Below are positions 1 to 64,000 of a stretch of 64,000 nucleotides of DNA, in pieces. Position 1 is the first letter of the stretch; every line of letters begins with the position of its first letter. The DNA lies in assembly GCA_943788165.1 (NCBI GenBank), contig CALSPF010000003.1, positions 1-64,000 on the forward strand, written 5' to 3'. A program made the translations under genes and the position numbers. This DNA comes from an uncultured Flavobacteriaceae bacterium (GTDB taxonomy: Bacteria > Bacteroidota > Bacteroidia > Flavobacteriales > Flavobacteriaceae). Below the pieces are notes generated by a model that saw only the letters and a program-made list of their open reading frames with translations, did no database searches and was not told the DNA's origin.

Positions 1-1267
1 ACCATACATTGGCACCAGTTGCTTCAATTTTCTGCGCGAGTAATTCAGCATATTTGTATGGGTGCCAAACCATGAAAGCTGCACCGAAGCAGGCTGAAAA
101 AGTGGCTTGGGGCTCGGTAATTCCCATTTCGGTGCCGGCAATTTTAGCCGTATAACCACTAACAAAATGATACATGGCCTGTTCAGGGCTTAGCTTAGCC
201 ACTGGAGGTAAAACCCCAAAGGCATCGCAGGTAAGGAAAATAATGTTCTTTGGATGATTCCCCACACAGGGCAATTTAATTTGATCGATGAATTCGATTG
301 GGTAGGCTGCTCGTGTGTTTTGGGTAATTGATGTATCGGCATAATCGACCGCATGAGTATGCGGATCATACACAACATTTTCTAGCACCGTTCCAAATTT
401 TACGGCACGGAAAATCTCGGGCTCTTTCTCTTTGGTTAAATCAATGGCTTTTGCATAACATCCACCTTCTATATTGAAAATACCCGAATCTGTCCAACAG
501 TGTTCATCGTCCCCAATAAGGTAACGCTCTCCATCGGCCGAGAGAGTTGTTTTACCTGTGCCGCTTAGACCAAAAAAGAGCGATACATCCCCTTCCTTTC
601 CTTCATTGGCTGAACAATGCATGGACAAGACCTCTTTCTTGGGCATAATGTAATTCATGATAGAAAAAATGCCTTTCTTCATTTCCCCGGCATACTCGGT
701 TCCTAAGATGACAAATTCCTTCTCTTCAAAACTTAAATCAATACTCGTTTTCGTTTTCATAAAACTAGTGTACTGGTTGGCTGTAAACTCCCCTGCATTA
801 TAAATGGTATAATCAGGTTCGCCAAAATTTGCTAGTTCAGTTTCCGTTGGACGAATCATCATGTTGTGCATAAACAACGCATGGTAGGGCCGTGTGCAAA
901 TAACACGAATCTTAATTTGATGGGTAGGATCCCAGCCAGCAAAACCATCGACAACATAGATTCGGGTACGGGTGTTAAAATAATCGATAGCCCGTTGGCG
1001 GTTGATACGAAATGTGGCTGCATCCATAGGGATATTGATGTCTCCCCACCAAACATCATCTTGGGTTGCTTCATTTTGAACAATGCGTTTGTCGTGTGGA
1101 CTACGGCCCGTTTTCTCTCCAGAAAGTAACACTAACGCTCCCTTGTCGGAAATTACTGCACCCGCATCATAGCGCAATGCCTTGGCGTACAGTTGAGGCG
1201 GAGATAAATTCCGGCATAATTTCTTCGGGGAAATTCCTATTGAATTAAGACTAAACGTGTTTTTCAT
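1..1267 (-). CDS. pckA: Phosphoenolpyruvate carboxykinase (ATP), 3' end outside window
   Basis: Converts oxaloacetate and ATP to phosphoenolpyruvate, the first committed step of gluconeogenesis (cytoplasm). The frame reads from ATG at 1267 to the window edge without a stop, giving about 422 of the usual ~530 residues. It shows the kinase-1 loop [11 protein letters not shown] near residue 235 and the DDEHCW metal/ATP-binding motif just after it, plus the N-terminal substrate region [12 protein letters not shown]. Only one base separates its start from the fbp stop, so the two are probably one gluconeogenic transcription unit with coupled translation. The C-terminal ~110 residues are not visible. 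Identification is firm. Confidence 0.95.
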
Positions 1268-1268
1268 G

Positions 1269-2255
1269 TTATTCGGTTTTTTGTAAATATCCTTGTAGAT
1301 CATCTATCATCTCGCTATTACCACAAAAGAAGGGCTCACGTTGGTGCAATTCTGTAGGTTCAATTTCCATTATTCGCTTGTCCATACTTACCGCCATACC
1401 ACCGGCTTGCTCCACGATATAGGCAATGGGATTACACTCATACAATAAGCGAAGCTTCCCATTGGGAGACTTCGCATTTGGCGGATATAAAAACAGACCA
1501 CCTTTGAGCATATTACGGTGAATATCTGACACCATAGAACCTATATAACGCGTGGTATAATTTAAATCTTCCGCTTTGCTTTTCTTTAAAAAATCCTTGA
1601 CGGCTTGAGGAAAACTAGCATAATTGGCTTCGTTAATGGAATAAATATGGCCCTCTCTGGGCAAGGTTATGTTGGGATGAGATAAATAAAAAGTTCCAAT
1701 GGCAGGATTCAAGGTAAACCCATTTACTCCTTGCCCAGTGGTGTAGACAAAAAGTGTTGATGTCCCGTACAATATATAACCAGCAGCAACTTGCTCGGTC
1801 CCTGCCTGTAGAAAGTCGTCTAAGACTACTTCGCTCCCTTTGGATTTCTTTTTATAAATAGAAAAAATTGTTCCCAAAGAAACATTTACATCAATATTAG
1901 ACGATCCATCCAATGGATCGATCAATACAATGTATTTGCTCTCCTTTTCTGATTCTGAATGTTTGACTTGAATAAAATCGTCGGCTTCTTCGCTTGCAAT
2001 ACCGCATACAATTTTTCTATTGGTAAGGGCTTTGATGAACAAGTCATGGGCAAATACATCTAACTTTTGCTGAGATTCTCCTTGAATATTGGTGGTGCCA
2101 ACTTCCCCCAAAATATCGACAAGCCCTGCCTTATTGACCTCATGACTCACCACCTTTGCGGCAAGTCGAAGCGCATGAATGACCTTACTAAATTCTCCCG
2201 TGGAGTCTTGAAATTTCTGTTGATTGGCAATTAAAAACTCTCCAAGTGTTTTCAT
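1269..2255 (-). CDS. fbp: Fructose-1,6-bisphosphatase, class I
   Basis: Hydrolyses fructose-1,6-bisphosphate to fructose-6-phosphate, the irreversible late step of gluconeogenesis. The 328 residues match the class I family in length. The catalytic metal motif DPLDGSSN is at residues 113-120, an upstream EE pair (SEEADD, about 88-93) supplies further metal ligands, and the C-terminal sugar-phosphate region [10 protein letters not shown] is present. pckA follows one base after its stop, so the first and one of the last gluconeogenic enzymes are co-transcribed. No frameshift or missing residue was seen. Confidence 0.96.
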
Positions 2256-2345
2256 TCTATACTATTGTTCATTTTTTATAAATAAAAGTAAATGGTTTAT
2301 TTAATTTGGAGGACTTTTGATGGTTTTTTTTATAAAAACTTTTCA

Positions 2346-3868
2346 TCAGCCCATCCAACCCTCTCGATCAAGACTTCGGTATTGAATAGCCTCTGCAATA
2401 TGCGCAGATTGAATGGTATCAGATGCAGCCAAGTCTGCAATAGTTCTGGCTACTTTTAGGATGCGGTCATAGGCGCGAGCAGATAAGCCCAGTTTCTTCA
2501 TCGCTGTTTTTTAGCAAGCCAAGTGCTGAAGGGTCTAGTTTACAATATTGCCGCAATTGCTTGGGGCTCATTTGTGCATTGTAATGAATACTCGTAAATT
2601 CTTCAAAGCGCATTTGCTGAATGGCACGCGCTGCAGTTACCCGTTTCCGAATTGTGGCTGAGTTTTCACCCAATACTTTCTTTGCCAGTTCCTCAAAGGG
2701 AACCGGTTCCACTTCGATATGCAAATCAATACGATCCAACAAGGGGCCAGATATTTTGGCCAAATAGCGATGGGTTTCTATGGGCGTAATGATCCTGTAT
2801 GGAAATAGCCCGAGGGACTGGGATTTATACTGGCCACTAACATAAAGGAACTGGGATAGGTAACGGTAAACTTAGCACGAGAAATGGTCACTTCTCGGTC
2901 TTCTAGGGGTTGCCGCATTACCTCTAATACAGAGCGTTTAAACTCGGGCAATTCATCCAAAAACAATACCCCGTTGTGCGCCAAGAAAATTTACCCCGGC
3001 TGCGGATAAGTTCCCTCACCTACCAAAGCAACATCAGAAATGGTATGGTGGGGCGATCGAAACGGACGCTGATGTACCAAACCCTTCTCTTTTACGCGTC
3101 CCAAGACAGAATGTATTTTGGTTGTTTCCAAGCCCTCTCCCAAAGACATGGGAGGAAGAATGGAGGGTAATCACTTAGCCAACATGGTCTTTCCCGCTCC
3201 TGGTGGGCCAGTCAAAATAACGTTATGTCCACCCGCTGCCGCAATTTCCATACAACGCTTAATCGTCTCCTGTCCTTTTACATCCGAGAAATCAAATGCA
3301 GTATTTTGCTGTTGTTCCTCAAATAAGGAACGGGCATCAATTTGAGTGGGAACCAATGCTTCTTTACCTTCAAAAAAATGCATTACTTCGGTTAAATGAC
3401 TGATACCATAAACGGCTATTCCTTTCACTATGGCGGCTTCTTCTGCATTTTCCTTGGGAAGGATAAATCCCTTGAAGCCATCTTTCAAGGGTTGGATAGC
3501 AATGGGCAAGGCTCCCTCAATGGGACGTAAGCTGCCATCTAAGGCAATCTCTCCCATGATGATATAATCTCCAATTTCATGGGCTTGAATTTGTTTGGAT
3601 GCAGTCAATATCCCCAGGCAATGGGGAGATCATACGCAGAGCCTTCCTTGCGCATATCTGCAGGGGCCATGTTGATGGTGATCTTTTTCTCGGGTAGTTT
3701 GTACCCAATATTTTGCAATACAGCAGCAATACGATAATAGCTTTCTTTAATGGCATTGTCGGGTAATCCCACCAAATGATAGCCAATGCCTTTGTCTATG
3801 TTTACTTCTAGGGTGATAAGATGAGCGTCAACGCCAAAAACGGCGCTGCCAATGAGCTGAACAAGCAT
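2346..3868 (-). pseudogene. YifB/ComM-type Mg-chelatase-like AAA+ ATPase, decayed
   Basis: The pieces together cover a full ~507-residue YifB/ComM protein, a family of hexameric helicases that in naturally transformable bacteria aid branch migration of incoming DNA. Recognisable in order: N-terminal fold (start 3868), Walker [19 protein letters not shown] (Walker B), and the C-terminal region ending at 2346. I count five lesions: a one-base deletion near 3617 (AA to A), an in-frame TGA at 3171-3173 in place of Arg, an in-frame TAA at 2991-2993 in place of Glu, a one-base deletion near 2785, and an extra A in an A-run near 2510. Overall length is almost unchanged. Mixed indels and nonsense changes fit natural decay better than homopolymer read errors alone. 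Confidence 0.85.
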
Positions 3869-3991
3869 AAGTAGGTTTTTTAATCTAGTTAAATATACAA
3901 AAGTATTTTACTCGATTTAATCGATCAATACATTACATTTTGCATTATTAAAATTTTTCAATAATTTTAAGTATCACAAATCTTTATAACC

Positions 3992-4282
3992 ATGATCCCA
4001 CGAATCCTACTATTGGTGTGTTTCAGTTACCTTTCGCTCAACGCACAAACTAAACTCGTTTATTCCTTCGATGTCTCTCCACAGCAGCAGAAAGAAAACA
4101 TTGCCTTAATCGAAGCCTATTTTGGTTCTCCCAAGCACATAAAAAATACTTATGTGTGGGAAAAACAGGGAGCTGGCTACCATTATAAACTTGAATTAAA
4201 AGCGAGTAAAGCGAATTTTCGCTATACAGGCAAAGCCATACAAGTAGAACGGAAAATCAGAAAAATTCGAAAAAGAATATAA
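3992..4282 (+). CDS. Small secreted protein of unknown function
   Basis: A 96-residue protein with a typical signal peptide (MIPRILLLVCFSYLSLNAQ, cut probably after NAQ). The mature part is basic, especially the C-terminus (KIRKIRKRI). I do not recognise a domain. It stands alone between the decayed yifB, which diverges from it, and dsbD, which converges on it with a 6-bp gap. A periplasmic or outer-envelope location is inferred from the signal peptide only. Confidence 0.6.
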   Translation: MIPRILLLVCFSYLSLNAQTKLVYSFDVSPQQQKENIALIEAYFGSPKHIKNTYVWEKQGAGYHYKLELKASKANFRYTGKAIQVERKIRKIRKRI

Positions 4283-4288
4283 CGCTAG

Positions 4289-6244
4289 TTATTGGGCCAG
4301 TCCGTCCTTCAACCATGCCAGGTATGTATCAGAATCTGTGTACTGAATGGGCGTGTTTAGTAGCGTTCCATCGGGCTGCATGAGCACATAATAGGGCTGC
4401 GAAGCTGTAGAGAAATTTAGGCTTTGAAAGCTTGCCCACTTTTCTCCCACTGTATTGATGCTTCGTATGCGACCATCTGAATATTGGAAATTGAATTGGT
4501 CATTTTCTGGGAGTGCAGTTCGGTCATCTATGTAGAGGGAAATTAATACAACTTCTTCATTCAATAACGAAAAAATGGCGGGTTTCGACCATACATTTTC
4601 TTCCATCTTACGGCAGTTTACACAGGCCCAACCCGTGAAATCCAACAAGATGGGTTTGCTTTGCAAACGGGCTACGGCCAATCCGCGTTCAAAATCCTTG
4701 TAACAATCAAGCCCCAGAGGGCAATCAGTTGTTGTGGTATAAATGCTATAAAATGCTGGTGGAGGGAAGCCACTCAAAAGGGTTAATGTATTTTCTTTGG
4801 ACACTAATCCATTGAAAAGGTAGGCCGTAAGTACTAAACTCAAAGCACCAAGCCCCATTCTCGTCTTTGATAATCTTCCTTTTATATCATGCGGAAAGCG
4901 GATCAGTCCAAATATGTAAAGGGTCAATCCGAACGCCAAGAGTACCCATATTGCCACAAAAACTTCGCGTTTCAGTAAACCCCAATGGGAAACTAAATCC
5001 GCATTAGACAAGAACTTCAAGGCCAGTGCGAGTTCCAAAAATCCTAACACAACTTTCACCGTAGTCATCCATCCCCCCGATTTCGGTAAGGCATTCAACG
5101 CGTTAGGAAAGAGTGCAAATAAGGCAAAAGGTAAGGCCAGGGCTACGCCAAATCCGGTCATCCCAGCAGTTAATTGCAAAGCCCCACCATCGGCGGTAAG
5201 CGATCCTGCCAAGAGAGAACCCAAAATAGGCCCTGTACAGGAAAAGGATACAATGGCAAGGGTTAGCGCCATGAAAAAGATGCCCGCTGCTCCTTTTAGG
5301 TTCGAACTCTCGTCCGTTGTATTCCCCCAACGCGAGGGTAAGGTCAATTCATAAAAGCCAAAAAAGGAGAAGGCAAAAAAGACAAACACACCGAAGAAAA
5401 CCAAGTTCAAGGGAACATTGGTTGAGATACTGTTGAGAATCTCTGGATTAAGTGAATCGAGGAAATGAAAGGGTAAACTCAGTAAAACATAAATGAGCAC
5501 AATAAATCCTCCATAGAGCAATGCATTAAAAATTCCCTCTCGCAAACTACTTCCCTGCTTCAAGAAAAAAGAAACCGTCAGTGGTATCATAGGAAATACA
5601 CAAGGAGTTAACAAAGCAACGAGTCCGCCCAAAAAGCCCAAAAGGAATAAATTCAATAAGGGAGAGGCATCTTCTTCATCCACCAATCCACTAGACAGTA
5701 ATTCCTTGTTTTTGAGCGAGAGGGTAAGTGCTGCCGAACGGGCTTTGTCCTCTTCAGTGACTTCTATCGTCGAGGCTGCAATGACTTCTCCTGTCAAAGA
5801 AAAAGCAAAAGGCTCGGTTCTGAAAATACAGAGGCGATCATCACAGGCTTGGTAATTGATTTCTCCACGGATTTCTTCTACACTAGAATCCAGAAGAGTA
5901 ATGCGCTGTGAAAATGTTGCTTCTTCCTCAAAGAAGGGCAGGTCAATTTCAAATATTTGATCAAATTTAAATTGGGGCAAACTACTTTCTATCTCCCCTT
6001 TTAAACCGATTTTCAACGAATCAAACACAAAAGTGAATTCTGTTGGTAAAGGGCCGTCTTCAAATTCTTTGAGACTATATAAGTGCCATTTTTCTTTAAT
6101 GGCTGCATTAAAATGTAAAACGGCTTCTGTTGCCGATAAGCGTTCTATTGAAGTGGTCCATTGAACAGGCTCCTCCTCCCCTTGCGCAAAAGTTGCCCAA
6201 CCAAAAAAGAGGAATAATAGTAGAAAATATTTTTTCAAGTACAT
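4289..6244 (-). CDS. dsbD: DsbD-type thiol:disulfide reductase (cytochrome c biogenesis transmembrane protein)
   Basis: Carries electrons from cytoplasmic thioredoxin across the inner membrane to periplasmic disulfide reductants. Domains in order in 651 residues: signal peptide (1-20), N-terminal DsbD beta domain with a Cys pair (QACDDRLC, about 150-157), an eight-helix CcdA-like core with LTPCVFPMIP and SCTGPILG supplying the two redox cysteines, and a C-terminal thioredoxin domain with CVNC (in TGWACVNCRKM). All three cysteine pairs are present. It starts inside the end of tilS (10-nt overlap), so it is translated from the same message. Confidence 0.93.
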   Translation of the reverse strand: MYLKKYFLLLFLFFGWATFAQGEEEPVQWTTSIERLSATEAVLHFNAAIKEKWHLYSLKEFEDGPLPTEFTFVFDSLKIGLKGEIESSLPQFKFDQIFEIDLPFFEEEATFSQRITLLDSSVEEIRGEINYQACDDRLCIFRTEPFAFSLTGEVIAASTIEVTEEDKARSAALTLSLKNKELLSSGLVDEEDASPLLNLFLLGFLGGLVALLTPCVFPMIPLTVSFFLKQGSSLREGIFNALLYGGFIVLIYVLLSLPFHFLDSLNPEILNSISTNVPLNLVFFGVFVFFAFSFFGFYELTLPSRWGNTTDESSNLKGAAGIFFMALTLAIVSFSCTGPILGSLLAGSLTADGGALQLTAGMTGFGVALALPFALFALFPNALNALPKSGGWMTTVKVVLGFLELALALKFLSNADLVSHWGLLKREVFVAIWVLLAFGLTLYIFGLIRFPHDIKGRLSKTRMGLGALSLVLTAYLFNGLVSKENTLTLLSGFPPPAFYSIYTTTTDCPLGLDCYKDFERGLAVARLQSKPILLDFTGWACVNCRKMEENVWSKPAIFSLLNEEVVLISLYIDDRTALPENDQFNFQYSDGRIRSINTVGEKWASFQSLNFSTASQPYYVLMQPDGTLLNTPIQYTDSDTYLAWLKDGLAQ

Positions 6245-7524
6245 TTAATTATTAAAGGGTTTTCTGTAGCAGTAGAAGCCGCAAAACGAGCGTCGACCCT
6301 TTGGCCAATCACCCAAACAATTTGCCCCTCACTACACAACAACCACTGATTTTCTTTTTCTATCATAGAATACTTTTGGTCTTTAAAAAACTTACTCAGC
6401 TTTTTCTTTCCTGGCATTCCAATAGGGTAAAAATAATCTCCTTCGTTGTATTTACGAAGGATTAAGGGATATTTTAACAGACTAGCATCTAAGAGAGCGT
6501 GTTCAGGCGAAAGAATTGCTTCTTGGCTAATAGATAAACAAATGGGGGAAACAAGATTTTCCGAAGGTGTCCATTCAACTTCAGCTAGCTGCTCGTCGGC
6601 CATTCTCAAAGTTAATAAAAGATGGTTTCTATCGCGCACCAAACGATGTGAAGCTGAAGTCAATTGTTTTCCGCTTTGTGCCTCTAGCAGGGAATGAAGG
6701 TCAGCTAAATGGGTGAAACCATAAGAAGAAAACAATGTAAACAGATAATAATCGAGGGGTTTAAGCGCCTTAATGGCTTTCAATGAAACCTTAGTTACTC
6801 CTTTATTCTCATCAAAATATTCCTGCTTAAATTGCGCAAGAACAACGGTCAATGCCTCCTGCGCTAGTGCTAAATGATTAAATGTCTTCGAGGCATTATG
6901 CAGCAAATCTGCATTGGCCGCTTTCCATTGTGGAATTACTTGATGTCGTAATTGATTCCGTGAATAATCATCAGAAGCATTGGAGGCATCCTCTCGCCAC
7001 TCGATGGCATTCGCCCTAGCATAATCTACAATAATTGCTTTAGAAAAAGGCAGTATAGGGCGGACTATAATTTTGGATCTAATCCCGCGCAACCCTTTTA
7101 GCCCACTACCTCTACCCACATTTATCATAAAGGTTTCCAACTGATCATCCAAATGATGCGCAGTGAGTAAGTGCGAATAAGTATGTTGATTTTTAAGGGT
7201 TTCAAACCATTCATAGCGCAATTCACGTGCGGCCATTTGTATGGAAACCCCCTTGGTTTTAGCATAGGTTTTGGTAGTAAAGTTTTTGGTATGCACCCTT
7301 ACTTGATGCTTCTGGCATAGTGCAATAATAAAGTTTTCATCGCCATCGCTTGACGCTCCACGCAAACCAAAATTACAATGTGCTACTGAAAAAGGATACC
7401 CTGTTTTCAATAATAAATGAAACAAAACCATACTGTCTACTCCCCCACTATTGGCGAGTAGAAAGTGAGCTTGCGGATGTATTTCCAGCAGGGCCTTCAA
7501 TTGTTTTTGTACGATTTTTAACAC
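6235..7524 (-). CDS. tilS: tRNA(Ile)-lysidine synthase
   Basis: Modifies C34 of tRNA-Ile(CAU) to lysidine with ATP, so that the tRNA reads AUA and is charged with isoleucine; essential in nearly all bacteria. The PP-loop motif SGGVDS and the following HCNFGLRG and TAHHLDDQLET blocks are intact, followed by the TilS C-terminal substrate-binding domain (TRKYNEGDYFYPIGM-like region). The frame could begin at ATG 7605 (456 residues), but that adds 27 residues not usual for the family. GTG at 7524 puts the PP-loop near residue 26 as in relatives, so I prefer it. Its stop overlaps the dsbD start. Confidence 0.9.
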   Translation of the reverse strand: MLKIVQKQLKALLEIHPQAHFLLANSGGVDSMVLFHLLLKTGYPFSVAHCNFGLRGASSDGDENFIIALCQKHQVRVHTKNFTTKTYAKTKGVSIQMAARELRYEWFETLKNQHTYSHLLTAHHLDDQLETFMINVGRGSGLKGLRGIRSKIIVRPILPFSKAIIVDYARANAIEWREDASNASDDYSRNQLRHQVIPQWKAANADLLHNASKTFNHLALAQEALTVVLAQFKQEYFDENKGVTKVSLKAIKALKPLDYYLFTLFSSYGFTHLADLHSLLEAQSGKQLTSASHRLVRDRNHLLLTLRMADEQLAEVEWTPSENLVSPICLSISQEAILSPEHALLDASLLKYPLILRKYNEGDYFYPIGMPGKKKLSKFFKDQKYSMIEKENQWLLCSEGQIVWVIGQRVDARFAASTATENPLIIKCT

Positions 7525-7619
7525 AGGGCAAAGATAATGTTTTAAAAAAGTAAAAAAAGGGTACAGATGGGGATAGAATTTGGTTAACTGAATAATTTGA
7601 CGCATTTTTGTACAGTATT

Positions 7620-7691
7620 ATGAAAACAATAACCAATATACCGTTTGTTTCTTTCCGCTTCCCGCGCATTCGTCGCCCCTTGGGGGTCTAA
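7620..7691 (+). CDS. Candidate arginine-rich leader peptide upstream of the arginine operon
   Basis: A 23-codon reading frame (ATG 7620, TAA 7689-7691) begins MKTITNIPFV and contains FRFPRIRR: four Arg codons (CGC, CGC, CGT, CGC) within seven positions. It lies 80 nt before the first gene of an arginine biosynthetic operon. This is the layout of a ribosome-mediated attenuator: starvation for charged tRNA-Arg would stall the ribosome at 7656-7676. Downstream, a 6-bp inverted repeat (TGGAAT 7700-7705 / ATTCCA 7719-7724) and a T-rich tract to about 7753 could form a weak terminator, but the hairpin is not convincing by eye. Translation and control are inference. Confidence 0.55.
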   Translation: MKTITNIPFVSFRFPRIRRPLGV

Positions 7692-7771
7692 TACTATTAT
7701 GGAATTTAGGTGTGTCCGATTCCACTCTCAAACCATCTTTCTTTATCTTTTTATAACTAAAACCATTTCTC

Positions 7772-8359
7772 ATGGAAATTGTTAACGCGGGACCTGAACA
7801 TATACATTTTGCAAAAACCATTAGCCAAACCATAGAGGAATCGGCAAAAGACCGAGGTACGGGTATTGCACAACGCTCTCCAGCCTACATTATCGAAAAA
7901 ATGCAAAACGGCAATGCTGTTATCGCCTTTGAGGAAAGTACCTTTGCGGGCTTCTGTTATATCGAAGTGTGGGGGCACGGCAAATATGTTGCCCATTCTG
8001 GACTGATAGTATCCCCTACTTTCCGCGGTCAAGGTCTAGCTAAACGTATTAAGAAACGTGTCTTTGATCTTTCACTCAAGAAATTCCCAGGGGCAAAAAT
8101 ATTTGGCATTACCACAGGCCAAGCCGTCATGAAAATAAATTATGAACTCGGCTATAAGCCCGTTCACTTCTCCGAGCTAACAGATGATCCAGAGTTTTGG
8201 AAGGGCTGTCAGACCTGTAAAAACTTTGATGTGCTTACCCGAACAGAACGCAAACTTTGTTTGTGCACAGGAATGCTACACGATCCCAACGAGAAAAAAC
8301 AAACCGAATCTAAAACAACCACTTTTTTGAGTGGCCTCTTTAAAAAGAAAACAAAATGA
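7772..8359 (+). CDS. GNAT acyltransferase, probable N-acylglutamate synthase of the arginine pathway
   Basis: 195 residues with a GNAT fold: the acyl-CoA pyrophosphate loop is SPTFRGQGLAKRI (about residues 74-86). The C-terminus has a CQTC...CLC cysteine cluster that could bind a metal. As the first gene of the arginine operon it most likely acylates glutamate (acetyl- or succinyl-CoA donor), the step otherwise done by ArgA or ArgJ, neither of which is in the operon. The role rests on position and fold, not on close similarity to E. coli ArgA. It overlaps argG by 4 nt. The last ~20 residues are lysine-rich and low in complexity. Confidence 0.75.
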   Translation: MEIVNAGPEHIHFAKTISQTIEESAKDRGTGIAQRSPAYIIEKMQNGNAVIAFEESTFAGFCYIEVWGHGKYVAHSGLIVSPTFRGQGLAKRIKKRVFDLSLKKFPGAKIFGITTGQAVMKINYELGYKPVHFSELTDDPEFWKGCQTCKNFDVLTRTERKLCLCTGMLHDPNEKKQTESKTTTFLSGLFKKKTK

Positions 8360-9546
8360 AAAAATTAGTTCTAGCATATAGCGGTGGTTTAGACACCTCC
8401 TACTGCCTCAAAACACTATCTCAAGAGGGCTATGAAGTACATGCTGTGAGTGTCAATACGGGCGGATTCTCTGCACGAGAAATTAAGGCACAGGAAGAAA
8501 AAGCCTACGCTATGGGGGCTACCACCTACAAATCCATCGATGCCTTGCAAACCTTTTATGCAAAAATCGTCAAGTATTTGATCTTTGGAAATGTTTTAAA
8601 AAACAACACCTATCCGCTTTCGGTTAGTGCAGAACGCATTGTACAAGCCATTGAAATTATTGAATACGCTAAAAGTATCGAGGGAAAATACATCGCCCAC
8701 GGAAGTACGGGTGCAGGAAACGACCAAGTGCGGTTTGACTTAATATTTCAAGTTCTTGCCCCAGAAATTGAAATTATTACGCCCATACGTGATCAACAAC
8801 TATCACGGGAAGCAGAAATTGATTACCTCAAAGAACAAGGCATTGAACTTTCTTGGGAAAAAGCGCAATACTCCATCAACCAAGGTCTATGGGGTACTAG
8901 TGTTGGAGGAAGTGAAACCTTAACCTCACATCAAACACTGCCCGAAACAGCCTACCCAAGCCAGCTAACAGCAACTACCCCTAAAAAAGTTATTCTAAGC
9001 TTTGAAAAAGGGGAATTGATTGGGTTGAATGGTGCCCAAGGTAGCCCTTTAGAACTGATTCAATCACTGCAAGAAATCGCAAAAGAATACGCCATTGGAA
9101 GAGACATCCATGTAGGGGACACTATCATTGGGATCAAAGGTCGGGTTGGCTTTGAGGCTGCAGCACCACTGCTCATTATTAAGGCACACCATTTGTTGGA
9201 AAAACATACCCAAACAAAATGGCAACAGCACCAAAAAGAACAGTTGGCTAATTTTTATGGTATGCAATTGCATGAAGGAAATTATCTGGATGCCGTAATG
9301 CGCGACATAGAAAGCTTCCTAGAAAGCAGCCAAAAAACCGTTAATGGTGATGTCTATATTACCCTTCACCCCTATCGATTTGAGTTGGAAGGGGTATCCT
9401 CTCCCAATGACCTTATGAATGCTTCTTTTGGCAGTTATGGCGAAATGAACAAGGGCTGGACAGCCGACGATGCAAAAGGCTTTATCAAGATATCAGCCAA
9501 TGCTCATAAGATTTACGGAAGTGTAAACAACTCATCAAAGAAATGA
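8356..9546 (+). CDS. argG: Argininosuccinate synthase
   Basis: Condenses citrulline and aspartate with ATP to argininosuccinate. 396 residues, normal for the family. The PP-loop AYSGGLDTSYCL is at residues 7-18, and the aspartate/citrulline-binding stretch HGSTGAGNDQVRFD is near 115-128. Start ATG overlaps the GNAT gene by 4 nt and its stop overlaps argC by 4 nt, so translation is probably coupled across all three. Intact, no oddities. Confidence 0.96.
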   Translation: MKKLVLAYSGGLDTSYCLKTLSQEGYEVHAVSVNTGGFSAREIKAQEEKAYAMGATTYKSIDALQTFYAKIVKYLIFGNVLKNNTYPLSVSAERIVQAIEIIEYAKSIEGKYIAHGSTGAGNDQVRFDLIFQVLAPEIEIITPIRDQQLSREAEIDYLKEQGIELSWEKAQYSINQGLWGTSVGGSETLTSHQTLPETAYPSQLTATTPKKVILSFEKGELIGLNGAQGSPLELIQSLQEIAKEYAIGRDIHVGDTIIGIKGRVGFEAAAPLLIIKAHHLLEKHTQTKWQQHQKEQLANFYGMQLHEGNYLDAVMRDIESFLESSQKTVNGDVYITLHPYRFELEGVSSPNDLMNASFGSYGEMNKGWTADDAKGFIKISANAHKIYGSVNNSSKK

Positions 9547-10517
9547 AAACAGTAGGAATAATAGGAGGTTCTGGTTACACCGGAGGAGAACTCATTCGTT
9601 TGGTCATAAATCATCCCGCATTAGAACTTAACTTTGTGTACAGTACCACTCGTCCTGGTACAGCCATAAGCGACACACACCACGATCTTTTGGGAAGCTT
9701 AGATCTAAGCTTCACAGATAAAGTCAACGCAGAAGTAGACGTACTTTTTCTTTGTTTAGGACATGGGAATTCAAGTGCTTTTTTAGAAAAGCATCACTTT
9801 TCAGAGACAACCATCGTCATCGATCTAAGCAACGATTTTCGTTTAAAGGCAGATGCGCACTTTGGCGGTAGAGAATTTGTATACGGTTTACCCGAAACAA
9901 ACAAAGCAGCCATTGAAAAAGCCACGGCAATTGCAAATCCTGGCTGTTTTGCTACGGCCATTCAACTGGCTCTTTTACCCTTGGCAAAGGCAAAAAAACT
10001 AACCGAGACCGTGCATATTAATGCTACTACAGGAAGTACTGGCGCTGGGGTAAGCTTATCACCAACGACTCATTTTACTTGGAGAAACAACAATCTCTCT
10101 TGGTACAAACCCTTTACACATCAGCATTTAGGGGAAATTGGCGAAAGCTTAGCCGAATTGCAAGGCAACGATACTGCTATGTTATTCTTACCACAAAGGG
10201 GAGATTTCACCCGTGGGATTTTTGCCTCGGCCTATACCGAATTCGATGGCTCAATAGACGAGGCCTACGATCTGTATACTAATTTCTACAAGAATGCCCC
10301 CTCCACACAGGTATCAAAAAAAGAGGTGAATCTTAAATTGGTCGTCAATACCAATCAGTGTTTTTTGCATTTGCACAAACACGGGGATGTTTTACTAATT
10401 ACCTCAGTCATCGACAACCTCATCAAAGGCGCCTCAGGACAGGCGATACAAAACCTCAACCTCATCATGGGTTGGGAAGAGACCTTGGGTCTACAACTTA
10501 AAGCAAGTATTTTTTAA
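9543..10517 (+). CDS. argC: N-acyl-gamma-glutamyl-phosphate reductase
   Basis: NADPH-dependent reduction of N-acylglutamyl phosphate to the semialdehyde, third step of arginine synthesis. 324 residues: N-terminal Rossmann motif GIIGGSGYTGGEL (5-17), active-site cysteine in ANPGCFATAI (about 138-147), and the C-terminal domain with HQHLGEIGE. Overlaps argG by 4 nt and is followed 8 nt later by proC. Whether the acyl group is acetyl or succinyl cannot be read from this enzyme. Confidence 0.95.
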   Translation: MKTVGIIGGSGYTGGELIRLVINHPALELNFVYSTTRPGTAISDTHHDLLGSLDLSFTDKVNAEVDVLFLCLGHGNSSAFLEKHHFSETTIVIDLSNDFRLKADAHFGGREFVYGLPETNKAAIEKATAIANPGCFATAIQLALLPLAKAKKLTETVHINATTGSTGAGVSLSPTTHFTWRNNNLSWYKPFTHQHLGEIGESLAELQGNDTAMLFLPQRGDFTRGIFASAYTEFDGSIDEAYDLYTNFYKNAPSTQVSKKEVNLKLVVNTNQCFLHLHKHGDVLLITSVIDNLIKGASGQAIQNLNLIMGWEETLGLQLKASIF

Positions 10518-10525
10518 TAAGACAT

Positions 10526-11320
10526 ATGAAAATAGCCATCATTGGAACCGGAAATTTAGGCCTAAGCATTGCCAAAGGCTTGGTAATCAATAACGCCATT
10601 ACCACCCTTCATCTCACAAAACGCAATCCCGATTCTCTAAGCGATTGGAACAAAACCAAAAATGTAACGGTTACTTCCGACAACAAAGAAGCCGTTAAGC
10701 AGGCAGATATTCTCATTTTTGCGGTACAACCTAGTCAATTCGAGGGAATTTTAGCAGAAATAAAAGACATACTTACCGAGAAGCATGTCATTATTTCGAC
10801 CATAACAGGATTTAAAATCAGTCGAATTGAAGCAATTCTTGGCGCAGATTTTCCAATCATTCGAAGCATGCCCAATACGGCTATCTCCGTTGGAAAATCC
10901 ATGACCTGTTTGTGTTCGAATAGTGTTGGTGAAAAACGAATTGCCATAGCATCTGCCATTTTCAATGGTTTGGGGACCTCAATTATTATTGAGGAAGAAC
11001 ACATGCAGGCAGCAACAGTTATTTGTGCAAGCGGAATTGCCTTTTGGATGCGACTCATTCGTGCTACTACCCAAGGGGGTGTTCAATTGGGCTTTGATGC
11101 TAAAGAGGCCATGATGATGTCGATGCATACTGCCCTTGGTGCAGCATCGCTGTTGATCGAAACCGATACCCACCCTGAACAAGAAATCGATAAAGTAACT
11201 ACCCCAAGAGGGTGTACGATTACCGGTCTAAACGAAATGGAACACCAAGGACTCAGCTCGTCGGTCATCCAAGGCCTAGTAGCTTCTTTTGAAAAAATCA
11301 ACGAAATCTCCACCCAATAA
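10526..11320 (+). CDS. proC: Pyrroline-5-carboxylate reductase
   Basis: Reduces pyrroline-5-carboxylate to proline with NAD(P)H. 264 residues with N-terminal dinucleotide motif IGTGNLGLSIAKGL (6-19), the RSMPNTA(I) substrate block (about 115), and a C-terminal dimerisation region ending in the family's TTPRGCTITGLNEME signature. It is a proline-pathway enzyme placed inside an arginine operon. Glutamate semialdehyde derived from ornithine gives the same substrate, so the grouping links proline output to arginine/ornithine flux. Confidence 0.93.
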   Translation: MKIAIIGTGNLGLSIAKGLVINNAITTLHLTKRNPDSLSDWNKTKNVTVTSDNKEAVKQADILIFAVQPSQFEGILAEIKDILTEKHVIISTITGFKISRIEAILGADFPIIRSMPNTAISVGKSMTCLCSNSVGEKRIAIASAIFNGLGTSIIIEEEHMQAATVICASGIAFWMRLIRATTQGGVQLGFDAKEAMMMSMHTALGAASLLIETDTHPEQEIDKVTTPRGCTITGLNEMEHQGLSSSVIQGLVASFEKINEISTQ

Positions 11321-11321
11321 G

Positions 11322-12461
11322 ATGAAATTATTTGATGTATACCCTTTATATGATGTCACCCCAGTGCGGGCGAAAGATGTCTATATATATGATGAAAACG
11401 GTACGGAATACCTCGATTTATACGGAGGGCACGCTGTAATTTCTATCGGCCATGGTCATCCGCGCTATTTGGAACGTTTGACCCAGCAAATGCATCAAAT
11501 TGGTTTTTATTCCAATGCCATACACAACCCACTGCAACACGAATTGGCCAATGCCATAGGAGAACATTCATGCTGTCATGACTATCAATTATTCTTGTGT
11601 AGTTCTGGTGCAGAGGCCAATGAAAATGCCTTAAAGCTCGCCTCTTTTCACACAGACAAGGCCCGAATCATTGCCTTTGATCATGCCTTTCATGGGAGAA
11701 CAAGTGCCGCCGTAGCCGCCACAGATAATCCAAGTATTAATGCTCCACTCAATCAACAACAAAAGGTGACCTTTCTTCCTTTTAATGATGAAAAGACCTT
11801 GGAAAATGAATTAAAAAAAGGAGATGTTTGCGCCGTTATTTTCGAAGCCATTCAAGGTGTAGGTGGACTAGATGAACCTTCAGAAGCATTTGTTTATGCC
11901 ATGGAGCGTTTGTGTAATGAATATTCAGTCTGTTTAATTGCTGACGAAGTACAAGCTGGTTTTGGACGTACTGGAAACTTTTTTGCCTATCAAAAATACC
12001 GCATTGAACCACACATCATTTGTATGGCCAAAGGCATGGGAAATGGTTTTCCCATCGGCGGAATATTAGTACATCCTTCCATTGGAGCTAAATATGGAAT
12101 GCTAGGAACCACTTTTGGTGGAAATCACCTCGCCTGCGCAGCCTCCCTAGCAGTGTTAGATGTCCTCAAAGAAGAAAATCTACAGGCACATGCTAAGGAC
12201 CTAGGAGAATATTTTATGCAAAAAGCAAAAGAAATTGATGGTGTGCGAATCATCAAAGGCCGAGGGCTTATGCTTGGACTTGAATTTGACTTTGAAGTAG
12301 GCCCCTTACGTAAAGAATTGATTTACAACCACCATATATTTACTGGTGGCAGCAGTAATAAAAAACTACTTCGCATTTTACCACCACTAACGGTGCAACA
12401 AAAACACATTGATTTCTTTTTTACACAACTCGAAATCGCATTGAAAACCATTGCAGCATGA
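11322..12461 (+). CDS. argD: Acylornithine aminotransferase (class III, PLP)
   Basis: Transaminates N-acylglutamate semialdehyde to N-acylornithine. Family blocks visible: GGHAVISIGHGHP near residue 28, CSSGAEANENALKLA (PLP phosphate site), DEVQAGFGRTG, and the Schiff-base lysine in CMAKGMGNGFPIGG. The frame is open upstream to 11289, but ATG 11322 (MKLFDVYPLYDV) is 1 nt after the proC stop and gives the normal length of 379 residues, so it is the likely start. It ends overlapping the transcarbamylase gene by 4 nt. Confidence 0.94.
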   Translation: MKLFDVYPLYDVTPVRAKDVYIYDENGTEYLDLYGGHAVISIGHGHPRYLERLTQQMHQIGFYSNAIHNPLQHELANAIGEHSCCHDYQLFLCSSGAEANENALKLASFHTDKARIIAFDHAFHGRTSAAVAATDNPSINAPLNQQQKVTFLPFNDEKTLENELKKGDVCAVIFEAIQGVGGLDEPSEAFVYAMERLCNEYSVCLIADEVQAGFGRTGNFFAYQKYRIEPHIICMAKGMGNGFPIGGILVHPSIGAKYGMLGTTFGGNHLACAASLAVLDVLKEENLQAHAKDLGEYFMQKAKEIDGVRIIKGRGLMLGLEFDFEVGPLRKELIYNHHIFTGGSSNKKLLRILPPLTVQQKHIDFFFTQLEIALKTIAA

Positions 12462-13405
12462 AGCACTTTATCTCCTTAAACGACCTTCCAAATTTTGAGC
12501 AAACCCTCGCTCTGGCAAAACAGTTGAAAGCGAATCCATATGCGCATGAAACTGCCGGTAAACGTAAAACCTTGGGCTTACTCTTTTTTAACCCTAGTCT
12601 ACGTACACGGTTAAGCACACAAAAAGCTGCCCAAAATTTAGGTTTCAATACCATAGTAATGAACTTTTCAAACGAAGCCTGGGCTTTGGAATTTGAAGAT
12701 GGCACAGAAATGCGCGGCATTCGTTCGGAACACGTACGGGAAGCTGCCGCGGTGGTCTCTCAGTATTGCGATATGGTAGCCATTCGTGCTTTCGCCAGTC
12801 TAAACAATAAAGAACAAGACGAAGCAGAAATTGTATTGAATAGCTTTGCCAAATACGCTTCCATCCCTGTAATCAATATGGAAAGTGCTACTGGACATCC
12901 ACTGCAATCTCTTGCAGATGCCCTAACCCTAGAGGAGCATGCAACTCCTCATCGTCCAAAAGTAGTGCTTAGCTGGGCACCTCACCCCAAGGCATTACCG
13001 CATGCCGTGGGAAATTCTTTTACCCAGATGATGCAATTACGTGATGCAGACTATGTGATAGCTAACCCTGAGGGCTATGAACTTGATCCTAAAATCACCA
13101 AAAACATTCCCATTGTACACAATCAAGAAGAAGCCCTTGCAGGAGCTGATTTTATTTACGCCAAAAATTGGTGTTCCTACAGTCAGTATGGAGAAGTCTT
13201 GCGTACCGATGCAGAATGGATGCTTACGCTTGAAAAAATGGCATTGACCAATAATGCAAAATTTATGCATTGTTTACCCATTCGACGAAACATTGTCGCC
13301 GCAGATGTTGTTTTAGACGGACCCAACTCTCTCGTCATTGAACAAGCCAATAACCGAACCTTTGCTGCACAAGCGGTACTCAAAACATTGCTCGATCATG
13401 CCTAA
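12458..13405 (+). CDS. argF': N-acylornithine carbamoyltransferase (ArgF'; N-succinyl- or N-acetyl-)
   Basis: Carbamoylates the acylated ornithine, giving N-acylcitrulline; this replaces the usual ornithine carbamoyltransferase. 315 residues. The carbamoyl-phosphate loop is FNPSLRTRLS (44-53), followed by MESATGHPLQSLADALT and FMHCLPIRRN. It resembles the Xanthomonas AOTCase/Bacteroides SOTCase branch rather than ArgF. At the position that sets acyl preference in those enzymes (Glu92 in Xanthomonas, Pro90 in B. fragilis) this protein appears to have Ser90 (MRGIRSEH), which argues against strict acetyl preference. That alignment was made by eye. Confidence 0.9.
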   Translation: MKHFISLNDLPNFEQTLALAKQLKANPYAHETAGKRKTLGLLFFNPSLRTRLSTQKAAQNLGFNTIVMNFSNEAWALEFEDGTEMRGIRSEHVREAAAVVSQYCDMVAIRAFASLNNKEQDEAEIVLNSFAKYASIPVINMESATGHPLQSLADALTLEEHATPHRPKVVLSWAPHPKALPHAVGNSFTQMMQLRDADYVIANPEGYELDPKITKNIPIVHNQEEALAGADFIYAKNWCSYSQYGEVLRTDAEWMLTLEKMALTNNAKFMHCLPIRRNIVAADVVLDGPNSLVIEQANNRTFAAQAVLKTLLDHA

Positions 13406-14174
13406 ACTATCCATTGTAAAAATAGGCGGAGCTGTCATTGAAGATCCCACTAAATTGGCTTCCTTTTTAGCTGATTTTGCTGCCCTTGAAGGACATAAGG
13501 TTTTAGTCCATGGTGGCGGAAAAAAAGCCAGCCTTTGGGCAGAAAAACTGGGCATTCCTGTACAAATGAAAGATGGCCGTCGTGTAACCGATGCGGACAC
13601 GCTTGAACTCATCACGGGAATATACGGCGGACAACTCAACAAATACATTGTTGCCCTCCTTCAAGGCATGGGCTGCAATGCGCTTGGATTGTCAGGAGCC
13701 GACGGAAATGCCATACAAGCCATTAAACGCCCCGTTAAAGCCATTGATTATGGCTTTGTTGGCGATGTCTCTCAAGTAAACACTGCCTTGTTCAGCAATT
13801 TAATTGAACAAAACATTATCCCTGTTTGCTGTGCCATTACCCATGACGGTAAAGGACAATTATTCAATACCAATGCCGATACCATCGCCGCAGAAATTGG
13901 AAAAGCCATGGCAGCTCACTATGATACGGTTCTTTACTATTGTTTTGAACTCCCTGGTGTGATGAAAGAACTTAGCGATCCTGACTCACTGATTAAACAT
14001 ATTACCGAAGAAAGTTATACCAACCTATTGGTAAACAATGTTATTTCAGCCGGAATGCTTCCAAAACTCTACAATGCCTTTGACGCCCTGAAGGGTGGTC
14101 TGCAAGAAGTGGGCATTGGTTCAACTAAAATGATTTGCAATAACACCCCCTACACATCAATCACACTCAAATGA
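13398..14174 (+). CDS. argB: Acylglutamate kinase
   Basis: Phosphorylates N-acylglutamate, the second step and the usual feedback point of the pathway. 258 residues. N-terminal KIGGAVIEDP and the VHGGGKKASL glycine loop bind ATP, GRRVTDADT and NTNADTIAAEIGKAMAA are the substrate and C-terminal blocks. An upstream ATG at 13338 is in frame, but it would overlap argF' by 68 nt. ATG 13398 (MPKLSIVKIGG) gives the family-typical N-terminus and an 8-nt overlap. No N-terminal arginine-sensing helix is visible, so feedback inhibition by arginine is uncertain. Confidence 0.93.
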   Translation: MPKLSIVKIGGAVIEDPTKLASFLADFAALEGHKVLVHGGGKKASLWAEKLGIPVQMKDGRRVTDADTLELITGIYGGQLNKYIVALLQGMGCNALGLSGADGNAIQAIKRPVKAIDYGFVGDVSQVNTALFSNLIEQNIIPVCCAITHDGKGQLFNTNADTIAAEIGKAMAAHYDTVLYYCFELPGVMKELSDPDSLIKHITEESYTNLLVNNVISAGMLPKLYNAFDALKGGLQEVGIGSTKMICNNTPYTSITLK

Positions 14175-15226
14175 AAACCCTAACAGAAAAAGCCATCGTC
14201 TTATTGCATGATCTCATTACCATTCAATCTTTTTCGAGTGAAGAAGACCCTACGGCGGTGCGCATAGAACAATGGTTTACTGAACACAATATACCTTCAA
14301 AGCGTCAGGACAACAATGTTTATGCCTTTAACGCAGCTTTTGATGCCAATAAACCGACCCTCTTACTGAATTCCCACCACGATACAGTACGACCCAATTC
14401 TGCCTACACCAAAGATCCGTTTCATCCACATATAGAAGACGGAAAACTTTATGGTCTAGGGAGCAATGATGCGGGAGGAGCCTTGGTCTCCCTGATGGCG
14501 TTTTTTACACACTACTACGATCATCCCAACCCAAAATACAACCTCATTATCGCTGCAACGGCTGAGGAGGAAAGCTCGGGTCCCTTAGGCCTGAATAGTC
14601 TGCTTAAAACCCTACCACCCATTGACGTTGCCATTGTGGGGGAACCCACCCTCATGCAATTGGCCATCGCCGAAAAAGGCTTGGTGGTTTTTGATGGAAA
14701 AGTGAAGGGAACTGCAAGTCATTCAGCTCATCCAAACGCAGATAATCCCCTATTGAAATTACCAGCGGTAATTGAATGGCTTAGCCATTTTACCTTTGAA
14801 AAAGAATCCGAAGTACTCGGTCCCGTAAAATTAACCCTAACACAGCTCAATGCAGGGAAACAACACAATGTTGTTCCAGCGCAGGTAGATTTAGTTATCG
14901 ATGTTCGGGTGAATGATTGTTACAGCAATCAGGAAATTGTTGCACTCTTGCAAAAAGAGGCACCACTTGAATTGACACCGCGCTCGATTGATTTAAACTC
15001 CTCTTCCATCCCAGAAGAACACCCATTGGTGCAAGCGGGTATTGCACTGGGAAGAGAAACCTATGGTTCTCCAACCCTTTCCGACCAAGCAAAACTCTCT
15101 TGTCCTTCCCTAAAATTAGGACCCGGAGATTCCACGCGCTCACACACAGCAGATGAATTTATCTATGTGAATGAAATCGAAGAAGGAATCGCGTTGTATA
15201 TTGCTCTTTTAAATAAAATTCTATAG
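14171..15226 (+). CDS. argE: M20-family N-acylcitrulline/acylornithine deacylase
   Basis: A zinc peptidase-fold hydrolase that removes the acyl group late in the pathway; with the ArgF' route the substrate should be N-acylcitrulline rather than N-acylornithine. 351 residues. Metal and catalytic residues are visible: SHHDTV (first His), GSNDAGGALVS (bridging Asp), AEEESSGPLG (catalytic Glu pair) and SHTADEF near the C-terminus (last His). The inserted dimerisation domain starts about residue 170. Overlaps argB by 4 nt and precedes argH by 1 nt. Confidence 0.9.
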   Translation: MKTLTEKAIVLLHDLITIQSFSSEEDPTAVRIEQWFTEHNIPSKRQDNNVYAFNAAFDANKPTLLLNSHHDTVRPNSAYTKDPFHPHIEDGKLYGLGSNDAGGALVSLMAFFTHYYDHPNPKYNLIIAATAEEESSGPLGLNSLLKTLPPIDVAIVGEPTLMQLAIAEKGLVVFDGKVKGTASHSAHPNADNPLLKLPAVIEWLSHFTFEKESEVLGPVKLTLTQLNAGKQHNVVPAQVDLVIDVRVNDCYSNQEIVALLQKEAPLELTPRSIDLNSSSIPEEHPLVQAGIALGRETYGSPTLSDQAKLSCPSLKLGPGDSTRSHTADEFIYVNEIEEGIALYIALLNKIL

Positions 15227-15227
15227 T

Positions 15228-16508
15228 ATGAAACTTTGGCAAAAAGGGGCCGCAGCCCACGAGAAAGTAGATGCATTCACTGTTGGTAAAGACCGCGAAT
15301 ACGATTTGGTTTTAGCGCAATACGATTGTGAAGCCTCTATGGCTCATGCTAGGATGCTAGGGAAAATAGGATTGATTTCAGCCAATGAGGCAGAACAACT
15401 CTGTGCTGTTTTATCCCGATTGAAAATTGCCGCTGCAGCAGGGGATTTCACCATAGAAGATGAATTTGAAGACATGCACTCCAAAATAGAACATATCCTA
15501 ACTGCAGAATTGGGTGATTTAGGGAAAAAAATACATACAGCACGATCGCGAAATGATCAGGTTTTGGTGGCCATGCACCTCTACCTTAAGCAAGCCCTAA
15601 AGGAAGTGAAAGCGGATGTGGTTTCCTTGTTCGACTTACTCCTTGAACTTGCCGAAAAACACCAAAAGGATTTATTACCCGGCTACACCCATTTACAGGT
15701 AGCCATGCCCTCTTCTATTGGGATGTGGTTGTCTGCCTATGCAGAAAGCTTAATCGATGATCTCTACTTTTGGGAAGCAGCCTACAAAATGGCCGATCAG
15801 AATCCGTTGGGAAGTGCCGCCGGCTATGGGAGTTCTTTCCCCATAGATCGTGAATTAACCACCAAGTTATTGCAGTTTGACCAACTAAAAGTAAATGCTG
15901 TGGCTGCGCAAATGAGCCGAGGGAAATTAGAAAAAAGTACGGCTACTGCTCTTTCCTCCATCGGGAGTAGTTTGGCTAAACTGAGCATGGACATTTGTTT
16001 GTACATGGGTCAGGATTTTGATTTCATTTCCTTCCCAGCAGATCTTACCACTGGTTCCAGTATCATGCCCCACAAAAAGAATCCCGATCTCTATGAATTG
16101 GTCAGAGGAAAATGCAATGGCCTACAAGGTCTTCCTAACCAACTAGCCCTCTTAACCACCAACCTACCCAGTGGTTATCACCGTGAGTTACAATTGGCCA
16201 AAGGGCCCATCATTGAAGCGGTACAAGAACTAAAAGCCTGTTTGGAAATTCTCTTATTTAGTTTGCCCAAATTGAAGGTACGTAAGAACATTACCGATCA
16301 GAAAAAATACGACTACCTCTTTAGTGTGGACACCCTCAATGCAGAAGTGCTAGCAGGAAAACCCTTCCGCGATGCCTACCGCGAACTAGGGGAAGCCATT
16401 GAAGCAGGGAATTTTACCCCCAACAGAGCGGTAGAACATACCCATTTGGGCAGTATTGGAAATCTTGGTTTAGCAGAAATCCGTGCGAAAATGGAGAAAC
16501 TGCGCTAA
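15228..16508 (+). CDS. argH: Argininosuccinate lyase
   Basis: Cleaves argininosuccinate to arginine and fumarate; last gene and last step of the operon. 426 residues, slightly shorter than the common ~460. Fumarase/aspartase-superfamily blocks are intact: TARSRNDQV (about 104-112), the catalytic HLQVAMPSS region and the GSSIMPHKKNPD signature near 278-289. No obvious terminator follows within the 100 bp before the next gene. Confidence 0.95.
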   Translation: MKLWQKGAAAHEKVDAFTVGKDREYDLVLAQYDCEASMAHARMLGKIGLISANEAEQLCAVLSRLKIAAAAGDFTIEDEFEDMHSKIEHILTAELGDLGKKIHTARSRNDQVLVAMHLYLKQALKEVKADVVSLFDLLLELAEKHQKDLLPGYTHLQVAMPSSIGMWLSAYAESLIDDLYFWEAAYKMADQNPLGSAAGYGSSFPIDRELTTKLLQFDQLKVNAVAAQMSRGKLEKSTATALSSIGSSLAKLSMDICLYMGQDFDFISFPADLTTGSSIMPHKKNPDLYELVRGKCNGLQGLPNQLALLTTNLPSGYHRELQLAKGPIIEAVQELKACLEILLFSLPKLKVRKNITDQKKYDYLFSVDTLNAEVLAGKPFRDAYRELGEAIEAGNFTPNRAVEHTHLGSIGNLGLAEIRAKMEKLR

Positions 16509-16608
16509 GCAGTAATCTTTTTATTATGAAGGAACTTTTATTCCCCTTGTGCGCGTTTGTAACGCGAGCAATACTTGTCTAAGCCGAATATGCTAAAAGG
16601 AAAAAATT

Positions 16609-17676
16609 ATGGGGAAACAAGCTCGTTTATATTTTATTGATGCCTTGCGCGCTTTTGTAATACTGATGATGCTTCAGGGGCATTTCATTAGTGGGGTGTT
16701 AGACCCAGCAAACATCGATTCTTCGAACAGCTTCTATTCATTTTGGCTATATTGTCGGGGTTTCACTGCCCCCGTTTTCTTCACCATCACCGGTTGGGTA
16801 TTTACCTTTTTATTATTGCGCAATGCGCAACAGGGCTGGAAGAATCCGCGCATAAAGAAAGGACTCAAACGAACCTTGGAGTTATTGCTATGGGGTTATT
16901 TGCTTCGGCTCAACCTCCCCATGCTCTTCAGCGGACAGGTCAACAACTCCTTTTTATATCCAGATGTTTTACAAATCATTGGGTTGAGTCTGAGTTTTAT
17001 CATCCTTATCTACTTGCTATTCGGTTTTTTAAAACAATGGATGAGTTTAATTTTTCTTGCAATTGGTCTGCTCATTTTCCTAGCTCAACCACACTATGTC
17101 GATCTTACTTTCCCTTCTCTGCCCTCCTACATAGCTGCCTATTTGACCAAAGCTAATAGAGGCGTTTTTTACCTTTTTCCTTGGCTGGGCTATGTTAGTA
17201 TAGGCGCCTCTATTGCCTATCTTTTTCCTGCTAAAACTAGTCAATTGTGGAGCTGGGGACTCGGATTTATTGCGTTGGGTTTATGGCTGGTTTTTCGTTC
17301 CTCACCCTTCCTCATTGACCTTGAAAGCTTGACAGGGATTGATCTATTTCGTCAAGTTGCCTACAATAACTTTCTCTTTATTCGGCTTGGAGATGTATTT
17401 ATACTTTTCGGCATTTTCATGCTTTTAAATAATTACTTTAAAAAAGGTTTTTGGACCACTATTGGTGGGAAAACTTTAGAAATTTACATAGTGCACTACT
17501 TTATCTTCTACGGAAGTTTGTTTGGAATTGGAATTTATAAATACGTCAAATATTCATTGCCTTTTGTCGAAAGTATAGCAGGAGCATTCTTCTTTAAAGT
17601 AGTCTGTGTAAGTATTGTACTATTATACAGCCCCTTTAGAAGAAAAATTTCAGCCTTTGTGAAAAGGAAAAAATGA
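16609..17676 (+). CDS. Multipass membrane acyltransferase-like protein (DUF1624/heparan acetyltransferase type)
   Basis: 355 residues with about ten hydrophobic segments. The N-terminal block RLYFIDALRAFVILMMLQGHF carries the Asp and the membrane His expected in the DUF1624/HGSNAT-related family, in which acyl groups are passed across the membrane to a sugar or other acceptor; FTAPVFFTITGW is a second conserved block. The substrate is unknown. It is transcribed alone, 100 bp after argH. A short 18-codon frame lies in that gap and is probably not a gene. Confidence 0.7.
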   Translation: MGKQARLYFIDALRAFVILMMLQGHFISGVLDPANIDSSNSFYSFWLYCRGFTAPVFFTITGWVFTFLLLRNAQQGWKNPRIKKGLKRTLELLLWGYLLRLNLPMLFSGQVNNSFLYPDVLQIIGLSLSFIILIYLLFGFLKQWMSLIFLAIGLLIFLAQPHYVDLTFPSLPSYIAAYLTKANRGVFYLFPWLGYVSIGASIAYLFPAKTSQLWSWGLGFIALGLWLVFRSSPFLIDLESLTGIDLFRQVAYNNFLFIRLGDVFILFGIFMLLNNYFKKGFWTTIGGKTLEIYIVHYFIFYGSLFGIGIYKYVKYSLPFVESIAGAFFFKVVCVSIVLLYSPFRRKISAFVKRKK

Positions 17677-17738
17677 AATAAACTTTTTTAAGCCGAAAAA
17701 CCTGCATATTCTCATTTAAAATTAATCCGACTATCCCC

Positions 17739-17746
17739 TATCTTTG
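17739..17746 (+). promoter_or_regulatory. Promoter -7 element of the rluA-type gene
   Basis: TATCTTTG is an exact match to the Bacteroidetes -7 consensus TAnnTTTG, 18 nt upstream of ATG 17765. The -33 box is poor (TTTA about 20 nt upstream). It overlaps an in-frame TTG at 17744, which argues that the ATG is the real start. Confidence 0.6.
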
Positions 17747-17764
17747 CCCGATCAAAAACCAACT

Positions 17765-18433
17765 ATGTCACAACTTGAAGTGCTGCATGAAAACAAGGAC
17801 TATATCGTCATTAACAAAACAGCTGGCCTAATCAGCGAACAAAGCCCGTTTGAAGAATCTACTGCAGAAAGTCTTGTGCAAAAACACTTACAAACAAATA
17901 AGCGTATGGCCTATGTTGGTGTTATCCATCGTTTGGATCGCGTAACCAGTGGTGTCCTCATTTTTGCAAAGAAAAAAAACATTCTTGTAGCCTTCAATGA
18001 AATGTTTAGTAGTCGAAAAGTAAAAAAAACCTACTGGGCAGTTGTACACAAAAAGCCAGCACAAAACAAAGGCGCTTTAACCCATTTTTTGCTAAAAAAC
18101 AATCGTAAGAAAATAGCGGAGATTGTTCCCACTAAAATCAAAGGCGCACAAGAATGTTCGCTCAGCTATCAGGTTCTTGAGCAAAACCATTTGGGCTATT
18201 TATTGGAAATAAAGCCCAAAACTGGACGTTTTCATCAAATTAGAGCACAACTCGCTCACATTGGATTACCCATTATTGGTGATGAAAAATATGGCTCCGA
18301 TCAGAAATATTTGACCCTATCGATTTGCTTACATGCTCGTAAATTAATCTATCGATCTCCAGATTCAAGCGCGACAATAGCCTATGAAGCACCCGTGCCG
18401 AATAATAAATACTGGGATTTCAAATCCATTTAA
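17765..18433 (+). CDS. RluA-family pseudouridine synthase
   Basis: Isomerises uridine to pseudouridine in rRNA or tRNA. 222 residues from ATG 17765. The catalytic block HRLDRVTSG is at 55-63 with the essential Asp at 58, and the later LLEIKPKTGRFHQIRAQLAHIG block is typical of RluA/RluC/RluD-type enzymes. There is no N-terminal S4 domain, so it belongs to the short RluA/TruC-like group; the target nucleotide cannot be assigned. Confidence 0.88.
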   Translation: MSQLEVLHENKDYIVINKTAGLISEQSPFEESTAESLVQKHLQTNKRMAYVGVIHRLDRVTSGVLIFAKKKNILVAFNEMFSSRKVKKTYWAVVHKKPAQNKGALTHFLLKNNRKKIAEIVPTKIKGAQECSLSYQVLEQNHLGYLLEIKPKTGRFHQIRAQLAHIGLPIIGDEKYGSDQKYLTLSICLHARKLIYRSPDSSATIAYEAPVPNNKYWDFKSI

Positions 18434-18562
18434 ATCAATCTATATCAATACTTAAGAGGGGCAATCAAGGGAATAATTCTTTTTTATGAGCGACAAAGTG
18501 GAAAAAAAAATTATCTTTCTAAAGGATAAGTTTCCTAATGTTTTTTTCTTAAAACCCATTTT

Positions 18563-19411
18563 ATGAAAGGACCTCGATTGTACATTATACTCATTACTGG
18601 TTGCTGTCTCGCATTTTTCAGTTTCAGTCGCTTGTTATATGAAGGTGAGACTCTATCTACCGATCCAACAGATGTGAATCAATTACAATTGAATGTACTG
18701 CTCTACTCTAAAGCCAATGCATGGGTACACACCGACGCCATAGCAGCGGCCAAGGAGGTTTTTCCGGAACTAGCCAAACAACAGGATTGGAAACTCACCA
18801 TCTCAGAAGATCCTACACTTTTCACGGCCCATCAATTGGAAAAGTATGATGTCCTTGTCTGGAGTAATGTGACCGGGAGAACCTTGGATGATGACCAACG
18901 GGCAGCCTTTAAAGACTATATCGAAACAGGCGGGGGTTTTGTGGGTATCCACGGAACAGGAGACAATTCGCATGACTGGGACTGGTACTACGACGAACTC
19001 ATTCGTGCTGTTTTTTCGCACCACCCCATGGAACCGCAGTTTCAAGTGGGAACATTAACACGCGAATGCCCAAGCAATTTCAAAGCCTGTGAATCCCTCC
19101 CCTCACAATGGGAATGGGAAGAAGAATGGTATGTGTTTGAAGAGAGTCCGCGAAACAAAGGCGCTGCCATAATTTATACGCTAGATGAAACAAATATGGT
19201 CATGCATGCCGATTCCAAGGGTACTGAAAAATACAAGGATAAAGGAATGGGTGATGACCATCCCATTGTTTGGTTCAATTGTGTGGGGGAAGGAAAAGCC
19301 TTTTACTCTGCCTTGGGGCACAAAGGAACCTATTACCATGATCCCGTACATCAAAAATTATTGATCAAAGCCATTGAATGGGCAGGCGATCACAACCAAA
19401 AATGCAACTAA
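18563..19411 (+). CDS. ThuA-like domain protein, membrane-anchored or secreted
   Basis: 282 residues with an N-terminal hydrophobic segment (about 5-23), then a ThuA-like fold of the glutamine-amidotransferase-like superfamily: VLVWSNVTGRTL, GGGFVGIHGTGDN (nucleophile-elbow position) and the C-terminal ALGHKGTYYHDP block. ThuA domains are found in carbohydrate-related proteins of Bacteroidetes; no reaction is established for this branch. It abuts the haloalkane dehalogenase gene with no gap, suggesting co-translation. Confidence 0.8.
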   Translation: MKGPRLYIILITGCCLAFFSFSRLLYEGETLSTDPTDVNQLQLNVLLYSKANAWVHTDAIAAAKEVFPELAKQQDWKLTISEDPTLFTAHQLEKYDVLVWSNVTGRTLDDDQRAAFKDYIETGGGFVGIHGTGDNSHDWDWYYDELIRAVFSHHPMEPQFQVGTLTRECPSNFKACESLPSQWEWEEEWYVFEESPRNKGAAIIYTLDETNMVMHADSKGTEKYKDKGMGDDHPIVWFNCVGEGKAFYSALGHKGTYYHDPVHQKLLIKAIEWAGDHNQKCN

Positions 19412-20305
19412 ATGAAGATACTCAGAACACCCGAAGCAGCATTTGAAAAGCTAGAAGGCTATCCTTTCACACCCAATTATGTTAATGTATCCGACAACTT
19501 ACTTATGCACCATGTGGATGAAGGTGAAGGACCTGTTGCATTACTGTTGCATGGCGAACCCAGTTGGTCTTATTTGTATCGCAGTATGATTCCTATTCTT
19601 GTGGAAGGAGGAATGCGAGTCATTGCACCCGATTTAATTGGTTTTGGAAAATCAGACAAACCCAGTCAGCAAAGTGATTATACCTATGCAAAACACATTG
19701 AGTGGACACATGATTTAATTAAACAGTTAGATCTGCAGGACATTCATTTGTTTATTCAAGATTGGGGAGGGTTTATTGGTTTACGACTTGTGAGTGCCGA
19801 ACCAGAACGTTTTGCGAGTATTGTAGCAGGGAATACCATGCTACCTACCGGAACGGTAACCCCGCCAAAAGCCTTTTTGAACTGGCAGCGTTTTGCTACC
19901 ACAAGCCCTAAATTTGATGTGGCCACTGTCATTCAAATGGCGACTAAAACCAATTTATCTCCAGCAATAATTAAAGCATATAATGCTCCTTTCCCAACCG
20001 ATGAATACAAAGCTGGGGCACGAATTTTCCCTGCACTCGTTCCCACAAGTGAAAATGATCCGGAAAGCGGAAACAATAAAATCGCTTGGGAAATCTTGAG
20101 CCAATGGACTAAACCCTTTCTAACCCTGTTTAGTGACCAAGATCCCATTACCAAGGGGGGAGAACAGGTTTTCCACAAATTAATTCCCGGAACAAAAGAT
20201 CATCCACATAAGGTTGTGGAAGGAGGTCACTTTTTACAAGAAGACCAAGGGCCACAATTGGCATCATTAATGCTACAATTTTATGCAAATAACAACCTGA
20301 TTTAA
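19412..20305 (+). CDS. Haloalkane dehalogenase-like alpha/beta hydrolase
   Basis: 297 residues. Hydrolytic dehalogenation of haloalkanes is predicted from the subfamily I pattern: nucleophile Asp117 followed by Trp118 (IQDWGG), oxyanion block HGEPSWSY (47-54), a cap-domain Trp at about 158 that could be the second halide ligand, an acid in FSDQDPIT and the base in EGGHFLQED. The Asp-Trp pair separates it from epoxide hydrolases only in part, so activity would need testing. It begins right at the ThuA stop and is followed by a DUF4377 protein. Confidence 0.85.
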   Translation: MKILRTPEAAFEKLEGYPFTPNYVNVSDNLLMHHVDEGEGPVALLLHGEPSWSYLYRSMIPILVEGGMRVIAPDLIGFGKSDKPSQQSDYTYAKHIEWTHDLIKQLDLQDIHLFIQDWGGFIGLRLVSAEPERFASIVAGNTMLPTGTVTPPKAFLNWQRFATTSPKFDVATVIQMATKTNLSPAIIKAYNAPFPTDEYKAGARIFPALVPTSENDPESGNNKIAWEILSQWTKPFLTLFSDQDPITKGGEQVFHKLIPGTKDHPHKVVEGGHFLQEDQGPQLASLMLQFYANNNLI

Positions 20306-20309
20306 ATCA

Positions 20310-20648
20310 ATGAAAAAAGCCTCAAACCTACTTATATGCCTACTCTTTATTTTTTGTTCCAAAGACCTAACCACGGGGGAGACTGAAGATATACTTATAC
20401 GCATCAACAGTTACACCCAAAGCTGTCAAGGCCTGATTGAGCAGCAATGTTATCTAGTCCAACAAGGAGATGCCATTGGTTTAGAGAACTGGACCTTATT
20501 TTATGATGAAATCGAGGGTTTTGATTTTATACCAGGATTCGTTTACGATCTAGAAGTTCGCATTACAGAACGTACCCCTGTCCCTCAAGATTTGGGGAAA
20601 TATAAATATACACTCATCAAAGAAATCCGTCGAACCGCTGCTGATTAG
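20310..20648 (+). CDS. DUF4377-type small lipoprotein
   Basis: 112 residues. The N-terminus MKKASNLLICLLFIFCSK is a lipoprotein signal with Cys near 16. The body matches the DUF4377 pattern: CYLVQQGD, NWTLFYDEIEGF and PGFVYDLEVRI. The domain has no known function and is often found in envelope lipoproteins. Its end overlaps the end of the convergent lpd gene by 4 nt. Confidence 0.72.
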   Translation: MKKASNLLICLLFIFCSKDLTTGETEDILIRINSYTQSCQGLIEQQCYLVQQGDAIGLENWTLFYDEIEGFDFIPGFVYDLEVRITERTPVPQDLGKYKYTLIKEIRRTAAD

Positions 20649-22045
20649 ATATGCAACGGACGGTTGCCTGTTGCCGCTAAAGCAGCTTCTTTGACCGCTT
20701 CTGCGTAAGTAGGATGCGAATGACTCATGCGGGAAATATCTTCTGCTGATGCGCGGAATTCCATGGCTGTAACCGCTTCCGCAATCAAGTCAGCCACACG
20801 CGCACCCACCATGTGTACACCCAATACTTCGTCTGTAGTTTTATCGGCCAAGATTTTCACAAAACCGTCGGTATCCATACTTGCACGGGCACGTCCTAGC
20901 GCACGCATAGGAAACTGCCCACTTTTATAGGCAATTCCGGCAGCCTTTAATTCTTCTTCTGTTTTTCCAACAGAGGCAACTTCTGGCCAAGTATAAATAA
21001 CATTAGGAATAAGGTTATAATCAATATGTGGTTTTTGACCTGCCAAAATTTCTGCGACCATTACCCCTTCTTCCTCCGCTTTGTGCGCCAACATGGCACC
21101 ACGAACAACATCTCCAATGGCATAGATATTCGCAGCAGTGGTTTGTAAATGATCGTTGACTTCTATTTGTCCACGTTCAGTTACCTGTAACCCTGCAGCT
21201 TGTGCGTTCAATCCATCAGTATAAGGGCGGCGTCCAACTGACACCAGACAATAATCGCCTGTAAAAGAAACTTCTGCACCTTTTTTATCGGTGGCGGTAA
21301 CAATTACTTCGTCTCCTTTGCGTTCTACTTTATTCACTCCATGAGACAAGTAAAACTTAACTCCTTGCTTTTTTAGTACTTTGGTCAACTCTCTTGAAAC
21401 AGCGCTATCCATCACTGGTGTAATGCGATCCGCGTATTCAATGACAGAAACATCTGCGCCCAAACGACGGTACACCTGTCCTAACTCTAAGCCAATGACC
21501 CCACCACCAATGACGACAAGGTGTTTAGGAATTTCTTTCAATTCCAAGGCTTCGGTAGAGGTGATAACACGCTCTTTGTCAAGCGTTATAAAAGATAAAG
21601 AACCGGGTTTAGATCCAGTGGCAATGATGCTGTGCTTGGCTTCAATGGTGGTATTTGCTTCTCCATCTATTTTGATGTGGGTGGCATCGACAAAACTACC
21701 TAAACCGTGAAAAACAGTAATGTTGTTCTTCTCCATCAAGAAATCGATTCCTTTGGTGGTCTGCTTTACAACGCCACGCTTACGACCAATCATTTTTTCA
21801 AAATTCAATTTGATCTCTCCCTGAATTTCAATTCCGTGGGTGTCAAAATGTTTGATGGCATCCTCATAGTGGTGCGAAGAATCCAATAAAGATTTTGAAG
21901 GGATACAACCTACATTCAAGCAAGTTCCCCCAAGGGTATTGTATTTTTCTACCAAAGCCGTTTTCATACCCAATTGGGCACAACGAATAGCGGCAACATA
22001 GCCTCCAGGGCCTGATCCTATTATAGCAACATCAAATTGACTCAT
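20645..22045 (-). CDS. lpdA: Dihydrolipoyl dehydrogenase
   Basis: E3 flavoprotein of 2-oxoacid dehydrogenase complexes; reoxidises dihydrolipoamide with NAD+. 466 residues. FAD motif GSGPGGYVAAIRCAQLG (11-27), redox disulfide GGTCLNVGCIPSK (39-51), NAD motif GGGVIGLELG and the C-terminal His-Glu pair in MSHSHPTYAEAV are all present. Monocistronic here, so the partner complexes are encoded elsewhere. Confidence 0.96.
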   Translation of the reverse strand: MSQFDVAIIGSGPGGYVAAIRCAQLGMKTALVEKYNTLGGTCLNVGCIPSKSLLDSSHHYEDAIKHFDTHGIEIQGEIKLNFEKMIGRKRGVVKQTTKGIDFLMEKNNITVFHGLGSFVDATHIKIDGEANTTIEAKHSIIATGSKPGSLSFITLDKERVITSTEALELKEIPKHLVVIGGGVIGLELGQVYRRLGADVSVIEYADRITPVMDSAVSRELTKVLKKQGVKFYLSHGVNKVERKGDEVIVTATDKKGAEVSFTGDYCLVSVGRRPYTDGLNAQAAGLQVTERGQIEVNDHLQTTAANIYAIGDVVRGAMLAHKAEEEGVMVAEILAGQKPHIDYNLIPNVIYTWPEVASVGKTEEELKAAGIAYKSGQFPMRALGRARASMDTDGFVKILADKTTDEVLGVHMVGARVADLIAEAVTAMEFRASAEDISRMSHSHPTYAEAVKEAALAATGNRPLHI

Positions 22046-22150
22046 ATTGTTTCTTTAATTGAGCCGTAAAAATACAAATGTTTCCATCTTGGTTAAAGAA
22101 AATTAGCGTTTTTCGTTTAATTTTATACATTGTCAACCCAAATTTACCTA

Positions 22151-22453
22151 ATGTACTTACTCAACACCATTTTTTCCTTTCTTCGCAACAAAGAATACCG
22201 TAAGCTTTTAGGCGTCACTTCGGTTATAATTGCTGTTGGTACTGTATTCTATCACTACATTTTAGGTTGGTCATGGATCGATGCGGCCTATTTATCGGTC
22301 ATTACACTCACCACCATTGGCTATGGGGATTTCTCTCCAACTACCGACTTGGGGAAACTTTTCACCATCGGGTATATTATTGTTGGTGGAGGCGTAATTC
22401 TGGGCTTTATCAATGCGGTTTACCACCATTATAAATCCCAAAACAAGAAATAA
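22151..22453 (+). CDS. Two-TM potassium channel subunit
   Basis: 100 residues from ATG 22151 (an in-frame TTG at 22130 is possible but less likely). Two membrane helices flank a pore loop with the K+ selectivity filter TTIGYGD (in LTTIGYGDFSPTTDLG). This is the KcsA/ion_trans_2 minimal channel, acting as a tetramer. No ligand-binding RCK domain follows. Confidence 0.88.
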   Translation: MYLLNTIFSFLRNKEYRKLLGVTSVIIAVGTVFYHYILGWSWIDAAYLSVITLTTIGYGDFSPTTDLGKLFTIGYIIVGGGVILGFINAVYHHYKSQNKK

Positions 22454-22495
22454 ATTAAAAATTAAAAATCGTATCATTACGGGAAATAATATGAC

Positions 22496-23938
22496 ATGGC
22501 ACAAAAGACCTCTTCCATCACCCTTTTTCAAGCACTATTACCTGTTGTCATTCTAGTCCTCTTGTTGGCCTTTAATGTGTATGTCTATGGAGACGATGCT
22601 TTAAGTGGATCTAATCAATTCATTTTGTTGATTGGTGCTGCAGTAGCTGCGATGGTCGGCTTTAAAATAAAGGTGAGCTATACCTATATGCTAGAAGCCA
22701 TTGGGAGTAACCTAAAGTCTACCACGGGTGCAATTTTGATCTTGCTGTTTGTCGGTGCCCTTGCAGGTACCTGGTTATTGAGTGGCATAATCCCCGCCAT
22801 GATTTACTATGGTTTACAAATTCTTCATCCCAGTATTTTCCTTCCTGCCTGTATTGTAATCTGTGCCATTATCTCGGTAGCTACGGGGAGTAGTTGGACC
22901 ACCTCTGCCACCGTAGGGATTGCCCTTATTGGTATTGGACGAGCTTTAGAAATCCCAGTAGGCATGGTGGCTGGTGCAGTCATTTCTGGCGCCTACTTTG
23001 GCGACAAATTGTCTCCGCTTAGTGACACCACCAACTTGGCGCCCGCCATGGCAGGCACTGATTTATTTACCCACATTCGTTACATGACCCTGACAACGGT
23101 TCCCAGTATAATTATTACCCTCATTGTATTTCTTATTCTTGGTTTCTTTCAACAAACCAACGGAAATGCGGACACACAATTATTGCTCGATAGTATAAAC
23201 GAACGCTTTACCATCAATCTTGGCTTATTCATCGTACCCCTATTGGTAATTGGAATGATTATCCGAAAAACCCCCCCCTTGGTTGCCTTGATGATTGGTA
23301 CCCTTTTGGGAGGTGTTTTTGCTCTCCTCTACCAACCGCATTTGGTGGTAGAAACGGCCGGAGCAGCAAAACTGACGGCCATCTCTGCCTATCGTGGAGT
23401 CATGAACGCCATCACTGTTTACAATTCAATTATTACCTCAAATGAATTACTAAATGATTTATTTACCTCTGGTGGAATGCAGGGTATGTTGGGCACCATT
23501 TGGTTGATTATTTGCGCCATGGTTTTTGGAGGAGTGATGGACGCCATTGGTGGACTCCAAAAACTCAGTCAAGCCCTTTTGGCTAAAGCTGAAAGCACAT
23601 TTCAATTATTTGCTGGCACTGCCGCTTCTTGTGTAACAATTAATCTAACGGCCTCTGACCAATACCTATCTATTGTACTGCCAGGAAAAATGTTTGATCA
23701 AGCTTATCGAGATCGTGGATTAGCCCCAGAAAACTTAAGCAGAACCTTAGAAGATGCCGGAACAGTAACCTCAGTTCTAATCCCTTGGAACACTTGTGGA
23801 GCCTACCAATCGGGTGTCTTGGGTGTTGGTGTTGGAGAGTATTTTATCTTCGCCATTTTTAATTGGCTAAGTCCGATCATGACCTTGATTTATGCTTACT
23901 TTGGTATTAAAATCAAAAAGCTACTCCCTCAAGTCTAA
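22496..23938 (+). CDS. nhaC: NhaC-family Na+/H+ antiporter
   Basis: 480 residues with 11-12 hydrophobic segments. Family blocks include TGSSWTTSATVGIALIGIG and SGAYFGDKLSPLSDTTNLAP, the latter with the conserved Asp and polar residues of the ion path. Expected to exchange Na+ for H+ at the inner membrane, consistent with a saline habitat. It lies 42 bp after the K+ channel gene in the same direction. Confidence 0.9.
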   Translation: MAQKTSSITLFQALLPVVILVLLLAFNVYVYGDDALSGSNQFILLIGAAVAAMVGFKIKVSYTYMLEAIGSNLKSTTGAILILLFVGALAGTWLLSGIIPAMIYYGLQILHPSIFLPACIVICAIISVATGSSWTTSATVGIALIGIGRALEIPVGMVAGAVISGAYFGDKLSPLSDTTNLAPAMAGTDLFTHIRYMTLTTVPSIIITLIVFLILGFFQQTNGNADTQLLLDSINERFTINLGLFIVPLLVIGMIIRKTPPLVALMIGTLLGGVFALLYQPHLVVETAGAAKLTAISAYRGVMNAITVYNSIITSNELLNDLFTSGGMQGMLGTIWLIICAMVFGGVMDAIGGLQKLSQALLAKAESTFQLFAGTAASCVTINLTASDQYLSIVLPGKMFDQAYRDRGLAPENLSRTLEDAGTVTSVLIPWNTCGAYQSGVLGVGVGEYFIFAIFNWLSPIMTLIYAYFGIKIKKLLPQV

Positions 23939-24046
23939 GGACCAATGAATCTTCGTTTAGAGTGAAGGCATAAGAAAAACTTATACTGTATTAACAATAA
24001 CAAATAAGAATACCATTGATTTTTACAACATATTTTGTTTATTTAA

Positions 24047-26269
<2,223 letters not shown>

Positions 26270-26311
26270 ATCAATGGATTAAGTTTTTATTTAGATTCGT
26301 TATTACCTTAG

Positions 26312-26343
26312 ATAATTCCCCTTCATGGGGAATTATTTTTTTT
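26312..26343 (+). terminator. Rho-independent terminator of katG
   Basis: A perfect 10-bp stem, ATAATTCCCC (26312-26321) with GGGGAATTAT (26327-26336), has a TTCAT loop and is followed by an uninterrupted run of T to 26343. Confidence 0.93.
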
Positions 26344-26387
26344 ACAGCCTTCCCCCAGAATCAGCCGAATATTACAGGCATTATTTG

Positions 26388-26395
26388 TAAGTTTG
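26388..26395 (+). promoter_or_regulatory. Promoter -7 element of ftsK
   Basis: TAAGTTTG matches TAnnTTTG exactly and lies 18 nt before ATG 26413, just after the katG terminator. No clear -33 TTG at the standard distance. Confidence 0.5.
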
Positions 26396-26412
26396 TAAGA
26401 ATCGATTTTTCC

Positions 26413-28776
26413 ATGGCCGTAAAAAAACCAACATCTCCCAAAGTACCCAACTTTAAAGTGGCTGATCCGCAAAAGCAACGTTCAAGAGAAATACTTTTTG
26501 GCGGTTTTTTAATTTTGATTTCTATCCTTCTTATTGTTGCCTTTAATTCCTATTTTTTTAGCTGGAAAATAGATCAGAGTGAATTGAACACGCTCGGCGA
26601 TCGATCGGTTGAGAGTACAAACCTATTGCGAAAGCTGGGTGCACAACTCAGTCATTTCTTTATTTACAACGGAATTGGTATTGCTTCGTATATTTTTACT
26701 TACCTCATTCTCATTAGCGGAATATTTTTCTTTTTCGATATTCAAAAGAAAACCTTATTAAATCGTTGGTCGTGGGGTATATACTATATGCTTTTACTTC
26801 CTTTAGTGAGTGCACGATTTACCGAAATATTCCCATTCCTTGGCGGTAAAGTTGGCTTCGAAATCACAGATTTTGTTGTGGATTATATTGGTGTCATTGG
26901 TTTGTGGTTCATCATCGTTTTCATGGCACTGATTGCTTTGGTATTGCACTTAAAAATCACCCCTGAAAAAATCATTGCTCGACTACAGCCCTATTTTATC
27001 AAAGAAGAAGTTGTCACTGAACCCGCTTCAAGTTTTGAAGAAGAGAGTAAAGCATTTAGCTTGACCAATGAAACAGAACCGGAAGAAGATGACCCGGAGG
27101 TCCCTCTTGAACAGGACGATAAAATGGAAATTGTTCCTGCGGCAGAAGAAAAACCCCAAAGCATCCAAGAAGAGATTGTTGAAGAAGAAAAACCAGAACT
27201 AACCATTGAGGTCAAAGCGGTAAAAGAAGAAGATATCGTCGATACACTTTCCCAATCCTTGGTCGAAAAATATGGTGCATTTGACCCTACACTAGAGCTC
27301 AGTGGTTTCAAATTTCCCACACTTGAATTATTAAAAGACTATGGCGGTTCAACCATTACTATAGATGAGGATGAGCTGGAAGTTAATAAAAACAAAATCA
27401 TTGAAACCCTGCGCAATTACAAAATTGAAATTGCCAAAATAAAAGCCAACATTGGCCCAACGGTTACCCTGTACGAAATTGTTCCTGCAGCTGGAATACG
27501 TATTTCGAAAATTAAAAACCTAGAGGACGACATTGCCCTTTCACTTTCTGCACTAGGTATTCGCATTATTGCCCCTATTCCCGGAAAAGGAACCATTGGA
27601 ATAGAAGTTCCTAACCAAAAACCCAGCATAGTTTCTATGCGATCGGTCATTGCTTCACAGCGCTTCCAACAAGCAGAAATGGAGTTACCCATAGCGTTTG
27701 GAAAAACAATTAGCAATGAAACCTTTGTCGTTGATTTAGCCAAAATGCCACACATGCTCATGGCTGGAGCAACCGGACAAGGTAAGTCCGTGGGGTTAAA
27801 TGCGGTATTGACTTCCTTGCTATACAAGAAACATCCTGCTGAAGTAAAGTTCGTTTTGGTAGATCCAAAAAAGGTTGAACTGAACATTTACAATAAAATT
27901 GAACGTCATTACTTAGCGAAATTACCCGACTCAGAAGATGCGATCATTACAGATAATACTAAAGTAATTCACACCCTGAACTCGCTGTGTATTGAAATGG
28001 ACAACCGCTATGAGTTGCTCAAAAATGCAATGTGTCGAAACATTAAAGAATATAACGCGAAGTTTAAAGCACGTAAACTAAATCCAGACGAAGGTCATCT
28101 TTTCTTACCCTATATTGTTTTGGTAGTTGATGAATTTGCCGACCTAATCATGACAGCTGGCAAAGAAGTTGAAACACCCATTGCACGTTTGGCGCAATTA
28201 GCTCGTGCAATTGGTATCCATTTAATTATTGCTACCCAACGTCCTTCGGTCAATGTAATTACAGGGATAATTAAAGCCAACTTCCCTGCGCGTATTGCCT
28301 TTCGTGTTACCTCAAAAATAGATTCACGAACCATTTTAGATAGCGGCGGTGCAGATCAATTGATTGGACGAGGTGATATGCTCTATACACAAGGAAACGA
28401 CTTAACTCGTATTCAATGTGCCTTTGTAGACACCCCAGAAGTTGAAGAAATTGTTGGCTACATTGGAAGCCAGAAAGCCTACCCAGAAGCCCATTTACTG
28501 CCTGAGTTTATTGGAGAAGAAAGTAGTGCCCTAGATATCGATAAAAGCGACCGAGATGCATTATTCCGTGAAGCAGCAGAAGTTATTGTAACGGCACAAC
28601 AAGGATCGGCTTCCCTCCTACAGCGTAAATTAAAATTAGGCTACAACAGAGCTGGAAGAATTATTGACCAAATGGAAGCTGCGGGCATTGTTGGTCCTTT
28701 TGAAGGGAGTAAAGCACGTCAGGTGCTTGTTCCAGATTTGACAAGCTTGGAACAGTTTTTGAATAATGAAGTATAG
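26413..28776 (+). CDS. ftsK: DNA translocase FtsK/SpoIIIE
   Basis: Septum-anchored DNA pump that clears chromosome ends and supports XerCD resolution at division. 787 residues: four N-terminal membrane helices (about 25-180), an acidic Glu-rich linker (about 195-285), the alpha/beta motor with Walker A GATGQGKSVG (near 453) and Walker B IVLVVDEFADL, and a C-terminal winged-helix gamma domain (last ~65 residues). Complete. It heads a run ftsK-lolA-lptF/G-ribBA spaced by 4-11 nt or overlapping. Confidence 0.95.
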   Translation: MAVKKPTSPKVPNFKVADPQKQRSREILFGGFLILISILLIVAFNSYFFSWKIDQSELNTLGDRSVESTNLLRKLGAQLSHFFIYNGIGIASYIFTYLILISGIFFFFDIQKKTLLNRWSWGIYYMLLLPLVSARFTEIFPFLGGKVGFEITDFVVDYIGVIGLWFIIVFMALIALVLHLKITPEKIIARLQPYFIKEEVVTEPASSFEEESKAFSLTNETEPEEDDPEVPLEQDDKMEIVPAAEEKPQSIQEEIVEEEKPELTIEVKAVKEEDIVDTLSQSLVEKYGAFDPTLELSGFKFPTLELLKDYGGSTITIDEDELEVNKNKIIETLRNYKIEIAKIKANIGPTVTLYEIVPAAGIRISKIKNLEDDIALSLSALGIRIIAPIPGKGTIGIEVPNQKPSIVSMRSVIASQRFQQAEMELPIAFGKTISNETFVVDLAKMPHMLMAGATGQGKSVGLNAVLTSLLYKKHPAEVKFVLVDPKKVELNIYNKIERHYLAKLPDSEDAIITDNTKVIHTLNSLCIEMDNRYELLKNAMCRNIKEYNAKFKARKLNPDEGHLFLPYIVLVVDEFADLIMTAGKEVETPIARLAQLARAIGIHLIIATQRPSVNVITGIIKANFPARIAFRVTSKIDSRTILDSGGADQLIGRGDMLYTQGNDLTRIQCAFVDTPEVEEIVGYIGSQKAYPEAHLLPEFIGEESSALDIDKSDRDALFREAAEVIVTAQQGSASLLQRKLKLGYNRAGRIIDQMEAAGIVGPFEGSKARQVLVPDLTSLEQFLNNEV

Positions 28777-28787
28777 AATTTACTTGA

Positions 28788-29420
28788 ATGAAAAATACGC
28801 TACTTCTTTTTATACTCCTATCCAATTTGTGCTTTGCACAAAGCTATGAGAAAGCAAAAAACTTATTGGATCGCGTTTCTGGGCAAATGAAAAGCAAAGA
28901 AAATATTCGCTTTGGATTTAGCTATGTGCTCGAAAATAAAAAAGAACAAATTCGTCAAGAAATGGAGGGAAATGTCACCCTTTCTGGAGATCGCTATATT
29001 TTAAATTTCCTTGAAGCTGAACAGCTTTTTGACGGAGCAAAAATCTATACTATTGTCCCAGAAAATGAGGAAATCACCATCAGTACACCCGAAGAAGATG
29101 ACGATATTAGTGTTAACCCCTCAAAGTTATTAACCTTTTATGAAAAAGGATATGGATATGAATGGGACATTCAACAACGCGTTATGGGTAAAAAAATTCA
29201 GTTCATTAAACTTTTGCCCATAGACGACACTACAGAAATCAATTACTTACTTCTTGGTATTGACACCGAACGTCTTGAGGTATATCGTTTGATTCAAGTT
29301 GGATCAAATGGCACCATGACTACCCTAACACTCAACAACCAAGAAGCCAATATCGTATTACCGTCAGATTATTTTGTGTTTGACTACAAAAAATATCCGA
29401 ACTATTACATCAATGAGTAG
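28788..29420 (+). CDS. lolA: LolA-like outer-membrane lipoprotein carrier
   Basis: 210 residues with a signal peptide (MKNTLLLFILLSNLCFAQ). The mature part has the alternating beta-strand pattern of LolA, which carries lipoproteins across the periplasm (YEKAKNLLDRVSGQMKSKEN start, then IYTIVPENEEITIS). Sits 11 nt after ftsK and 4 nt before the LptF/G permease gene, a grouping of envelope-transport genes. Confidence 0.85.
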   Translation: MKNTLLLFILLSNLCFAQSYEKAKNLLDRVSGQMKSKENIRFGFSYVLENKKEQIRQEMEGNVTLSGDRYILNFLEAEQLFDGAKIYTIVPENEEITISTPEEDDDISVNPSKLLTFYEKGYGYEWDIQQRVMGKKIQFIKLLPIDDTTEINYLLLGIDTERLEVYRLIQVGSNGTMTTLTLNNQEANIVLPSDYFVFDYKKYPNYYINE

Positions 29421-29424
29421 CTGA

Positions 29425-30927
29425 ATGAAAATATTAGATCGCTACATATTAACATCCTATTTATCACGCCTTGCAAGTGTGTTCTTCATACTTATGTTAA
29501 TTTTCATCATTCAAACCTTTTGGTTGTTTATCGATGAATTTGCCGGTAAGGGTATCGATGCTGAAATCATTTTTAAATTTTTACTGTACTACTCGCCCAA
29601 ATTATATCCTCTGGTTCTGCCGCTTTCTGTTCTTTTAGCATCCATAATGACCTATGGCGACTTCGCCGAGAATTATGAATTTGCTGCAATGAAATCTACG
29701 GGTATATCGCTTCAAAGAGCTTTATTAGGACTCATTATTTTTCACTTCTTTTTAGGCATTGGCAGTTTTTATTTTTCCAATCATGTTATTCCCTATGGAG
29801 AATTTAAATACTTCAACCTTAGACGTAATATGGCAAAGCTAAAACCTGCCTTGGCCATTACCGAGGGAATATTCAATGACCTAGGCGCAATGAACATAAA
29901 GGTTGATCGCAAGTATGGAGAAGACAATCGTTTTCTTGAAAACATCATCATTCATGAAATAACTCCAGACAATCAAAACAGGATCGTCATTAAAGCAGAA
30001 CGAGGAGAATTAAAAAGTGCAAAAATTGGTCAACAGCTACAATTGGTTCTATTCGATGGAAATCGCTATGAAGAAGTGCAAACCAGCACACCTGCCGAAC
30101 AACGTAAAGCACCACATGCAAAAGTTTCATTCAGGGAATACATCATGAATATTGATCTATCTCAGTTCAACAATGTTGATCTGGGAGAGGAAAAATACAC
30201 CAGTACCTATCGTATGCAACAGGTAAAGGAATTGACTGAAAGTATTGATTCTCTTGAGTTACAGTTCAAAGAACAACGCGAAATTTATGCCGATAACTTC
30301 ATGAAATCTAACGCATACAACAGCATAAAAAGTTTAAATAATCCTGTTGTATTGGATGCAGATAGTATTATGCCCGATTCCATTTTTGCGTTGTACAGTA
30401 ATCCACTAAAATTTGTAGGAAAAGAATTATCGACGCGCCATACCCAAGTGCTTCAAACTGCTGAAACATATTTATTAACCCTCGTTCGTAATCTTGACAC
30501 CAAGAAAAGATTATTTTTTATTGATCAGAAACGCATTAATCTTCATAAGAACACTTATCACGAAAAGTTCACCCTTGGATTCAGTGTCTTTTTCCTGTTT
30601 TTAATTGGCGCCTCTATTGGAGCTATCATACGAAAAGGAGGTTTGGGATTACCCATGGTAATAGCCATCCTTATCTTTTTGACCTACCACTACATTGGAT
30701 TATTTGGACGGAATGCATCAGAAGACAATAGCCTTACCCCTTTTATGGGCAGTTGGCTATCTCTTTTAATCATTGCACCTTTGGCACTCTATTTTACTAA
30801 ACGAGCTTCTACAGACAAAGGCTTAGTCAATTATGACTTTGTTGTTGTTGGTGTACAAAGCTTTATAAGCTCAATAAAGAATACTACTTTAGAACTCAGA
30901 AAAAAGCTATGGAAAAAAACAAATTAG
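29425..30927 (+). CDS. LptF/LptG-family lipopolysaccharide export permease
   Basis: 500 residues of the YjgP/YjgQ family: membrane helices at the N-terminus (about 12-110), a large periplasmic jellyroll-containing middle (about 120-370) and three C-terminal helices from about 385. The opening MKILDRYILTSYL is typical. With LptB and a second permease it extracts LPS from the inner membrane; the partner genes are not in this window. LptF and LptG cannot be told apart here. It overlaps ribBA by 19 nt. Confidence 0.9.
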   Translation: MKILDRYILTSYLSRLASVFFILMLIFIIQTFWLFIDEFAGKGIDAEIIFKFLLYYSPKLYPLVLPLSVLLASIMTYGDFAENYEFAAMKSTGISLQRALLGLIIFHFFLGIGSFYFSNHVIPYGEFKYFNLRRNMAKLKPALAITEGIFNDLGAMNIKVDRKYGEDNRFLENIIIHEITPDNQNRIVIKAERGELKSAKIGQQLQLVLFDGNRYEEVQTSTPAEQRKAPHAKVSFREYIMNIDLSQFNNVDLGEEKYTSTYRMQQVKELTESIDSLELQFKEQREIYADNFMKSNAYNSIKSLNNPVVLDADSIMPDSIFALYSNPLKFVGKELSTRHTQVLQTAETYLLTLVRNLDTKKRLFFIDQKRINLHKNTYHEKFTLGFSVFFLFLIGASIGAIIRKGGLGLPMVIAILIFLTYHYIGLFGRNASEDNSLTPFMGSWLSLLIIAPLALYFTKRASTDKGLVNYDFVVVGVQSFISSIKNTTLELRKKLWKKTN

Positions 30928-32042
30928 ATTCGATTCAAGATGCCATTTCGGCCATTAAAAATGGTGAAGTCATTATTGTTGTCGACGATGATAATCGTGA
31001 AAACGAGGGGGACTTTATCACAGCAGCAGAAAACATTACTTCAGAGATCATCAACTTTATGGCTAAAGAAGGACGCGGGCTTATTTGTACACCCTTGACC
31101 GAAAAACGCTGTAGTGAATTGCAATTGGACCGCATGGTTTCCAATAATACCGATCCAATGGAAACAGCTTTTACGGTTTCAATCGATTTAAAAGGAAATG
31201 GAGTAACTACAGGAATATCTGCTTCCGACCGGGCTTTGACCGTTCAAGCATTAGTCGATGAAACAACACAACCGCATCATTTAAGTCGCCCTGGACATAT
31301 TTTCCCCTTGATTGCTAAAGAAGGTGGTGTGCTTCGTCGAACAGGACATACAGAAGCTGCAATTGACTTTGCGCGCTTGGCTGGGAAGAAACCAGCTGGA
31401 GTAATTGTTGAAATCATGAACGAAGACGGAACCATGGCCCGCCTTCCTCAATTGATGAAAGTTGCTCAAAAATTTGATTTAAAACTGGTTTCTATCGAGG
31501 ACTTGGTTGCCTACAGAATGCAACACGACAGTTTAATTCTAAAGCGTGAAGACACTGAACTAAAAACACGTTTTGGTGACTTTAGACTCCGTGCCTTTCA
31601 ACAAACAACAAATAACCAAGTGCATATTGCCTTAACAAAAGGTGCTTGGGAATTGGATGAACCCCTCTTAACACGGATCAACTCCTCACAGTTTAGCAAC
31701 GACCTTTTGGGAATGCTAACAGGTTCAAATGACACGGGGCTTGAAGAAACCTTTAATTTAATTAATGCTGAAGGCAAGGGAGCTATTCTCTTTATCAATC
31801 AGCAGCAGCAGTCAGAAAATTTATTGGCTCGAATTAAGGAACTCAAACAATTTACTGAGAAAAATGAGGGAATTCCTAAGGCACCACCATTAAAAATGGA
31901 TACAAAAGATTTTGGGATTGGTGCGCAAATTTTACATGAATTGCACATCAATAAATTACGGGTAATTACCAATTCTTCCCAAGGGCCACGTGTCGGAATT
32001 ACCGGCTATGGTCTTGAGATTGTAGAATATGTTAAGTACTAG
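30909..32042 (+). CDS. ribB: 3,4-dihydroxy-2-butanone-4-phosphate synthase with degenerate GTP cyclohydrolase II domain
   Basis: 377 residues. The N-terminal half (about 1-205) is an intact DHBP synthase making a riboflavin precursor from ribulose-5-phosphate: [25 protein letters not shown] and [14 protein letters not shown]. The C-terminal half is shaped like GTP cyclohydrolase II but lacks all three zinc cysteines: where the family has HSECLTGD...RCDCG, this protein reads [11 protein letters not shown] and has no Cys. The RQEGRGIGL catalytic block is also replaced. It should therefore not hydrolyse GTP; a structural or regulatory role is likely. It ends convergently with the TSUP pseudogene. 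Confidence 0.9.
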
Positions 32043-32795
32043 AAGAACCAAAGCTTTATTGACATGGCAGTTACCATGACAACCATGGCTACTTTGATGA
32101 CCCCTTCCCCTTGATCGACCGACCAGCGACTTGACCACCAGGCCCCAACAGAAGTTCCGGCAGCGAGAACCAGACCCAACCCCCAATCAACGGCATCATT
32201 CCAAGCAAAAAGCGCTAAGGCACCCAGCGTATAAATAAAGACCAAGGCTACTTTAGTCGCATTGGTTTTAATTAGCGACAAGCGATTAACATTATTTAAA
32301 AAAAGCATGATAATGAAGCCTATTCCTGCATTGATAAATCCTCCATAAATACCAATAAAAAAGAAACCAATAATGGCATAGACCAGGTATTTACCCTGTT
32401 AGGCGTTCCGGTAAAGCCATATCTTTTGTTTTAGGTTTAAGCACAATGATGGCAACCACCACAAGCATGATAATGGCATAGTATCCGGTTAAAAACATCT
32501 CCTCGAATGTCCATGGCAATTTGCGCCCCAATCAAAGAGCCAAAAAGAGCCGAAATACCCAAGTATACATTGAAATGGGAAGGTCGATACTCCTTTGGAG
32601 CGATAACCCGCAGTACCAACCAAAGCCTGAATTACAATACCAATTCGATTGGTCCCGTTGGCGACTATAGGGTGGCAGTCCCATAAAAATCAATACCGGT
32701 AAAGTAAGCAAAGAGCCCCCCCCGGCCAAAGTGTTTATGATTCCCGCAGCTAGACCTGCAAATAATAAAATGCCATAGCGTATTAGTTCATCCAT
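32039..32795 (-). pseudogene. TSUP (TauE/SafE) family membrane permease, decayed
   Basis: Translation in alternating frames gives a nearly complete TSUP permease, a family exporting sulfite, sulfoacetate and related anions. The N-terminus at 32795 reads MDELIRYGILLFAG and GGGSLLTLPVLIFMGLPP; a middle part reads VYLGISALFGSLIGAQIAM; the C-terminus ends NDAVDWGLGLVLAAGT and SIKLWFF at 32039. At least four single-base frame changes are needed: near 32680, 32580, 32500 and 32400. Overall length is close to the normal ~250 residues. It is either a pseudogene or a locally poor sequence; the first is favoured because ribBA, directly adjacent, is clean. Confidence 0.8.
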
Positions 32796-32867
32796 AGGAA
32801 ATTTAATTGAAACTAAATTAAGGATATCGTTTTTAAAAAAAAGCTTTCTTTCTTCAAATAAGCTATG

Positions 32868-32875
32868 TATATTTG
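32868..32875 (+). promoter_or_regulatory. Promoter -7 element of tRNA-Ser
   Basis: TATATTTG fits TAnnTTTG exactly and ends 10 nt before the first base of the tRNA at 32886. Confidence 0.6.
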
Positions 32876-32885
32876 CAACCGCATT

Positions 32886-32970
32886 GGAGAAATGGCAGAG
32901 TGGTCGAATGCGGCAGTCTTGAAAACTGTTGAGGGTCACACCTCCGGGGGTTCGAATCCCTTCCTCTCTG
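32886..32970 (+). tRNA. tRNA-Ser(UGA), 3' end altered by island insertion
   Basis: Type II tRNA with long variable arm; anticodon loop CTTGAAA gives anticodon TGA, reading serine UCN codons. The T-loop is TTCGAAT at 32951-32957. The 5' acceptor strand GGAGAAA (32886-32892) pairs poorly with the 3' strand now attached, CCTCTCT (32963-32969): two A-C mismatches at the inner end and a G-T at position 1-72. The sequence TTTCTCC at 37636-37642 would pair perfectly, showing that an insertion replaced the original 3' end. Function may be reduced unless the mismatches are tolerated or another copy exists. Confidence 0.9.
32950..32961 (+). repeat. Left attachment core (attL) of the tRNA-Ser island
   Basis: GTTCGAATCCCT is shared exactly with 37623-37634 and covers the T-loop of tRNA-Ser. 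The sequences flanking the two copies differ on both sides, so crossover is confined to these 12 bases. The repeat is short and lies in a conserved tRNA segment, so it is judged together with the acceptor-stem evidence. Confidence 0.75.
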
Positions 32971-32981
32971 CAATTTCCAAT

Positions 32982-33011
32982 AAAGCTCTTGAATTTCAAG
33001 GGCTTTTTTTT
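32982..33011 (+). terminator. Terminator after tRNA-Ser (element-borne)
   Basis: AAAGCTCTTGAA followed by TTCAAGGGCTTT forms a hairpin with a G-T pair, then a run of T. It lies inside the island, 11 nt after the altered tRNA end; the original tRNA terminator is probably the one at 37647-37682. Confidence 0.85.
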
Positions 33012-33047
33012 TAGAAGCATTTTTACTCTAAATTGTAGGAAATTTGA

Positions 33048-34964
33048 TTGAATAAAAACAGCACGTTGAGATTTAATGATTCAAAGGTAATATTCGTCAT
33101 GGGCGTTTCTGGTGTGGGTAAAAGCACCATTGGAAGTCAATTAGCAAAAGCACTAGGAGTGCCTTTTTATGATGGAGATGATTACCACCCCAAGGCAAAT
33201 ATTGAAAAAATGGAGAAGGGTCAACCATTAACAGATGATGACAGGTTCGGTTGGTTACAGCAACTTAATCATTTAGCATCTAATCAATTAAAGATACAGG
33301 GATGCGTCATTGCTTGTTCTGCACTCAAGGAAAGTTACCGACAAATTTTACAAAAGGATATTCAGGGAAGTGTAACATGGGTGTTTTTGTCTGGTACTTT
33401 TGAAACGGTCAAAAAAAGAATACTCGCTCGAAAAAATCATTTTATGGGTGAGACCTTACTACAATCTCAATTTGACACCTTGGAAGAACCCCTTAATGCA
33501 ATTAAAATAGATATACGTTCAACTCCTGATGAAATAATTACTGTTTTAAAAAACACTATGCAGGAAAAAACACAGTTTGGCGTTCTTGGTTTGGGCGTGA
33601 TGGGAAAAAGTTTGAGTAGAAATCTAGCCCAAAAAGGCTTTCAGCTCTCCTTGTTTAATCGTCATGTAGACACCTTAGAAGAAAAGGTTGCGCTGAAGAT
33701 GGTGAATGAGCACCAAGAGCTAGCTTCGGCACTTCCGTTCGATGATCTGGCCTCTTTTGTGCAGTCTCTTCAAGTTCCAAGAAAGATTATGTTAATGGTC
33801 AATGCAGGAGAAACGGTTGATCGTGTTATTGATGATCTGCTTCCTCATTTATCTGCAAATGACATTTTAATTGACGGAGGGAACTCGAACTATCTTAAAA
33901 CAAAAGAACGTTTCGATTATTTAAAAAGTAAGCACATTCATTTTGTTGGTGCTGGGGTGTCTGGCGGCGAAGAAGGTGCTTTGAAAGGTCCCTGTATAAT
34001 GCCAAGTGGCGATGAGAAAGCCTATATTGAGGTTCGTCCTTTTTTGGAAGCGATAGCAGCTAGAGACAAGGATGATCGCGCTTGTTGTGCTTACATAGGC
34101 AATGAGGGTAGTGGGCATTTTGTTAAAATGGTGCACAATGGTATTGAGTATGTAGAAATGCAACTTCTGGCAGAAGTCTATGCTCTCCTGAAATCATTGG
34201 GGTATAATTTAGATGAAATTGCCAACATATTAGCCTCATGGAAAGAAACTACTGCGAGTTATTTACTTGATATATCGATCGATATTCTACGTAAAAAAGA
34301 AGGTTCCGATTGGTTGGTGAATAAAATACTGGATAAGGCTGGTAATAAAGGCACCGGTAACTGGACTACGATTGCGACTGCCCAAAAGGGTATACCCAGT
34401 ACAATGATAGCCACTGCACTCTTTGCTCGCTATGCCTCTGCCTTCAAAGAAGAAAGAGTTGCAGCGAGTGCGCATTTTGAACAAAAGAAAAAACAAGCGC
34501 CAAGTATTTCAAAAAAAGAGATCATGGAAGCTTACCAATTTGCTCGAATCATTAACCATTACCAAGGCTTTAGGCTTATTGCAGAAGCCTCTAAAAAATA
34601 CGGATGGAACATCAATTTAAGTGAGCTTGCTCGAATTTGGACCAATGGATGTATCATAAAGTCCGATTTGATGGTCGAATTAGTAGAAGTGTTAAAGGAA
34701 CAGGAAAACATACTTAATAATGCAACTTTAGTAAAGCAATTGTTGTCGCTAAAACCATCCATTAAAAAAGTGGTTGCGGCAGGAGTATTGAGTGAATTGC
34801 CAATACCGTGTTTGAGCGAATCGATACAGTTCTTAAATAATTTTGCGGTGGCCATTTCAACGGCAAATATCATTCAAGCTCAACGCGATTATTTTGGCGC
34901 ACACACGTATCAACGTACGGATGACCAAACGGGAAAATCTCACCATACAAATTGGTCGGAATAA
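33048..34964 (+). CDS. Gluconokinase / 6-phosphogluconate dehydrogenase fusion
   Basis: 638 residues joining two enzymes end to end. Residues 1-170 are a gluconokinase: P-loop GVSGVGKS (19-26), DGDDYHPKANIEKM and the ACSALKESYRQ block. Residues 171-638 are a complete decarboxylating 6-phosphogluconate dehydrogenase of 468 residues, the E. coli Gnd length: NADP motif GVLGLGVMGKSL, GVSGGEEGALKGP, catalytic KMVHNGIEY and C-terminal YQRTDDQTGKSHHTNW. A Met at the junction (171) may be the relic start of gnd. One polypeptide should turn gluconate into ribulose-5-phosphate, CO2 and NADPH. No ATG precedes the P-loop in frame except within it; TTG 33048 or TTG 33066 is the likely start. Confidence 0.93.
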   Translation: MNKNSTLRFNDSKVIFVMGVSGVGKSTIGSQLAKALGVPFYDGDDYHPKANIEKMEKGQPLTDDDRFGWLQQLNHLASNQLKIQGCVIACSALKESYRQILQKDIQGSVTWVFLSGTFETVKKRILARKNHFMGETLLQSQFDTLEEPLNAIKIDIRSTPDEIITVLKNTMQEKTQFGVLGLGVMGKSLSRNLAQKGFQLSLFNRHVDTLEEKVALKMVNEHQELASALPFDDLASFVQSLQVPRKIMLMVNAGETVDRVIDDLLPHLSANDILIDGGNSNYLKTKERFDYLKSKHIHFVGAGVSGGEEGALKGPCIMPSGDEKAYIEVRPFLEAIAARDKDDRACCAYIGNEGSGHFVKMVHNGIEYVEMQLLAEVYALLKSLGYNLDEIANILASWKETTASYLLDISIDILRKKEGSDWLVNKILDKAGNKGTGNWTTIATAQKGIPSTMIATALFARYASAFKEERVAASAHFEQKKKQAPSISKKEIMEAYQFARIINHYQGFRLIAEASKKYGWNINLSELARIWTNGCIIKSDLMVELVEVLKEQENILNNATLVKQLLSLKPSIKKVVAAGVLSELPIPCLSESIQFLNNFAVAISTANIIQAQRDYFGAHTYQRTDDQTGKSHHTNWSE

Positions 34965-34985
34965 TATAAAATTAAACATTACCAA

Positions 34986-36260
34986 ATGGCTGTAACTGAA
35001 CAAAAAAAGTCTTTATTAAAAAAAATCATTACTCTTTTATTGGGCTTTGGCCCTGGTATTTTTGCCATAGGCTATACCATTGGTACAGGAAGTGTTACCT
35101 CAATGATTGTCGCAGGAAGTAAATTTGGGATGCAATTGCTATGGGTGCTTTTATTGAGTTGTTTTTTTTCGGGCATTTTAATGTTTGCCTATGGCAACTA
35201 TGCCCTAATCACAAACGAAACAGCCTTATATGGCTTCAGAAAGCATTTGAAATACGGCAAATTTTTAGCGCTGTTAATTATAGTAGGGATAACCTTTGGA
35301 CAATGGAATTCTTTGATGGGAATATTGGGGATTTCGGCCAATATTATTTTTGAAATACTTGCCTTGAATTTTGGAGGTTTGGCAGGGTATCAATATGAAA
35401 TTGTTTTGACGATTGCCGTTTTGGTTATCGTTATATTTTATTTATTAATGCTTGTGGGTAGGTATTCATTTTTCGAGAAAATACTAATTGTATTTGTGTC
35501 CCTAATGGGCTTTTCATTTATTCTTTCCCTGTTTTTTGTTCAGCCATTACCAATCGATGTGGTGCATGGATTAATCCCAACTATTCCAAAAGTGACTGGT
35601 GGAAAAATGTTGGTTGCCGCTTTTGTCGGAACAACAATGGCATCGGCCACTTTTTTATCTCGACCATTGTTTATTAAAGGAAAGGGATGGACCATTAAAA
35701 ATTTAGACCAACAAAAGAAAGATTCCATTACCGCTGCTATCTTGATTTTCGTGATTAGTGGAACCATAATGGCTGTTGCTGCGGGGGCATTATATCATCA
35801 AGGAAAAGAAGTGACCCACGTATTGGATATGGCCAATACACTAGAGCCTGTTGCAGGAAAATGGGCCGTTACCCTATTTTTCTTTGGGGCACTGAGTGCA
35901 GGTTTGTCCTCAATTTTTCCTTGTTTGTTGATCGCTCCTTTGTTGGTTGCAGATTATCAATCGGGAACCTTAGATACAAATTCCCGTCAATTTAGATTAA
36001 TCACTGCTATTGCATGTTGTGTAGCCTTGATTGGCCCAGCATTTGGCGCCAACCCCATTGAAATTCAAATCCTCTCCCAGGTGTTTAACGTATTTGTTCT
36101 TCCTGCTGTGGTTTTAGGAATCATATTATTGCTTCGTCAAAAAAAGGTGATGAATGAATACAAGACTAGCACAGGGGTGTATATTGGAATGTATGGGGCG
36201 TTATTCTTTTCGCTAGTGATTTCATATAACGGAATTTTGGGTTTAATGAACTACCTATAA
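34986..36260 (+). CDS. Nramp-fold (APC superfamily) transporter, metal site not conserved
   Basis: 424 residues, 11 hydrophobic segments, Nramp-like order of conserved blocks. Helix 1 reads GPGIFAIGYTIGTGSVTSM: the metal-binding DPGN motif is replaced by GTGS. Helix 6 reads VGTTMASATFLSRP: the MPH motif is replaced by MAS. The Asp, Asn and His that bind Mn2+ or Fe2+ in true Nramps are therefore gone, although automated annotation would call it a divalent metal transporter. It starts 21 nt after the gntK-gnd fusion and precedes an SDR, so an organic substrate such as gluconate is a reasonable guess; the substrate is not known. Confidence 0.8.
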   Translation: MAVTEQKKSLLKKIITLLLGFGPGIFAIGYTIGTGSVTSMIVAGSKFGMQLLWVLLLSCFFSGILMFAYGNYALITNETALYGFRKHLKYGKFLALLIIVGITFGQWNSLMGILGISANIIFEILALNFGGLAGYQYEIVLTIAVLVIVIFYLLMLVGRYSFFEKILIVFVSLMGFSFILSLFFVQPLPIDVVHGLIPTIPKVTGGKMLVAAFVGTTMASATFLSRPLFIKGKGWTIKNLDQQKKDSITAAILIFVISGTIMAVAAGALYHQGKEVTHVLDMANTLEPVAGKWAVTLFFFGALSAGLSSIFPCLLIAPLLVADYQSGTLDTNSRQFRLITAIACCVALIGPAFGANPIEIQILSQVFNVFVLPAVVLGIILLLRQKKVMNEYKTSTGVYIGMYGALFFSLVISYNGILGLMNYL

Positions 36261-36322
36261 GTCAAAGAATTAAACTGAACTAGGTGCAAAAAACAGTAAT
36301 AACACGATCAACATAAATAACA

Positions 36323-37084
36323 ATGAATAAATTAAAAGGAAAAAATATTCTCATCACTGCTGGTGCGCAAGGTATTGGTGCGTCAATCACTCAACACTTT
36401 ATCGAGTGTGGAGCCAACGTAGCCATTCACTACTTTTCTAGTGAAACAGTTGCCAACCAGTTAGTCAAAGATGCCAATAATAAGGGGCAAAAGGCAATAG
36501 CGATAGCAGGTGACTTAACCAAAGAAGTAGATGCCAATGCCTTGGTAGAAAAGACGGTTGAAGCCCTTGGTGGCTTGGATATACTCATCAACAATACAGG
36601 TTCTCTAGTTGCACGTAAGTTGTTAAATGAGATGGAAACTGACTTTTGGCACAAAGTAATGGACGTTAATTTAACTTCCATGTTATTTGTGACAAGAGCT
36701 GCAACGCCTCACTTAACAAAAAACACGCATAGTAGTATTGTCAATTTGGCTTCGCTTGCTGGCCGTAAGGGAGGGCATCCGGGTTCACTGGTTTATTCTA
36801 CTAGCAAGGGAGCAGTTCTTACCTTTACAAGAGCCCTTGCCTCTGAATTAGGACCAGAAGGGGTAAAAGTAAACGCAGTAGCTCCAGGTCTAATCCTAGG
36901 AACAGCATTTCATAATACACATACAACCAAAGAGTCTGCAGCGGCAACCACAGCTGGTATTCCTATAGGAAGAGCTGGTAATGCAGCCGATGTAGCACGT
37001 GCGGTGACCTATCTTGCTTCCGAATATGATGGATTCATTACTGGAGCTACCCTAGACATTAATGGTGGTGTCTATAATATGTAA
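36323..37084 (+). CDS. SDR-family oxidoreductase
   Basis: 253 residues, classical short-chain dehydrogenase. Cofactor loop TAGAQGIGASI (12-22), NNTGS in place of NNAG, the catalytic Ser in NLASLAGRKGG, and the YxxxK pair in LVYSTSKGAV are intact; C-terminus ITGATLDINGGVY is typical. Last cargo gene of the island, behind the gluconate kinase/dehydrogenase fusion, so a sugar 1-dehydrogenase or gluconate 5-dehydrogenase role is plausible. Sequence alone does not separate this from 3-oxoacyl-ACP reductase-like SDRs. Confidence 0.85.
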   Translation: MNKLKGKNILITAGAQGIGASITQHFIECGANVAIHYFSSETVANQLVKDANNKGQKAIAIAGDLTKEVDANALVEKTVEALGGLDILINNTGSLVARKLLNEMETDFWHKVMDVNLTSMLFVTRAATPHLTKNTHSSIVNLASLAGRKGGHPGSLVYSTSKGAVLTFTRALASELGPEGVKVNAVAPGLILGTAFHNTHTTKESAAATTAGIPIGRAGNAADVARAVTYLASEYDGFITGATLDINGGVYNM

Positions 37085-37172
37085 ACTGTTTTATGAGTTG
37101 ATCAAATAAATAAGAGGTAATTCTTCGGCATTGTATTTGATTTAATGCCTTTAAAGGACTCTTTTTTAGCCC

Positions 37173-37511
37173 TTAATGATGGAATAAAAATAAAGTCTCA
37201 GGCTTTTTCACCTCGATATGGAAATACTCATCCAGCTTTGATTTCAATTTGTCTTTTGTGAGTGCTGCTCCATACAAATCCCGAATCCTTTCCACTGCAA
37301 ACTCATATTCATTCAAAACTAGGTTGAGCTTTCGATTGCGATCACCTTGAGCCCCCCTCATTGTTTTGAGTCTCCTGGTCTTTTTGTCCCAATAGACAGA
37401 TTTGATTGACCTGCCTGTGCTGTATTTAAAACGCGATCTTTCGTTTGCAATATAAACTTCAAGCCTAATTGTTGCAATTGTTCTGTTTGGATGATCAAGA
37501 AAAAAACTCAT
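37173..37511 (-). pseudogene. Tyrosine integrase, N-terminal stub only
   Basis: 112 residues from ATG 37511 (MSFFLDHPNRT; an upstream ATG at 37583 is in frame). The arm-type DNA-binding domain of Bacteroidetes tyrosine recombinases is recognisable: TIRLEVYIANERSRFKYSTG and SVYWDKKTRRLK, followed by the first helix of the SAM-like core-binding domain (NLVLNEYEFAVERIRDLY). It stops at 37173; the rest of the core domain and the whole catalytic domain (about 280 residues with the R-H-R-Y residues) are absent, and the 88 bp up to the SDR stop show no remnant of them. Truncated by deletion. Confidence 0.75.
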
Positions 37512-37622
37512 GTGGGTCGATATGTGGGTCTGTTGAAATATATGAGTAAATATAGGAAAATAGTGGTAAATTGTTCCCATCAATACAATATTTACCTATA
37601 TATGACAATATTTCCGATAAAT

Positions 37623-37643
37623 GTTCGAATCCCTCTTTCTCCG
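37623..37643 (+). other. Displaced native 3' end of tRNA-Ser with right attachment core (attR)
   Basis: Reads GTTCGAATCCCT then CTTTCTCCG: T-loop, T-stem 3' strand CCCTC and acceptor strand TTTCTCC with discriminator G. TTTCTCC is the exact complement of the 5' acceptor strand GGAGAAA of tRNA-Ser at 32886, and CCCTC pairs with its GGGGG T-stem. Joining 32886-32961 to 37635-37643 rebuilds an 85-nt tRNA-Ser with a perfect acceptor stem. No other tRNA parts precede it here. Confidence 0.85.
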
Positions 37644-37646
37644 CTT

Positions 37647-37682
37647 AAACCCTGACGGCAATTTGCCCTCAGGGTTTTTTTA
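37647..37682 (+). terminator. Terminator, probably the original one of tRNA-Ser
   Basis: AAACCCTGA (37647-37655) pairs perfectly with TCAGGGTTT (37669-37677), followed by T to 37681. It sits 3 nt after the displaced tRNA end, as expected for the ancestral tRNA transcript. Confidence 0.92.
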
Positions 37683-37793
37683 TGGTTAATAATCAGGCGA
37701 ATAACACTTTCGATCGCTTGGGCTATCGCATGAGAAATTATTGGTTATGAACTCATAAAAAGTTAATATTGTTATACACATGTGTTTTATTAA

Positions 37794-38675
37794 ATGAACA
37801 GTTATCTAGATGCTTTTATCAATACATTTTTAGGAACCTTAAATTGGACCTGGAGATCCATTGTTTTTGACGTGCCTTGGTACACAAATTATTTTTGGGG
37901 CCTAATCCTTATCTCCCTATTTGTATGGGGTATAGAAATACTTTTTCCTTGGAGAAAAGAGTAGTCTATTTTTAGAAAAGACTTTTGGCTAGATGGTTTT
38001 TATATGTTTTTTAATTTCTTTGTTTTTTCTATCTCCATCAGTGGTTTCTATAAATTAATCGGTATTGGCTTTGCAGAGTTGGGCATTACAACTCAGGGGT
38101 TAGCTTTAGTCGATCCCTCGAATTGGCCTACTCGACTGCAATTGCTTGTTTTTTTTATTTTCCTAGATTTTGTACAATGGATTACACACAGAGCTTTACA
38201 TCAATATCCACTTCTATGGAAATACCATAAAGTACACCACAGTGAAAAAGAGATGGGATTTGCGGCCCATTTACGCTACCATTGGATGAAAAACATATTA
38301 TACAAACCATTAAAAACTTTTGCTGTAATACTATTGTTTGGGTTTGAACCTGCTCAAGCTTATATCGTTCATTTCATAGCAATAACCATTGGACACCTAA
38401 ATCACTCAAACATTAAGATCACTTGGGGCCCCTTTAAATACGTACTCAATAATCCTGTAATGCATCTATATCATCATGCCTATGCACTTCCTGCGGGAAA
38501 ATCAGGTGTAAATTTCGGTATAAGTTTAAGCTTGTGGGATTACCTGTTTAAAACGAATTATGTTCCGGAAGACAGCGGATCAATACAATTAGGTTTTCCG
38601 GGTGATGACGATTTCCCCACCGATTTTGTTGGTCAAAACAGTTACGGTTTCATAAAACAAAAGAAAGAGCCTTAG
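37794..38675 (+). pseudogene. Sterol desaturase/fatty acid hydroxylase family protein with an in-frame amber stop
   Basis: From ATG 37794 the frame runs 56 codons (MNSYLDAFINTFLG... to LFPWRKE), meets TAG at 37962-37964, and continues in the same frame to 38675 (293 codons in all). Family relatives have Gln or similar at that point, so one C-to-T change suffices. The di-iron histidine clusters are intact downstream: HRALH, HKVHH, HLNHS and HLYHHAY. A shortened product from ATG 38004 would lack the first membrane segment. It could be a recent pseudogene or a base-call error. Confidence 0.75.
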
Positions 38676-38739
38676 CTTGACGATATACCTGCATTGCTAT
38701 TGTATTGCGCTTTAAGGCTAGCAGTTACTGTTCATTCGT

Positions 38740-39153
38740 TTAATACTTCGCTTTCGGGATAATAGAACCATGTGGATCCAGGTTTGCGTCGCCCAAAATT
38801 TCGCGCATACGGTTGAAAAACTTTGAATTTTCTATGTGCTCTATTTCCTCCGCAATTTCATGCACCTCGTCCAATGCAAAATGCATTTTATTCACCAAGA
38901 TACAAGCTCAATCAAACGATGTTTTGATATAATTTCAATGGCCTTCACTCTACCTGCATCGGTCAATAAGATTGGTTTATACGGCTGTGTATCAACATAC
39001 CCCATTTTGACTAATTTTTTGATCATATTTGACACGGTGGACTTACTCACCCTTAAAATATTCGCTGAGCTCTGTAACTGATATTTCTTTACTATTCTCC
39101 TCAAACTTATAAAATGCTTTAAGGTAGTTTTCTTTTTCTGTAGTTTTCTTCAT
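38740..39153 (-). pseudogene. DtxR/MntR-type metal-dependent repressor, frameshifted
   Basis: The start at 39153 reads MKKTTEKENYLKAFYKFEEN, then VTELSEY; an extra T near 39065 breaks the frame. The helix-turn-helix continues as RVSKSTVSNMIKKLVKMGY, then LLTDAGRVKAIEIISKHRLIEL; a missing base near 38903 breaks it again before NKMHFALDEVHEIAEEIEHI (metal-binding and dimer domain) and NLDPHGSIIP, ending at 38740. Length (138 codons) fits DtxR-family repressors that sense Fe2+ or Mn2+. It diverges from a TonB receptor gene, with paired operator-like palindromes between them. Confidence 0.8.
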
Positions 39154-39159
39154 ATTGAT

Positions 39160-39176
39160 GTTTTGTAGTGCAAAAC
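39160..39176 (+). promoter_or_regulatory. Operator-like palindrome, copy 1
   Basis: GTTTTGTAGTGCAAAAC has GTTTT/AAAAC arms and is almost identical to copy 2 (15 of 17 bases). It lies 7 nt upstream of the DtxR-type start codon, suggesting autorepression. Binding by that repressor is inferred from position. Confidence 0.6.
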
Positions 39177-39185
39177 AATTGGTTA

Positions 39186-39202
39186 GTTTTGCAGTGTAAA
39201 AC
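39186..39202 (+). promoter_or_regulatory. Operator-like palindrome, copy 2
   Basis: GTTTTGCAGTGTAAAAC, 26 bp centre to centre from copy 1 and 7 nt before the TonB receptor ATG. The two differ only by reciprocal T/C changes either side of AGTG. Together they also form a larger inverted repeat, TGCAAAAC (39169-39176) with GTTTTGCA (39186-39193). Confidence 0.6.
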
Positions 39203-39208
39203 TTTAGT

Positions 39209-41472
39209 ATGTATCTGCGACTTCTTGCTTTTGTCCTTTTTTGTCAATTTACTTTTGCTCAGCAAACCTTAACAGGTACTGTTTATGCTGAAAAAATTCC
39301 CCTAGGGGGAGCTGCTGTGATTATCAAAGGAACCAACCAAGGAACTATCACAGATGCATCAGGAATATTTTCCTTATCCTTTTCGAAGATAAAGAATCCA
39401 AAAGTAATGATCTCCTATCTGGGATATAAAACCTTCATCCAAAAGATCAAACAAACAGATAAAGACCTAGGTAATATCCATCTGTTTCCCAATGATGAGT
39501 TGGAAGAAGTCGTTGTTTCGGGCACTCTAAAACCTGTCTCAAAACTCAAAAGTGCTGTCCCAGTAGAGGTGTACTCTAAACGTTTCTTCCAGTCGAACCC
39601 AACTCCTTCGATTTTTGAGGCGCTAGAAATTGTAAATGGAATTCGACCTCAACTCAATTGTAATGTTTGCAATACGGGCGATATTCACATCAACGGTCAA
39701 GAGGGAAGTTATACCATGATACTCATCGATGGTTTGCCCATTGTGAGTGGCCTTTCAACCGTTTACGGGCTCTCCGGCATCCCCCAATCATTGATCGAAA
39801 GGGTGGAAATTGTCAAAGGGCCTGCCTCCACCTTGTACGGGTCAGAGGCCATTGGGGGTGTTATCAACCTAATCACTAAGATTCCTGAAAATGCGGCAAA
39901 ACTTATCCGTTGACTCCTTTGCCTCTGGCTGGGGGGAGTTAACTGCTGGATCTTGGGTCACAAGTATGCGCTCTCGGAAAAGAGGCCAATGGCCTCCTGG
40001 GCGTTAATTATGTCAACTACGCCAACCCCATCGACAATAATTCGTGGATGGCTTTACGGACCTCACCCTCCAGGACCGCATTTCTGTCTTCAATCAAATT
40101 GAATCGTTGGCAAAACGTTTCTCCATTGGCCAGTCAGATTCGTCTATGAAGATCGTTGGGGTGGTGCAAACGGTATGGAATCAAAGCTTTTCGTGGTGGG
40201 GATGAAGTTTATGGGGAAAGCATTTACACCAGCAGAGTGGAACTTTTTGGGAGCTACACATTCAATGACGCTGCCTCTTTTCAATTCAGCTTCAACGATC
40301 ATAATCAAAATTCTGTCTATGGTACCAACCACTTCATTGCCGATCAGACCATAGGGTTTGGCCAATTCATTTGGAATAAATCCATCAAAAAACATGCGCT
40401 TCTTTTTGGAGCTGCTTTGCGCTATACATTCTATGACGATAATACTACAGCGACTTTTGATGATCGTTTGGGGATTAATCGAGTCGAAAAGACACAGCTA
40501 CCTGGGGTTTTTATCCAAGATGAAATAGAATTAAGTCAACAACAGACACTGCTTGTGGGGTTGCGCTACGATTACAATTCACTTCACGGTAGCATATTGA
40601 CACCACGCTTGAATTATAAAATAAGTAATAAAGACCAAGCTCTACCCTTCGCCTTAGCATGGGTTCGGGCTATCGGGTTGCGCAAGTATTTACCGAAGAC
40701 CATGCGGCCTTGACCGGCGCGACGAGAAGTGGTGTTTGTGAATGATCTAGACCCTGAACAATCATGGAATGCTAATCTAAACTATGTCTATAAATTGTAT
40801 CTCCGTCAAGGCCATATCTTAGAATTTGACGCAAGCCTTTTTAGAACCGATCTTTTCGAATAAAATCATCCCCGATTACGACACCAACCCCAACCAGATT
40901 ATTTACGACAACCTCAGTAGGTAAAGCGTTCAACCCAAGGGGCTTCCCTCAATTTTAATGCTGTTTTTCTAGAGTGGCTTACGAATCAATTTAGGCCTAA
41001 CTTATATTGATGCCTTTATCCAATCTGAAGGAACCAAAAGCCGTCCCTATTTGACTGAAAGATTTCAAGCTGTATGGAAGGTGGAACAAAAATTCAGGGA
41101 AGTCCAATCTAACGCATTGATTTCACTGGCAACCTCGACTGGTCCACTCAAACTTCCATTACTTGGGAGAATTGGATCCACGAGATCAATTTTCCCCCAC
41201 ATTCAGCATCATCAACCTCCAGTTAACCAAAGTTTGGCAGAATAGCTATGAGCTGTATGGAGGTGTCAAAAACCTACTCAATTTTACACCCGCGAAGAAT
41301 AGTATTGCCCGCGCTTTTGATCCTTTTGACAACGGAGTTGGTTTTGATCCCAATGGAAATGTACAATCCACCGATGAATAACCCCCACGCCCTTACCTTT
41401 GACCCCAGCTATGTTTATGCTTCTAATCAGGGTATCCGACTTTTCTTAGGTTTCCGCTGGAAACTGAATTAA
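39209..41472 (+). pseudogene. TonB-dependent outer-membrane receptor, heavily frameshifted
   Basis: The first 234 codons (39209-39913) are clean: signal peptide (MYLRLLAFVLFCQFTFAQ), a CarboxypepD-like regulatory domain and a plug domain with MILIDGLPIVSG and ERVEIVKGPASTLYGSEAIG. An extra T near 39905 ends that frame. Barrel fragments follow in all three frames, e.g. GVNYVNYANPIDNN, the 40156-40713 piece, LYGGVKNLLNF, and the C-terminal strand GIRLFLGFRWKLN at 41472. At least five frame changes are needed. Total span (~750 codons) is normal. CNVCNTGDIHINGQEG in the plug occurs in metal-related receptors; the adjacent DtxR-type gene agrees with iron or manganese uptake. Confidence 0.85.
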
Positions 41473-41579
41473 TGTAAATCAAAAAAAAAATCAGCTCTAC
41501 AGCCTCTATGAAATGCGAAGAATGATAAACATTTGGTCCATGCGTTTCCGGTTCGCCAATGGTAGGCAACTAGCTTTTC

Positions 41580-42605
41580 TTAATTTTCGCTTAGCTTTTC
41601 ATCGGCCTTATTAGAAGATTCATCACTAGGTTTCTTTCCGTCAAATGGATATACCAACATAATTTATGTCGTATTTGCTCTAATGGCTGTTAAGGATGTA
41701 TTTTGTCCTATTTCATAGCCAAAATCTAGATCCATTTTTGGTGATTTGACCTGGAACATTGTTGAGATATAATCATTGTTACATAACGCCACACCCAATG
41801 AAAACTTCTCTTTTAACTCGATTTTGGCAATGGCAGTAAATTGATTTGGCGCATCAGAAACCATTCTATAAACCATAGAATGAATCAGATTCCATATATT
41901 CACTCCCATTTCCATTGGTAATTACATTTGCAGGAGTAGAAGAAGAATAACCCACTTTTATTCCGTCTCCAGTTTGGCCACTTTTAGTTATACCTAGGAT
42001 ATTGATATTTCCTCCACCAGCGTTTATGGTCCCTTGTTTTATCCAAAACCCATAGCGTTGTGGATGATATTGCGATATTGGCGAAAAACTTGTAGTTCCG
42101 TATCCTACTGCATAATCAGTAAGCGGATCAGTTCCCCCTCCAACAGTAAAATCTCCCCCATTGGTAGTGGTGTTTGTATTTTCAAAATACGCCCCTCCTT
42201 CTTCATCATTGGTCCGAATCTGACCAAAAAATCAAATTTAACTCCCCTACCGTAGCCGAAATTCCTGCTGTTGAAGAAAAAATTACCCGATCAGTTGCTT
42301 TTGACCGTGAGAGTGGCATCTCCTCCACTGGAGTTACTAATTGAGATAGTAATATCAATTTCACCGTTAGTCATTTCGACAATAACACTGGTTTATGCAT
42401 CTAAATACCCCTCTATTACAGAGGTATTTATTGCTGCAGCATTATTTGCTGTTATAGTAATCGGGTTGACTCCAGTAGAAGTCCAGTTGGTTCCAGAAAC
42501 GCCTGTTTCTCCAGCAGAATAAATAGTAAGTATCTGATTATCAATAGATAAAAAACCACAGAGTACAAATAAGTAAATAGATAAGTGCTTTCTAATCGTT
42601 TTCAT
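41580..42605 (-). pseudogene. T9SS-type repeat adhesin fragment joined to a PorP/SprF tail, decayed
   Basis: The minus strand starts at 42605 with a signal-like peptide (MKTIRKHLSIYLFVLCGF) and beta-repeat adhesin text (NWTSTGVNPITI, ANNAAAINTSVIEG). The next pieces, in shifting frames, read GGDFTVGGGTDPLTDYAVG and TINAGGGNINILGITKSG. At about 41900 it changes without a gap into the end of a PorP/SprF-like outer-membrane protein: DAPNQFTAIAKIEL, MDLDFGYEIGQNT, then a TAA where Glu is expected, then IMLVYPFDGKK and a stop at 41580. Such adhesin and PorP genes are usual neighbours, so a deletion probably fused two adjacent genes. Family calls are from pattern memory. Confidence 0.6.
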
Positions 42606-42880
42606 ATGATCATAAATCTTTAAATAGTTGTTTTACCCTTACTGGATAAAATTAATTTTGCAACATTACGTCATCTTCCCTTTTTTAGCTAACCTAATAA
42701 ACACGAATTAGTACACTTTCAAGGAAAACATACCAATTTAAATTGTCTGCTAGAAACATTAAAATGATCCAAATTAATGGAATTCTCAACAGACCTTTTT
42801 TTTAAATTGAATCCAATTAAAGCTGCATTAAAATGAAGAAGTTTTGTGTTTTTTTTTCATCTTTACAAAAAGCCATTTCA

Positions 42881-43420
42881 ATGAAACTGAAATTAACACT
42901 CCTGTCCTTATTACTGCTGGGTTTTTTAGATAAAACAAATCTTAGTGCACAAGAAAAAGAAACGACAAGCACTTACTACCTCATTCGTCATACCGAAAAA
43001 GTAACCACCGATAAATCCAATCGAGATCCAGAATTAAACTCAATTGGAAAAGAACATGCACTTCATTGGGCGGAAACATTCAAAATCGTTGCTTTTGATG
43101 CCATCTATTCTACCGATTATATTCGTACTCAAAATACAGCCGCGCCCATTGCCCAACAACAAGGGTTGCCCATCCTTCCATATAACCCTAGAACACTATT
43201 TAACGCTGAATTTCAGCGAGCTACCAAGGGGAAGACAGTATTAATTGTGGGGCATTCGAACACCACCCCGGCTTTTGTTAATGCAATGCTAGGCGAAAAA
43301 AAATTCACTTCATTGTCTGAAGATGATTACAACAGCCTCTTTATTGTTTCTAAACAAGGGGAATATAGTAATCCCATTCTATTGAATATTCCCTTCAAAG
43401 GATCAAGTCCTTCCAATTAA
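42881..43420 (+). CDS. Histidine phosphatase family protein, secreted
   Basis: 179 residues from ATG 42881, giving a signal peptide (MKLKLTLLSLLLLGFLDK...SAQ); an ATG at 42833 would add 16 residues. Catalytic LIRHTEK (RH at the phospho-acceptor site) and a second His in IVGHSNTTPA are present. Predicted periplasmic phosphomonoesterase of the phosphoglycerate-mutase-like branch; substrate unknown. The 275 bp upstream to 42606 show nothing coding. A zinc metalloprotease gene follows 26 nt later. Confidence 0.85.
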   Translation: MKLKLTLLSLLLLGFLDKTNLSAQEKETTSTYYLIRHTEKVTTDKSNRDPELNSIGKEHALHWAETFKIVAFDAIYSTDYIRTQNTAAPIAQQQGLPILPYNPRTLFNAEFQRATKGKTVLIVGHSNTTPAFVNAMLGEKKFTSLSEDDYNSLFIVSKQGEYSNPILLNIPFKGSSPSN

Positions 43421-43446
43421 AATAATATCAACTTCAATTTTTCCAG

Positions 43447-45783
43447 ATGAAACAAATTATTTTTCTGCTTACATTAGTTTTAAGCTTGTCCGTAACAGCG
43501 CAAAAAAAAGAGAAATCAACCCAACCTAAATCGATTGATTCATTGACCACTAAAATGGTGCAAAAGCGAGGCATCATTACCACCTACCTAAATGATGAAA
43601 ACAAATTGTTCTTTGAAGTGGATGAAAGTGTTTTGAATAAAGACTTATTGGTTGTTACACGTATTGCCCAGCTCCCAGCAAACTATTCTGCCTACCTAAA
43701 TGCTGGCTCCAAAACAGCTGAGCAGGTGCTCCGCTTTTCGAAAAAAGGAAAAAAGATAATTCTTAAGCAAGTTGGCTATGCCAATATTGCTGACGAGGGC
43801 GATCCTATTGCCCTCAGTGTTGCTGAAAATAATTTCCACCCCATTCTGGCTGCCTTTGACATTAAAAATAAGGAGGAAGATCGGTTTTTAATCGATGTAA
43901 GTAGTCATTTTTTGGCCGACTCCCCAGGCTTCAATATTATCCGCAAGGGAGACAAAGAGCGTTATAAAATCGGTAGTGTTGACAAAAAGAGAAGCAGTAT
44001 TGACAGTGCGAATAGCTTTCCAAAAAACACTGAGGTTGTCCATACGTTAACCTTCAGCGTAAATAAACACCCACGCACCAATAGAGCTAATACATTTAGT
44101 TTTCAAATCAATCATTCTTTTGTTGCATTACCAGAAAACCCTATGCCCATTCGCTATGAAGACAAGCGTGTTGGCTGGTTTAGCTTAAATAAAATCAACT
44201 ATAGTTCCGATGCCTTAAAAGCAGACGACTATTCCATCGTACGACGTTGGCGTTTGGAACCCAAAGACAAAGCTGCCTATGCTGCTGGAGAATTGGTAGA
44301 ACCCATTCAACCAATCGTTTACTATCTCGATCCTGCCACTCCCTTAAAATGGCGGAAGTACTTTAAGATGGGAATTGAAGACTGGAATTCGGCCTTTGCA
44401 AAAGCTGGTTTTAAAAACGCCATCCTAGCCAAAGACCCCCCTTCAAAAGAAGAAGATCCCGATTTTAGCCCCGAAGACATTCGTTATTCAACGGTTCGCT
44501 ACGTTGCCTCAACTACCCGAAACGCTACCGGACCAAGTGTTTGTGATCCCAGAACTGGAGAAATTTTAGAAAGCGACATCATTTGGTACCACAATCACCT
44601 TCGCTCCTACCGTAACCGCTATTTACTGGAAACGGCAGCAGCCAATCCCAAGGCCAGATCACTAAACACTCCCGAAGAAGAGATTGGAGAAATGATGCGA
44701 AGGGTCATATCACATGAAATTGGACATGCTTTGGGGCTCCCTCACAACATGAAAGCCAGCAGTGCTTATCCTGTTGATTCCTTACGCTCGGGAGAATTCA
44801 CCCAAAAGTATGGGGTCGCAACCACTATCATGGATTATGCTCGCTACAACTACATTGCCCAGCCGGGCGATGAGAACATTCGTTTTGTTCGCCAATTGGG
44901 CCCCTATGATGACTATTCAATTGAATGGGGATATCGCTACTATGATAAGTCTCCCGAGGAAGAAAAAAAGATTTTGAGTCAATTCGTTGATGAAAAATCT
45001 CTAGATCCAATGTATATGTTTGGTGGTCGTGGAAATGATCCAGATGCACAAACTGAAAACATTGGTGATGATCCTGTAAAAGCAAGTTTTTATGGCTTAA
45101 AAAATTTGAAGATTGTCGCCAGAAATCTTATGGATTGGACTCTTCAACCTAACGATGATTATACCGACTTGAATGAGTTATATGGAGAACTTACGGGTGT
45201 TTATAGACGATACATTAACCATGTGCACAGCATCATTGGTGGAGTCAACAAAACACAACACACCACCAACCAACAAGAAGTAGTTACCTACAAAAGTGTT
45301 GAGAAAGCCAAACAAATAGAAGCCTTGGCCTTTTTAAACACCCATGTGTGGGAAACCCAAGCATGGCTCATGCAACCTCAATTAATCTCTGAAATTAAAA
45401 GCGAAGGCATTTTGTTAAATCTTCAGAACCTACAGCGGTCTGCCATGACGCGCTTGCTTGCAACCAAGAAACTAAATCGATTGCTTTCTACCCAGAATAC
45501 CCTAGAAGGAAATGGATTAACGGTAAATGAACTGTTGAACATCTTGTTCAACGACATCATTAAAAACGTTAGTAAACCTGATGTATCGCGGCAAAGTTTA
45601 CAAATTCATTTTGCACATCAAATCAAAATTTTACAAGAAGAAGAAAAATTGAATCCAACCATTAAGGCTAGTTTAGTTGACTTGGAATGTCGTTTACACA
45701 AGACAGCCAAACGCAAAGCAAGAATGAACGCTGGAGACCTTAAAAAACATTATGCTTATTTAGCAGAGCAAACAGACGACTAG
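43447..45783 (+). CDS. Large secreted zinc metalloprotease (DUF5117/DUF5118-type)
   Basis: 778 residues with a signal peptide (MKQIIFLLTLVLSLSVTA). The N-terminal third carries the DUF5118/DUF5117 regions usual in this Bacteroidetes family (MVQKRGIITTYL, DLLVVTRIAQLP), and the zinc site SHEIGHALGLPHNMKAS is near residue 423, a metzincin-type HExxHxxGxxH. The IMDYARYNYIAQPGD segment after it fits the Met-turn region. Expected in periplasm or outside; no T9SS C-terminal domain recognised. Substrate unknown. Confidence 0.88.
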   Translation: MKQIIFLLTLVLSLSVTAQKKEKSTQPKSIDSLTTKMVQKRGIITTYLNDENKLFFEVDESVLNKDLLVVTRIAQLPANYSAYLNAGSKTAEQVLRFSKKGKKIILKQVGYANIADEGDPIALSVAENNFHPILAAFDIKNKEEDRFLIDVSSHFLADSPGFNIIRKGDKERYKIGSVDKKRSSIDSANSFPKNTEVVHTLTFSVNKHPRTNRANTFSFQINHSFVALPENPMPIRYEDKRVGWFSLNKINYSSDALKADDYSIVRRWRLEPKDKAAYAAGELVEPIQPIVYYLDPATPLKWRKYFKMGIEDWNSAFAKAGFKNAILAKDPPSKEEDPDFSPEDIRYSTVRYVASTTRNATGPSVCDPRTGEILESDIIWYHNHLRSYRNRYLLETAAANPKARSLNTPEEEIGEMMRRVISHEIGHALGLPHNMKASSAYPVDSLRSGEFTQKYGVATTIMDYARYNYIAQPGDENIRFVRQLGPYDDYSIEWGYRYYDKSPEEEKKILSQFVDEKSLDPMYMFGGRGNDPDAQTENIGDDPVKASFYGLKNLKIVARNLMDWTLQPNDDYTDLNELYGELTGVYRRYINHVHSIIGGVNKTQHTTNQQEVVTYKSVEKAKQIEALAFLNTHVWETQAWLMQPQLISEIKSEGILLNLQNLQRSAMTRLLATKKLNRLLSTQNTLEGNGLTVNELLNILFNDIIKNVSKPDVSRQSLQIHFAHQIKILQEEEKLNPTIKASLVDLECRLHKTAKRKARMNAGDLKKHYAYLAEQTDD

Positions 45784-45785
45784 CA

Positions 45786-46727
45786 CTAACCGAAGATTTC
45801 ATTTACAATTTCAAAAGCTGTTTCTGCCATTTTGTTTCCCTTCTCATCTAAAAGTGGATTGATCTCACATACCTCTAAGCAAACTACTTTCTCAGTAGAA
45901 ATAAACCCTTGAATCAATTGTTTTATTTCTGCTGGGTCAAAGCCTTTTGAGATCGGTGTGCCTGTTCCTTTTGAAATCAAATCGCAATCCATACTGTCAA
46001 CGTCAAAAGTAATATAAATAAGATCAACTTCTTTCAAGCTTTCAATGGCTTCTTGTAAGCATACAGCCATGGAACGATAGCGGGTTTCATGAACCGCGTA
46101 GGTGCGAATTCCAAGGTCTTCTATCACATTATCTTCAGCTTCTTCTGTAGAGCGCAGTCCAAAATAAAGAAGATGTTCGGGTTTAATCTTAGGATGATCA
46201 CCCCCTAATGCTTTTATTTGATCCCAACTTTTCTTAGTTGCCTCGTCAATTGTATTAACACCATACTTTTCATTATCTAACCCAAGCGCTGCAGCTAGTG
46301 GCATCCCGTGGATGTTTCCAGAAGGAGAACTTAGTGGTGTATGCAAATCTGCATGTGCATCAATCCATATGGCAGCAACAGTCTTTCCTGGGTTTGCATG
46401 CGTTATTCCCGCCAAAGTACCCAAAGCAGAAGAATGATCGCCTGAAATGACAAAAGGAAAATGTTGCTGGCGCAATACCATAGAAGTAACATCACACACA
46501 CGTTCGCATTGTTCTGCAACAAAATTGATTCGCTTGGCAAAAGTGTTATTTACTTTATCATAAATAGATTCATTATGGGTTGGAACATCAATAAAAGGGT
46601 AGCGATTAAAGAAGTCATTCTCAGCATTAATTGCTGCAATTTCAAGGGCATCTATTCCCATATCCGATCCTCTTGTTCCCGCACCAATATCAGATCTGTT
46701 CTTGATTACTTTCAGTGGTCTCATCAA
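45786..46727 (-). CDS. Arginase/agmatinase-family ureohydrolase, probable arginase
   Basis: 313 residues with the complete dimanganese site: GDHSSALG (His), WIDAHADLHTP (Asp-His-Asp) and TFDVDSMDCDL (Asp-Asp); SSPSGNIHGMPLA matches the arginase substrate loop rather than agmatinase. Hydrolyses arginine to ornithine and urea. It is monocistronic and far from the arginine operon. Ornithine made here could feed proline formation. Its stop is 3 nt from the converging metalloprotease stop. Confidence 0.9.
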   Translation of the reverse strand: MMRPLKVIKNRSDIGAGTRGSDMGIDALEIAAINAENDFFNRYPFIDVPTHNESIYDKVNNTFAKRINFVAEQCERVCDVTSMVLRQQHFPFVISGDHSSALGTLAGITHANPGKTVAAIWIDAHADLHTPLSSPSGNIHGMPLAAALGLDNEKYGVNTIDEATKKSWDQIKALGGDHPKIKPEHLLYFGLRSTEEAEDNVIEDLGIRTYAVHETRYRSMAVCLQEAIESLKEVDLIYITFDVDSMDCDLISKGTGTPISKGFDPAEIKQLIQGFISTEKVVCLEVCEINPLLDEKGNKMAETAFEIVNEIFG

Positions 46728-46804
46728 AATTTAATTTAAAACGGAAATGTACATATTTCTTTAAAATGTGTTCTAATAACGCTTCGCTATTTTAGTTGAT
46801 TTTT

Positions 46805-46812
46805 TATCTTTG
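46805..46812 (+). promoter_or_regulatory. Promoter -7 element of the terB-like gene
   Basis: TATCTTTG fits TAnnTTTG exactly, 16 nt before ATG 46828. It overlaps an in-frame TTG at 46810, supporting the ATG as the real start. Confidence 0.6.
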
Positions 46813-46827
46813 AGCAAAACTAATTTT

Positions 46828-47244
46828 ATGTCATTTTCAGATCTTTTTACCTCAGGCTTCAAACAACGCAACCGCGATCATTTTGCAGCAATTGTTCGTG
46901 TTGCCCTTTCAGACGGTATTGTTACCGATGAAGAAAAAGCTTTCTTAAACAGAACAGCAATTAATCTTGAAATAGATGATGCTGAAGTAGCTGAAATTAT
47001 GGCAAATCCAGATAACTATCCTATCAATCCGCCTGCCGACGAAAAAAGTCGTTTAGAACGCTTGTACGACTTGACGCGTATGGTTTATGCCGATAATATT
47101 GCTGACGAAGAAGAAGTGCTCTTACTCAACCGCTTGGTTATTGGATTAGGGTTTAACACGGAAGATTCCAGTGCCATTGCGCAAAAAGCATTGACACATG
47201 TTGCCAATGGTGCCGATGAAGACGAATTTGTCGCTGCATTCTAA
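46828..47244 (+). CDS. TerB-like acidic protein
   Basis: 138 residues, strongly acidic, all-helical in appearance. It contains the TerB/DjlA-type pattern: AIVRVALSDGIVTDEEKAFLN, then YDLTRMVYADNIADEEEVLLL, a repeated helix pair with acidic patches thought to bind divalent cations. No other ter genes are nearby, so a tellurite-resistance role is doubtful. Start chosen at ATG 46828 because the upstream TTG lies in the promoter. Confidence 0.8.
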   Translation: MSFSDLFTSGFKQRNRDHFAAIVRVALSDGIVTDEEKAFLNRTAINLEIDDAEVAEIMANPDNYPINPPADEKSRLERLYDLTRMVYADNIADEEEVLLLNRLVIGLGFNTEDSSAIAQKALTHVANGADEDEFVAAF

Positions 47245-47245
47245 A

Positions 47246-47455
47246 CTAATTTTTATCTTTTATCTTTTCAATGATTGCTTGTCCAAACAAGCATAATCCA
47301 CTATTAGTTACGATTAAGGCAATTGTACCTAACACGACCCACTGCGAGTTTGCTGTGTATTTCATGATAATGGCTTCCCCTAAAAGAGAAAGTCCAAAAC
47401 CAAACATGACTAATCCACTAACGGCATAGAGCAACCACTTTGTTTTTGTTTTCAT
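47246..47455 (-). CDS. Small two-helix membrane protein
   Basis: 69 residues from ATG 47455 (MKTKTKWLLYAV). Two hydrophobic segments (about 7-28 and 37-58) and a charged tail (IEKIKDKN). ATG 47482 is also in frame but would nearly abut the upstream gene. No family recognised. It follows the DUF6174 lipoprotein gene on the same strand and is probably co-transcribed. Confidence 0.6.
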   Translation of the reverse strand: MKTKTKWLLYAVSGLVMFGFGLSLLGEAIIMKYTANSQWVVLGTIALIVTNSGLCLFGQAIIEKIKDKN

Positions 47456-47485
47456 TTCTTTTTTTGGGAAAGATAATGACAAAAA

Positions 47486-47929
47486 TTAGTCAAGTAGATA
47501 AAAGTCCGAAAAGCTAAACCCAATTTCTTCATCTGCTATTCTTTCATCCATGTCAAAATAAAAGGAATAGGGAAAACCATAAGTACCGTCGTAAAAGATT
47601 CTTGCGATAGCAGGTTGTTGCAATAGACGTTCTTCAATAAAATCAAAAGCTTCGTCAATGGTCAAAAACTCATAGGAAAACTGTTCTTCAAAAGGACCAC
47701 CGTTTACCTCAACAAGCCTCTTGTCTTCAATGCGTAAAAGCTTTGGAAAGACAAATTCGCTCGCACAGAAACAACTCGCCTCCTGAGTGATTTCGTAGCT
47801 ATCAATATTATTTGATTCCCATAAAGTGCGAAAGCTTGCTAATCGATCAAGCTCAGCGTCCAATACAATTATGTCTTTCTCGCAGCTTGCAAGAAAAAAA
47901 AAGGATATAAGAAGAAGTACCTTTTTCAT
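47486..47929 (-). CDS. DUF6174-like lipoprotein
   Basis: 147 residues. Lipoprotein signal MKKVLLLISFFFLASCEKD with Cys at 16. The middle contains the NIDSYEITQEASCFC pattern resembling DUF6174 proteins, which have paired cysteines. Lies 28 nt downstream of ccsBA on the same strand. Function unknown. Confidence 0.7.
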   Translation of the reverse strand: MKKVLLLISFFFLASCEKDIIVLDAELDRLASFRTLWESNNIDSYEITQEASCFCASEFVFPKLLRIEDKRLVEVNGGPFEEQFSYEFLTIDEAFDFIEERLLQQPAIARIFYDGTYGFPYSFYFDMDERIADEEIGFSFSDFYLLD

Positions 47930-47957
47930 ATCCTAAGAAATACAATTACCATACCAC

Positions 47958-50900
47958 TTATTTGCGGTAGTGCTTTCTAAAAGGAAAGTAAGATGCAAGG
48001 CCCAAGAGAACAACAAAAACAATCGAATAGTACACAAAATTGGGCGTAATTATTTTATCACCACTTGCATAGGAATGCAAACCAGAAAGATAAAAGTTAA
48101 CACCAAAATAGGTCATCAAAATACTCGCAAAGGCAATGATACTTGCCAGATTAAAGAACCATCGGCTTCGGAGTCCTGGGATCAAACGCATGTGAATGAC
48201 AAAAGCGTATATCATAATACTAATCAAAGCCCACGTTTCCTTAGGGTCCCAGCCCCAATAGCGGCCCCAGCTTTCATTGGCCCACATACCTCCCAAAAAG
48301 TTTCCAATGGTCAACATGATGAGTCCAACTGTAAGTGAAAGTTCGTTGATGATGGTCAGCTCTTTGATATTTAAATCCATACGTGCTTTGTTCTTTGTTG
48401 TTGTCATCAACATTAAAAATAAGACGACAATTCCAATGATCATACTCAAGGCAAACGGACCATAACTTCCCACAATAACCGCAACGTGAATCATTAACCA
48501 ATAGCTATCTAACACAGGCTGAAGATTAGCAATGGCAGGATCCATCCAGTTCCAGTGGGCTATCATTAATATCATCGAAGCAACAAAGGTTGTTGCAGCA
48601 AAGGTCAAATTAGATTTTCGACCAAATAGAATTCCAAATAATACCGTTGCCCAGGCCACATAAATCATCGACTCATAGGCGTCACTCCATGGGGCGTGCC
48701 CAGAGATGAACCAACGTGCAGCTAAACCTGCGGTATGCAGAACAAACAATAAAAAAGCAGCTCCTTTAAAAAATGAAATGGCAGCACGAATGAGTTTATT
48801 GTCCTTAAAGATTTGTACAATCAGTAAAACAAAAAAGAAAGAACCTACATAGAGATACCAACTAAACAGCTTCTTGAAAATATCATATTTATTGTAGGTA
48901 ATCTCTGCAGCTACCCTATCCTTGTTCGGGATAACTTTACTCCCAAAACGTTGCTGGAATCCTTTGAGACTCTCCAATAATTCGTCAGCTTCTTGATAAT
49001 CTTGGGTCGTTTTTCCTAAACGCATGGAACGAAAATACAGGGGTAATACATTGTTTACATACAGCGAATCTGTGCCTTTAAAATTGGCTTCTTCCAGTTC
49101 AGGAAAAGAAACCCATTTATTATTTTCGTCATCAGGAATAGGAAAGACACGCAATACATTTCCTTCCAAGCCAGAATACAAAAGATTAATACGTTTGTCT
49201 ACTTCTATAAAATCTTTATTGAACTGATTCGGAATTGCAGCGCGATAGGCCTCTTCCATTTGCGTGGCTATTTTATAATTTCCTTCCTCATCAAAAAATG
49301 AAATAAGGGGGGCATACTTTGCTTTTTTACCGACCCCAGCTATGGAGCGTATAGAATCATTCCCACGTTTTAAATGAATGATAGGAATATTGTACCAAAT
49401 GGCCGGACCATTCAGAATAGACAATAATACCTGATCAGAATTTAAACCTTTGTAAGTGTCACTCTTGCTTACCTTGCGCAACAATTCAGAAGAAAATGTA
49501 TTGGCAGGCTTCATCCTTCCTCCCAAATCCTGAATGATCAACGAGCCAAATTTTGCTGCTTGCGCTTCTGGAAAAGCATCGGCCACAACAATGGAATCAA
49601 AATTTACCTTTGAACGATTATGGTTAAGATGATCTTGCCCAAAAAGCGAAGCGCTACTGACTAGCAAGAGTAAACTTAAAGCGGCCTTCTTTGCCTTAAT
49701 TTTATCAAGTGCTTTGGCCATATCTTTAAAACGTGTTTTGCCAATAAAGAAGATACCCATCATACTTAAATAGAGAAGAATATAACCCGTATACGTAATG
49801 TAGGTTCCCCACCAATCGTGGTTCACAGACAATACTGTTCCCTTTTCATCGGGATCAAAAGAGGACTGAAAAAAACGATACCCTTTATAATCCAATACGT
49901 GATTCATGTATATATCATAATCAAATTCTTCTTCCCCAAGAACGGTTACTTCACTCTCAAAAGACGCATAACTCTTTTCAGTTCCGGGGTATTTCTCGGC
50001 AATAAAATCGTTTAACTGAATCTTATACGGCAATGCAAGAGGAAGTGATCCATAGGTCAAATAAAAATCCATTCCATTGACGGTTACTTTTTTAGGGTCG
50101 TTACTGTACCCTTTTCCCCCTAACAAAGAGACTAGTTCACTTCCTTCAGCAGAGGATATCTCAAGGCGTAAAGCATCTTGACGCGAATTACCTTGCATTT
50201 CTTCTGCTTGGACGATATCAAATTTTCCACGTAAAACCGGCTCAGGGATAACAAATTGAAAATTTGGCAAGGAATACAAGGAACGTAATTGTAAACCCTG
50301 TCTTTCCTCAGCACTTAAATCACCCTTAAACTGATCTGCCATCCGCATAAATGACCCCTCAAAAGGACTTGTTATGAAATATTCTCCCTCGACGACTTCA
50401 ATATTAATTGCGCCATCAACCGGATTGTCAAGCGTAAACAAAAGGTTGTGTATGTTGGCGATATCTCCTGCCTTAAGATAATGGTCGTGTCGGTTACCGT
50501 CACTTGCTTCTACAATTTTGAGGTAACGCTCTCCTTCAGGGTCTAGCACCAATCCCTCGGTTGCATTCTCCATAAAATCAACAAAAGAAATACTAAAATC
50601 TGTTCCTTTAAAGTCGTCTTTAATGCTAAAGTCGTTGTTAACATGTTGAGAAAGTAGTAATTTTTTCTGCAATTCTTTTCGAAGAGCCCGCCCTTCAAAT
50701 TCACTGTCTACCATTACAGTTAGGTAGGTTTTTTCAGACAAGAATTTTGACGAGGCTTCTCCCTCCCTTATGGGCATAACCCCTTCGAATCCAATATAGC
50801 GGGTGACAAATGCTCCCACCAAAATGAGAATAAAAGACAGGTGAATGGCTAAAACTGACCACTTTTCTTTGCGTAGCAATCTGTACTTGAAAATATTCCC

Positions 50901-51092
50901 AATAAAATTGAGGACAAACAAGCCCATAATGAGTTCAAACCACCAGGCATTGTAAATCCAAATTTTTGCAGTATCGGTAGAATACCAGCTTTCGATAAAG
51001 GTCCCTAAGCCCATGGCTGCGGGAAAAACGAAAAAAAGCACCGTCATTAAACGATTAGAGGCGAGGTATTTTAAAAAAAAATCTTTCATCAA
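47958..51092 (-). CDS. ccsBA: Cytochrome c synthetase, ResB-CcsA fusion
   Basis: 1044 residues. The N-terminal half is ResB-like (about 1-465): several helices and a large periplasmic region. An extra periplasmic insert (about 490-720) leads into the C-terminal CcsA half with the tryptophan-rich haem-handling motif WGRYWGWDPKETWALI and flanking histidines (HTAGLAARW, VIHMRLIPG). It exports haem and attaches it to CXXCH apocytochromes in system II maturation. Long and without any break, which argues for good sequence quality here. The dsbD at 4289 could supply the reductant. Confidence 0.94.
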   Translation of the reverse strand: MMKDFFLKYLASNRLMTVLFFVFPAAMGLGTFIESWYSTDTAKIWIYNAWWFELIMGLFVLNFIGNIFKYRLLRKEKWSVLAIHLSFILILVGAFVTRYIGFEGVMPIREGEASSKFLSEKTYLTVMVDSEFEGRALRKELQKKLLLSQHVNNDFSIKDDFKGTDFSISFVDFMENATEGLVLDPEGERYLKIVEASDGNRHDHYLKAGDIANIHNLLFTLDNPVDGAINIEVVEGEYFITSPFEGSFMRMADQFKGDLSAEERQGLQLRSLYSLPNFQFVIPEPVLRGKFDIVQAEEMQGNSRQDALRLEISSAEGSELVSLLGGKGYSNDPKKVTVNGMDFYLTYGSLPLALPYKIQLNDFIAEKYPGTEKSYASFESEVTVLGEEEFDYDIYMNHVLDYKGYRFFQSSFDPDEKGTVLSVNHDWWGTYITYTGYILLYLSMMGIFFIGKTRFKDMAKALDKIKAKKAALSLLLLVSSASLFGQDHLNHNRSKVNFDSIVVADAFPEAQAAKFGSLIIQDLGGRMKPANTFSSELLRKVSKSDTYKGLNSDQVLLSILNGPAIWYNIPIIHLKRGNDSIRSIAGVGKKAKYAPLISFFDEEGNYKIATQMEEAYRAAIPNQFNKDFIEVDKRINLLYSGLEGNVLRVFPIPDDENNKWVSFPELEEANFKGTDSLYVNNVLPLYFRSMRLGKTTQDYQEADELLESLKGFQQRFGSKVIPNKDRVAAEITYNKYDIFKKLFSWYLYVGSFFFVLLIVQIFKDNKLIRAAISFFKGAAFLLFVLHTAGLAARWFISGHAPWSDAYESMIYVAWATVLFGILFGRKSNLTFAATTFVASMILMIAHWNWMDPAIANLQPVLDSYWLMIHVAVIVGSYGPFALSMIIGIVVLFLMLMTTTKNKARMDLNIKELTIINELSLTVGLIMLTIGNFLGGMWANESWGRYWGWDPKETWALISIMIYAFVIHMRLIPGLRSRWFFNLASIIAFASILMTYFGVNFYLSGLHSYASGDKIITPNFVYYSIVFVVLLGLASYFPFRKHYRK

Positions 51093-51155
51093 ACGATCAT
51101 CTTCTGTCTAAGCAAAGATAAAAGTTACGGGAGGAATAAAGCCTATAATTACCGA

Positions 51156-51326
51156 TTAATTCAACGCCAAAACGAGAAGAATTATCAACTGAATAACGAT
51201 ACCGGACAGGAAGGATTCAAAGATGCGATTCTTAGCGTATTGTGCGAGAAAAAAGGCCATAAAACACATCATTCCAATTGTTGAAAACAATAATCTAAGC
51301 ATACCGAAAAATGACATGGGTCGCAT
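51156..51326 (-). CDS. Possible small membrane protein or membrane-protein remnant
   Basis: A 56-residue frame from ATG 51326 (MRPMSFFGMLRLLF) to TAA at 51156. Two hydrophobic stretches look like membrane helices; the hydrophobic frame continues upstream another 25 codons (ASIIVVALLASVNVLLIT) without an ATG, so this may be a 5'-truncated remnant. An opposite-strand frame at 51223-51453 exists and looks less protein-like. Weakly supported. Confidence 0.3.
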   Translation of the reverse strand: MRPMSFFGMLRLLFSTIGMMCFMAFFLAQYAKNRIFESFLSGIVIQLIILLVLALN

Positions 51327-51474
51327 AGTGATGAGTAAAACATTGACAGAGGCTAAGAGAGCAACTACAATAATAGAGGCGTTGCTGCCAAAAGGAAGTA
51401 TTGGAGATATACTACACAGAGTGCTAGAAAATATTTTATGGTATACAATTTAGGGTAACACTAATGTAAGGAAA

Positions 51475-51855
51475 TTAACGCTTCCGTACTAGTGAAATCA
51501 AAAAATGTGTGCCTAGTTTTCGCGCGCGATCTTTTGCTAGATCAACCAATTCCCCTTCAAATAACTCATCTAAGGTTTGGAACCATCAGTTTAACCAAAT
51601 TCCAAAATGTAACTCTCAATACTGTGATTGAATTTCTTGTCCACCATTTGATGTTTGATAACCGGATTTCCTCTAAACGTATTTTTTAAAAACAAATTGG
51701 CTTCCCAAAAATCTGTCAAGTGCTCAACATGAAACGGCCAGTTTGTAATGGTTGAATTAAAAAAAGGCCAAAAAAAACTGATCTTTCCTTACATTTTTGT
51801 AAAATTCATTTACCAATAGAAATACATCTATTCTAGTTTCAATCTCTTTTTTCAT
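51475..51855 (-). pseudogene. Group 3 truncated haemoglobin, decayed
   Basis: Read with corrections, the minus strand from ATG 51855 gives MKKEIETRIDVFLLVNEFYK, NVRKDQF, then WPFHVEHLTDFWEANLFL, FRGNPVIKHQM, and DELFEGELVDLAKDRARKLG, the group 3 2/2-globin pattern (FY in helix B, HL...FW in E, GNP before the F region). Lesions: an inserted or lost base in the TTTTTTTTGGCC run near 51765, a missing base before the ATTTTGGAATTTGG segment near 51605 (proximal HFGIWL block), and TGA where the second Trp of WLNWWF is expected. Flavobacterial relatives are O2/NO-related haem proteins of unclear role. Confidence 0.75.
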
Positions 51856-51986
51856 GGGATTCTTTCTTCAAATAAATGTAGAATTTATTCGACACTTGTT
51901 ACCCCTAAATTATGTTAATTAAATCTCCGTATAAGTTTTACGCGATTGACTAAAATTAAAGGCATAATCTTACTATTTTTAAACTC

Positions 51987-52742
51987 ATGATAAAAGTAAG
52001 CTTAATCGGTGCTGGAAATGTGGGGTTCCATCTTCATGCTGTGTTACAAAAAACAGCAGGTGTTGAAATAGTGCAATGGTACAATCGCACAAAATCTTCC
52101 CTTGCGCTACATGCATGCGCAACCAATATAACAGACAATCTTTCTGAACTTCATGAAGCAGACATCTATCTCATAAGTGTTTCTGACGATCATATCGAGA
52201 AACTTAGCACACTTTTAAAAAAACGAAAAGGAATTGTAGCTCACACAGCTGGGAGTGTTACCATCAATGTACTTAAAGCGCATGAAAACTATGGGGTCTT
52301 TTATCCGCTTCAAACCTTTTCAAAACAAAAAACAGTTGATTTCAATAACATCCCTTTGTGTTTAGAAGCAAATAATTCGCACAGTCTAAAACTTCTTCAA
52401 CAACTTGCTGGGTGTTTGGGTGGTCCAATACATAGCGTAGACTCTGTACAACGCAAAGCCTTGCATATTGCTGCTGTTTTTGTAAATAACTTCACTAATC
52501 ATTTATATTCCATTGGAGCGTCCTTGTGTCAAGAACACAACGTGCCCTTCTCTGTTTTGCAACCCCTAATTGCTGAAACAGCCGATAAAATCCAAAGCCT
52601 TTCAACACTTGAGGCTCAAACTGGGCCTGCACTCAGAAAAGACAATACTACCGTAGAAAATCATTTATCGCTTTTAACTCAAGAAGCACATAAAAAAATA
52701 TATTCTTTACTCACAACTTCGATTCAACAACACAATGGTTAA
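51987..52742 (+). CDS. Rossmann-like/DUF2520 protein
   Basis: 251 residues. N-terminal NAD(P)-binding fold (SLIGAGNVGFHLHAVL, 5-20; DIYLISVSDDHIEKL near 68) and a C-terminal helical DUF2520 domain that resembles the dimerisation region of ketopantoate and pyrroline reductases (KALHIAAVFVNNFTNHLY). Substrate unknown. First gene of a seven-gene operon running to 58880; overlaps the KdsC-type gene by 8 nt. Confidence 0.82.
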   Translation: MIKVSLIGAGNVGFHLHAVLQKTAGVEIVQWYNRTKSSLALHACATNITDNLSELHEADIYLISVSDDHIEKLSTLLKKRKGIVAHTAGSVTINVLKAHENYGVFYPLQTFSKQKTVDFNNIPLCLEANNSHSLKLLQQLAGCLGGPIHSVDSVQRKALHIAAVFVNNFTNHLYSIGASLCQEHNVPFSVLQPLIAETADKIQSLSTLEAQTGPALRKDNTTVENHLSLLTQEAHKKIYSLLTTSIQQHNG

Positions 52743-53265
52743 GAAAAGCTACAAAGAAATTCTCCCACAGATCACCACCTTCATATTTGATGTGGACGGG
52801 GTGTTGACCAACGGGAAGGTTATGATTACCTCATCAGGGGAAATGTACCGCGAAATGGATACCAAAGATGGCTATGCCCTTAAATGTGCACTACACGAAG
52901 GCTTTAAAGTTTGTATCATTTCTGGCGGAACAAATGAGGGCGTTCGCGACCGATTAAAGGCCCTAGGCATTTTTGATATTTATTTAGGTGCCCACCACAA
53001 ACAAGAACCCTATCAAGATCTTTTGGACAGCTATGATTTGTCTCCAGATGAAATCTTGTACATGGGTGATGACGTTCCCGACATGTCCGTTATGGAACAA
53101 GTTGCCTTGGGCGTTTGCCCAAGTGATGCCGTGATTGATGTGAAAAACATGGCCGATTATGTCTCCCACAAAAAAGGTGGCGAAGGCTGTGTTCGAGACA
53201 TCATTGAGCAAACCCTCAGGGTACAAGGGAAATGGATCACAACGCTTGGAGCAAAAAATGACTAA
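52735..53265 (+). CDS. KdsC-type HAD phosphatase (KDO-8-phosphate phosphatase)
   Basis: 176 residues with the C0-type HAD fold: FIFDVDGVLTNGK (nucleophile DxD), CIISGGTNEGVRDRL, and LYMGDDVPDMSVM. Family members remove phosphate from KDO-8-phosphate in LPS inner-core synthesis as tetramers. No KdsA or KdsB is in the operon, so related HAD substrates (sialic acid 9-phosphate type) remain possible. Overlaps both neighbours by 8 nt. Confidence 0.88.
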   Translation: MVKKSYKEILPQITTFIFDVDGVLTNGKVMITSSGEMYREMDTKDGYALKCALHEGFKVCIISGGTNEGVRDRLKALGIFDIYLGAHHKQEPYQDLLDSYDLSPDEILYMGDDVPDMSVMEQVALGVCPSDAVIDVKNMADYVSHKKGGEGCVRDIIEQTLRVQGKWITTLGAKND

Positions 53266-53842
53266 TCAATTTCCTTTCACAGAGATCATCTTGGCCTCTA
53301 ACTCACCAAGACGACAACAATTCTTAAAAGACATTGGCCTTACTTTTCGAGTGCAAACTTTCGAGCTTGACGAAGTTTTTCCAGCTAACTTAAAGGGGGC
53401 GGAAATCCCGGACTACCTGGTACGGCTCAAAGCTCATTCATTTAAGGACCTTAAGCCAAACCAACTGGTCATCACAGCGGACACTATTGTGTGGAGCAAT
53501 GAATCCTATCTTGGCAAACCAAAAGATATGACCGAAGCCAAACAAATGTTACAGCAATTATCGGGCAGCTCGCACGAGGTCAGTACTTCAGTCGCCTTTA
53601 CACAGGCCCATCAGCAAACCATTATTAACGAAATAAGTACGGTTTACTTTAAAGAGTTAGATAGAACAGAAATTGACTATTATGTTGATACCTACCAGCC
53701 CTATGACAAGGCAGGTGGATACGGTATTCAAGAATGGATTGGTACCATTGGAGTTGAGAAAATTGAAGGGAGCTATACTAACATTGTTGGTTTGCCTGTA
53801 GCCCAAGTTTTAACTACCTTGAAGGAAATTCTTACGCCATGA
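53258..53842 (+). CDS. maf: Maf-family nucleoside triphosphate pyrophosphatase
   Basis: 194 residues from ATG 53258 (MTNQFPFTEI); the frame is open to 53159, but that would overlap kdsC by over 100 nt. The signature ASNSPRRQQFL, ITADTIV and YDKAGGYGIQEW are present. Maf proteins hydrolyse non-canonical or canonical NTPs (dTTP/UTP in the YhdE branch, which carries this GGYGIQ block). Overlaps the next gene by 4 nt. Confidence 0.9.
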   Translation: MTNQFPFTEIILASNSPRRQQFLKDIGLTFRVQTFELDEVFPANLKGAEIPDYLVRLKAHSFKDLKPNQLVITADTIVWSNESYLGKPKDMTEAKQMLQQLSGSSHEVSTSVAFTQAHQQTIINEISTVYFKELDRTEIDYYVDTYQPYDKAGGYGIQEWIGTIGVEKIEGSYTNIVGLPVAQVLTTLKEILTP

Positions 53843-54675
53843 AAAAGCTCCTCATCATTTGCCTTCTTTGCGCACCTTTTCTTCAAGCCCAACTTTCGCA
53901 AAGATTTAAATCCCATTGGTTTGATGGAAAAGCTGAGATCAGTTCGTATGAACTTACCCAATCACGATATGGACAAAAGCGTCATGGAAAAGCAGTATTG
54001 ATCTTTGTTACAGAAGACTTTTTAGCCAAGGAACAGGTAAAAGCCAATCAAAGGTCAAAAACAACCATTCCTGTTCTTAAGTCAAATAGAACAAAATCGT
54101 ATTTAACAGGAATTTACCCCTACTCTATTATGAGTAGCTCGTTCAATTCATTGCGCAAAAAACATCCTTTAATCAAAAGTGTTGCTTCCATTCAAGAATG
54201 GTGTGGTCAAAGTTACCTTCAGTTAAATGCGAAAAAAGAAACGCTAGACTTTACATCACATTCCTATTTCGAAGGAGAGGCAGATCAGCAAATATCATTA
54301 GAAAAGGCAACGTCTGAAGACGCACTATGGAATTTATTACGTTTCGATCCTCAACAATTACCCGCAGGAACATTCAAACTATACCCCTCACTTGAAATAG
54401 TTCGCTTGAATCATATAAAAATGGAAGCAGTGGAGGCTACTGGGGAATTAAAGGTAGGCGAATACAACCTAACTATTCCGTCAACTGGTCGTGGTCTTAG
54501 CATTAAATTTAACCCGGAATTCCCCTATACCATTGAAGGTTGGACGGAAACCTACATTGATAAGGGAGAAAACTTTACCTCAATAGCCAAACGTATTCAC
54601 ACCGAACGCCGCCAATATTGGGCAGAAAACAACAACCGCTTCGAGTCGCTTCGAGCGCCCTTTAAACTCGATTAA
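53839..54675 (+). CDS. Secreted protein of unknown function
   Basis: 278 residues with a signal peptide (MKKLLIICLLCAPFLQAQ). Conserved-looking text: WFDGKAEISSYELTQSRYGQ near the start, YSIMSSSFNSL, SIQEWCGQSYLQL. I recognise no catalytic motif. Orthologues in other flavobacteria sit at the same place after Maf and are sometimes mislabelled as septum-formation inhibitors because of that neighbour. It overlaps maf by 4 nt and precedes the PIG-L gene by 2 nt. Confidence 0.75.
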   Translation: MKKLLIICLLCAPFLQAQLSQRFKSHWFDGKAEISSYELTQSRYGQKRHGKAVLIFVTEDFLAKEQVKANQRSKTTIPVLKSNRTKSYLTGIYPYSIMSSSFNSLRKKHPLIKSVASIQEWCGQSYLQLNAKKETLDFTSHSYFEGEADQQISLEKATSEDALWNLLRFDPQQLPAGTFKLYPSLEIVRLNHIKMEAVEATGELKVGEYNLTIPSTGRGLSIKFNPEFPYTIEGWTETYIDKGENFTSIAKRIHTERRQYWAENNNRFESLRAPFKLD

Positions 54676-54677
54676 TC

Positions 54678-57128
54678 ATGGGAAAATACTTTATTCACTT
54701 TTGCCTTGGAATTTGTTCCCTCTTCTCATTACACGCCCAAGACACTGGCAGCATCTATCGTGGATTAGAAAAACTCAATTTCCTTGGATCAATGTTGTAC
54801 GTAGCTGCACATCCAGACGATGAAAACACAGCACTTATCTCGCATTTCTCTAATCATGTTCACGCCCACTCTGCCTACCTTTCTATGACCCGTGGCGATG
54901 GGGGGCAAAATCGCATTGGCACAGAATTAAGGGGATTATTGGGCGTTATTCGCACCAATGAATTGATACAGGCAAGAAAAATTGATGGTGGTAATCAATA
55001 TTTCACCTCAGCCATTGATTTTGGTTATTCAAAACATCCTCGAGAAACCCTTAAAATTTGGGACAAAGATCAAATTTTAGGCGAAGTTGTTGGTCGAATT
55101 CGCGCCTTTCAACCCGATATCATCATCCATCGTTTTGACCACAGGTCGCTTGGAACCACCCATGGGCACCACACCTCTTCTGCCCTTTTGAGTTATGAAG
55201 CTTTTTCCTTGACCAATGACACCAGCAGTTATCCGAAACAATTGGAACAACTAAAACCCTGGCAGGTTAATCGGCAATTTTTCAATACTTCTTGGTGGTT
55301 TTACGGGAGTCGCGAACGCTTTGAAAAAGCAGATAAAACAAATTTGCTTTCCCTTGAAATTGGGAATTATGATGCCTTACGTGGCATTTCCAACAGTGAA
55401 ATTTCAGCAGCCAGTAGAAGCTCTCATAAATCACAGGGCTTTGGCAGTTCTCCTACCCTAGGAAACCGAACCGAGTACATCGAACTCCTTCAGGGTGATC
55501 GACCAAAGAACAATAACCCATTTGATGGAATAAATACCACTTGGACAAGAGTCGAAAATGGCAAACAAATTGGTACCCTGGTTGCGCAAGCTCTGGCCGA
55601 ATTTGATTTTAAAGATCCAACTAAGAGCCTTTCCCTGCTTCTCCAAATTCATCAAGCTATTGAAGCTTTAGAAGATGGTGTATGGAAAACGCGAAAATTA
55701 ACCGAAACCAAAGCGCTTATCAAATCCTGTGCTGGATTGGCATTACAGCTAAATACTGAACGTGCTTATGGAGTCGCTGGTGAAAACATAAAACTTAAGT
55801 TAAACGCTGTACAACAAAGTAATCAACCCATAGAAATAATCTCTGTTGATAAACAACTCGTCAACGTTTCCTTAACAAAGAACAAAGCCTATTCGGGCCC
55901 ACTGCGTTTCAAATTGAAAAACGAATTGAGTGCACCCTATTGGTTATTGAACAAAGGAAGTTTAGGCATTTATGACATTGAAAACAAAGCGCTCATTGGC
56001 CTACCGGAAACCCCTGCACTAGTGGGATCTATTGTTGCTCTCATTGGAGGAACAGAAATTGAATTCAAAGAGCCCATTAACTTTCGTGAAAATGATGCTG
56101 TTCGTGGGGAAGTCATTACCCCATTTTATGCGTTACCTCAACTGGGACTCAATTTCGACAAAACGGTTCATCTATTTCCCAACAATGAACAGCAGACAAT
56201 TCTTATAGAAGTGACGAACTATGGCGCATCTTTTTCAGGCGAAATAGAATTATGTTTCCCCAAAGGATGGGAAATCGATCAAGCAAAAAAAGAGATTCAG
56301 CTAGACGGCCGAGGGAGCAGTCAATTTATCTCGTTCCAACTTAGTCCAACGGAGGAAGCTGAAAGCGGCATAATGAGCACCTTGGTTCACGTTAATGTGA
56401 AAATACAAGATAAGCCATATGCTGTACAAGAAATTAGCTACGAACACATTCCAAAACAATATGTCGCTCAGCCAAGCGAAGCAAAGCTTGTTCGTTTAGA
56501 CTTACAACTCCCCAAAAAGAAAATAGGGTATATCATGGGAGCTGGCGATTTGGTGCAGCAGAATTTAATTGCCATCGGTTTGCCCATAAGTTCAATTGAT
56601 ATTGAAAGTATCTCCCCGGGAGAATTAAACAAATTCGATACCATTTTGGTGGGTATTCGTGCATTCAATGTCTTGGAGGCGTTGAAATACAAAAATAAAT
56701 TATTGTTTGACTTTGCTGCGCAAGGAGGAAATCTCATTGTGCAATACAACACCAGCCGCGGATTAAAAACAAAAGAAATTGCTCCCTATCCCATTGAACT
56801 TTCTAGAAAAAGAGTGACCGATGAAAACAGCCGAGTTCGCATTCTAGAACCCTCGCATCCCGCCATGAATTCTCCACACAAAATAACTGCTGCTGATTTT
56901 GACGGATGGATACAAGAACGCGGTTTGTATTTTGCCTATAACTGGGACCCTAGATTCACTCCTTTATTGGGCATGAATGATAGCGGAGAGGAAGAAACAG
57001 TAGGAAGTCTTTTAGTTGCCAAACATGGCAATGGATCTATTGTCTACACAGGCTTAAGCTTTTTTAGAGAATTGCCCGAAGGTGTTCCAGGTGCCTATCG
57101 TCTTTTAGTCAACTTATTGGCCTTGTGA
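54678..57128 (+). CDS. Large secreted PIG-L (LmbE-like) family protein
   Basis: 816 residues: signal peptide (1-20), an N-terminal PIG-L deacetylase domain with zinc motif AHPDDE (44-49) and the His block RFDHRSLGTTHGHHTSSALL, then about 500 residues of beta-rich domains (NPCBM/NEW-like or Ig-like) and a C-terminal ThuA/GATase-like part (about 620-816). PIG-L enzymes de-N-acetylate GlcNAc derivatives; here a periplasmic glycan substrate is likely. The next frame starts 1 nt after its stop. Confidence 0.85.
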   Translation: MGKYFIHFCLGICSLFSLHAQDTGSIYRGLEKLNFLGSMLYVAAHPDDENTALISHFSNHVHAHSAYLSMTRGDGGQNRIGTELRGLLGVIRTNELIQARKIDGGNQYFTSAIDFGYSKHPRETLKIWDKDQILGEVVGRIRAFQPDIIIHRFDHRSLGTTHGHHTSSALLSYEAFSLTNDTSSYPKQLEQLKPWQVNRQFFNTSWWFYGSRERFEKADKTNLLSLEIGNYDALRGISNSEISAASRSSHKSQGFGSSPTLGNRTEYIELLQGDRPKNNNPFDGINTTWTRVENGKQIGTLVAQALAEFDFKDPTKSLSLLLQIHQAIEALEDGVWKTRKLTETKALIKSCAGLALQLNTERAYGVAGENIKLKLNAVQQSNQPIEIISVDKQLVNVSLTKNKAYSGPLRFKLKNELSAPYWLLNKGSLGIYDIENKALIGLPETPALVGSIVALIGGTEIEFKEPINFRENDAVRGEVITPFYALPQLGLNFDKTVHLFPNNEQQTILIEVTNYGASFSGEIELCFPKGWEIDQAKKEIQLDGRGSSQFISFQLSPTEEAESGIMSTLVHVNVKIQDKPYAVQEISYEHIPKQYVAQPSEAKLVRLDLQLPKKKIGYIMGAGDLVQQNLIAIGLPISSIDIESISPGELNKFDTILVGIRAFNVLEALKYKNKLLFDFAAQGGNLIVQYNTSRGLKTKEIAPYPIELSRKRVTDENSRVRILEPSHPAMNSPHKITAADFDGWIQERGLYFAYNWDPRFTPLLGMNDSGEEETVGSLLVAKHGNGSIVYTGLSFFRELPEGVPGAYRLLVNLLAL

Positions 57129-57129
57129 T

Positions 57130-57228
57130 ATGATGAGTAAAACGAATCGCGTCTACCTTTTCTTGGCCTTAATAAATGTTGTCTACTGGCTAGGCTTCTT
57201 TGTTTTTATGAAATCCTTTACCGTATGA
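57130..57228 (+). CDS. Very small membrane protein between PIG-L and SSS genes
   Basis: A 32-residue frame starting MMSKTNRVYLFLALINVV, with one continuous hydrophobic segment and a short polar tail (MKSFTV). It starts 1 nt after the PIG-L stop, and its TGA overlaps the symporter ATG (ATGA). Perfect nesting in a coupled operon and a charge pattern suited to a single-pass helix support a real gene, possibly a symporter accessory subunit. No homology can be claimed. Confidence 0.65.
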   Translation: MMSKTNRVYLFLALINVVYWLGFFVFMKSFTV

Positions 57229-58880
57229 ATAGCATAGATTGGATTGTACTCATTGGAACCCTAGGCTTTATTGTAGGCTATGGAGCATGGAAAAATAGGA
57301 AAAATACTTCCATAAATGAATACCTAAAAGGAGGCAACAGTGCCCGTTGGTGGACCATTGGCTTATCGGTCATGGCAACACAGGCTAGTGCCATTACCTT
57401 TTTATCAACACCAGGTCAGGCTTTTCACGATGGAATGGGCTTTGTGCAATTTTACTTCGGTCTTCCCTTTGCCGTTATCATTATTTGCGTCTTTTTCATT
57501 CCCATTTATCATAAGCTTAAGGTCTTTACTGCCTACGAGTACTTGGAACAACGTTTTGATCAACGTACACGAACACTTACTGCACTTCTCTTTTTAGTAC
57601 AACGTGGACTCGCAGCTGGAATCACCATCTATGCTCCGGCCATTATCTTGAGTGTTGCGCTTGGCTGGCCACTAAAACCCCTGATTTTACTCATTGGCTG
57701 TATTGTTATCTTCTATACTGTAATTGGAGGAACTGCGGCCGTAAATGTCACCCAGAAGCAGCAAATGTTTATTATTTTTTCAGGAATGATCATTGCCTTT
57801 GGTTACATCATTACTAGTTTTCCCGAGCAAATTGGTTTTACCAAAGCATTGGAGATAGCTGGACAAACAGGCAAATTAGATATTATTGATTTTAGTTTTG
57901 ACCCCAATAGTCGTTATACCTTTTGGAGTGGAATTACCGGTGGGCTCTTTTTAGCCCTTTCTTATTTTGGTACCGACCAAAGTCAGGTACAACGCTATCT
58001 TTCTGGAAAATCTGTCAAAGAAAGTCAAATGGGACTAATCATGAATGGGTTTCTCAAAGTCCCCATGCAATTCTTCATTCTCTTGGTTGGGGTCATGGTT
58101 TTTGTCTTTTATCAGTTTGAAACCACCCCCCTTCATTTCAATCCAACAGCAGTTGAAAGCGTTCGCAACTCTAGTCAGGCAGAAGCCTATGCCGCTCTGG
58201 AGAAAGAACATCAACAGACCCAGGACAAAAGACACGAGTTATTAGGGCAACCACTACTGGACCAAAAAGCATTAACCACCATTAGCTCACTCGATAAAGA
58301 AGAAAGAAAGCAACGGGAACAAGCCAAAGAACTCATTCTGGCTGCCGATGCAAACCAAGGAACCAATGACAAAGACTATGTCTTTATATCGTTTATTTTG
58401 GGTTATTTACCCGAAGGATTGATTGGACTCCTTTTGGCCGTAATTCTTTCTGCTGCCATGAGTTCAACTGCCTCCGAGCTCAATGCACTCGCCGCTACCA
58501 CTACGGTCGATCTGTATCAGCGTAACCGTGGCGGTAAATCGGAAACACATTATGTTAATGCTTCCAAATTCTTCACCTTTCTTTGGGGAGGAATCGCTAT
58601 TCTATTTGCCAGTTTTGGGAGCTTGGTGGAAAACCTGATTCAATTGGTCAACATCATCGGCTCTATCTTTTACGGAACCATTTTAGGAGTATTTCTCGTG
58701 GGCTTCTTTGCACATCAGATAAAAGGAAAAGCGGTGTTTTGGGCAGCGATTATTTCCGAAATCCTAATCATTTACATCTTTACCCAAGACTGGGTTGGTT
58801 TTCTTTGGCTTAACACTATTGGTGCGGTGCTTACCTTTCTTCTTGCTTTTGGTTTACAGCAATTTTTTGGAAAGAAATAA
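57225..58880 (+). CDS. Sodium:solute symporter (SSS family)
   Basis: 551 residues with about 13-14 hydrophobic segments in LeuT-fold order. Family blocks: GGNSARWWTIGLSVMATQAS, GMGFVQFYFGLPFAV, YFGTDQSQVQRYLSGKSVKE and ILSAAMSSTASELNALAATT. A charged insert of about 80 residues (about 305-385; EKEHQQTQDKRHELL) separates two helices, found in the flavobacterial subgroup. Substrate unknown; the PIG-L neighbour suggests a sugar or amino sugar. Last gene of the operon. Confidence 0.92.
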   Translation: MNSIDWIVLIGTLGFIVGYGAWKNRKNTSINEYLKGGNSARWWTIGLSVMATQASAITFLSTPGQAFHDGMGFVQFYFGLPFAVIIICVFFIPIYHKLKVFTAYEYLEQRFDQRTRTLTALLFLVQRGLAAGITIYAPAIILSVALGWPLKPLILLIGCIVIFYTVIGGTAAVNVTQKQQMFIIFSGMIIAFGYIITSFPEQIGFTKALEIAGQTGKLDIIDFSFDPNSRYTFWSGITGGLFLALSYFGTDQSQVQRYLSGKSVKESQMGLIMNGFLKVPMQFFILLVGVMVFVFYQFETTPLHFNPTAVESVRNSSQAEAYAALEKEHQQTQDKRHELLGQPLLDQKALTTISSLDKEERKQREQAKELILAADANQGTNDKDYVFISFILGYLPEGLIGLLLAVILSAAMSSTASELNALAATTTVDLYQRNRGGKSETHYVNASKFFTFLWGGIAILFASFGSLVENLIQLVNIIGSIFYGTILGVFLVGFFAHQIKGKAVFWAAIISEILIIYIFTQDWVGFLWLNTIGAVLTFLLAFGLQQFFGKK

Positions 58881-58927
58881 AAAACCCCACCAAAAGGCAG
58901 GGTTCGTAAATTAAAAAAGTAAAAAAA

Positions 58928-59764
58928 TTATTTACTCCACTCAGCAATGGACGCCTTGTTCATGCGTACATAGTCTGGGTTAGCTGCTTTTTCAGCTAAA
59001 GCAAGTGACTGCTTTGCAGAAGCAATTGCGCCTGCGGTATCATTTAGTCCAGCTAAAATCAGTGATTGTTGACGGAAATACCAGTAAGCATCATCTTTGC
59101 CTTCTATTGCTTTAGCTATCCATGCTTTTGCTTTATTTAGGTCCTGGCCTTCTTGTAGGTAGTAAATTGCAGCGCTGTAATAATCACGGTGCCCAGGGGT
59201 ATTATTTAATGCCTCTTTAATTGAAGCTGTAGCTTTAGCAACTGTAGGTACGCCAAAAGGCAAAGCAACGCGTTTTGTATCCCAACCAATGTTTAAAGTT
59301 GCTCCATTATTGTTTAAATCAGAAATCCAAATGGAAAATGATTCCATCGACTTTGCGGTCAGAGCATCAGTTTCAACAGTCGCTGCAACTTTACTAGCAT
59401 CCCACTCTGCTGGAGTTCCCCAGTTATCAGTCGCCGTGTAGAAAAACACTTCCCATTGGTTCTCACCTGGACGAGTAAAAATGGCATAGCTTCCAGCGGC
59501 CAATGTCTGATCACCAAAAGTGACCGCATCACTGAAGCTAATCACTGTGTTCTTGTTTGCTCCTGTGCGCCATACTTCCCCATAAGGAACCAAAGCACCC
59601 ATGATGTCTCTACCCCGCTTTGCAGGACGAGAAAACTCAACAGTTACCTCGGTAAGACCAACCGTTTGTTCCAATTTGGCAGCGGGGCTTGGTTGTGGTG
59701 TTTGAACTTGTGCTAAGACAGCTGTTGAAAAGCTGAGGGTTAGCAAGTAGATTATTTTTTTCAT
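58928..59764 (-). CDS. DUF2911 protein with C-terminal TPR-like repeats, secreted
   Basis: 278 residues from ATG 59764, giving a signal peptide (MKKIIYLLTLSFSTAVLAQ); an ATG at 59839 would hide it. DUF2911 region follows: SPAAKLEQTVGLTEVTVEFS, YGEVWRTGANKNT, and WGTPAEWDASKVA. The last ~90 residues are helical repeats resembling TPRs (YYSAAIYYLQEGQDLNKAKA). Function unknown; periplasmic. It converges on the symporter gene; AACCC/GGGTT between them is a weak bidirectional terminator. Confidence 0.85.
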   Translation of the reverse strand: MKKIIYLLTLSFSTAVLAQVQTPQPSPAAKLEQTVGLTEVTVEFSRPAKRGRDIMGALVPYGEVWRTGANKNTVISFSDAVTFGDQTLAAGSYAIFTRPGENQWEVFFYTATDNWGTPAEWDASKVAATVETDALTAKSMESFSIWISDLNNNGATLNIGWDTKRVALPFGVPTVAKATASIKEALNNTPGHRDYYSAAIYYLQEGQDLNKAKAWIAKAIEGKDDAYWYFRQQSLILAGLNDTAGAIASAKQSLALAEKAANPDYVRMNKASIAEWSK

Positions 59765-59918
59765 TATTTGTGTTTTAGAATTACCCAAATGTAAAAAATG
59801 TTTCCTTACCAACAAGCAGAAGCCTGAATTCGGCTTCATTAAAATAATTTGATTATTTTTTGTTTAACCATTAGATTAAATCATTAAACATTTTTATCTT
59901 TATAAAAAATAATCGATC

Positions 59919-60383
59919 ATGGTATACCGATTAAAAACGATTCAAAAATTACCCATCACGGTTGAAAAGGCATGGGACTTTTTATCTGATCCTGGAAACC
60001 TAAAAAATATTACCCCTGACTATATGGGTTTTAAAATTTTAGCTGGTGCAGGAGAAAAAATGTATGCTGGGCAAATCATTAAATATACCGTTACACCTGT
60101 CCTAGGAATTCCCTTGGGTTGGGTAACAGAAATCACACATGTGAAAGACAATGAATACTTTGTCGATGAACAACGCTTTGGTCCATATAGTCTATGGCAC
60201 CACAAGCATTTCATCAAGGCCATTCCTGGTGGTGTTGAAATGATCGACATTGTTGATTATAAATTACCCTTAGGGATACTGGGGCGGATCGCCCACCCCA
60301 TCTTTGTCAAAAGACAATTAAATCAAATTTTTAACTATAGATATAACAAGCTGATCGAGTTGTTCGGCGAGTATCGGGATTAA
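59919..60383 (+). CDS. SRPBCC/START-fold ligand-binding protein
   Basis: 154 residues. Pattern of the SRPBCC family often annotated as cell-division-inhibitor-like: starts YRLKTIQKLPITVEKAWDFL, then SDPGNLKNITPDYMGF, and a conserved ending around GRIAHPIFVKRQLNQIFNYR. Binds a hydrophobic ligand; specificity unknown. First gene of the photolyase cluster, 6 nt before an SDR. A near-consensus -7 element TATCTTTA lies at 59895-59902. Confidence 0.85.
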   Translation: MVYRLKTIQKLPITVEKAWDFLSDPGNLKNITPDYMGFKILAGAGEKMYAGQIIKYTVTPVLGIPLGWVTEITHVKDNEYFVDEQRFGPYSLWHHKHFIKAIPGGVEMIDIVDYKLPLGILGRIAHPIFVKRQLNQIFNYRYNKLIELFGEYRD

Positions 60384-60389
60384 GTAGCT

Positions 60390-61088
60390 ATGAAAAAGAA
60401 TATTTTAATCATTGGTGGTTCAAGTGGAATAGGCCGTGCGCTAGTGGGTTTATTGGCACCTACGCACAACATTTATGTAGCGTCTAGAAGCAATGAATCA
60501 CTCCACAACACTGGGGTCACCCATTTATCTTTTGATGTATTGAATGATGCATTGGATGTGACCGCCTTACCCGAACAACTTGATGGCTTTGTTTATTGTC
60601 CAGGATCAATCAATTTACGCCCCTTCCGCGGACTAAAACCGGAAACTTTTCAGCAGGATTTTGAGATTAATGTGGTAGGAGCTGTAAAAAGCCTCCAAGC
60701 TGTACTTCTTTTATTACAAAAAAGTCCAGCAGCAAGCCTGGTTTTCTTTAGTACTGTTGCCGTACAAACAGGAATGCCTTTCCATGCTTCTGTAGCATCA
60801 GCCAAAGGAGCCATTGAAGGCTTGACACGCTCATTGGCGGCTGAATATGCACCTAAATTTAGAGTGAATTGTATTGCTCCATCATTAACACAAACACCGT
60901 TGGCCGACAAATTTCTAAACAATGAAGCCAAACTGGAAAAAGCAGAAGCACGTCATCCACTTCAACAAGTAGGAAGTGCAGAAAATGTTGCTCAAATGGC
61001 AGCCTTTCTCCTCGGAGAAGAAAGTCTATGGATGACTGGTCAAATCCTACATGTCGATGGAGGAATTGGCGATCTAAAAACAAATTAA
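60390..61088 (+). CDS. SDR-family protein lacking the catalytic Tyr
   Basis: 232 residues with an intact nucleotide loop IIGGSSGIGRAL and C-terminal GQILHVDGG. At the active site YxxxK is replaced: FHASVASAKGAIEGL has Val four residues before the Lys, though the upstream Ser (FFSTVAV) is kept. Ordinary dehydrogenase chemistry is therefore doubtful. It is placed between the SRPBCC and photolyase genes with 6-nt and 1-nt gaps, so it is translated with the light-damage genes; a pterin or flavin-related binding role is only speculation. Confidence 0.82.
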   Translation: MKKNILIIGGSSGIGRALVGLLAPTHNIYVASRSNESLHNTGVTHLSFDVLNDALDVTALPEQLDGFVYCPGSINLRPFRGLKPETFQQDFEINVVGAVKSLQAVLLLLQKSPAASLVFFSTVAVQTGMPFHASVASAKGAIEGLTRSLAAEYAPKFRVNCIAPSLTQTPLADKFLNNEAKLEKAEARHPLQQVGSAENVAQMAAFLLGEESLWMTGQILHVDGGIGDLKTN

Positions 61089-61089
61089 A

Positions 61090-62388
61090 GTGGAAAACTA
61101 CACTGTATTTTGGTTTAGAAGGGATTTACGCATTGAAGACAATGCTGGACTTTATGCCGCCTTGTCGGGGAAACATAAAGTACTTCCCATCTTTATTTTT
61201 GATACAGAAATTATTCACAAGCTCCCCAAAAAAGATGCAAGAATAGAAATGATTCATACGGCCTTAGGAACAATATCTGATGCTATGAAGGAGAACAGAT
61301 GTAACGTAGGAATGTATCTGGGAAAACCAAAGGCCGTTTTTGAATCACTCATCAAACAATTTTCCATAGCAAAAGTGATTACCAATCATGACTACGAACC
61401 CTATGCACAAGGACGTGATGGTGCAATGAAAACCTTCTTTGCGCAAAATGGAATTGAATTTGAGACCCACAAAGATCAGGTTATCTTCGAAAAAAGTGAA
61501 GTTGTAAAAGACGATGGAACCGCATATAAGGTTTATACTCCCTACTCCAGAAAATGGCTGAAGCGTTTTGAACTGGAGGGCATAACGCACTTTCCATCTG
61601 AAGATCTCTTAGACAATTTAGCCGCAATAGAACAACCCACCCTTGATCTACGAGAACTGGGCTTTTTACCTTCGGGAATTGACTATCCTACTTACCGATT
61701 CAACAAAAAAATAATACAAGAATACGAGGAAACTCGAAATTTTCCCGCCCTAGACCAAACCTCTCGTACTGGAGCACACTTGCGTTTTGGCACCCTAAGT
61801 GTCCGTAAGATGGTGGCTAAGGCTGCCCAAGAAGACAATAACATCTTTTTAAAAGAACTGATTTGGCGTGAGTTCTTTATGCAAATACTGTGGCATTTCC
61901 CCCATACGCCAACCCAATGCTTCAAACCAAAATACGAACGTATTGAATGGCGGAACAACGAAGAAGAATTTAAACAATGGTGTGAAGGAAAAACAGGTTA
62001 TCCCTTTGTCGATGCTGGCATGCGTGAATTGAACGCAACAGGTTTTATGCATAACCGCGTTCGCATGTTGGTAGGAAGCTTTTTGTGCAAGCACCTCTTG
62101 ATCGACTGGCGCTGGGGTGAAGCTTATTTTGCTGAAAAGCTTCTGGATTATGAGATGTCGAGTAATGTTGGGAATTGGCAATGGGTTGCTGGCTGTGGCG
62201 TAGATGCAGCACCTTACTTTCGAATTTTCAACCCCATTGATCAGATAAAAAAATTCGACAAACAACACCAATACATACAAAAATGGGTACCAAACTACCA
62301 AGAGTTTAGTTACCCTCAACCAATGGTTGATCACAAATTTGCAAGAGAACGCTGTTTGACCACTTATAAATCGGCTTTGAATGCCTAG
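61090..62388 (+). CDS. Deoxyribodipyrimidine photolyase / cryptochrome, class I type
   Basis: 432 residues, GTG start at 61090 ([18 protein letters not shown]), 1 nt after the SDR stop. N-terminal antenna domain (1-130) and FAD domain with [44 protein letters not shown] and [20 protein letters not shown]. Repairs cyclobutane pyrimidine dimers using blue light; the order of aromatic residues fits a classic class I CPD enzyme. Overlaps the DUF2256 frame by 8 nt. Confidence 0.93.
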
Positions 62389-62524
62389 AGGAGTCGCCAA
62401 AGCGAATCTACCTCAGAAGATATGTCTTCGGTGCCAACGTCCGTTTAGCTGGCGTAAAAAATGGGAACGGGATTGGGATAATGTTAACTATTGTAGTAAG
62501 AAATGCAGAAACGAAAAGGGATAG
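62381..62524 (+). CDS. DUF2256 small zinc-ribbon-like protein
   Basis: 47 residues: starts [18 protein letters not shown], has a CLRC and a CSKKC pair flanking [16 protein letters not shown], matching the DUF2256 pattern commonly beside photolyase and cryptochrome genes. It overlaps the upstream photolyase by 8 nt and the downstream cryptochrome by 22 nt, in different frames, so its coding is squeezed between two photolyase genes. Function unknown. Confidence 0.88.
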
Positions 62525-63816
62525 CCCTCGTATGGCTTAGAAACGATTTACGTGCAACCGATCAGCAATCGCTCTACCAAGCTGCGACCAAACACGAACA
62601 GGTCATCACTTATTATGCCTTTGATCCAGCTCATTTTACAACCACTGAATGGGGGTTCAAGAAAATAGAGGCACATCGTGCTGAGTTTCTCATCGAAACA
62701 GTCACTGCACTTAAAAAAGAATTGGCGGCACACAACATCAGTTTAATCATCGAACAGGAATCTCCCCACAACGGGCTTCCAAAATGGGTAGTAGAAGTTG
62801 GTGTCACAGACCTGTATTTTCAAAAAGAATGGACCACCGAGGAACGGGAAGAAGAAGAAAAAGTAATCCGTAATCTTCCGCCACAAATTAACATTCATTC
62901 ACATTACGATCAGTTTTTATTTCATCCTGAGGACCTCCCAATGCAAGTAGAAGATTTACCCGAGGTCTTTACTGCTTTCCGTAAAAAGTGTGAAAAATAT
63001 AGTTCTGTTCGTCCTTGTCTTCCCTCTCTTCCAACAATGGCAAATGAGAATCGTTTGGAAAAAACCTTTCATGTTCCAAGTATCAAAGAATTAGGGCTAT
63101 CTCCTGTAGATAAACATCCACATTCTGCCTTCCCTTTCGCAGGAGGAAGCAAAGCAGCCCAAGAGCGCATTGAGCACTATTTCTGGAAAACAGAAAAGCT
63201 GTCATTCTACAAACAGACACGAAACGGATTGATAGGGATTGATTACAGTGCAAAGCTTTCACCTTGGCTGGCCAACGGTTCTATCTCCACACGTCAAATT
63301 TATTGGGAAGTCATCGAATATGAAAAACAAATAAAAAAGAATCAGTCCACCTATTGGCTCATTTTTGAGCTCCTTTGGCGCGATTATTTTAAATATATCT
63401 CCTTAAAACATCAGGACAAGCTGTTTCACTTAGGAGGGATTTTAGACCGAGAGTATGACTGGAAAAACAGTTCAAGAATATTTCAATCCTGGTGCGAGGG
63501 AACCACGCCTGAACCCTTTGTCAATGCCAATATGATTGAACTCAACAAGACGGGGTGGATGAGCAATCGGGGCCGTCAAAATGTAGCCTCTTATTTTGCG
63601 AAAAACCTCTTGATGGACTGGCGCATGGGGGCTGCCTATTTCGAGGCTTTCCTCATCGACTATGATGTGCATAGTAATTTTGGAAATTGGCTCTATGTAG
63701 CTGGTGTAGGAAATGACCCTAGGGACCGAAAGTTCAATGTAAGACTTCAGGCCGAACGCTATGATGAACAAGGCAAATTCCAACGGCTATGGAACCAAAA
63801 AAGTTTATTCGAATGA
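62503..63816 (+). CDS. Cryptochrome/photolyase of the DASH type
   Basis: 437 residues. Antenna domain begins [20 protein letters not shown]; the C-terminal region has DASH-type blocks: [50 protein letters not shown] and [22 protein letters not shown] cryptochromes repair dimers in single-stranded or looped DNA and may signal. Starts inside DUF2256; its TGA overlaps the next ATG (ATGA). Confidence 0.93.
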
Positions 63817-64000
63817 AACTACGTTTAATTTTAGGTGATCAACTCAGCACAGAACACCCTTGGCTGGAAGAGGTCAATCCTGACGTAATCTACCTAGTAA
63901 TGGAGATGAGACAAGAAACCGATTATGCACCGCATCACATTCAAAAGGTAGTTGCCTTCTTTGGTGCCATGCGAAACTTCAACAAATCGCTCAAAAGTGC
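63813..64000 (+). CDS. Cryptochrome/photolyase of the iron-sulfur (PhrB/FeS-BCP) type, 5' part only
   Basis: 62 codons visible before the window ends. The start [20 protein letters not shown], followed by YLVMEMRQETDYAPHHIQK and VAFFGAMRNF, is the opening of FeS-containing bacterial cryptochromes/(6-4) photolyases. The 4Fe-4S cysteines and FAD site lie outside. Its ATG overlaps the preceding stop by 3 nt, so it is the third photolyase-family gene in one transcript. Confidence 0.85.
   Translation, partial: MKLRLILGDQLSTEHPWLEEVNPDVIYLVMEMRQETDYAPHHIQKVVAFFGAMRNFNKSLKS

Follow-up and report, generated by a model that had tools for sequence, protein, structure and literature searches.

A conserved arginine-codon leader and a covarying hairpin upstream of the arginine operon of Flavobacteriaceae

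Bacterial arginine genes are generally regarded as controlled by the repressor ArgR. In the speF leader of Salmonella, consecutive Arg codons of orf34 sense arginine in a system that has no intrinsic terminator and involves Rho (PMC6386406), and in Staphylococcus aureus the leader peptide rbfL senses arginine limitation and acts by covering the ribosome-binding site of the next gene (PMC13009471). For Flavobacterium psychrophilum, a study of structured 5' regions reports strong indications of attenuation by leader peptides before amino-acid operons, together with 5' elements before pheA and hisG that have no Rfam match; its main text names no arginine operon (PMC9723704). The terms searched in PMC2965389 and PMC4833913 gave no mention of arginine, and no arginine leader peptide preceding an arg operon was found reported for Bacteroidetes in the open literature searched. 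This suggests that, while leader-peptide attenuation and arginine-sensing leader ORFs are already in print, a leader of an arginine operon in Bacteroidetes is new.

The locus analyzed here lies in a stretch of 64,000 nt (the window, positions 1 to 64,000 of contig CALSPF010000003.1, assembly GCA_943788165.1) from an uncultured marine Flavobacteriaceae bacterium. Its relevant features are the following.

7580-7611, plus strand: promoter-like elements of the Bacteroidetes type, TTTG at 7580-7583 and CATTTTTG at 7604-7611, the latter 8 nt before the leader ATG
7620-7691, plus strand: leader ORF of 23 codons, ATG to TAA, peptide MKTITNIPFVSFRFPRIRRPLGV
7675-7687, plus strand: hairpin hp1 (GCCCC-UUG-GGGGU) of the MFE structure, with its 5' arm within the Arg19-Pro20 codons and the stop codon directly 3' of it
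7700-7724, plus strand: hairpin hp2 of the MFE structure, with an outer stem, a 5' bulge, inner GG/CC pairs (7709-7710 with 7716-7717) and the loop UGUGU (7711-7715)
7725-7771, plus strand: stretch poor in G that separates hp2 from the first start codon, a candidate Rho site
7772-8359, plus strand: GNAT-type N-acetyltransferase, first gene of the operon, matching PRK07757 below its cut-off
8356-16508, plus strand: argG, argC, proC, an argD-type aminotransferase, N-acetylornithine carbamoyltransferase, argB, an ArgE/DapE deacylase and argH

The arginine operon thus comprises nine genes, with the GNAT gene first and argG second, and tilS is divergent from it. The leader resembles speF orf34, as described in PMC6386406, in having Arg codons in a leader ORF and in lacking an intrinsic terminator, but the speF system differs in that ornithine decarboxylase is its target, its leader is long and subject to decay by RNase G, its structure is different, and it belongs to another phylum. 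Compared with rbfL as described in PMC13009471, the arg leader has hp2 and about 45 nt lying between its ORF and the next gene. Rfam searches (T-box, riboswitches, known leaders, Flavo-1) gave no relevant match in the window region or in 39 related loci.

Conservation of the arginine-codon leader

The four Arg codons of the leader ORF start at 7656, 7665, 7671 and 7674 (codons 13, 16, 18 and 19), and the end of its stop codon is separated by 80 nt from the ATG at 7772. A density of at least four Arg within seven codons was found in 6 of the 1017 ATG ORFs of 10-40 codons in the window, the leader ORF included, and mononucleotide shuffles of the region 7560-7771 yielded an ORF of such density in 9 of 5000 cases. 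The short Arg-rich frame pointed out in the preliminary description, with 23 codons and four Arg in seven at 80 nt before the operon, was confirmed. Its Arg density by itself is unusual and not decisive; conservation is decisive.

Conservation was analyzed in a set of 199 genomes of the family, nearly all of them from a different genus each. The GNAT gene was present in 130 of these genomes, and the upstream regions of all 130 were taken. The motif GGTGNGTCC appeared within 500 nt upstream of GNAT at 112/130 loci and its relaxed form, GRTGNGBYC, at 119/130, the hp2 pattern being missing at 11/130. At the 119 loci with the pattern, the leader counted was the most Arg-rich ORF with a stop codon at most 50 nt before it. 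Conservation of the Arg codons in relatives, whose absence the preliminary description had named beforehand as refuting it, was clear: 114 of the 119 leaders carried at least three Arg and 98 at least four. Under the identical procedure, full shuffles gave at least three Arg in 11% of cases (265/2380) and at least four in 4%, shuffling of the nearest 63 nt alone gave 12% and 4.5%, and shifting the procedure 200 nt further upstream gave 11/114 and 5/114, respectively. An alternative way of breaking ties still left at least three Arg in 111/119 leaders, and a rule independent of hp2 found a leader at 120/130 family loci. A chance Arg-rich ORF without function, to which the 6/1017 short ATG ORFs of matching density in the window would lend some room, is refuted by this conservation against three controls and is hardly credible.

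The commonest C-terminus of the family leaders is RRRP or PRRP directly at the stop codon, while the leader in the window is of the RRPLGV type, with its stop three codons further on. Such conservation of Arg-Arg-Pro at the C-terminal end, or close to it, is what would be expected if, at high arginine, the nascent RRRP peptide stalled the ribosome at the Pro or stop codon, in the manner of TnaC or of the arginine attenuator peptide of fungi. However, leader lengths range from 8 to 48 residues, the N-terminal parts are highly variable, and the position of the stop varies as well. Arrest peptides are not known to be so variable in their N-terminal parts and lengths, and we consider arginine-induced arrest quite unlikely.

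A scan of genome contigs of relatives, of which the best 80 of 428 were kept, returned Flavobacteriaceae, many of them marine MAGs, under names that include Candidatus Arcticimaribacter, Maribacter, Allomuricauda and Flagellimonas. Cultured relatives with a leader include Maribacter thermophilus and Pricia antarctica. Among these best 80 of 428, the hp2 pattern was present in 70, and 66 of these 70 had a leader with at least three Arg; two of the 70 (L251 and L266) have too little upstream DNA for a leader. The window leader and its six nearest relatives all have 23 codons (7/7), with Arg at positions 13, 16 and 19 in 7/7 and at position 18 in 6/7, and synonymous third-base changes occur at the conserved Arg positions among these seven closest sequences. 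On the other hand, in the three genomes examined of one genus (g127; L118, L164 and L165) the GNAT gene is kept with no Arg leader or hp2 upstream, which points to a possible loss of both elements there.

Hairpins, spacing and terminators

Across the family, hp1 is formed by the last Arg-Pro codons paired with the bases after them, and its loop often holds the stop codon (CGCCC-GUAA-GGGUG). When the bases after the stop were shuffled, the stability of the native hp1 fell within the best 10% at 68 of 120 family loci (12 expected), and at 11 of 43 loci in other families (4.3 expected). In hp2, the 5' bulge mostly ends in A, followed by two inner pairs and a UGNGU loop, which reads TGAGT in 79 of the 119 loci, TGTGT in 27, TGCGT in 9 and otherwise in 4. 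In an unfitted alignment of 119 of the 130 family loci (alignment A1), 7 of the 8 pairs of hp2 showed two-sided changes. Double-change cells in hp1 and hp2 together numbered 95, whereas shuffling gave 25.9 +/- 4.2 and sliding no more than 34, controls that ignore relatedness; hp1 contributed 2 of the 95 and so covaries little. The whole 161-nt leader region of the window folded no better than shuffles (z -0.11).

Measured from the codon for Pro in the last Arg-Pro, the distance to the GGTG of hp2 is 31 nt with a standard deviation of 1.19 (n = 114 leaders), compared to a standard deviation of 4.75 for the distance from the stop codon to GGTG. In the 18 leaders in which the stop does not directly follow Arg-Pro, the first distance spans 28-34 nt and the second 2-28 nt. 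Because the spacing from Pro to hp2 is fixed while the stop moves, the constraint must hold between hp2 and the Arg-Pro codons (or hp1), and not the stop codon.

These hairpins raise the alternative that RNA structure alone matters, as a protein site or riboswitch, with the Arg-rich ORF as a by-product of a C- and G-rich hp1. That hp2 is the most conserved element and that the hp1 arm is formed by CGN-CCC codons would fit this explanation. Nevertheless, Arg conservation extends upstream of hp1 and, in the form of AGR codons, to other families, the 23-codon length is constant in the closest seven sequences, and at least three Arg are retained in only 12% of cases when the nearest 63 nt are shuffled, against 96% observed. 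We regard an explanation by structure alone as very unlikely.

A second small ORF, encoding MEIGESISA..., begins in the 5' arm of hp2 in some members of the family (L007-L028 and further loci with 'ATGGAAATAGGTGAGTCC'). It is closed by UGA in other family members and is not conserved elsewhere. A Shine-Dalgarno role for the AGGUG of hp2 was also considered and rejected as not general, other families having CCUACGCGG-type hairpins instead.

The his leader of the same family served as a yardstick for terminators. In the 25 of 31 family genomes in which hisG was found, an intrinsic terminator was detected upstream of the gene in every case (25/25; L192-L216), the genome of the window included, and a His-rich ORF precedes hisG in most of the 25 loci. 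Leader attenuation is therefore in use in this family. The his and arg leaders both have a short ORF with cognate codons directly before the operon and hairpins after it. They differ in that the his leader has an intrinsic terminator in 25/25 loci and an antiterminator arm by eye, whereas the arg leader has hp1 over the Arg codons, an hp2 with a conserved loop, and no U run. In the genome of the window (L214; G000:C1, minus strand), a U-run terminator comes after the His leader ORF, recognized by eye as MRKNNTHTHQFTFRSNES; both lie just upstream of hisG (910705-911247).

The same scan found no intrinsic terminator after hp2 in any of the 119 family arg leaders, and a pattern scan found no terminator-like site in the arg leader of the window; hp2 lacks a U tract and was ruled out as an intrinsic terminator. 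Passes were recorded in 22 of the 119 leaders (2.6 in shuffles), all at hp1 plus a T-rich spacer and mostly with weak U tracts. The mean U-tract score was 1.68 after hp1, compared to 1.14 for background and 5.12 for his terminators (22 of 25 scored), the window's own value being 0.84, and only 6 of 113 leaders scored above the 95th percentile of background. No conserved antiterminator pairing was found in the family arg leaders. The CGCC of the hp1 arm is able to pair with the GGUG of hp2 in 116-119 of the 119 leaders per pair, without covariation. Pairing of the freed hp1 arm did not exceed the chimera control, and pairing of the hp1 3' arm with the GNAT start was discarded as about equal in chimeras. 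A pseudoknot of the hp2 loop was likewise discarded, loop complements not being in excess in own versus permuted sequences except in one 4-mer test (offset 1, downstream, 7/300 permutations), one of nine tests with two directions each.

These results bear on a classical attenuator of the trp/his type, in which hp1 or hp2 would be an intrinsic terminator that a stalled ribosome prevents, or in which stalling favors an antiterminator. A ribosome on the Arg codons would directly block hp1, 22 leaders pass the scan there, well above shuffles, and strong U tracts occur in a few (L033, L119). By contrast, the average U tract after hp1 stays far from that of the his leaders, hp2 has no terminator, and termination at hp1 would leave hp2 untranscribed, although hp2 is the best conserved part. 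An attenuator of this classical type is thus improbable. With regard to the preliminary description, which had proposed attenuation by ribosome stalling, the conserved Arg-codon leader, the covarying hairpin and the promoter-like element uphold the idea, but not in its textbook trp/his version with terminator and antiterminator. Similarly, the hairpin it placed at 7700-7724 is present in the MFE structure and covaries, but the T-rich stretch said to follow sits well beyond it.

Distribution of the leader and of ArgR

A covariance model of the region (R1) matched the window at 7656-7727 with an E value of 7.8e-14, and a search of the same genome returned nothing else below E 0.3. Among 296 genomes of the phylum, matches with an E value of 0.01 or lower occurred in 27. 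All 13 strong matches (E below 1e-9) lay within the family and before GNAT-argG, and the model is accordingly family-specific. The weak phylum matches (E 4e-4 or worse), with neither GNAT nor argG nearby, look like chance and were dismissed.

Among 149 genomes of the class, GNAT was present in 58, and 52 loci outside the family were examined, three GNAT places being left out as weak second-type matches. R1 gave 3 weak matches in these 52 loci. An Arg leader was found at 43 of the 52 by a loose rule that admits some chance ORFs, and at 39 with a stop-codon check. Over the last 14 positions of the 43 leaders, the Arg codons were AGG (42), CGA (36), CGC (27), AGA (18), CGT (17) and CGG (9). Because CGN and AGR codons interchange in these families, it is the amino acid that is kept.

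A hairpin with a YNNGY loop was present in 11 of the 39 leaders of other families, whereas shuffles gave 0.4 and six alternative loop patterns gave 0-2. The count of 11 is partly circular, the pattern having been derived beforehand from these leaders and those of the family. The loops seen were UACGC, UACGU, UAUGC, UUCGC, CGAGC, CAUGU and UGCGC, with inner pairs of CC/GG or GC type and not GG/CC. The distance from stop to loop, which forms no part of the YNNGY rule, was 26-28 nt where the stop follows the Arg end and 13-19 nt where the ORF continues past Arg-Pro. By the descriptor used (stop-codon check, one mismatch allowed), 28 of the 39 leaders had no hp2. This descriptor replaced a first one for the class (9/43, 0.6 in shuffles), one of whose nine hits, L181, is a different hairpin.

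ArgR (TIGR01529) was detected in none of the 199 family genomes, that of the window among them, and in 7 of the 149 class genomes. In four of the class genomes (G418, G426, G576 and G604; loci L239, L229, L237 and L241, respectively), argR lies directly upstream of the operon or GNAT, and inspection of these four loci by eye showed no Arg leader of this type; Arg ORFs admitted by the loose rule at L229, L237 and L241 were judged to be chance ORFs. Thus, a family without detected ArgR carries a conserved RNA leader instead, and in the four ArgR-bearing class genomes argR occupies the leader's place.

Proposed mode of action

Bacteroidetes promoters follow a -33/-7 consensus. The sequence CATTTTTG at 7604-7611 has a single-base mismatch to TAnnTTTG, and this element was found at most 60 nt upstream in 26 of 80 family ATG leaders, compared to 115 of 2786 control windows (4.1%), ending mostly 7 nt before the leader ATG. 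Judging from these promoter-like elements, the transcript would begin just before the short ORF, almost at its ATG. Downstream, G makes up 5.9% of the sequence between hp2 and the start codon over the family, and the last 45 nt before the start contain 6.3% G in arg leaders versus 13.4% before hisG. Such a G-poor stretch would suit Rho but proves nothing.

Ribosome-mediated attenuation is favored because the Arg leader is conserved, hp2 covaries, the spacing is fixed, the single copy is tied to the operon, and the family has no detected ArgR. On this sequence evidence, the ribosome very probably senses arginine supply at the Arg codons of the leader, which would be an attenuator acting in cis. 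When charged tRNA-Arg is scarce, a ribosome translating the leader would slow on the Arg codons and cover hp1, whose 5' arm consists of those same codons, at a constant distance upstream of hp2. With ample arginine, the ribosome would run off, hp1 would close, the tandem of hp1 and hp2 would form, and expression of the operon would fall. We infer that the output is a non-intrinsic premature arrest of transcription, through Rho on the G-poor stretch or through a factor bound to hp2. Leader-peptide control would in this way extend to the synthesis of arginine by Bacteroidetes, its output being other than the textbook terminator.

A more specific reading, which we hold tentatively and consider doubtful, is that hp2, with its conserved bulge and YNNGY pentaloop, is read against the position of the ribosome and recognized by a trans-acting factor that decides whether RNA polymerase continues, without an intrinsic terminator or antiterminator. 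By analogy with boxB, this factor might possibly even be the Arg-rich leader peptide itself. If such a reading were true, a large part of the class would use this design instead of ArgR. Being compact, covarying and absent from Rfam, hp2 is a hairpin whose partner can be sought.

Among the genes of the operon is also proC, for proline synthesis, at positions 10526-11320 of the window, which would come under the same control.
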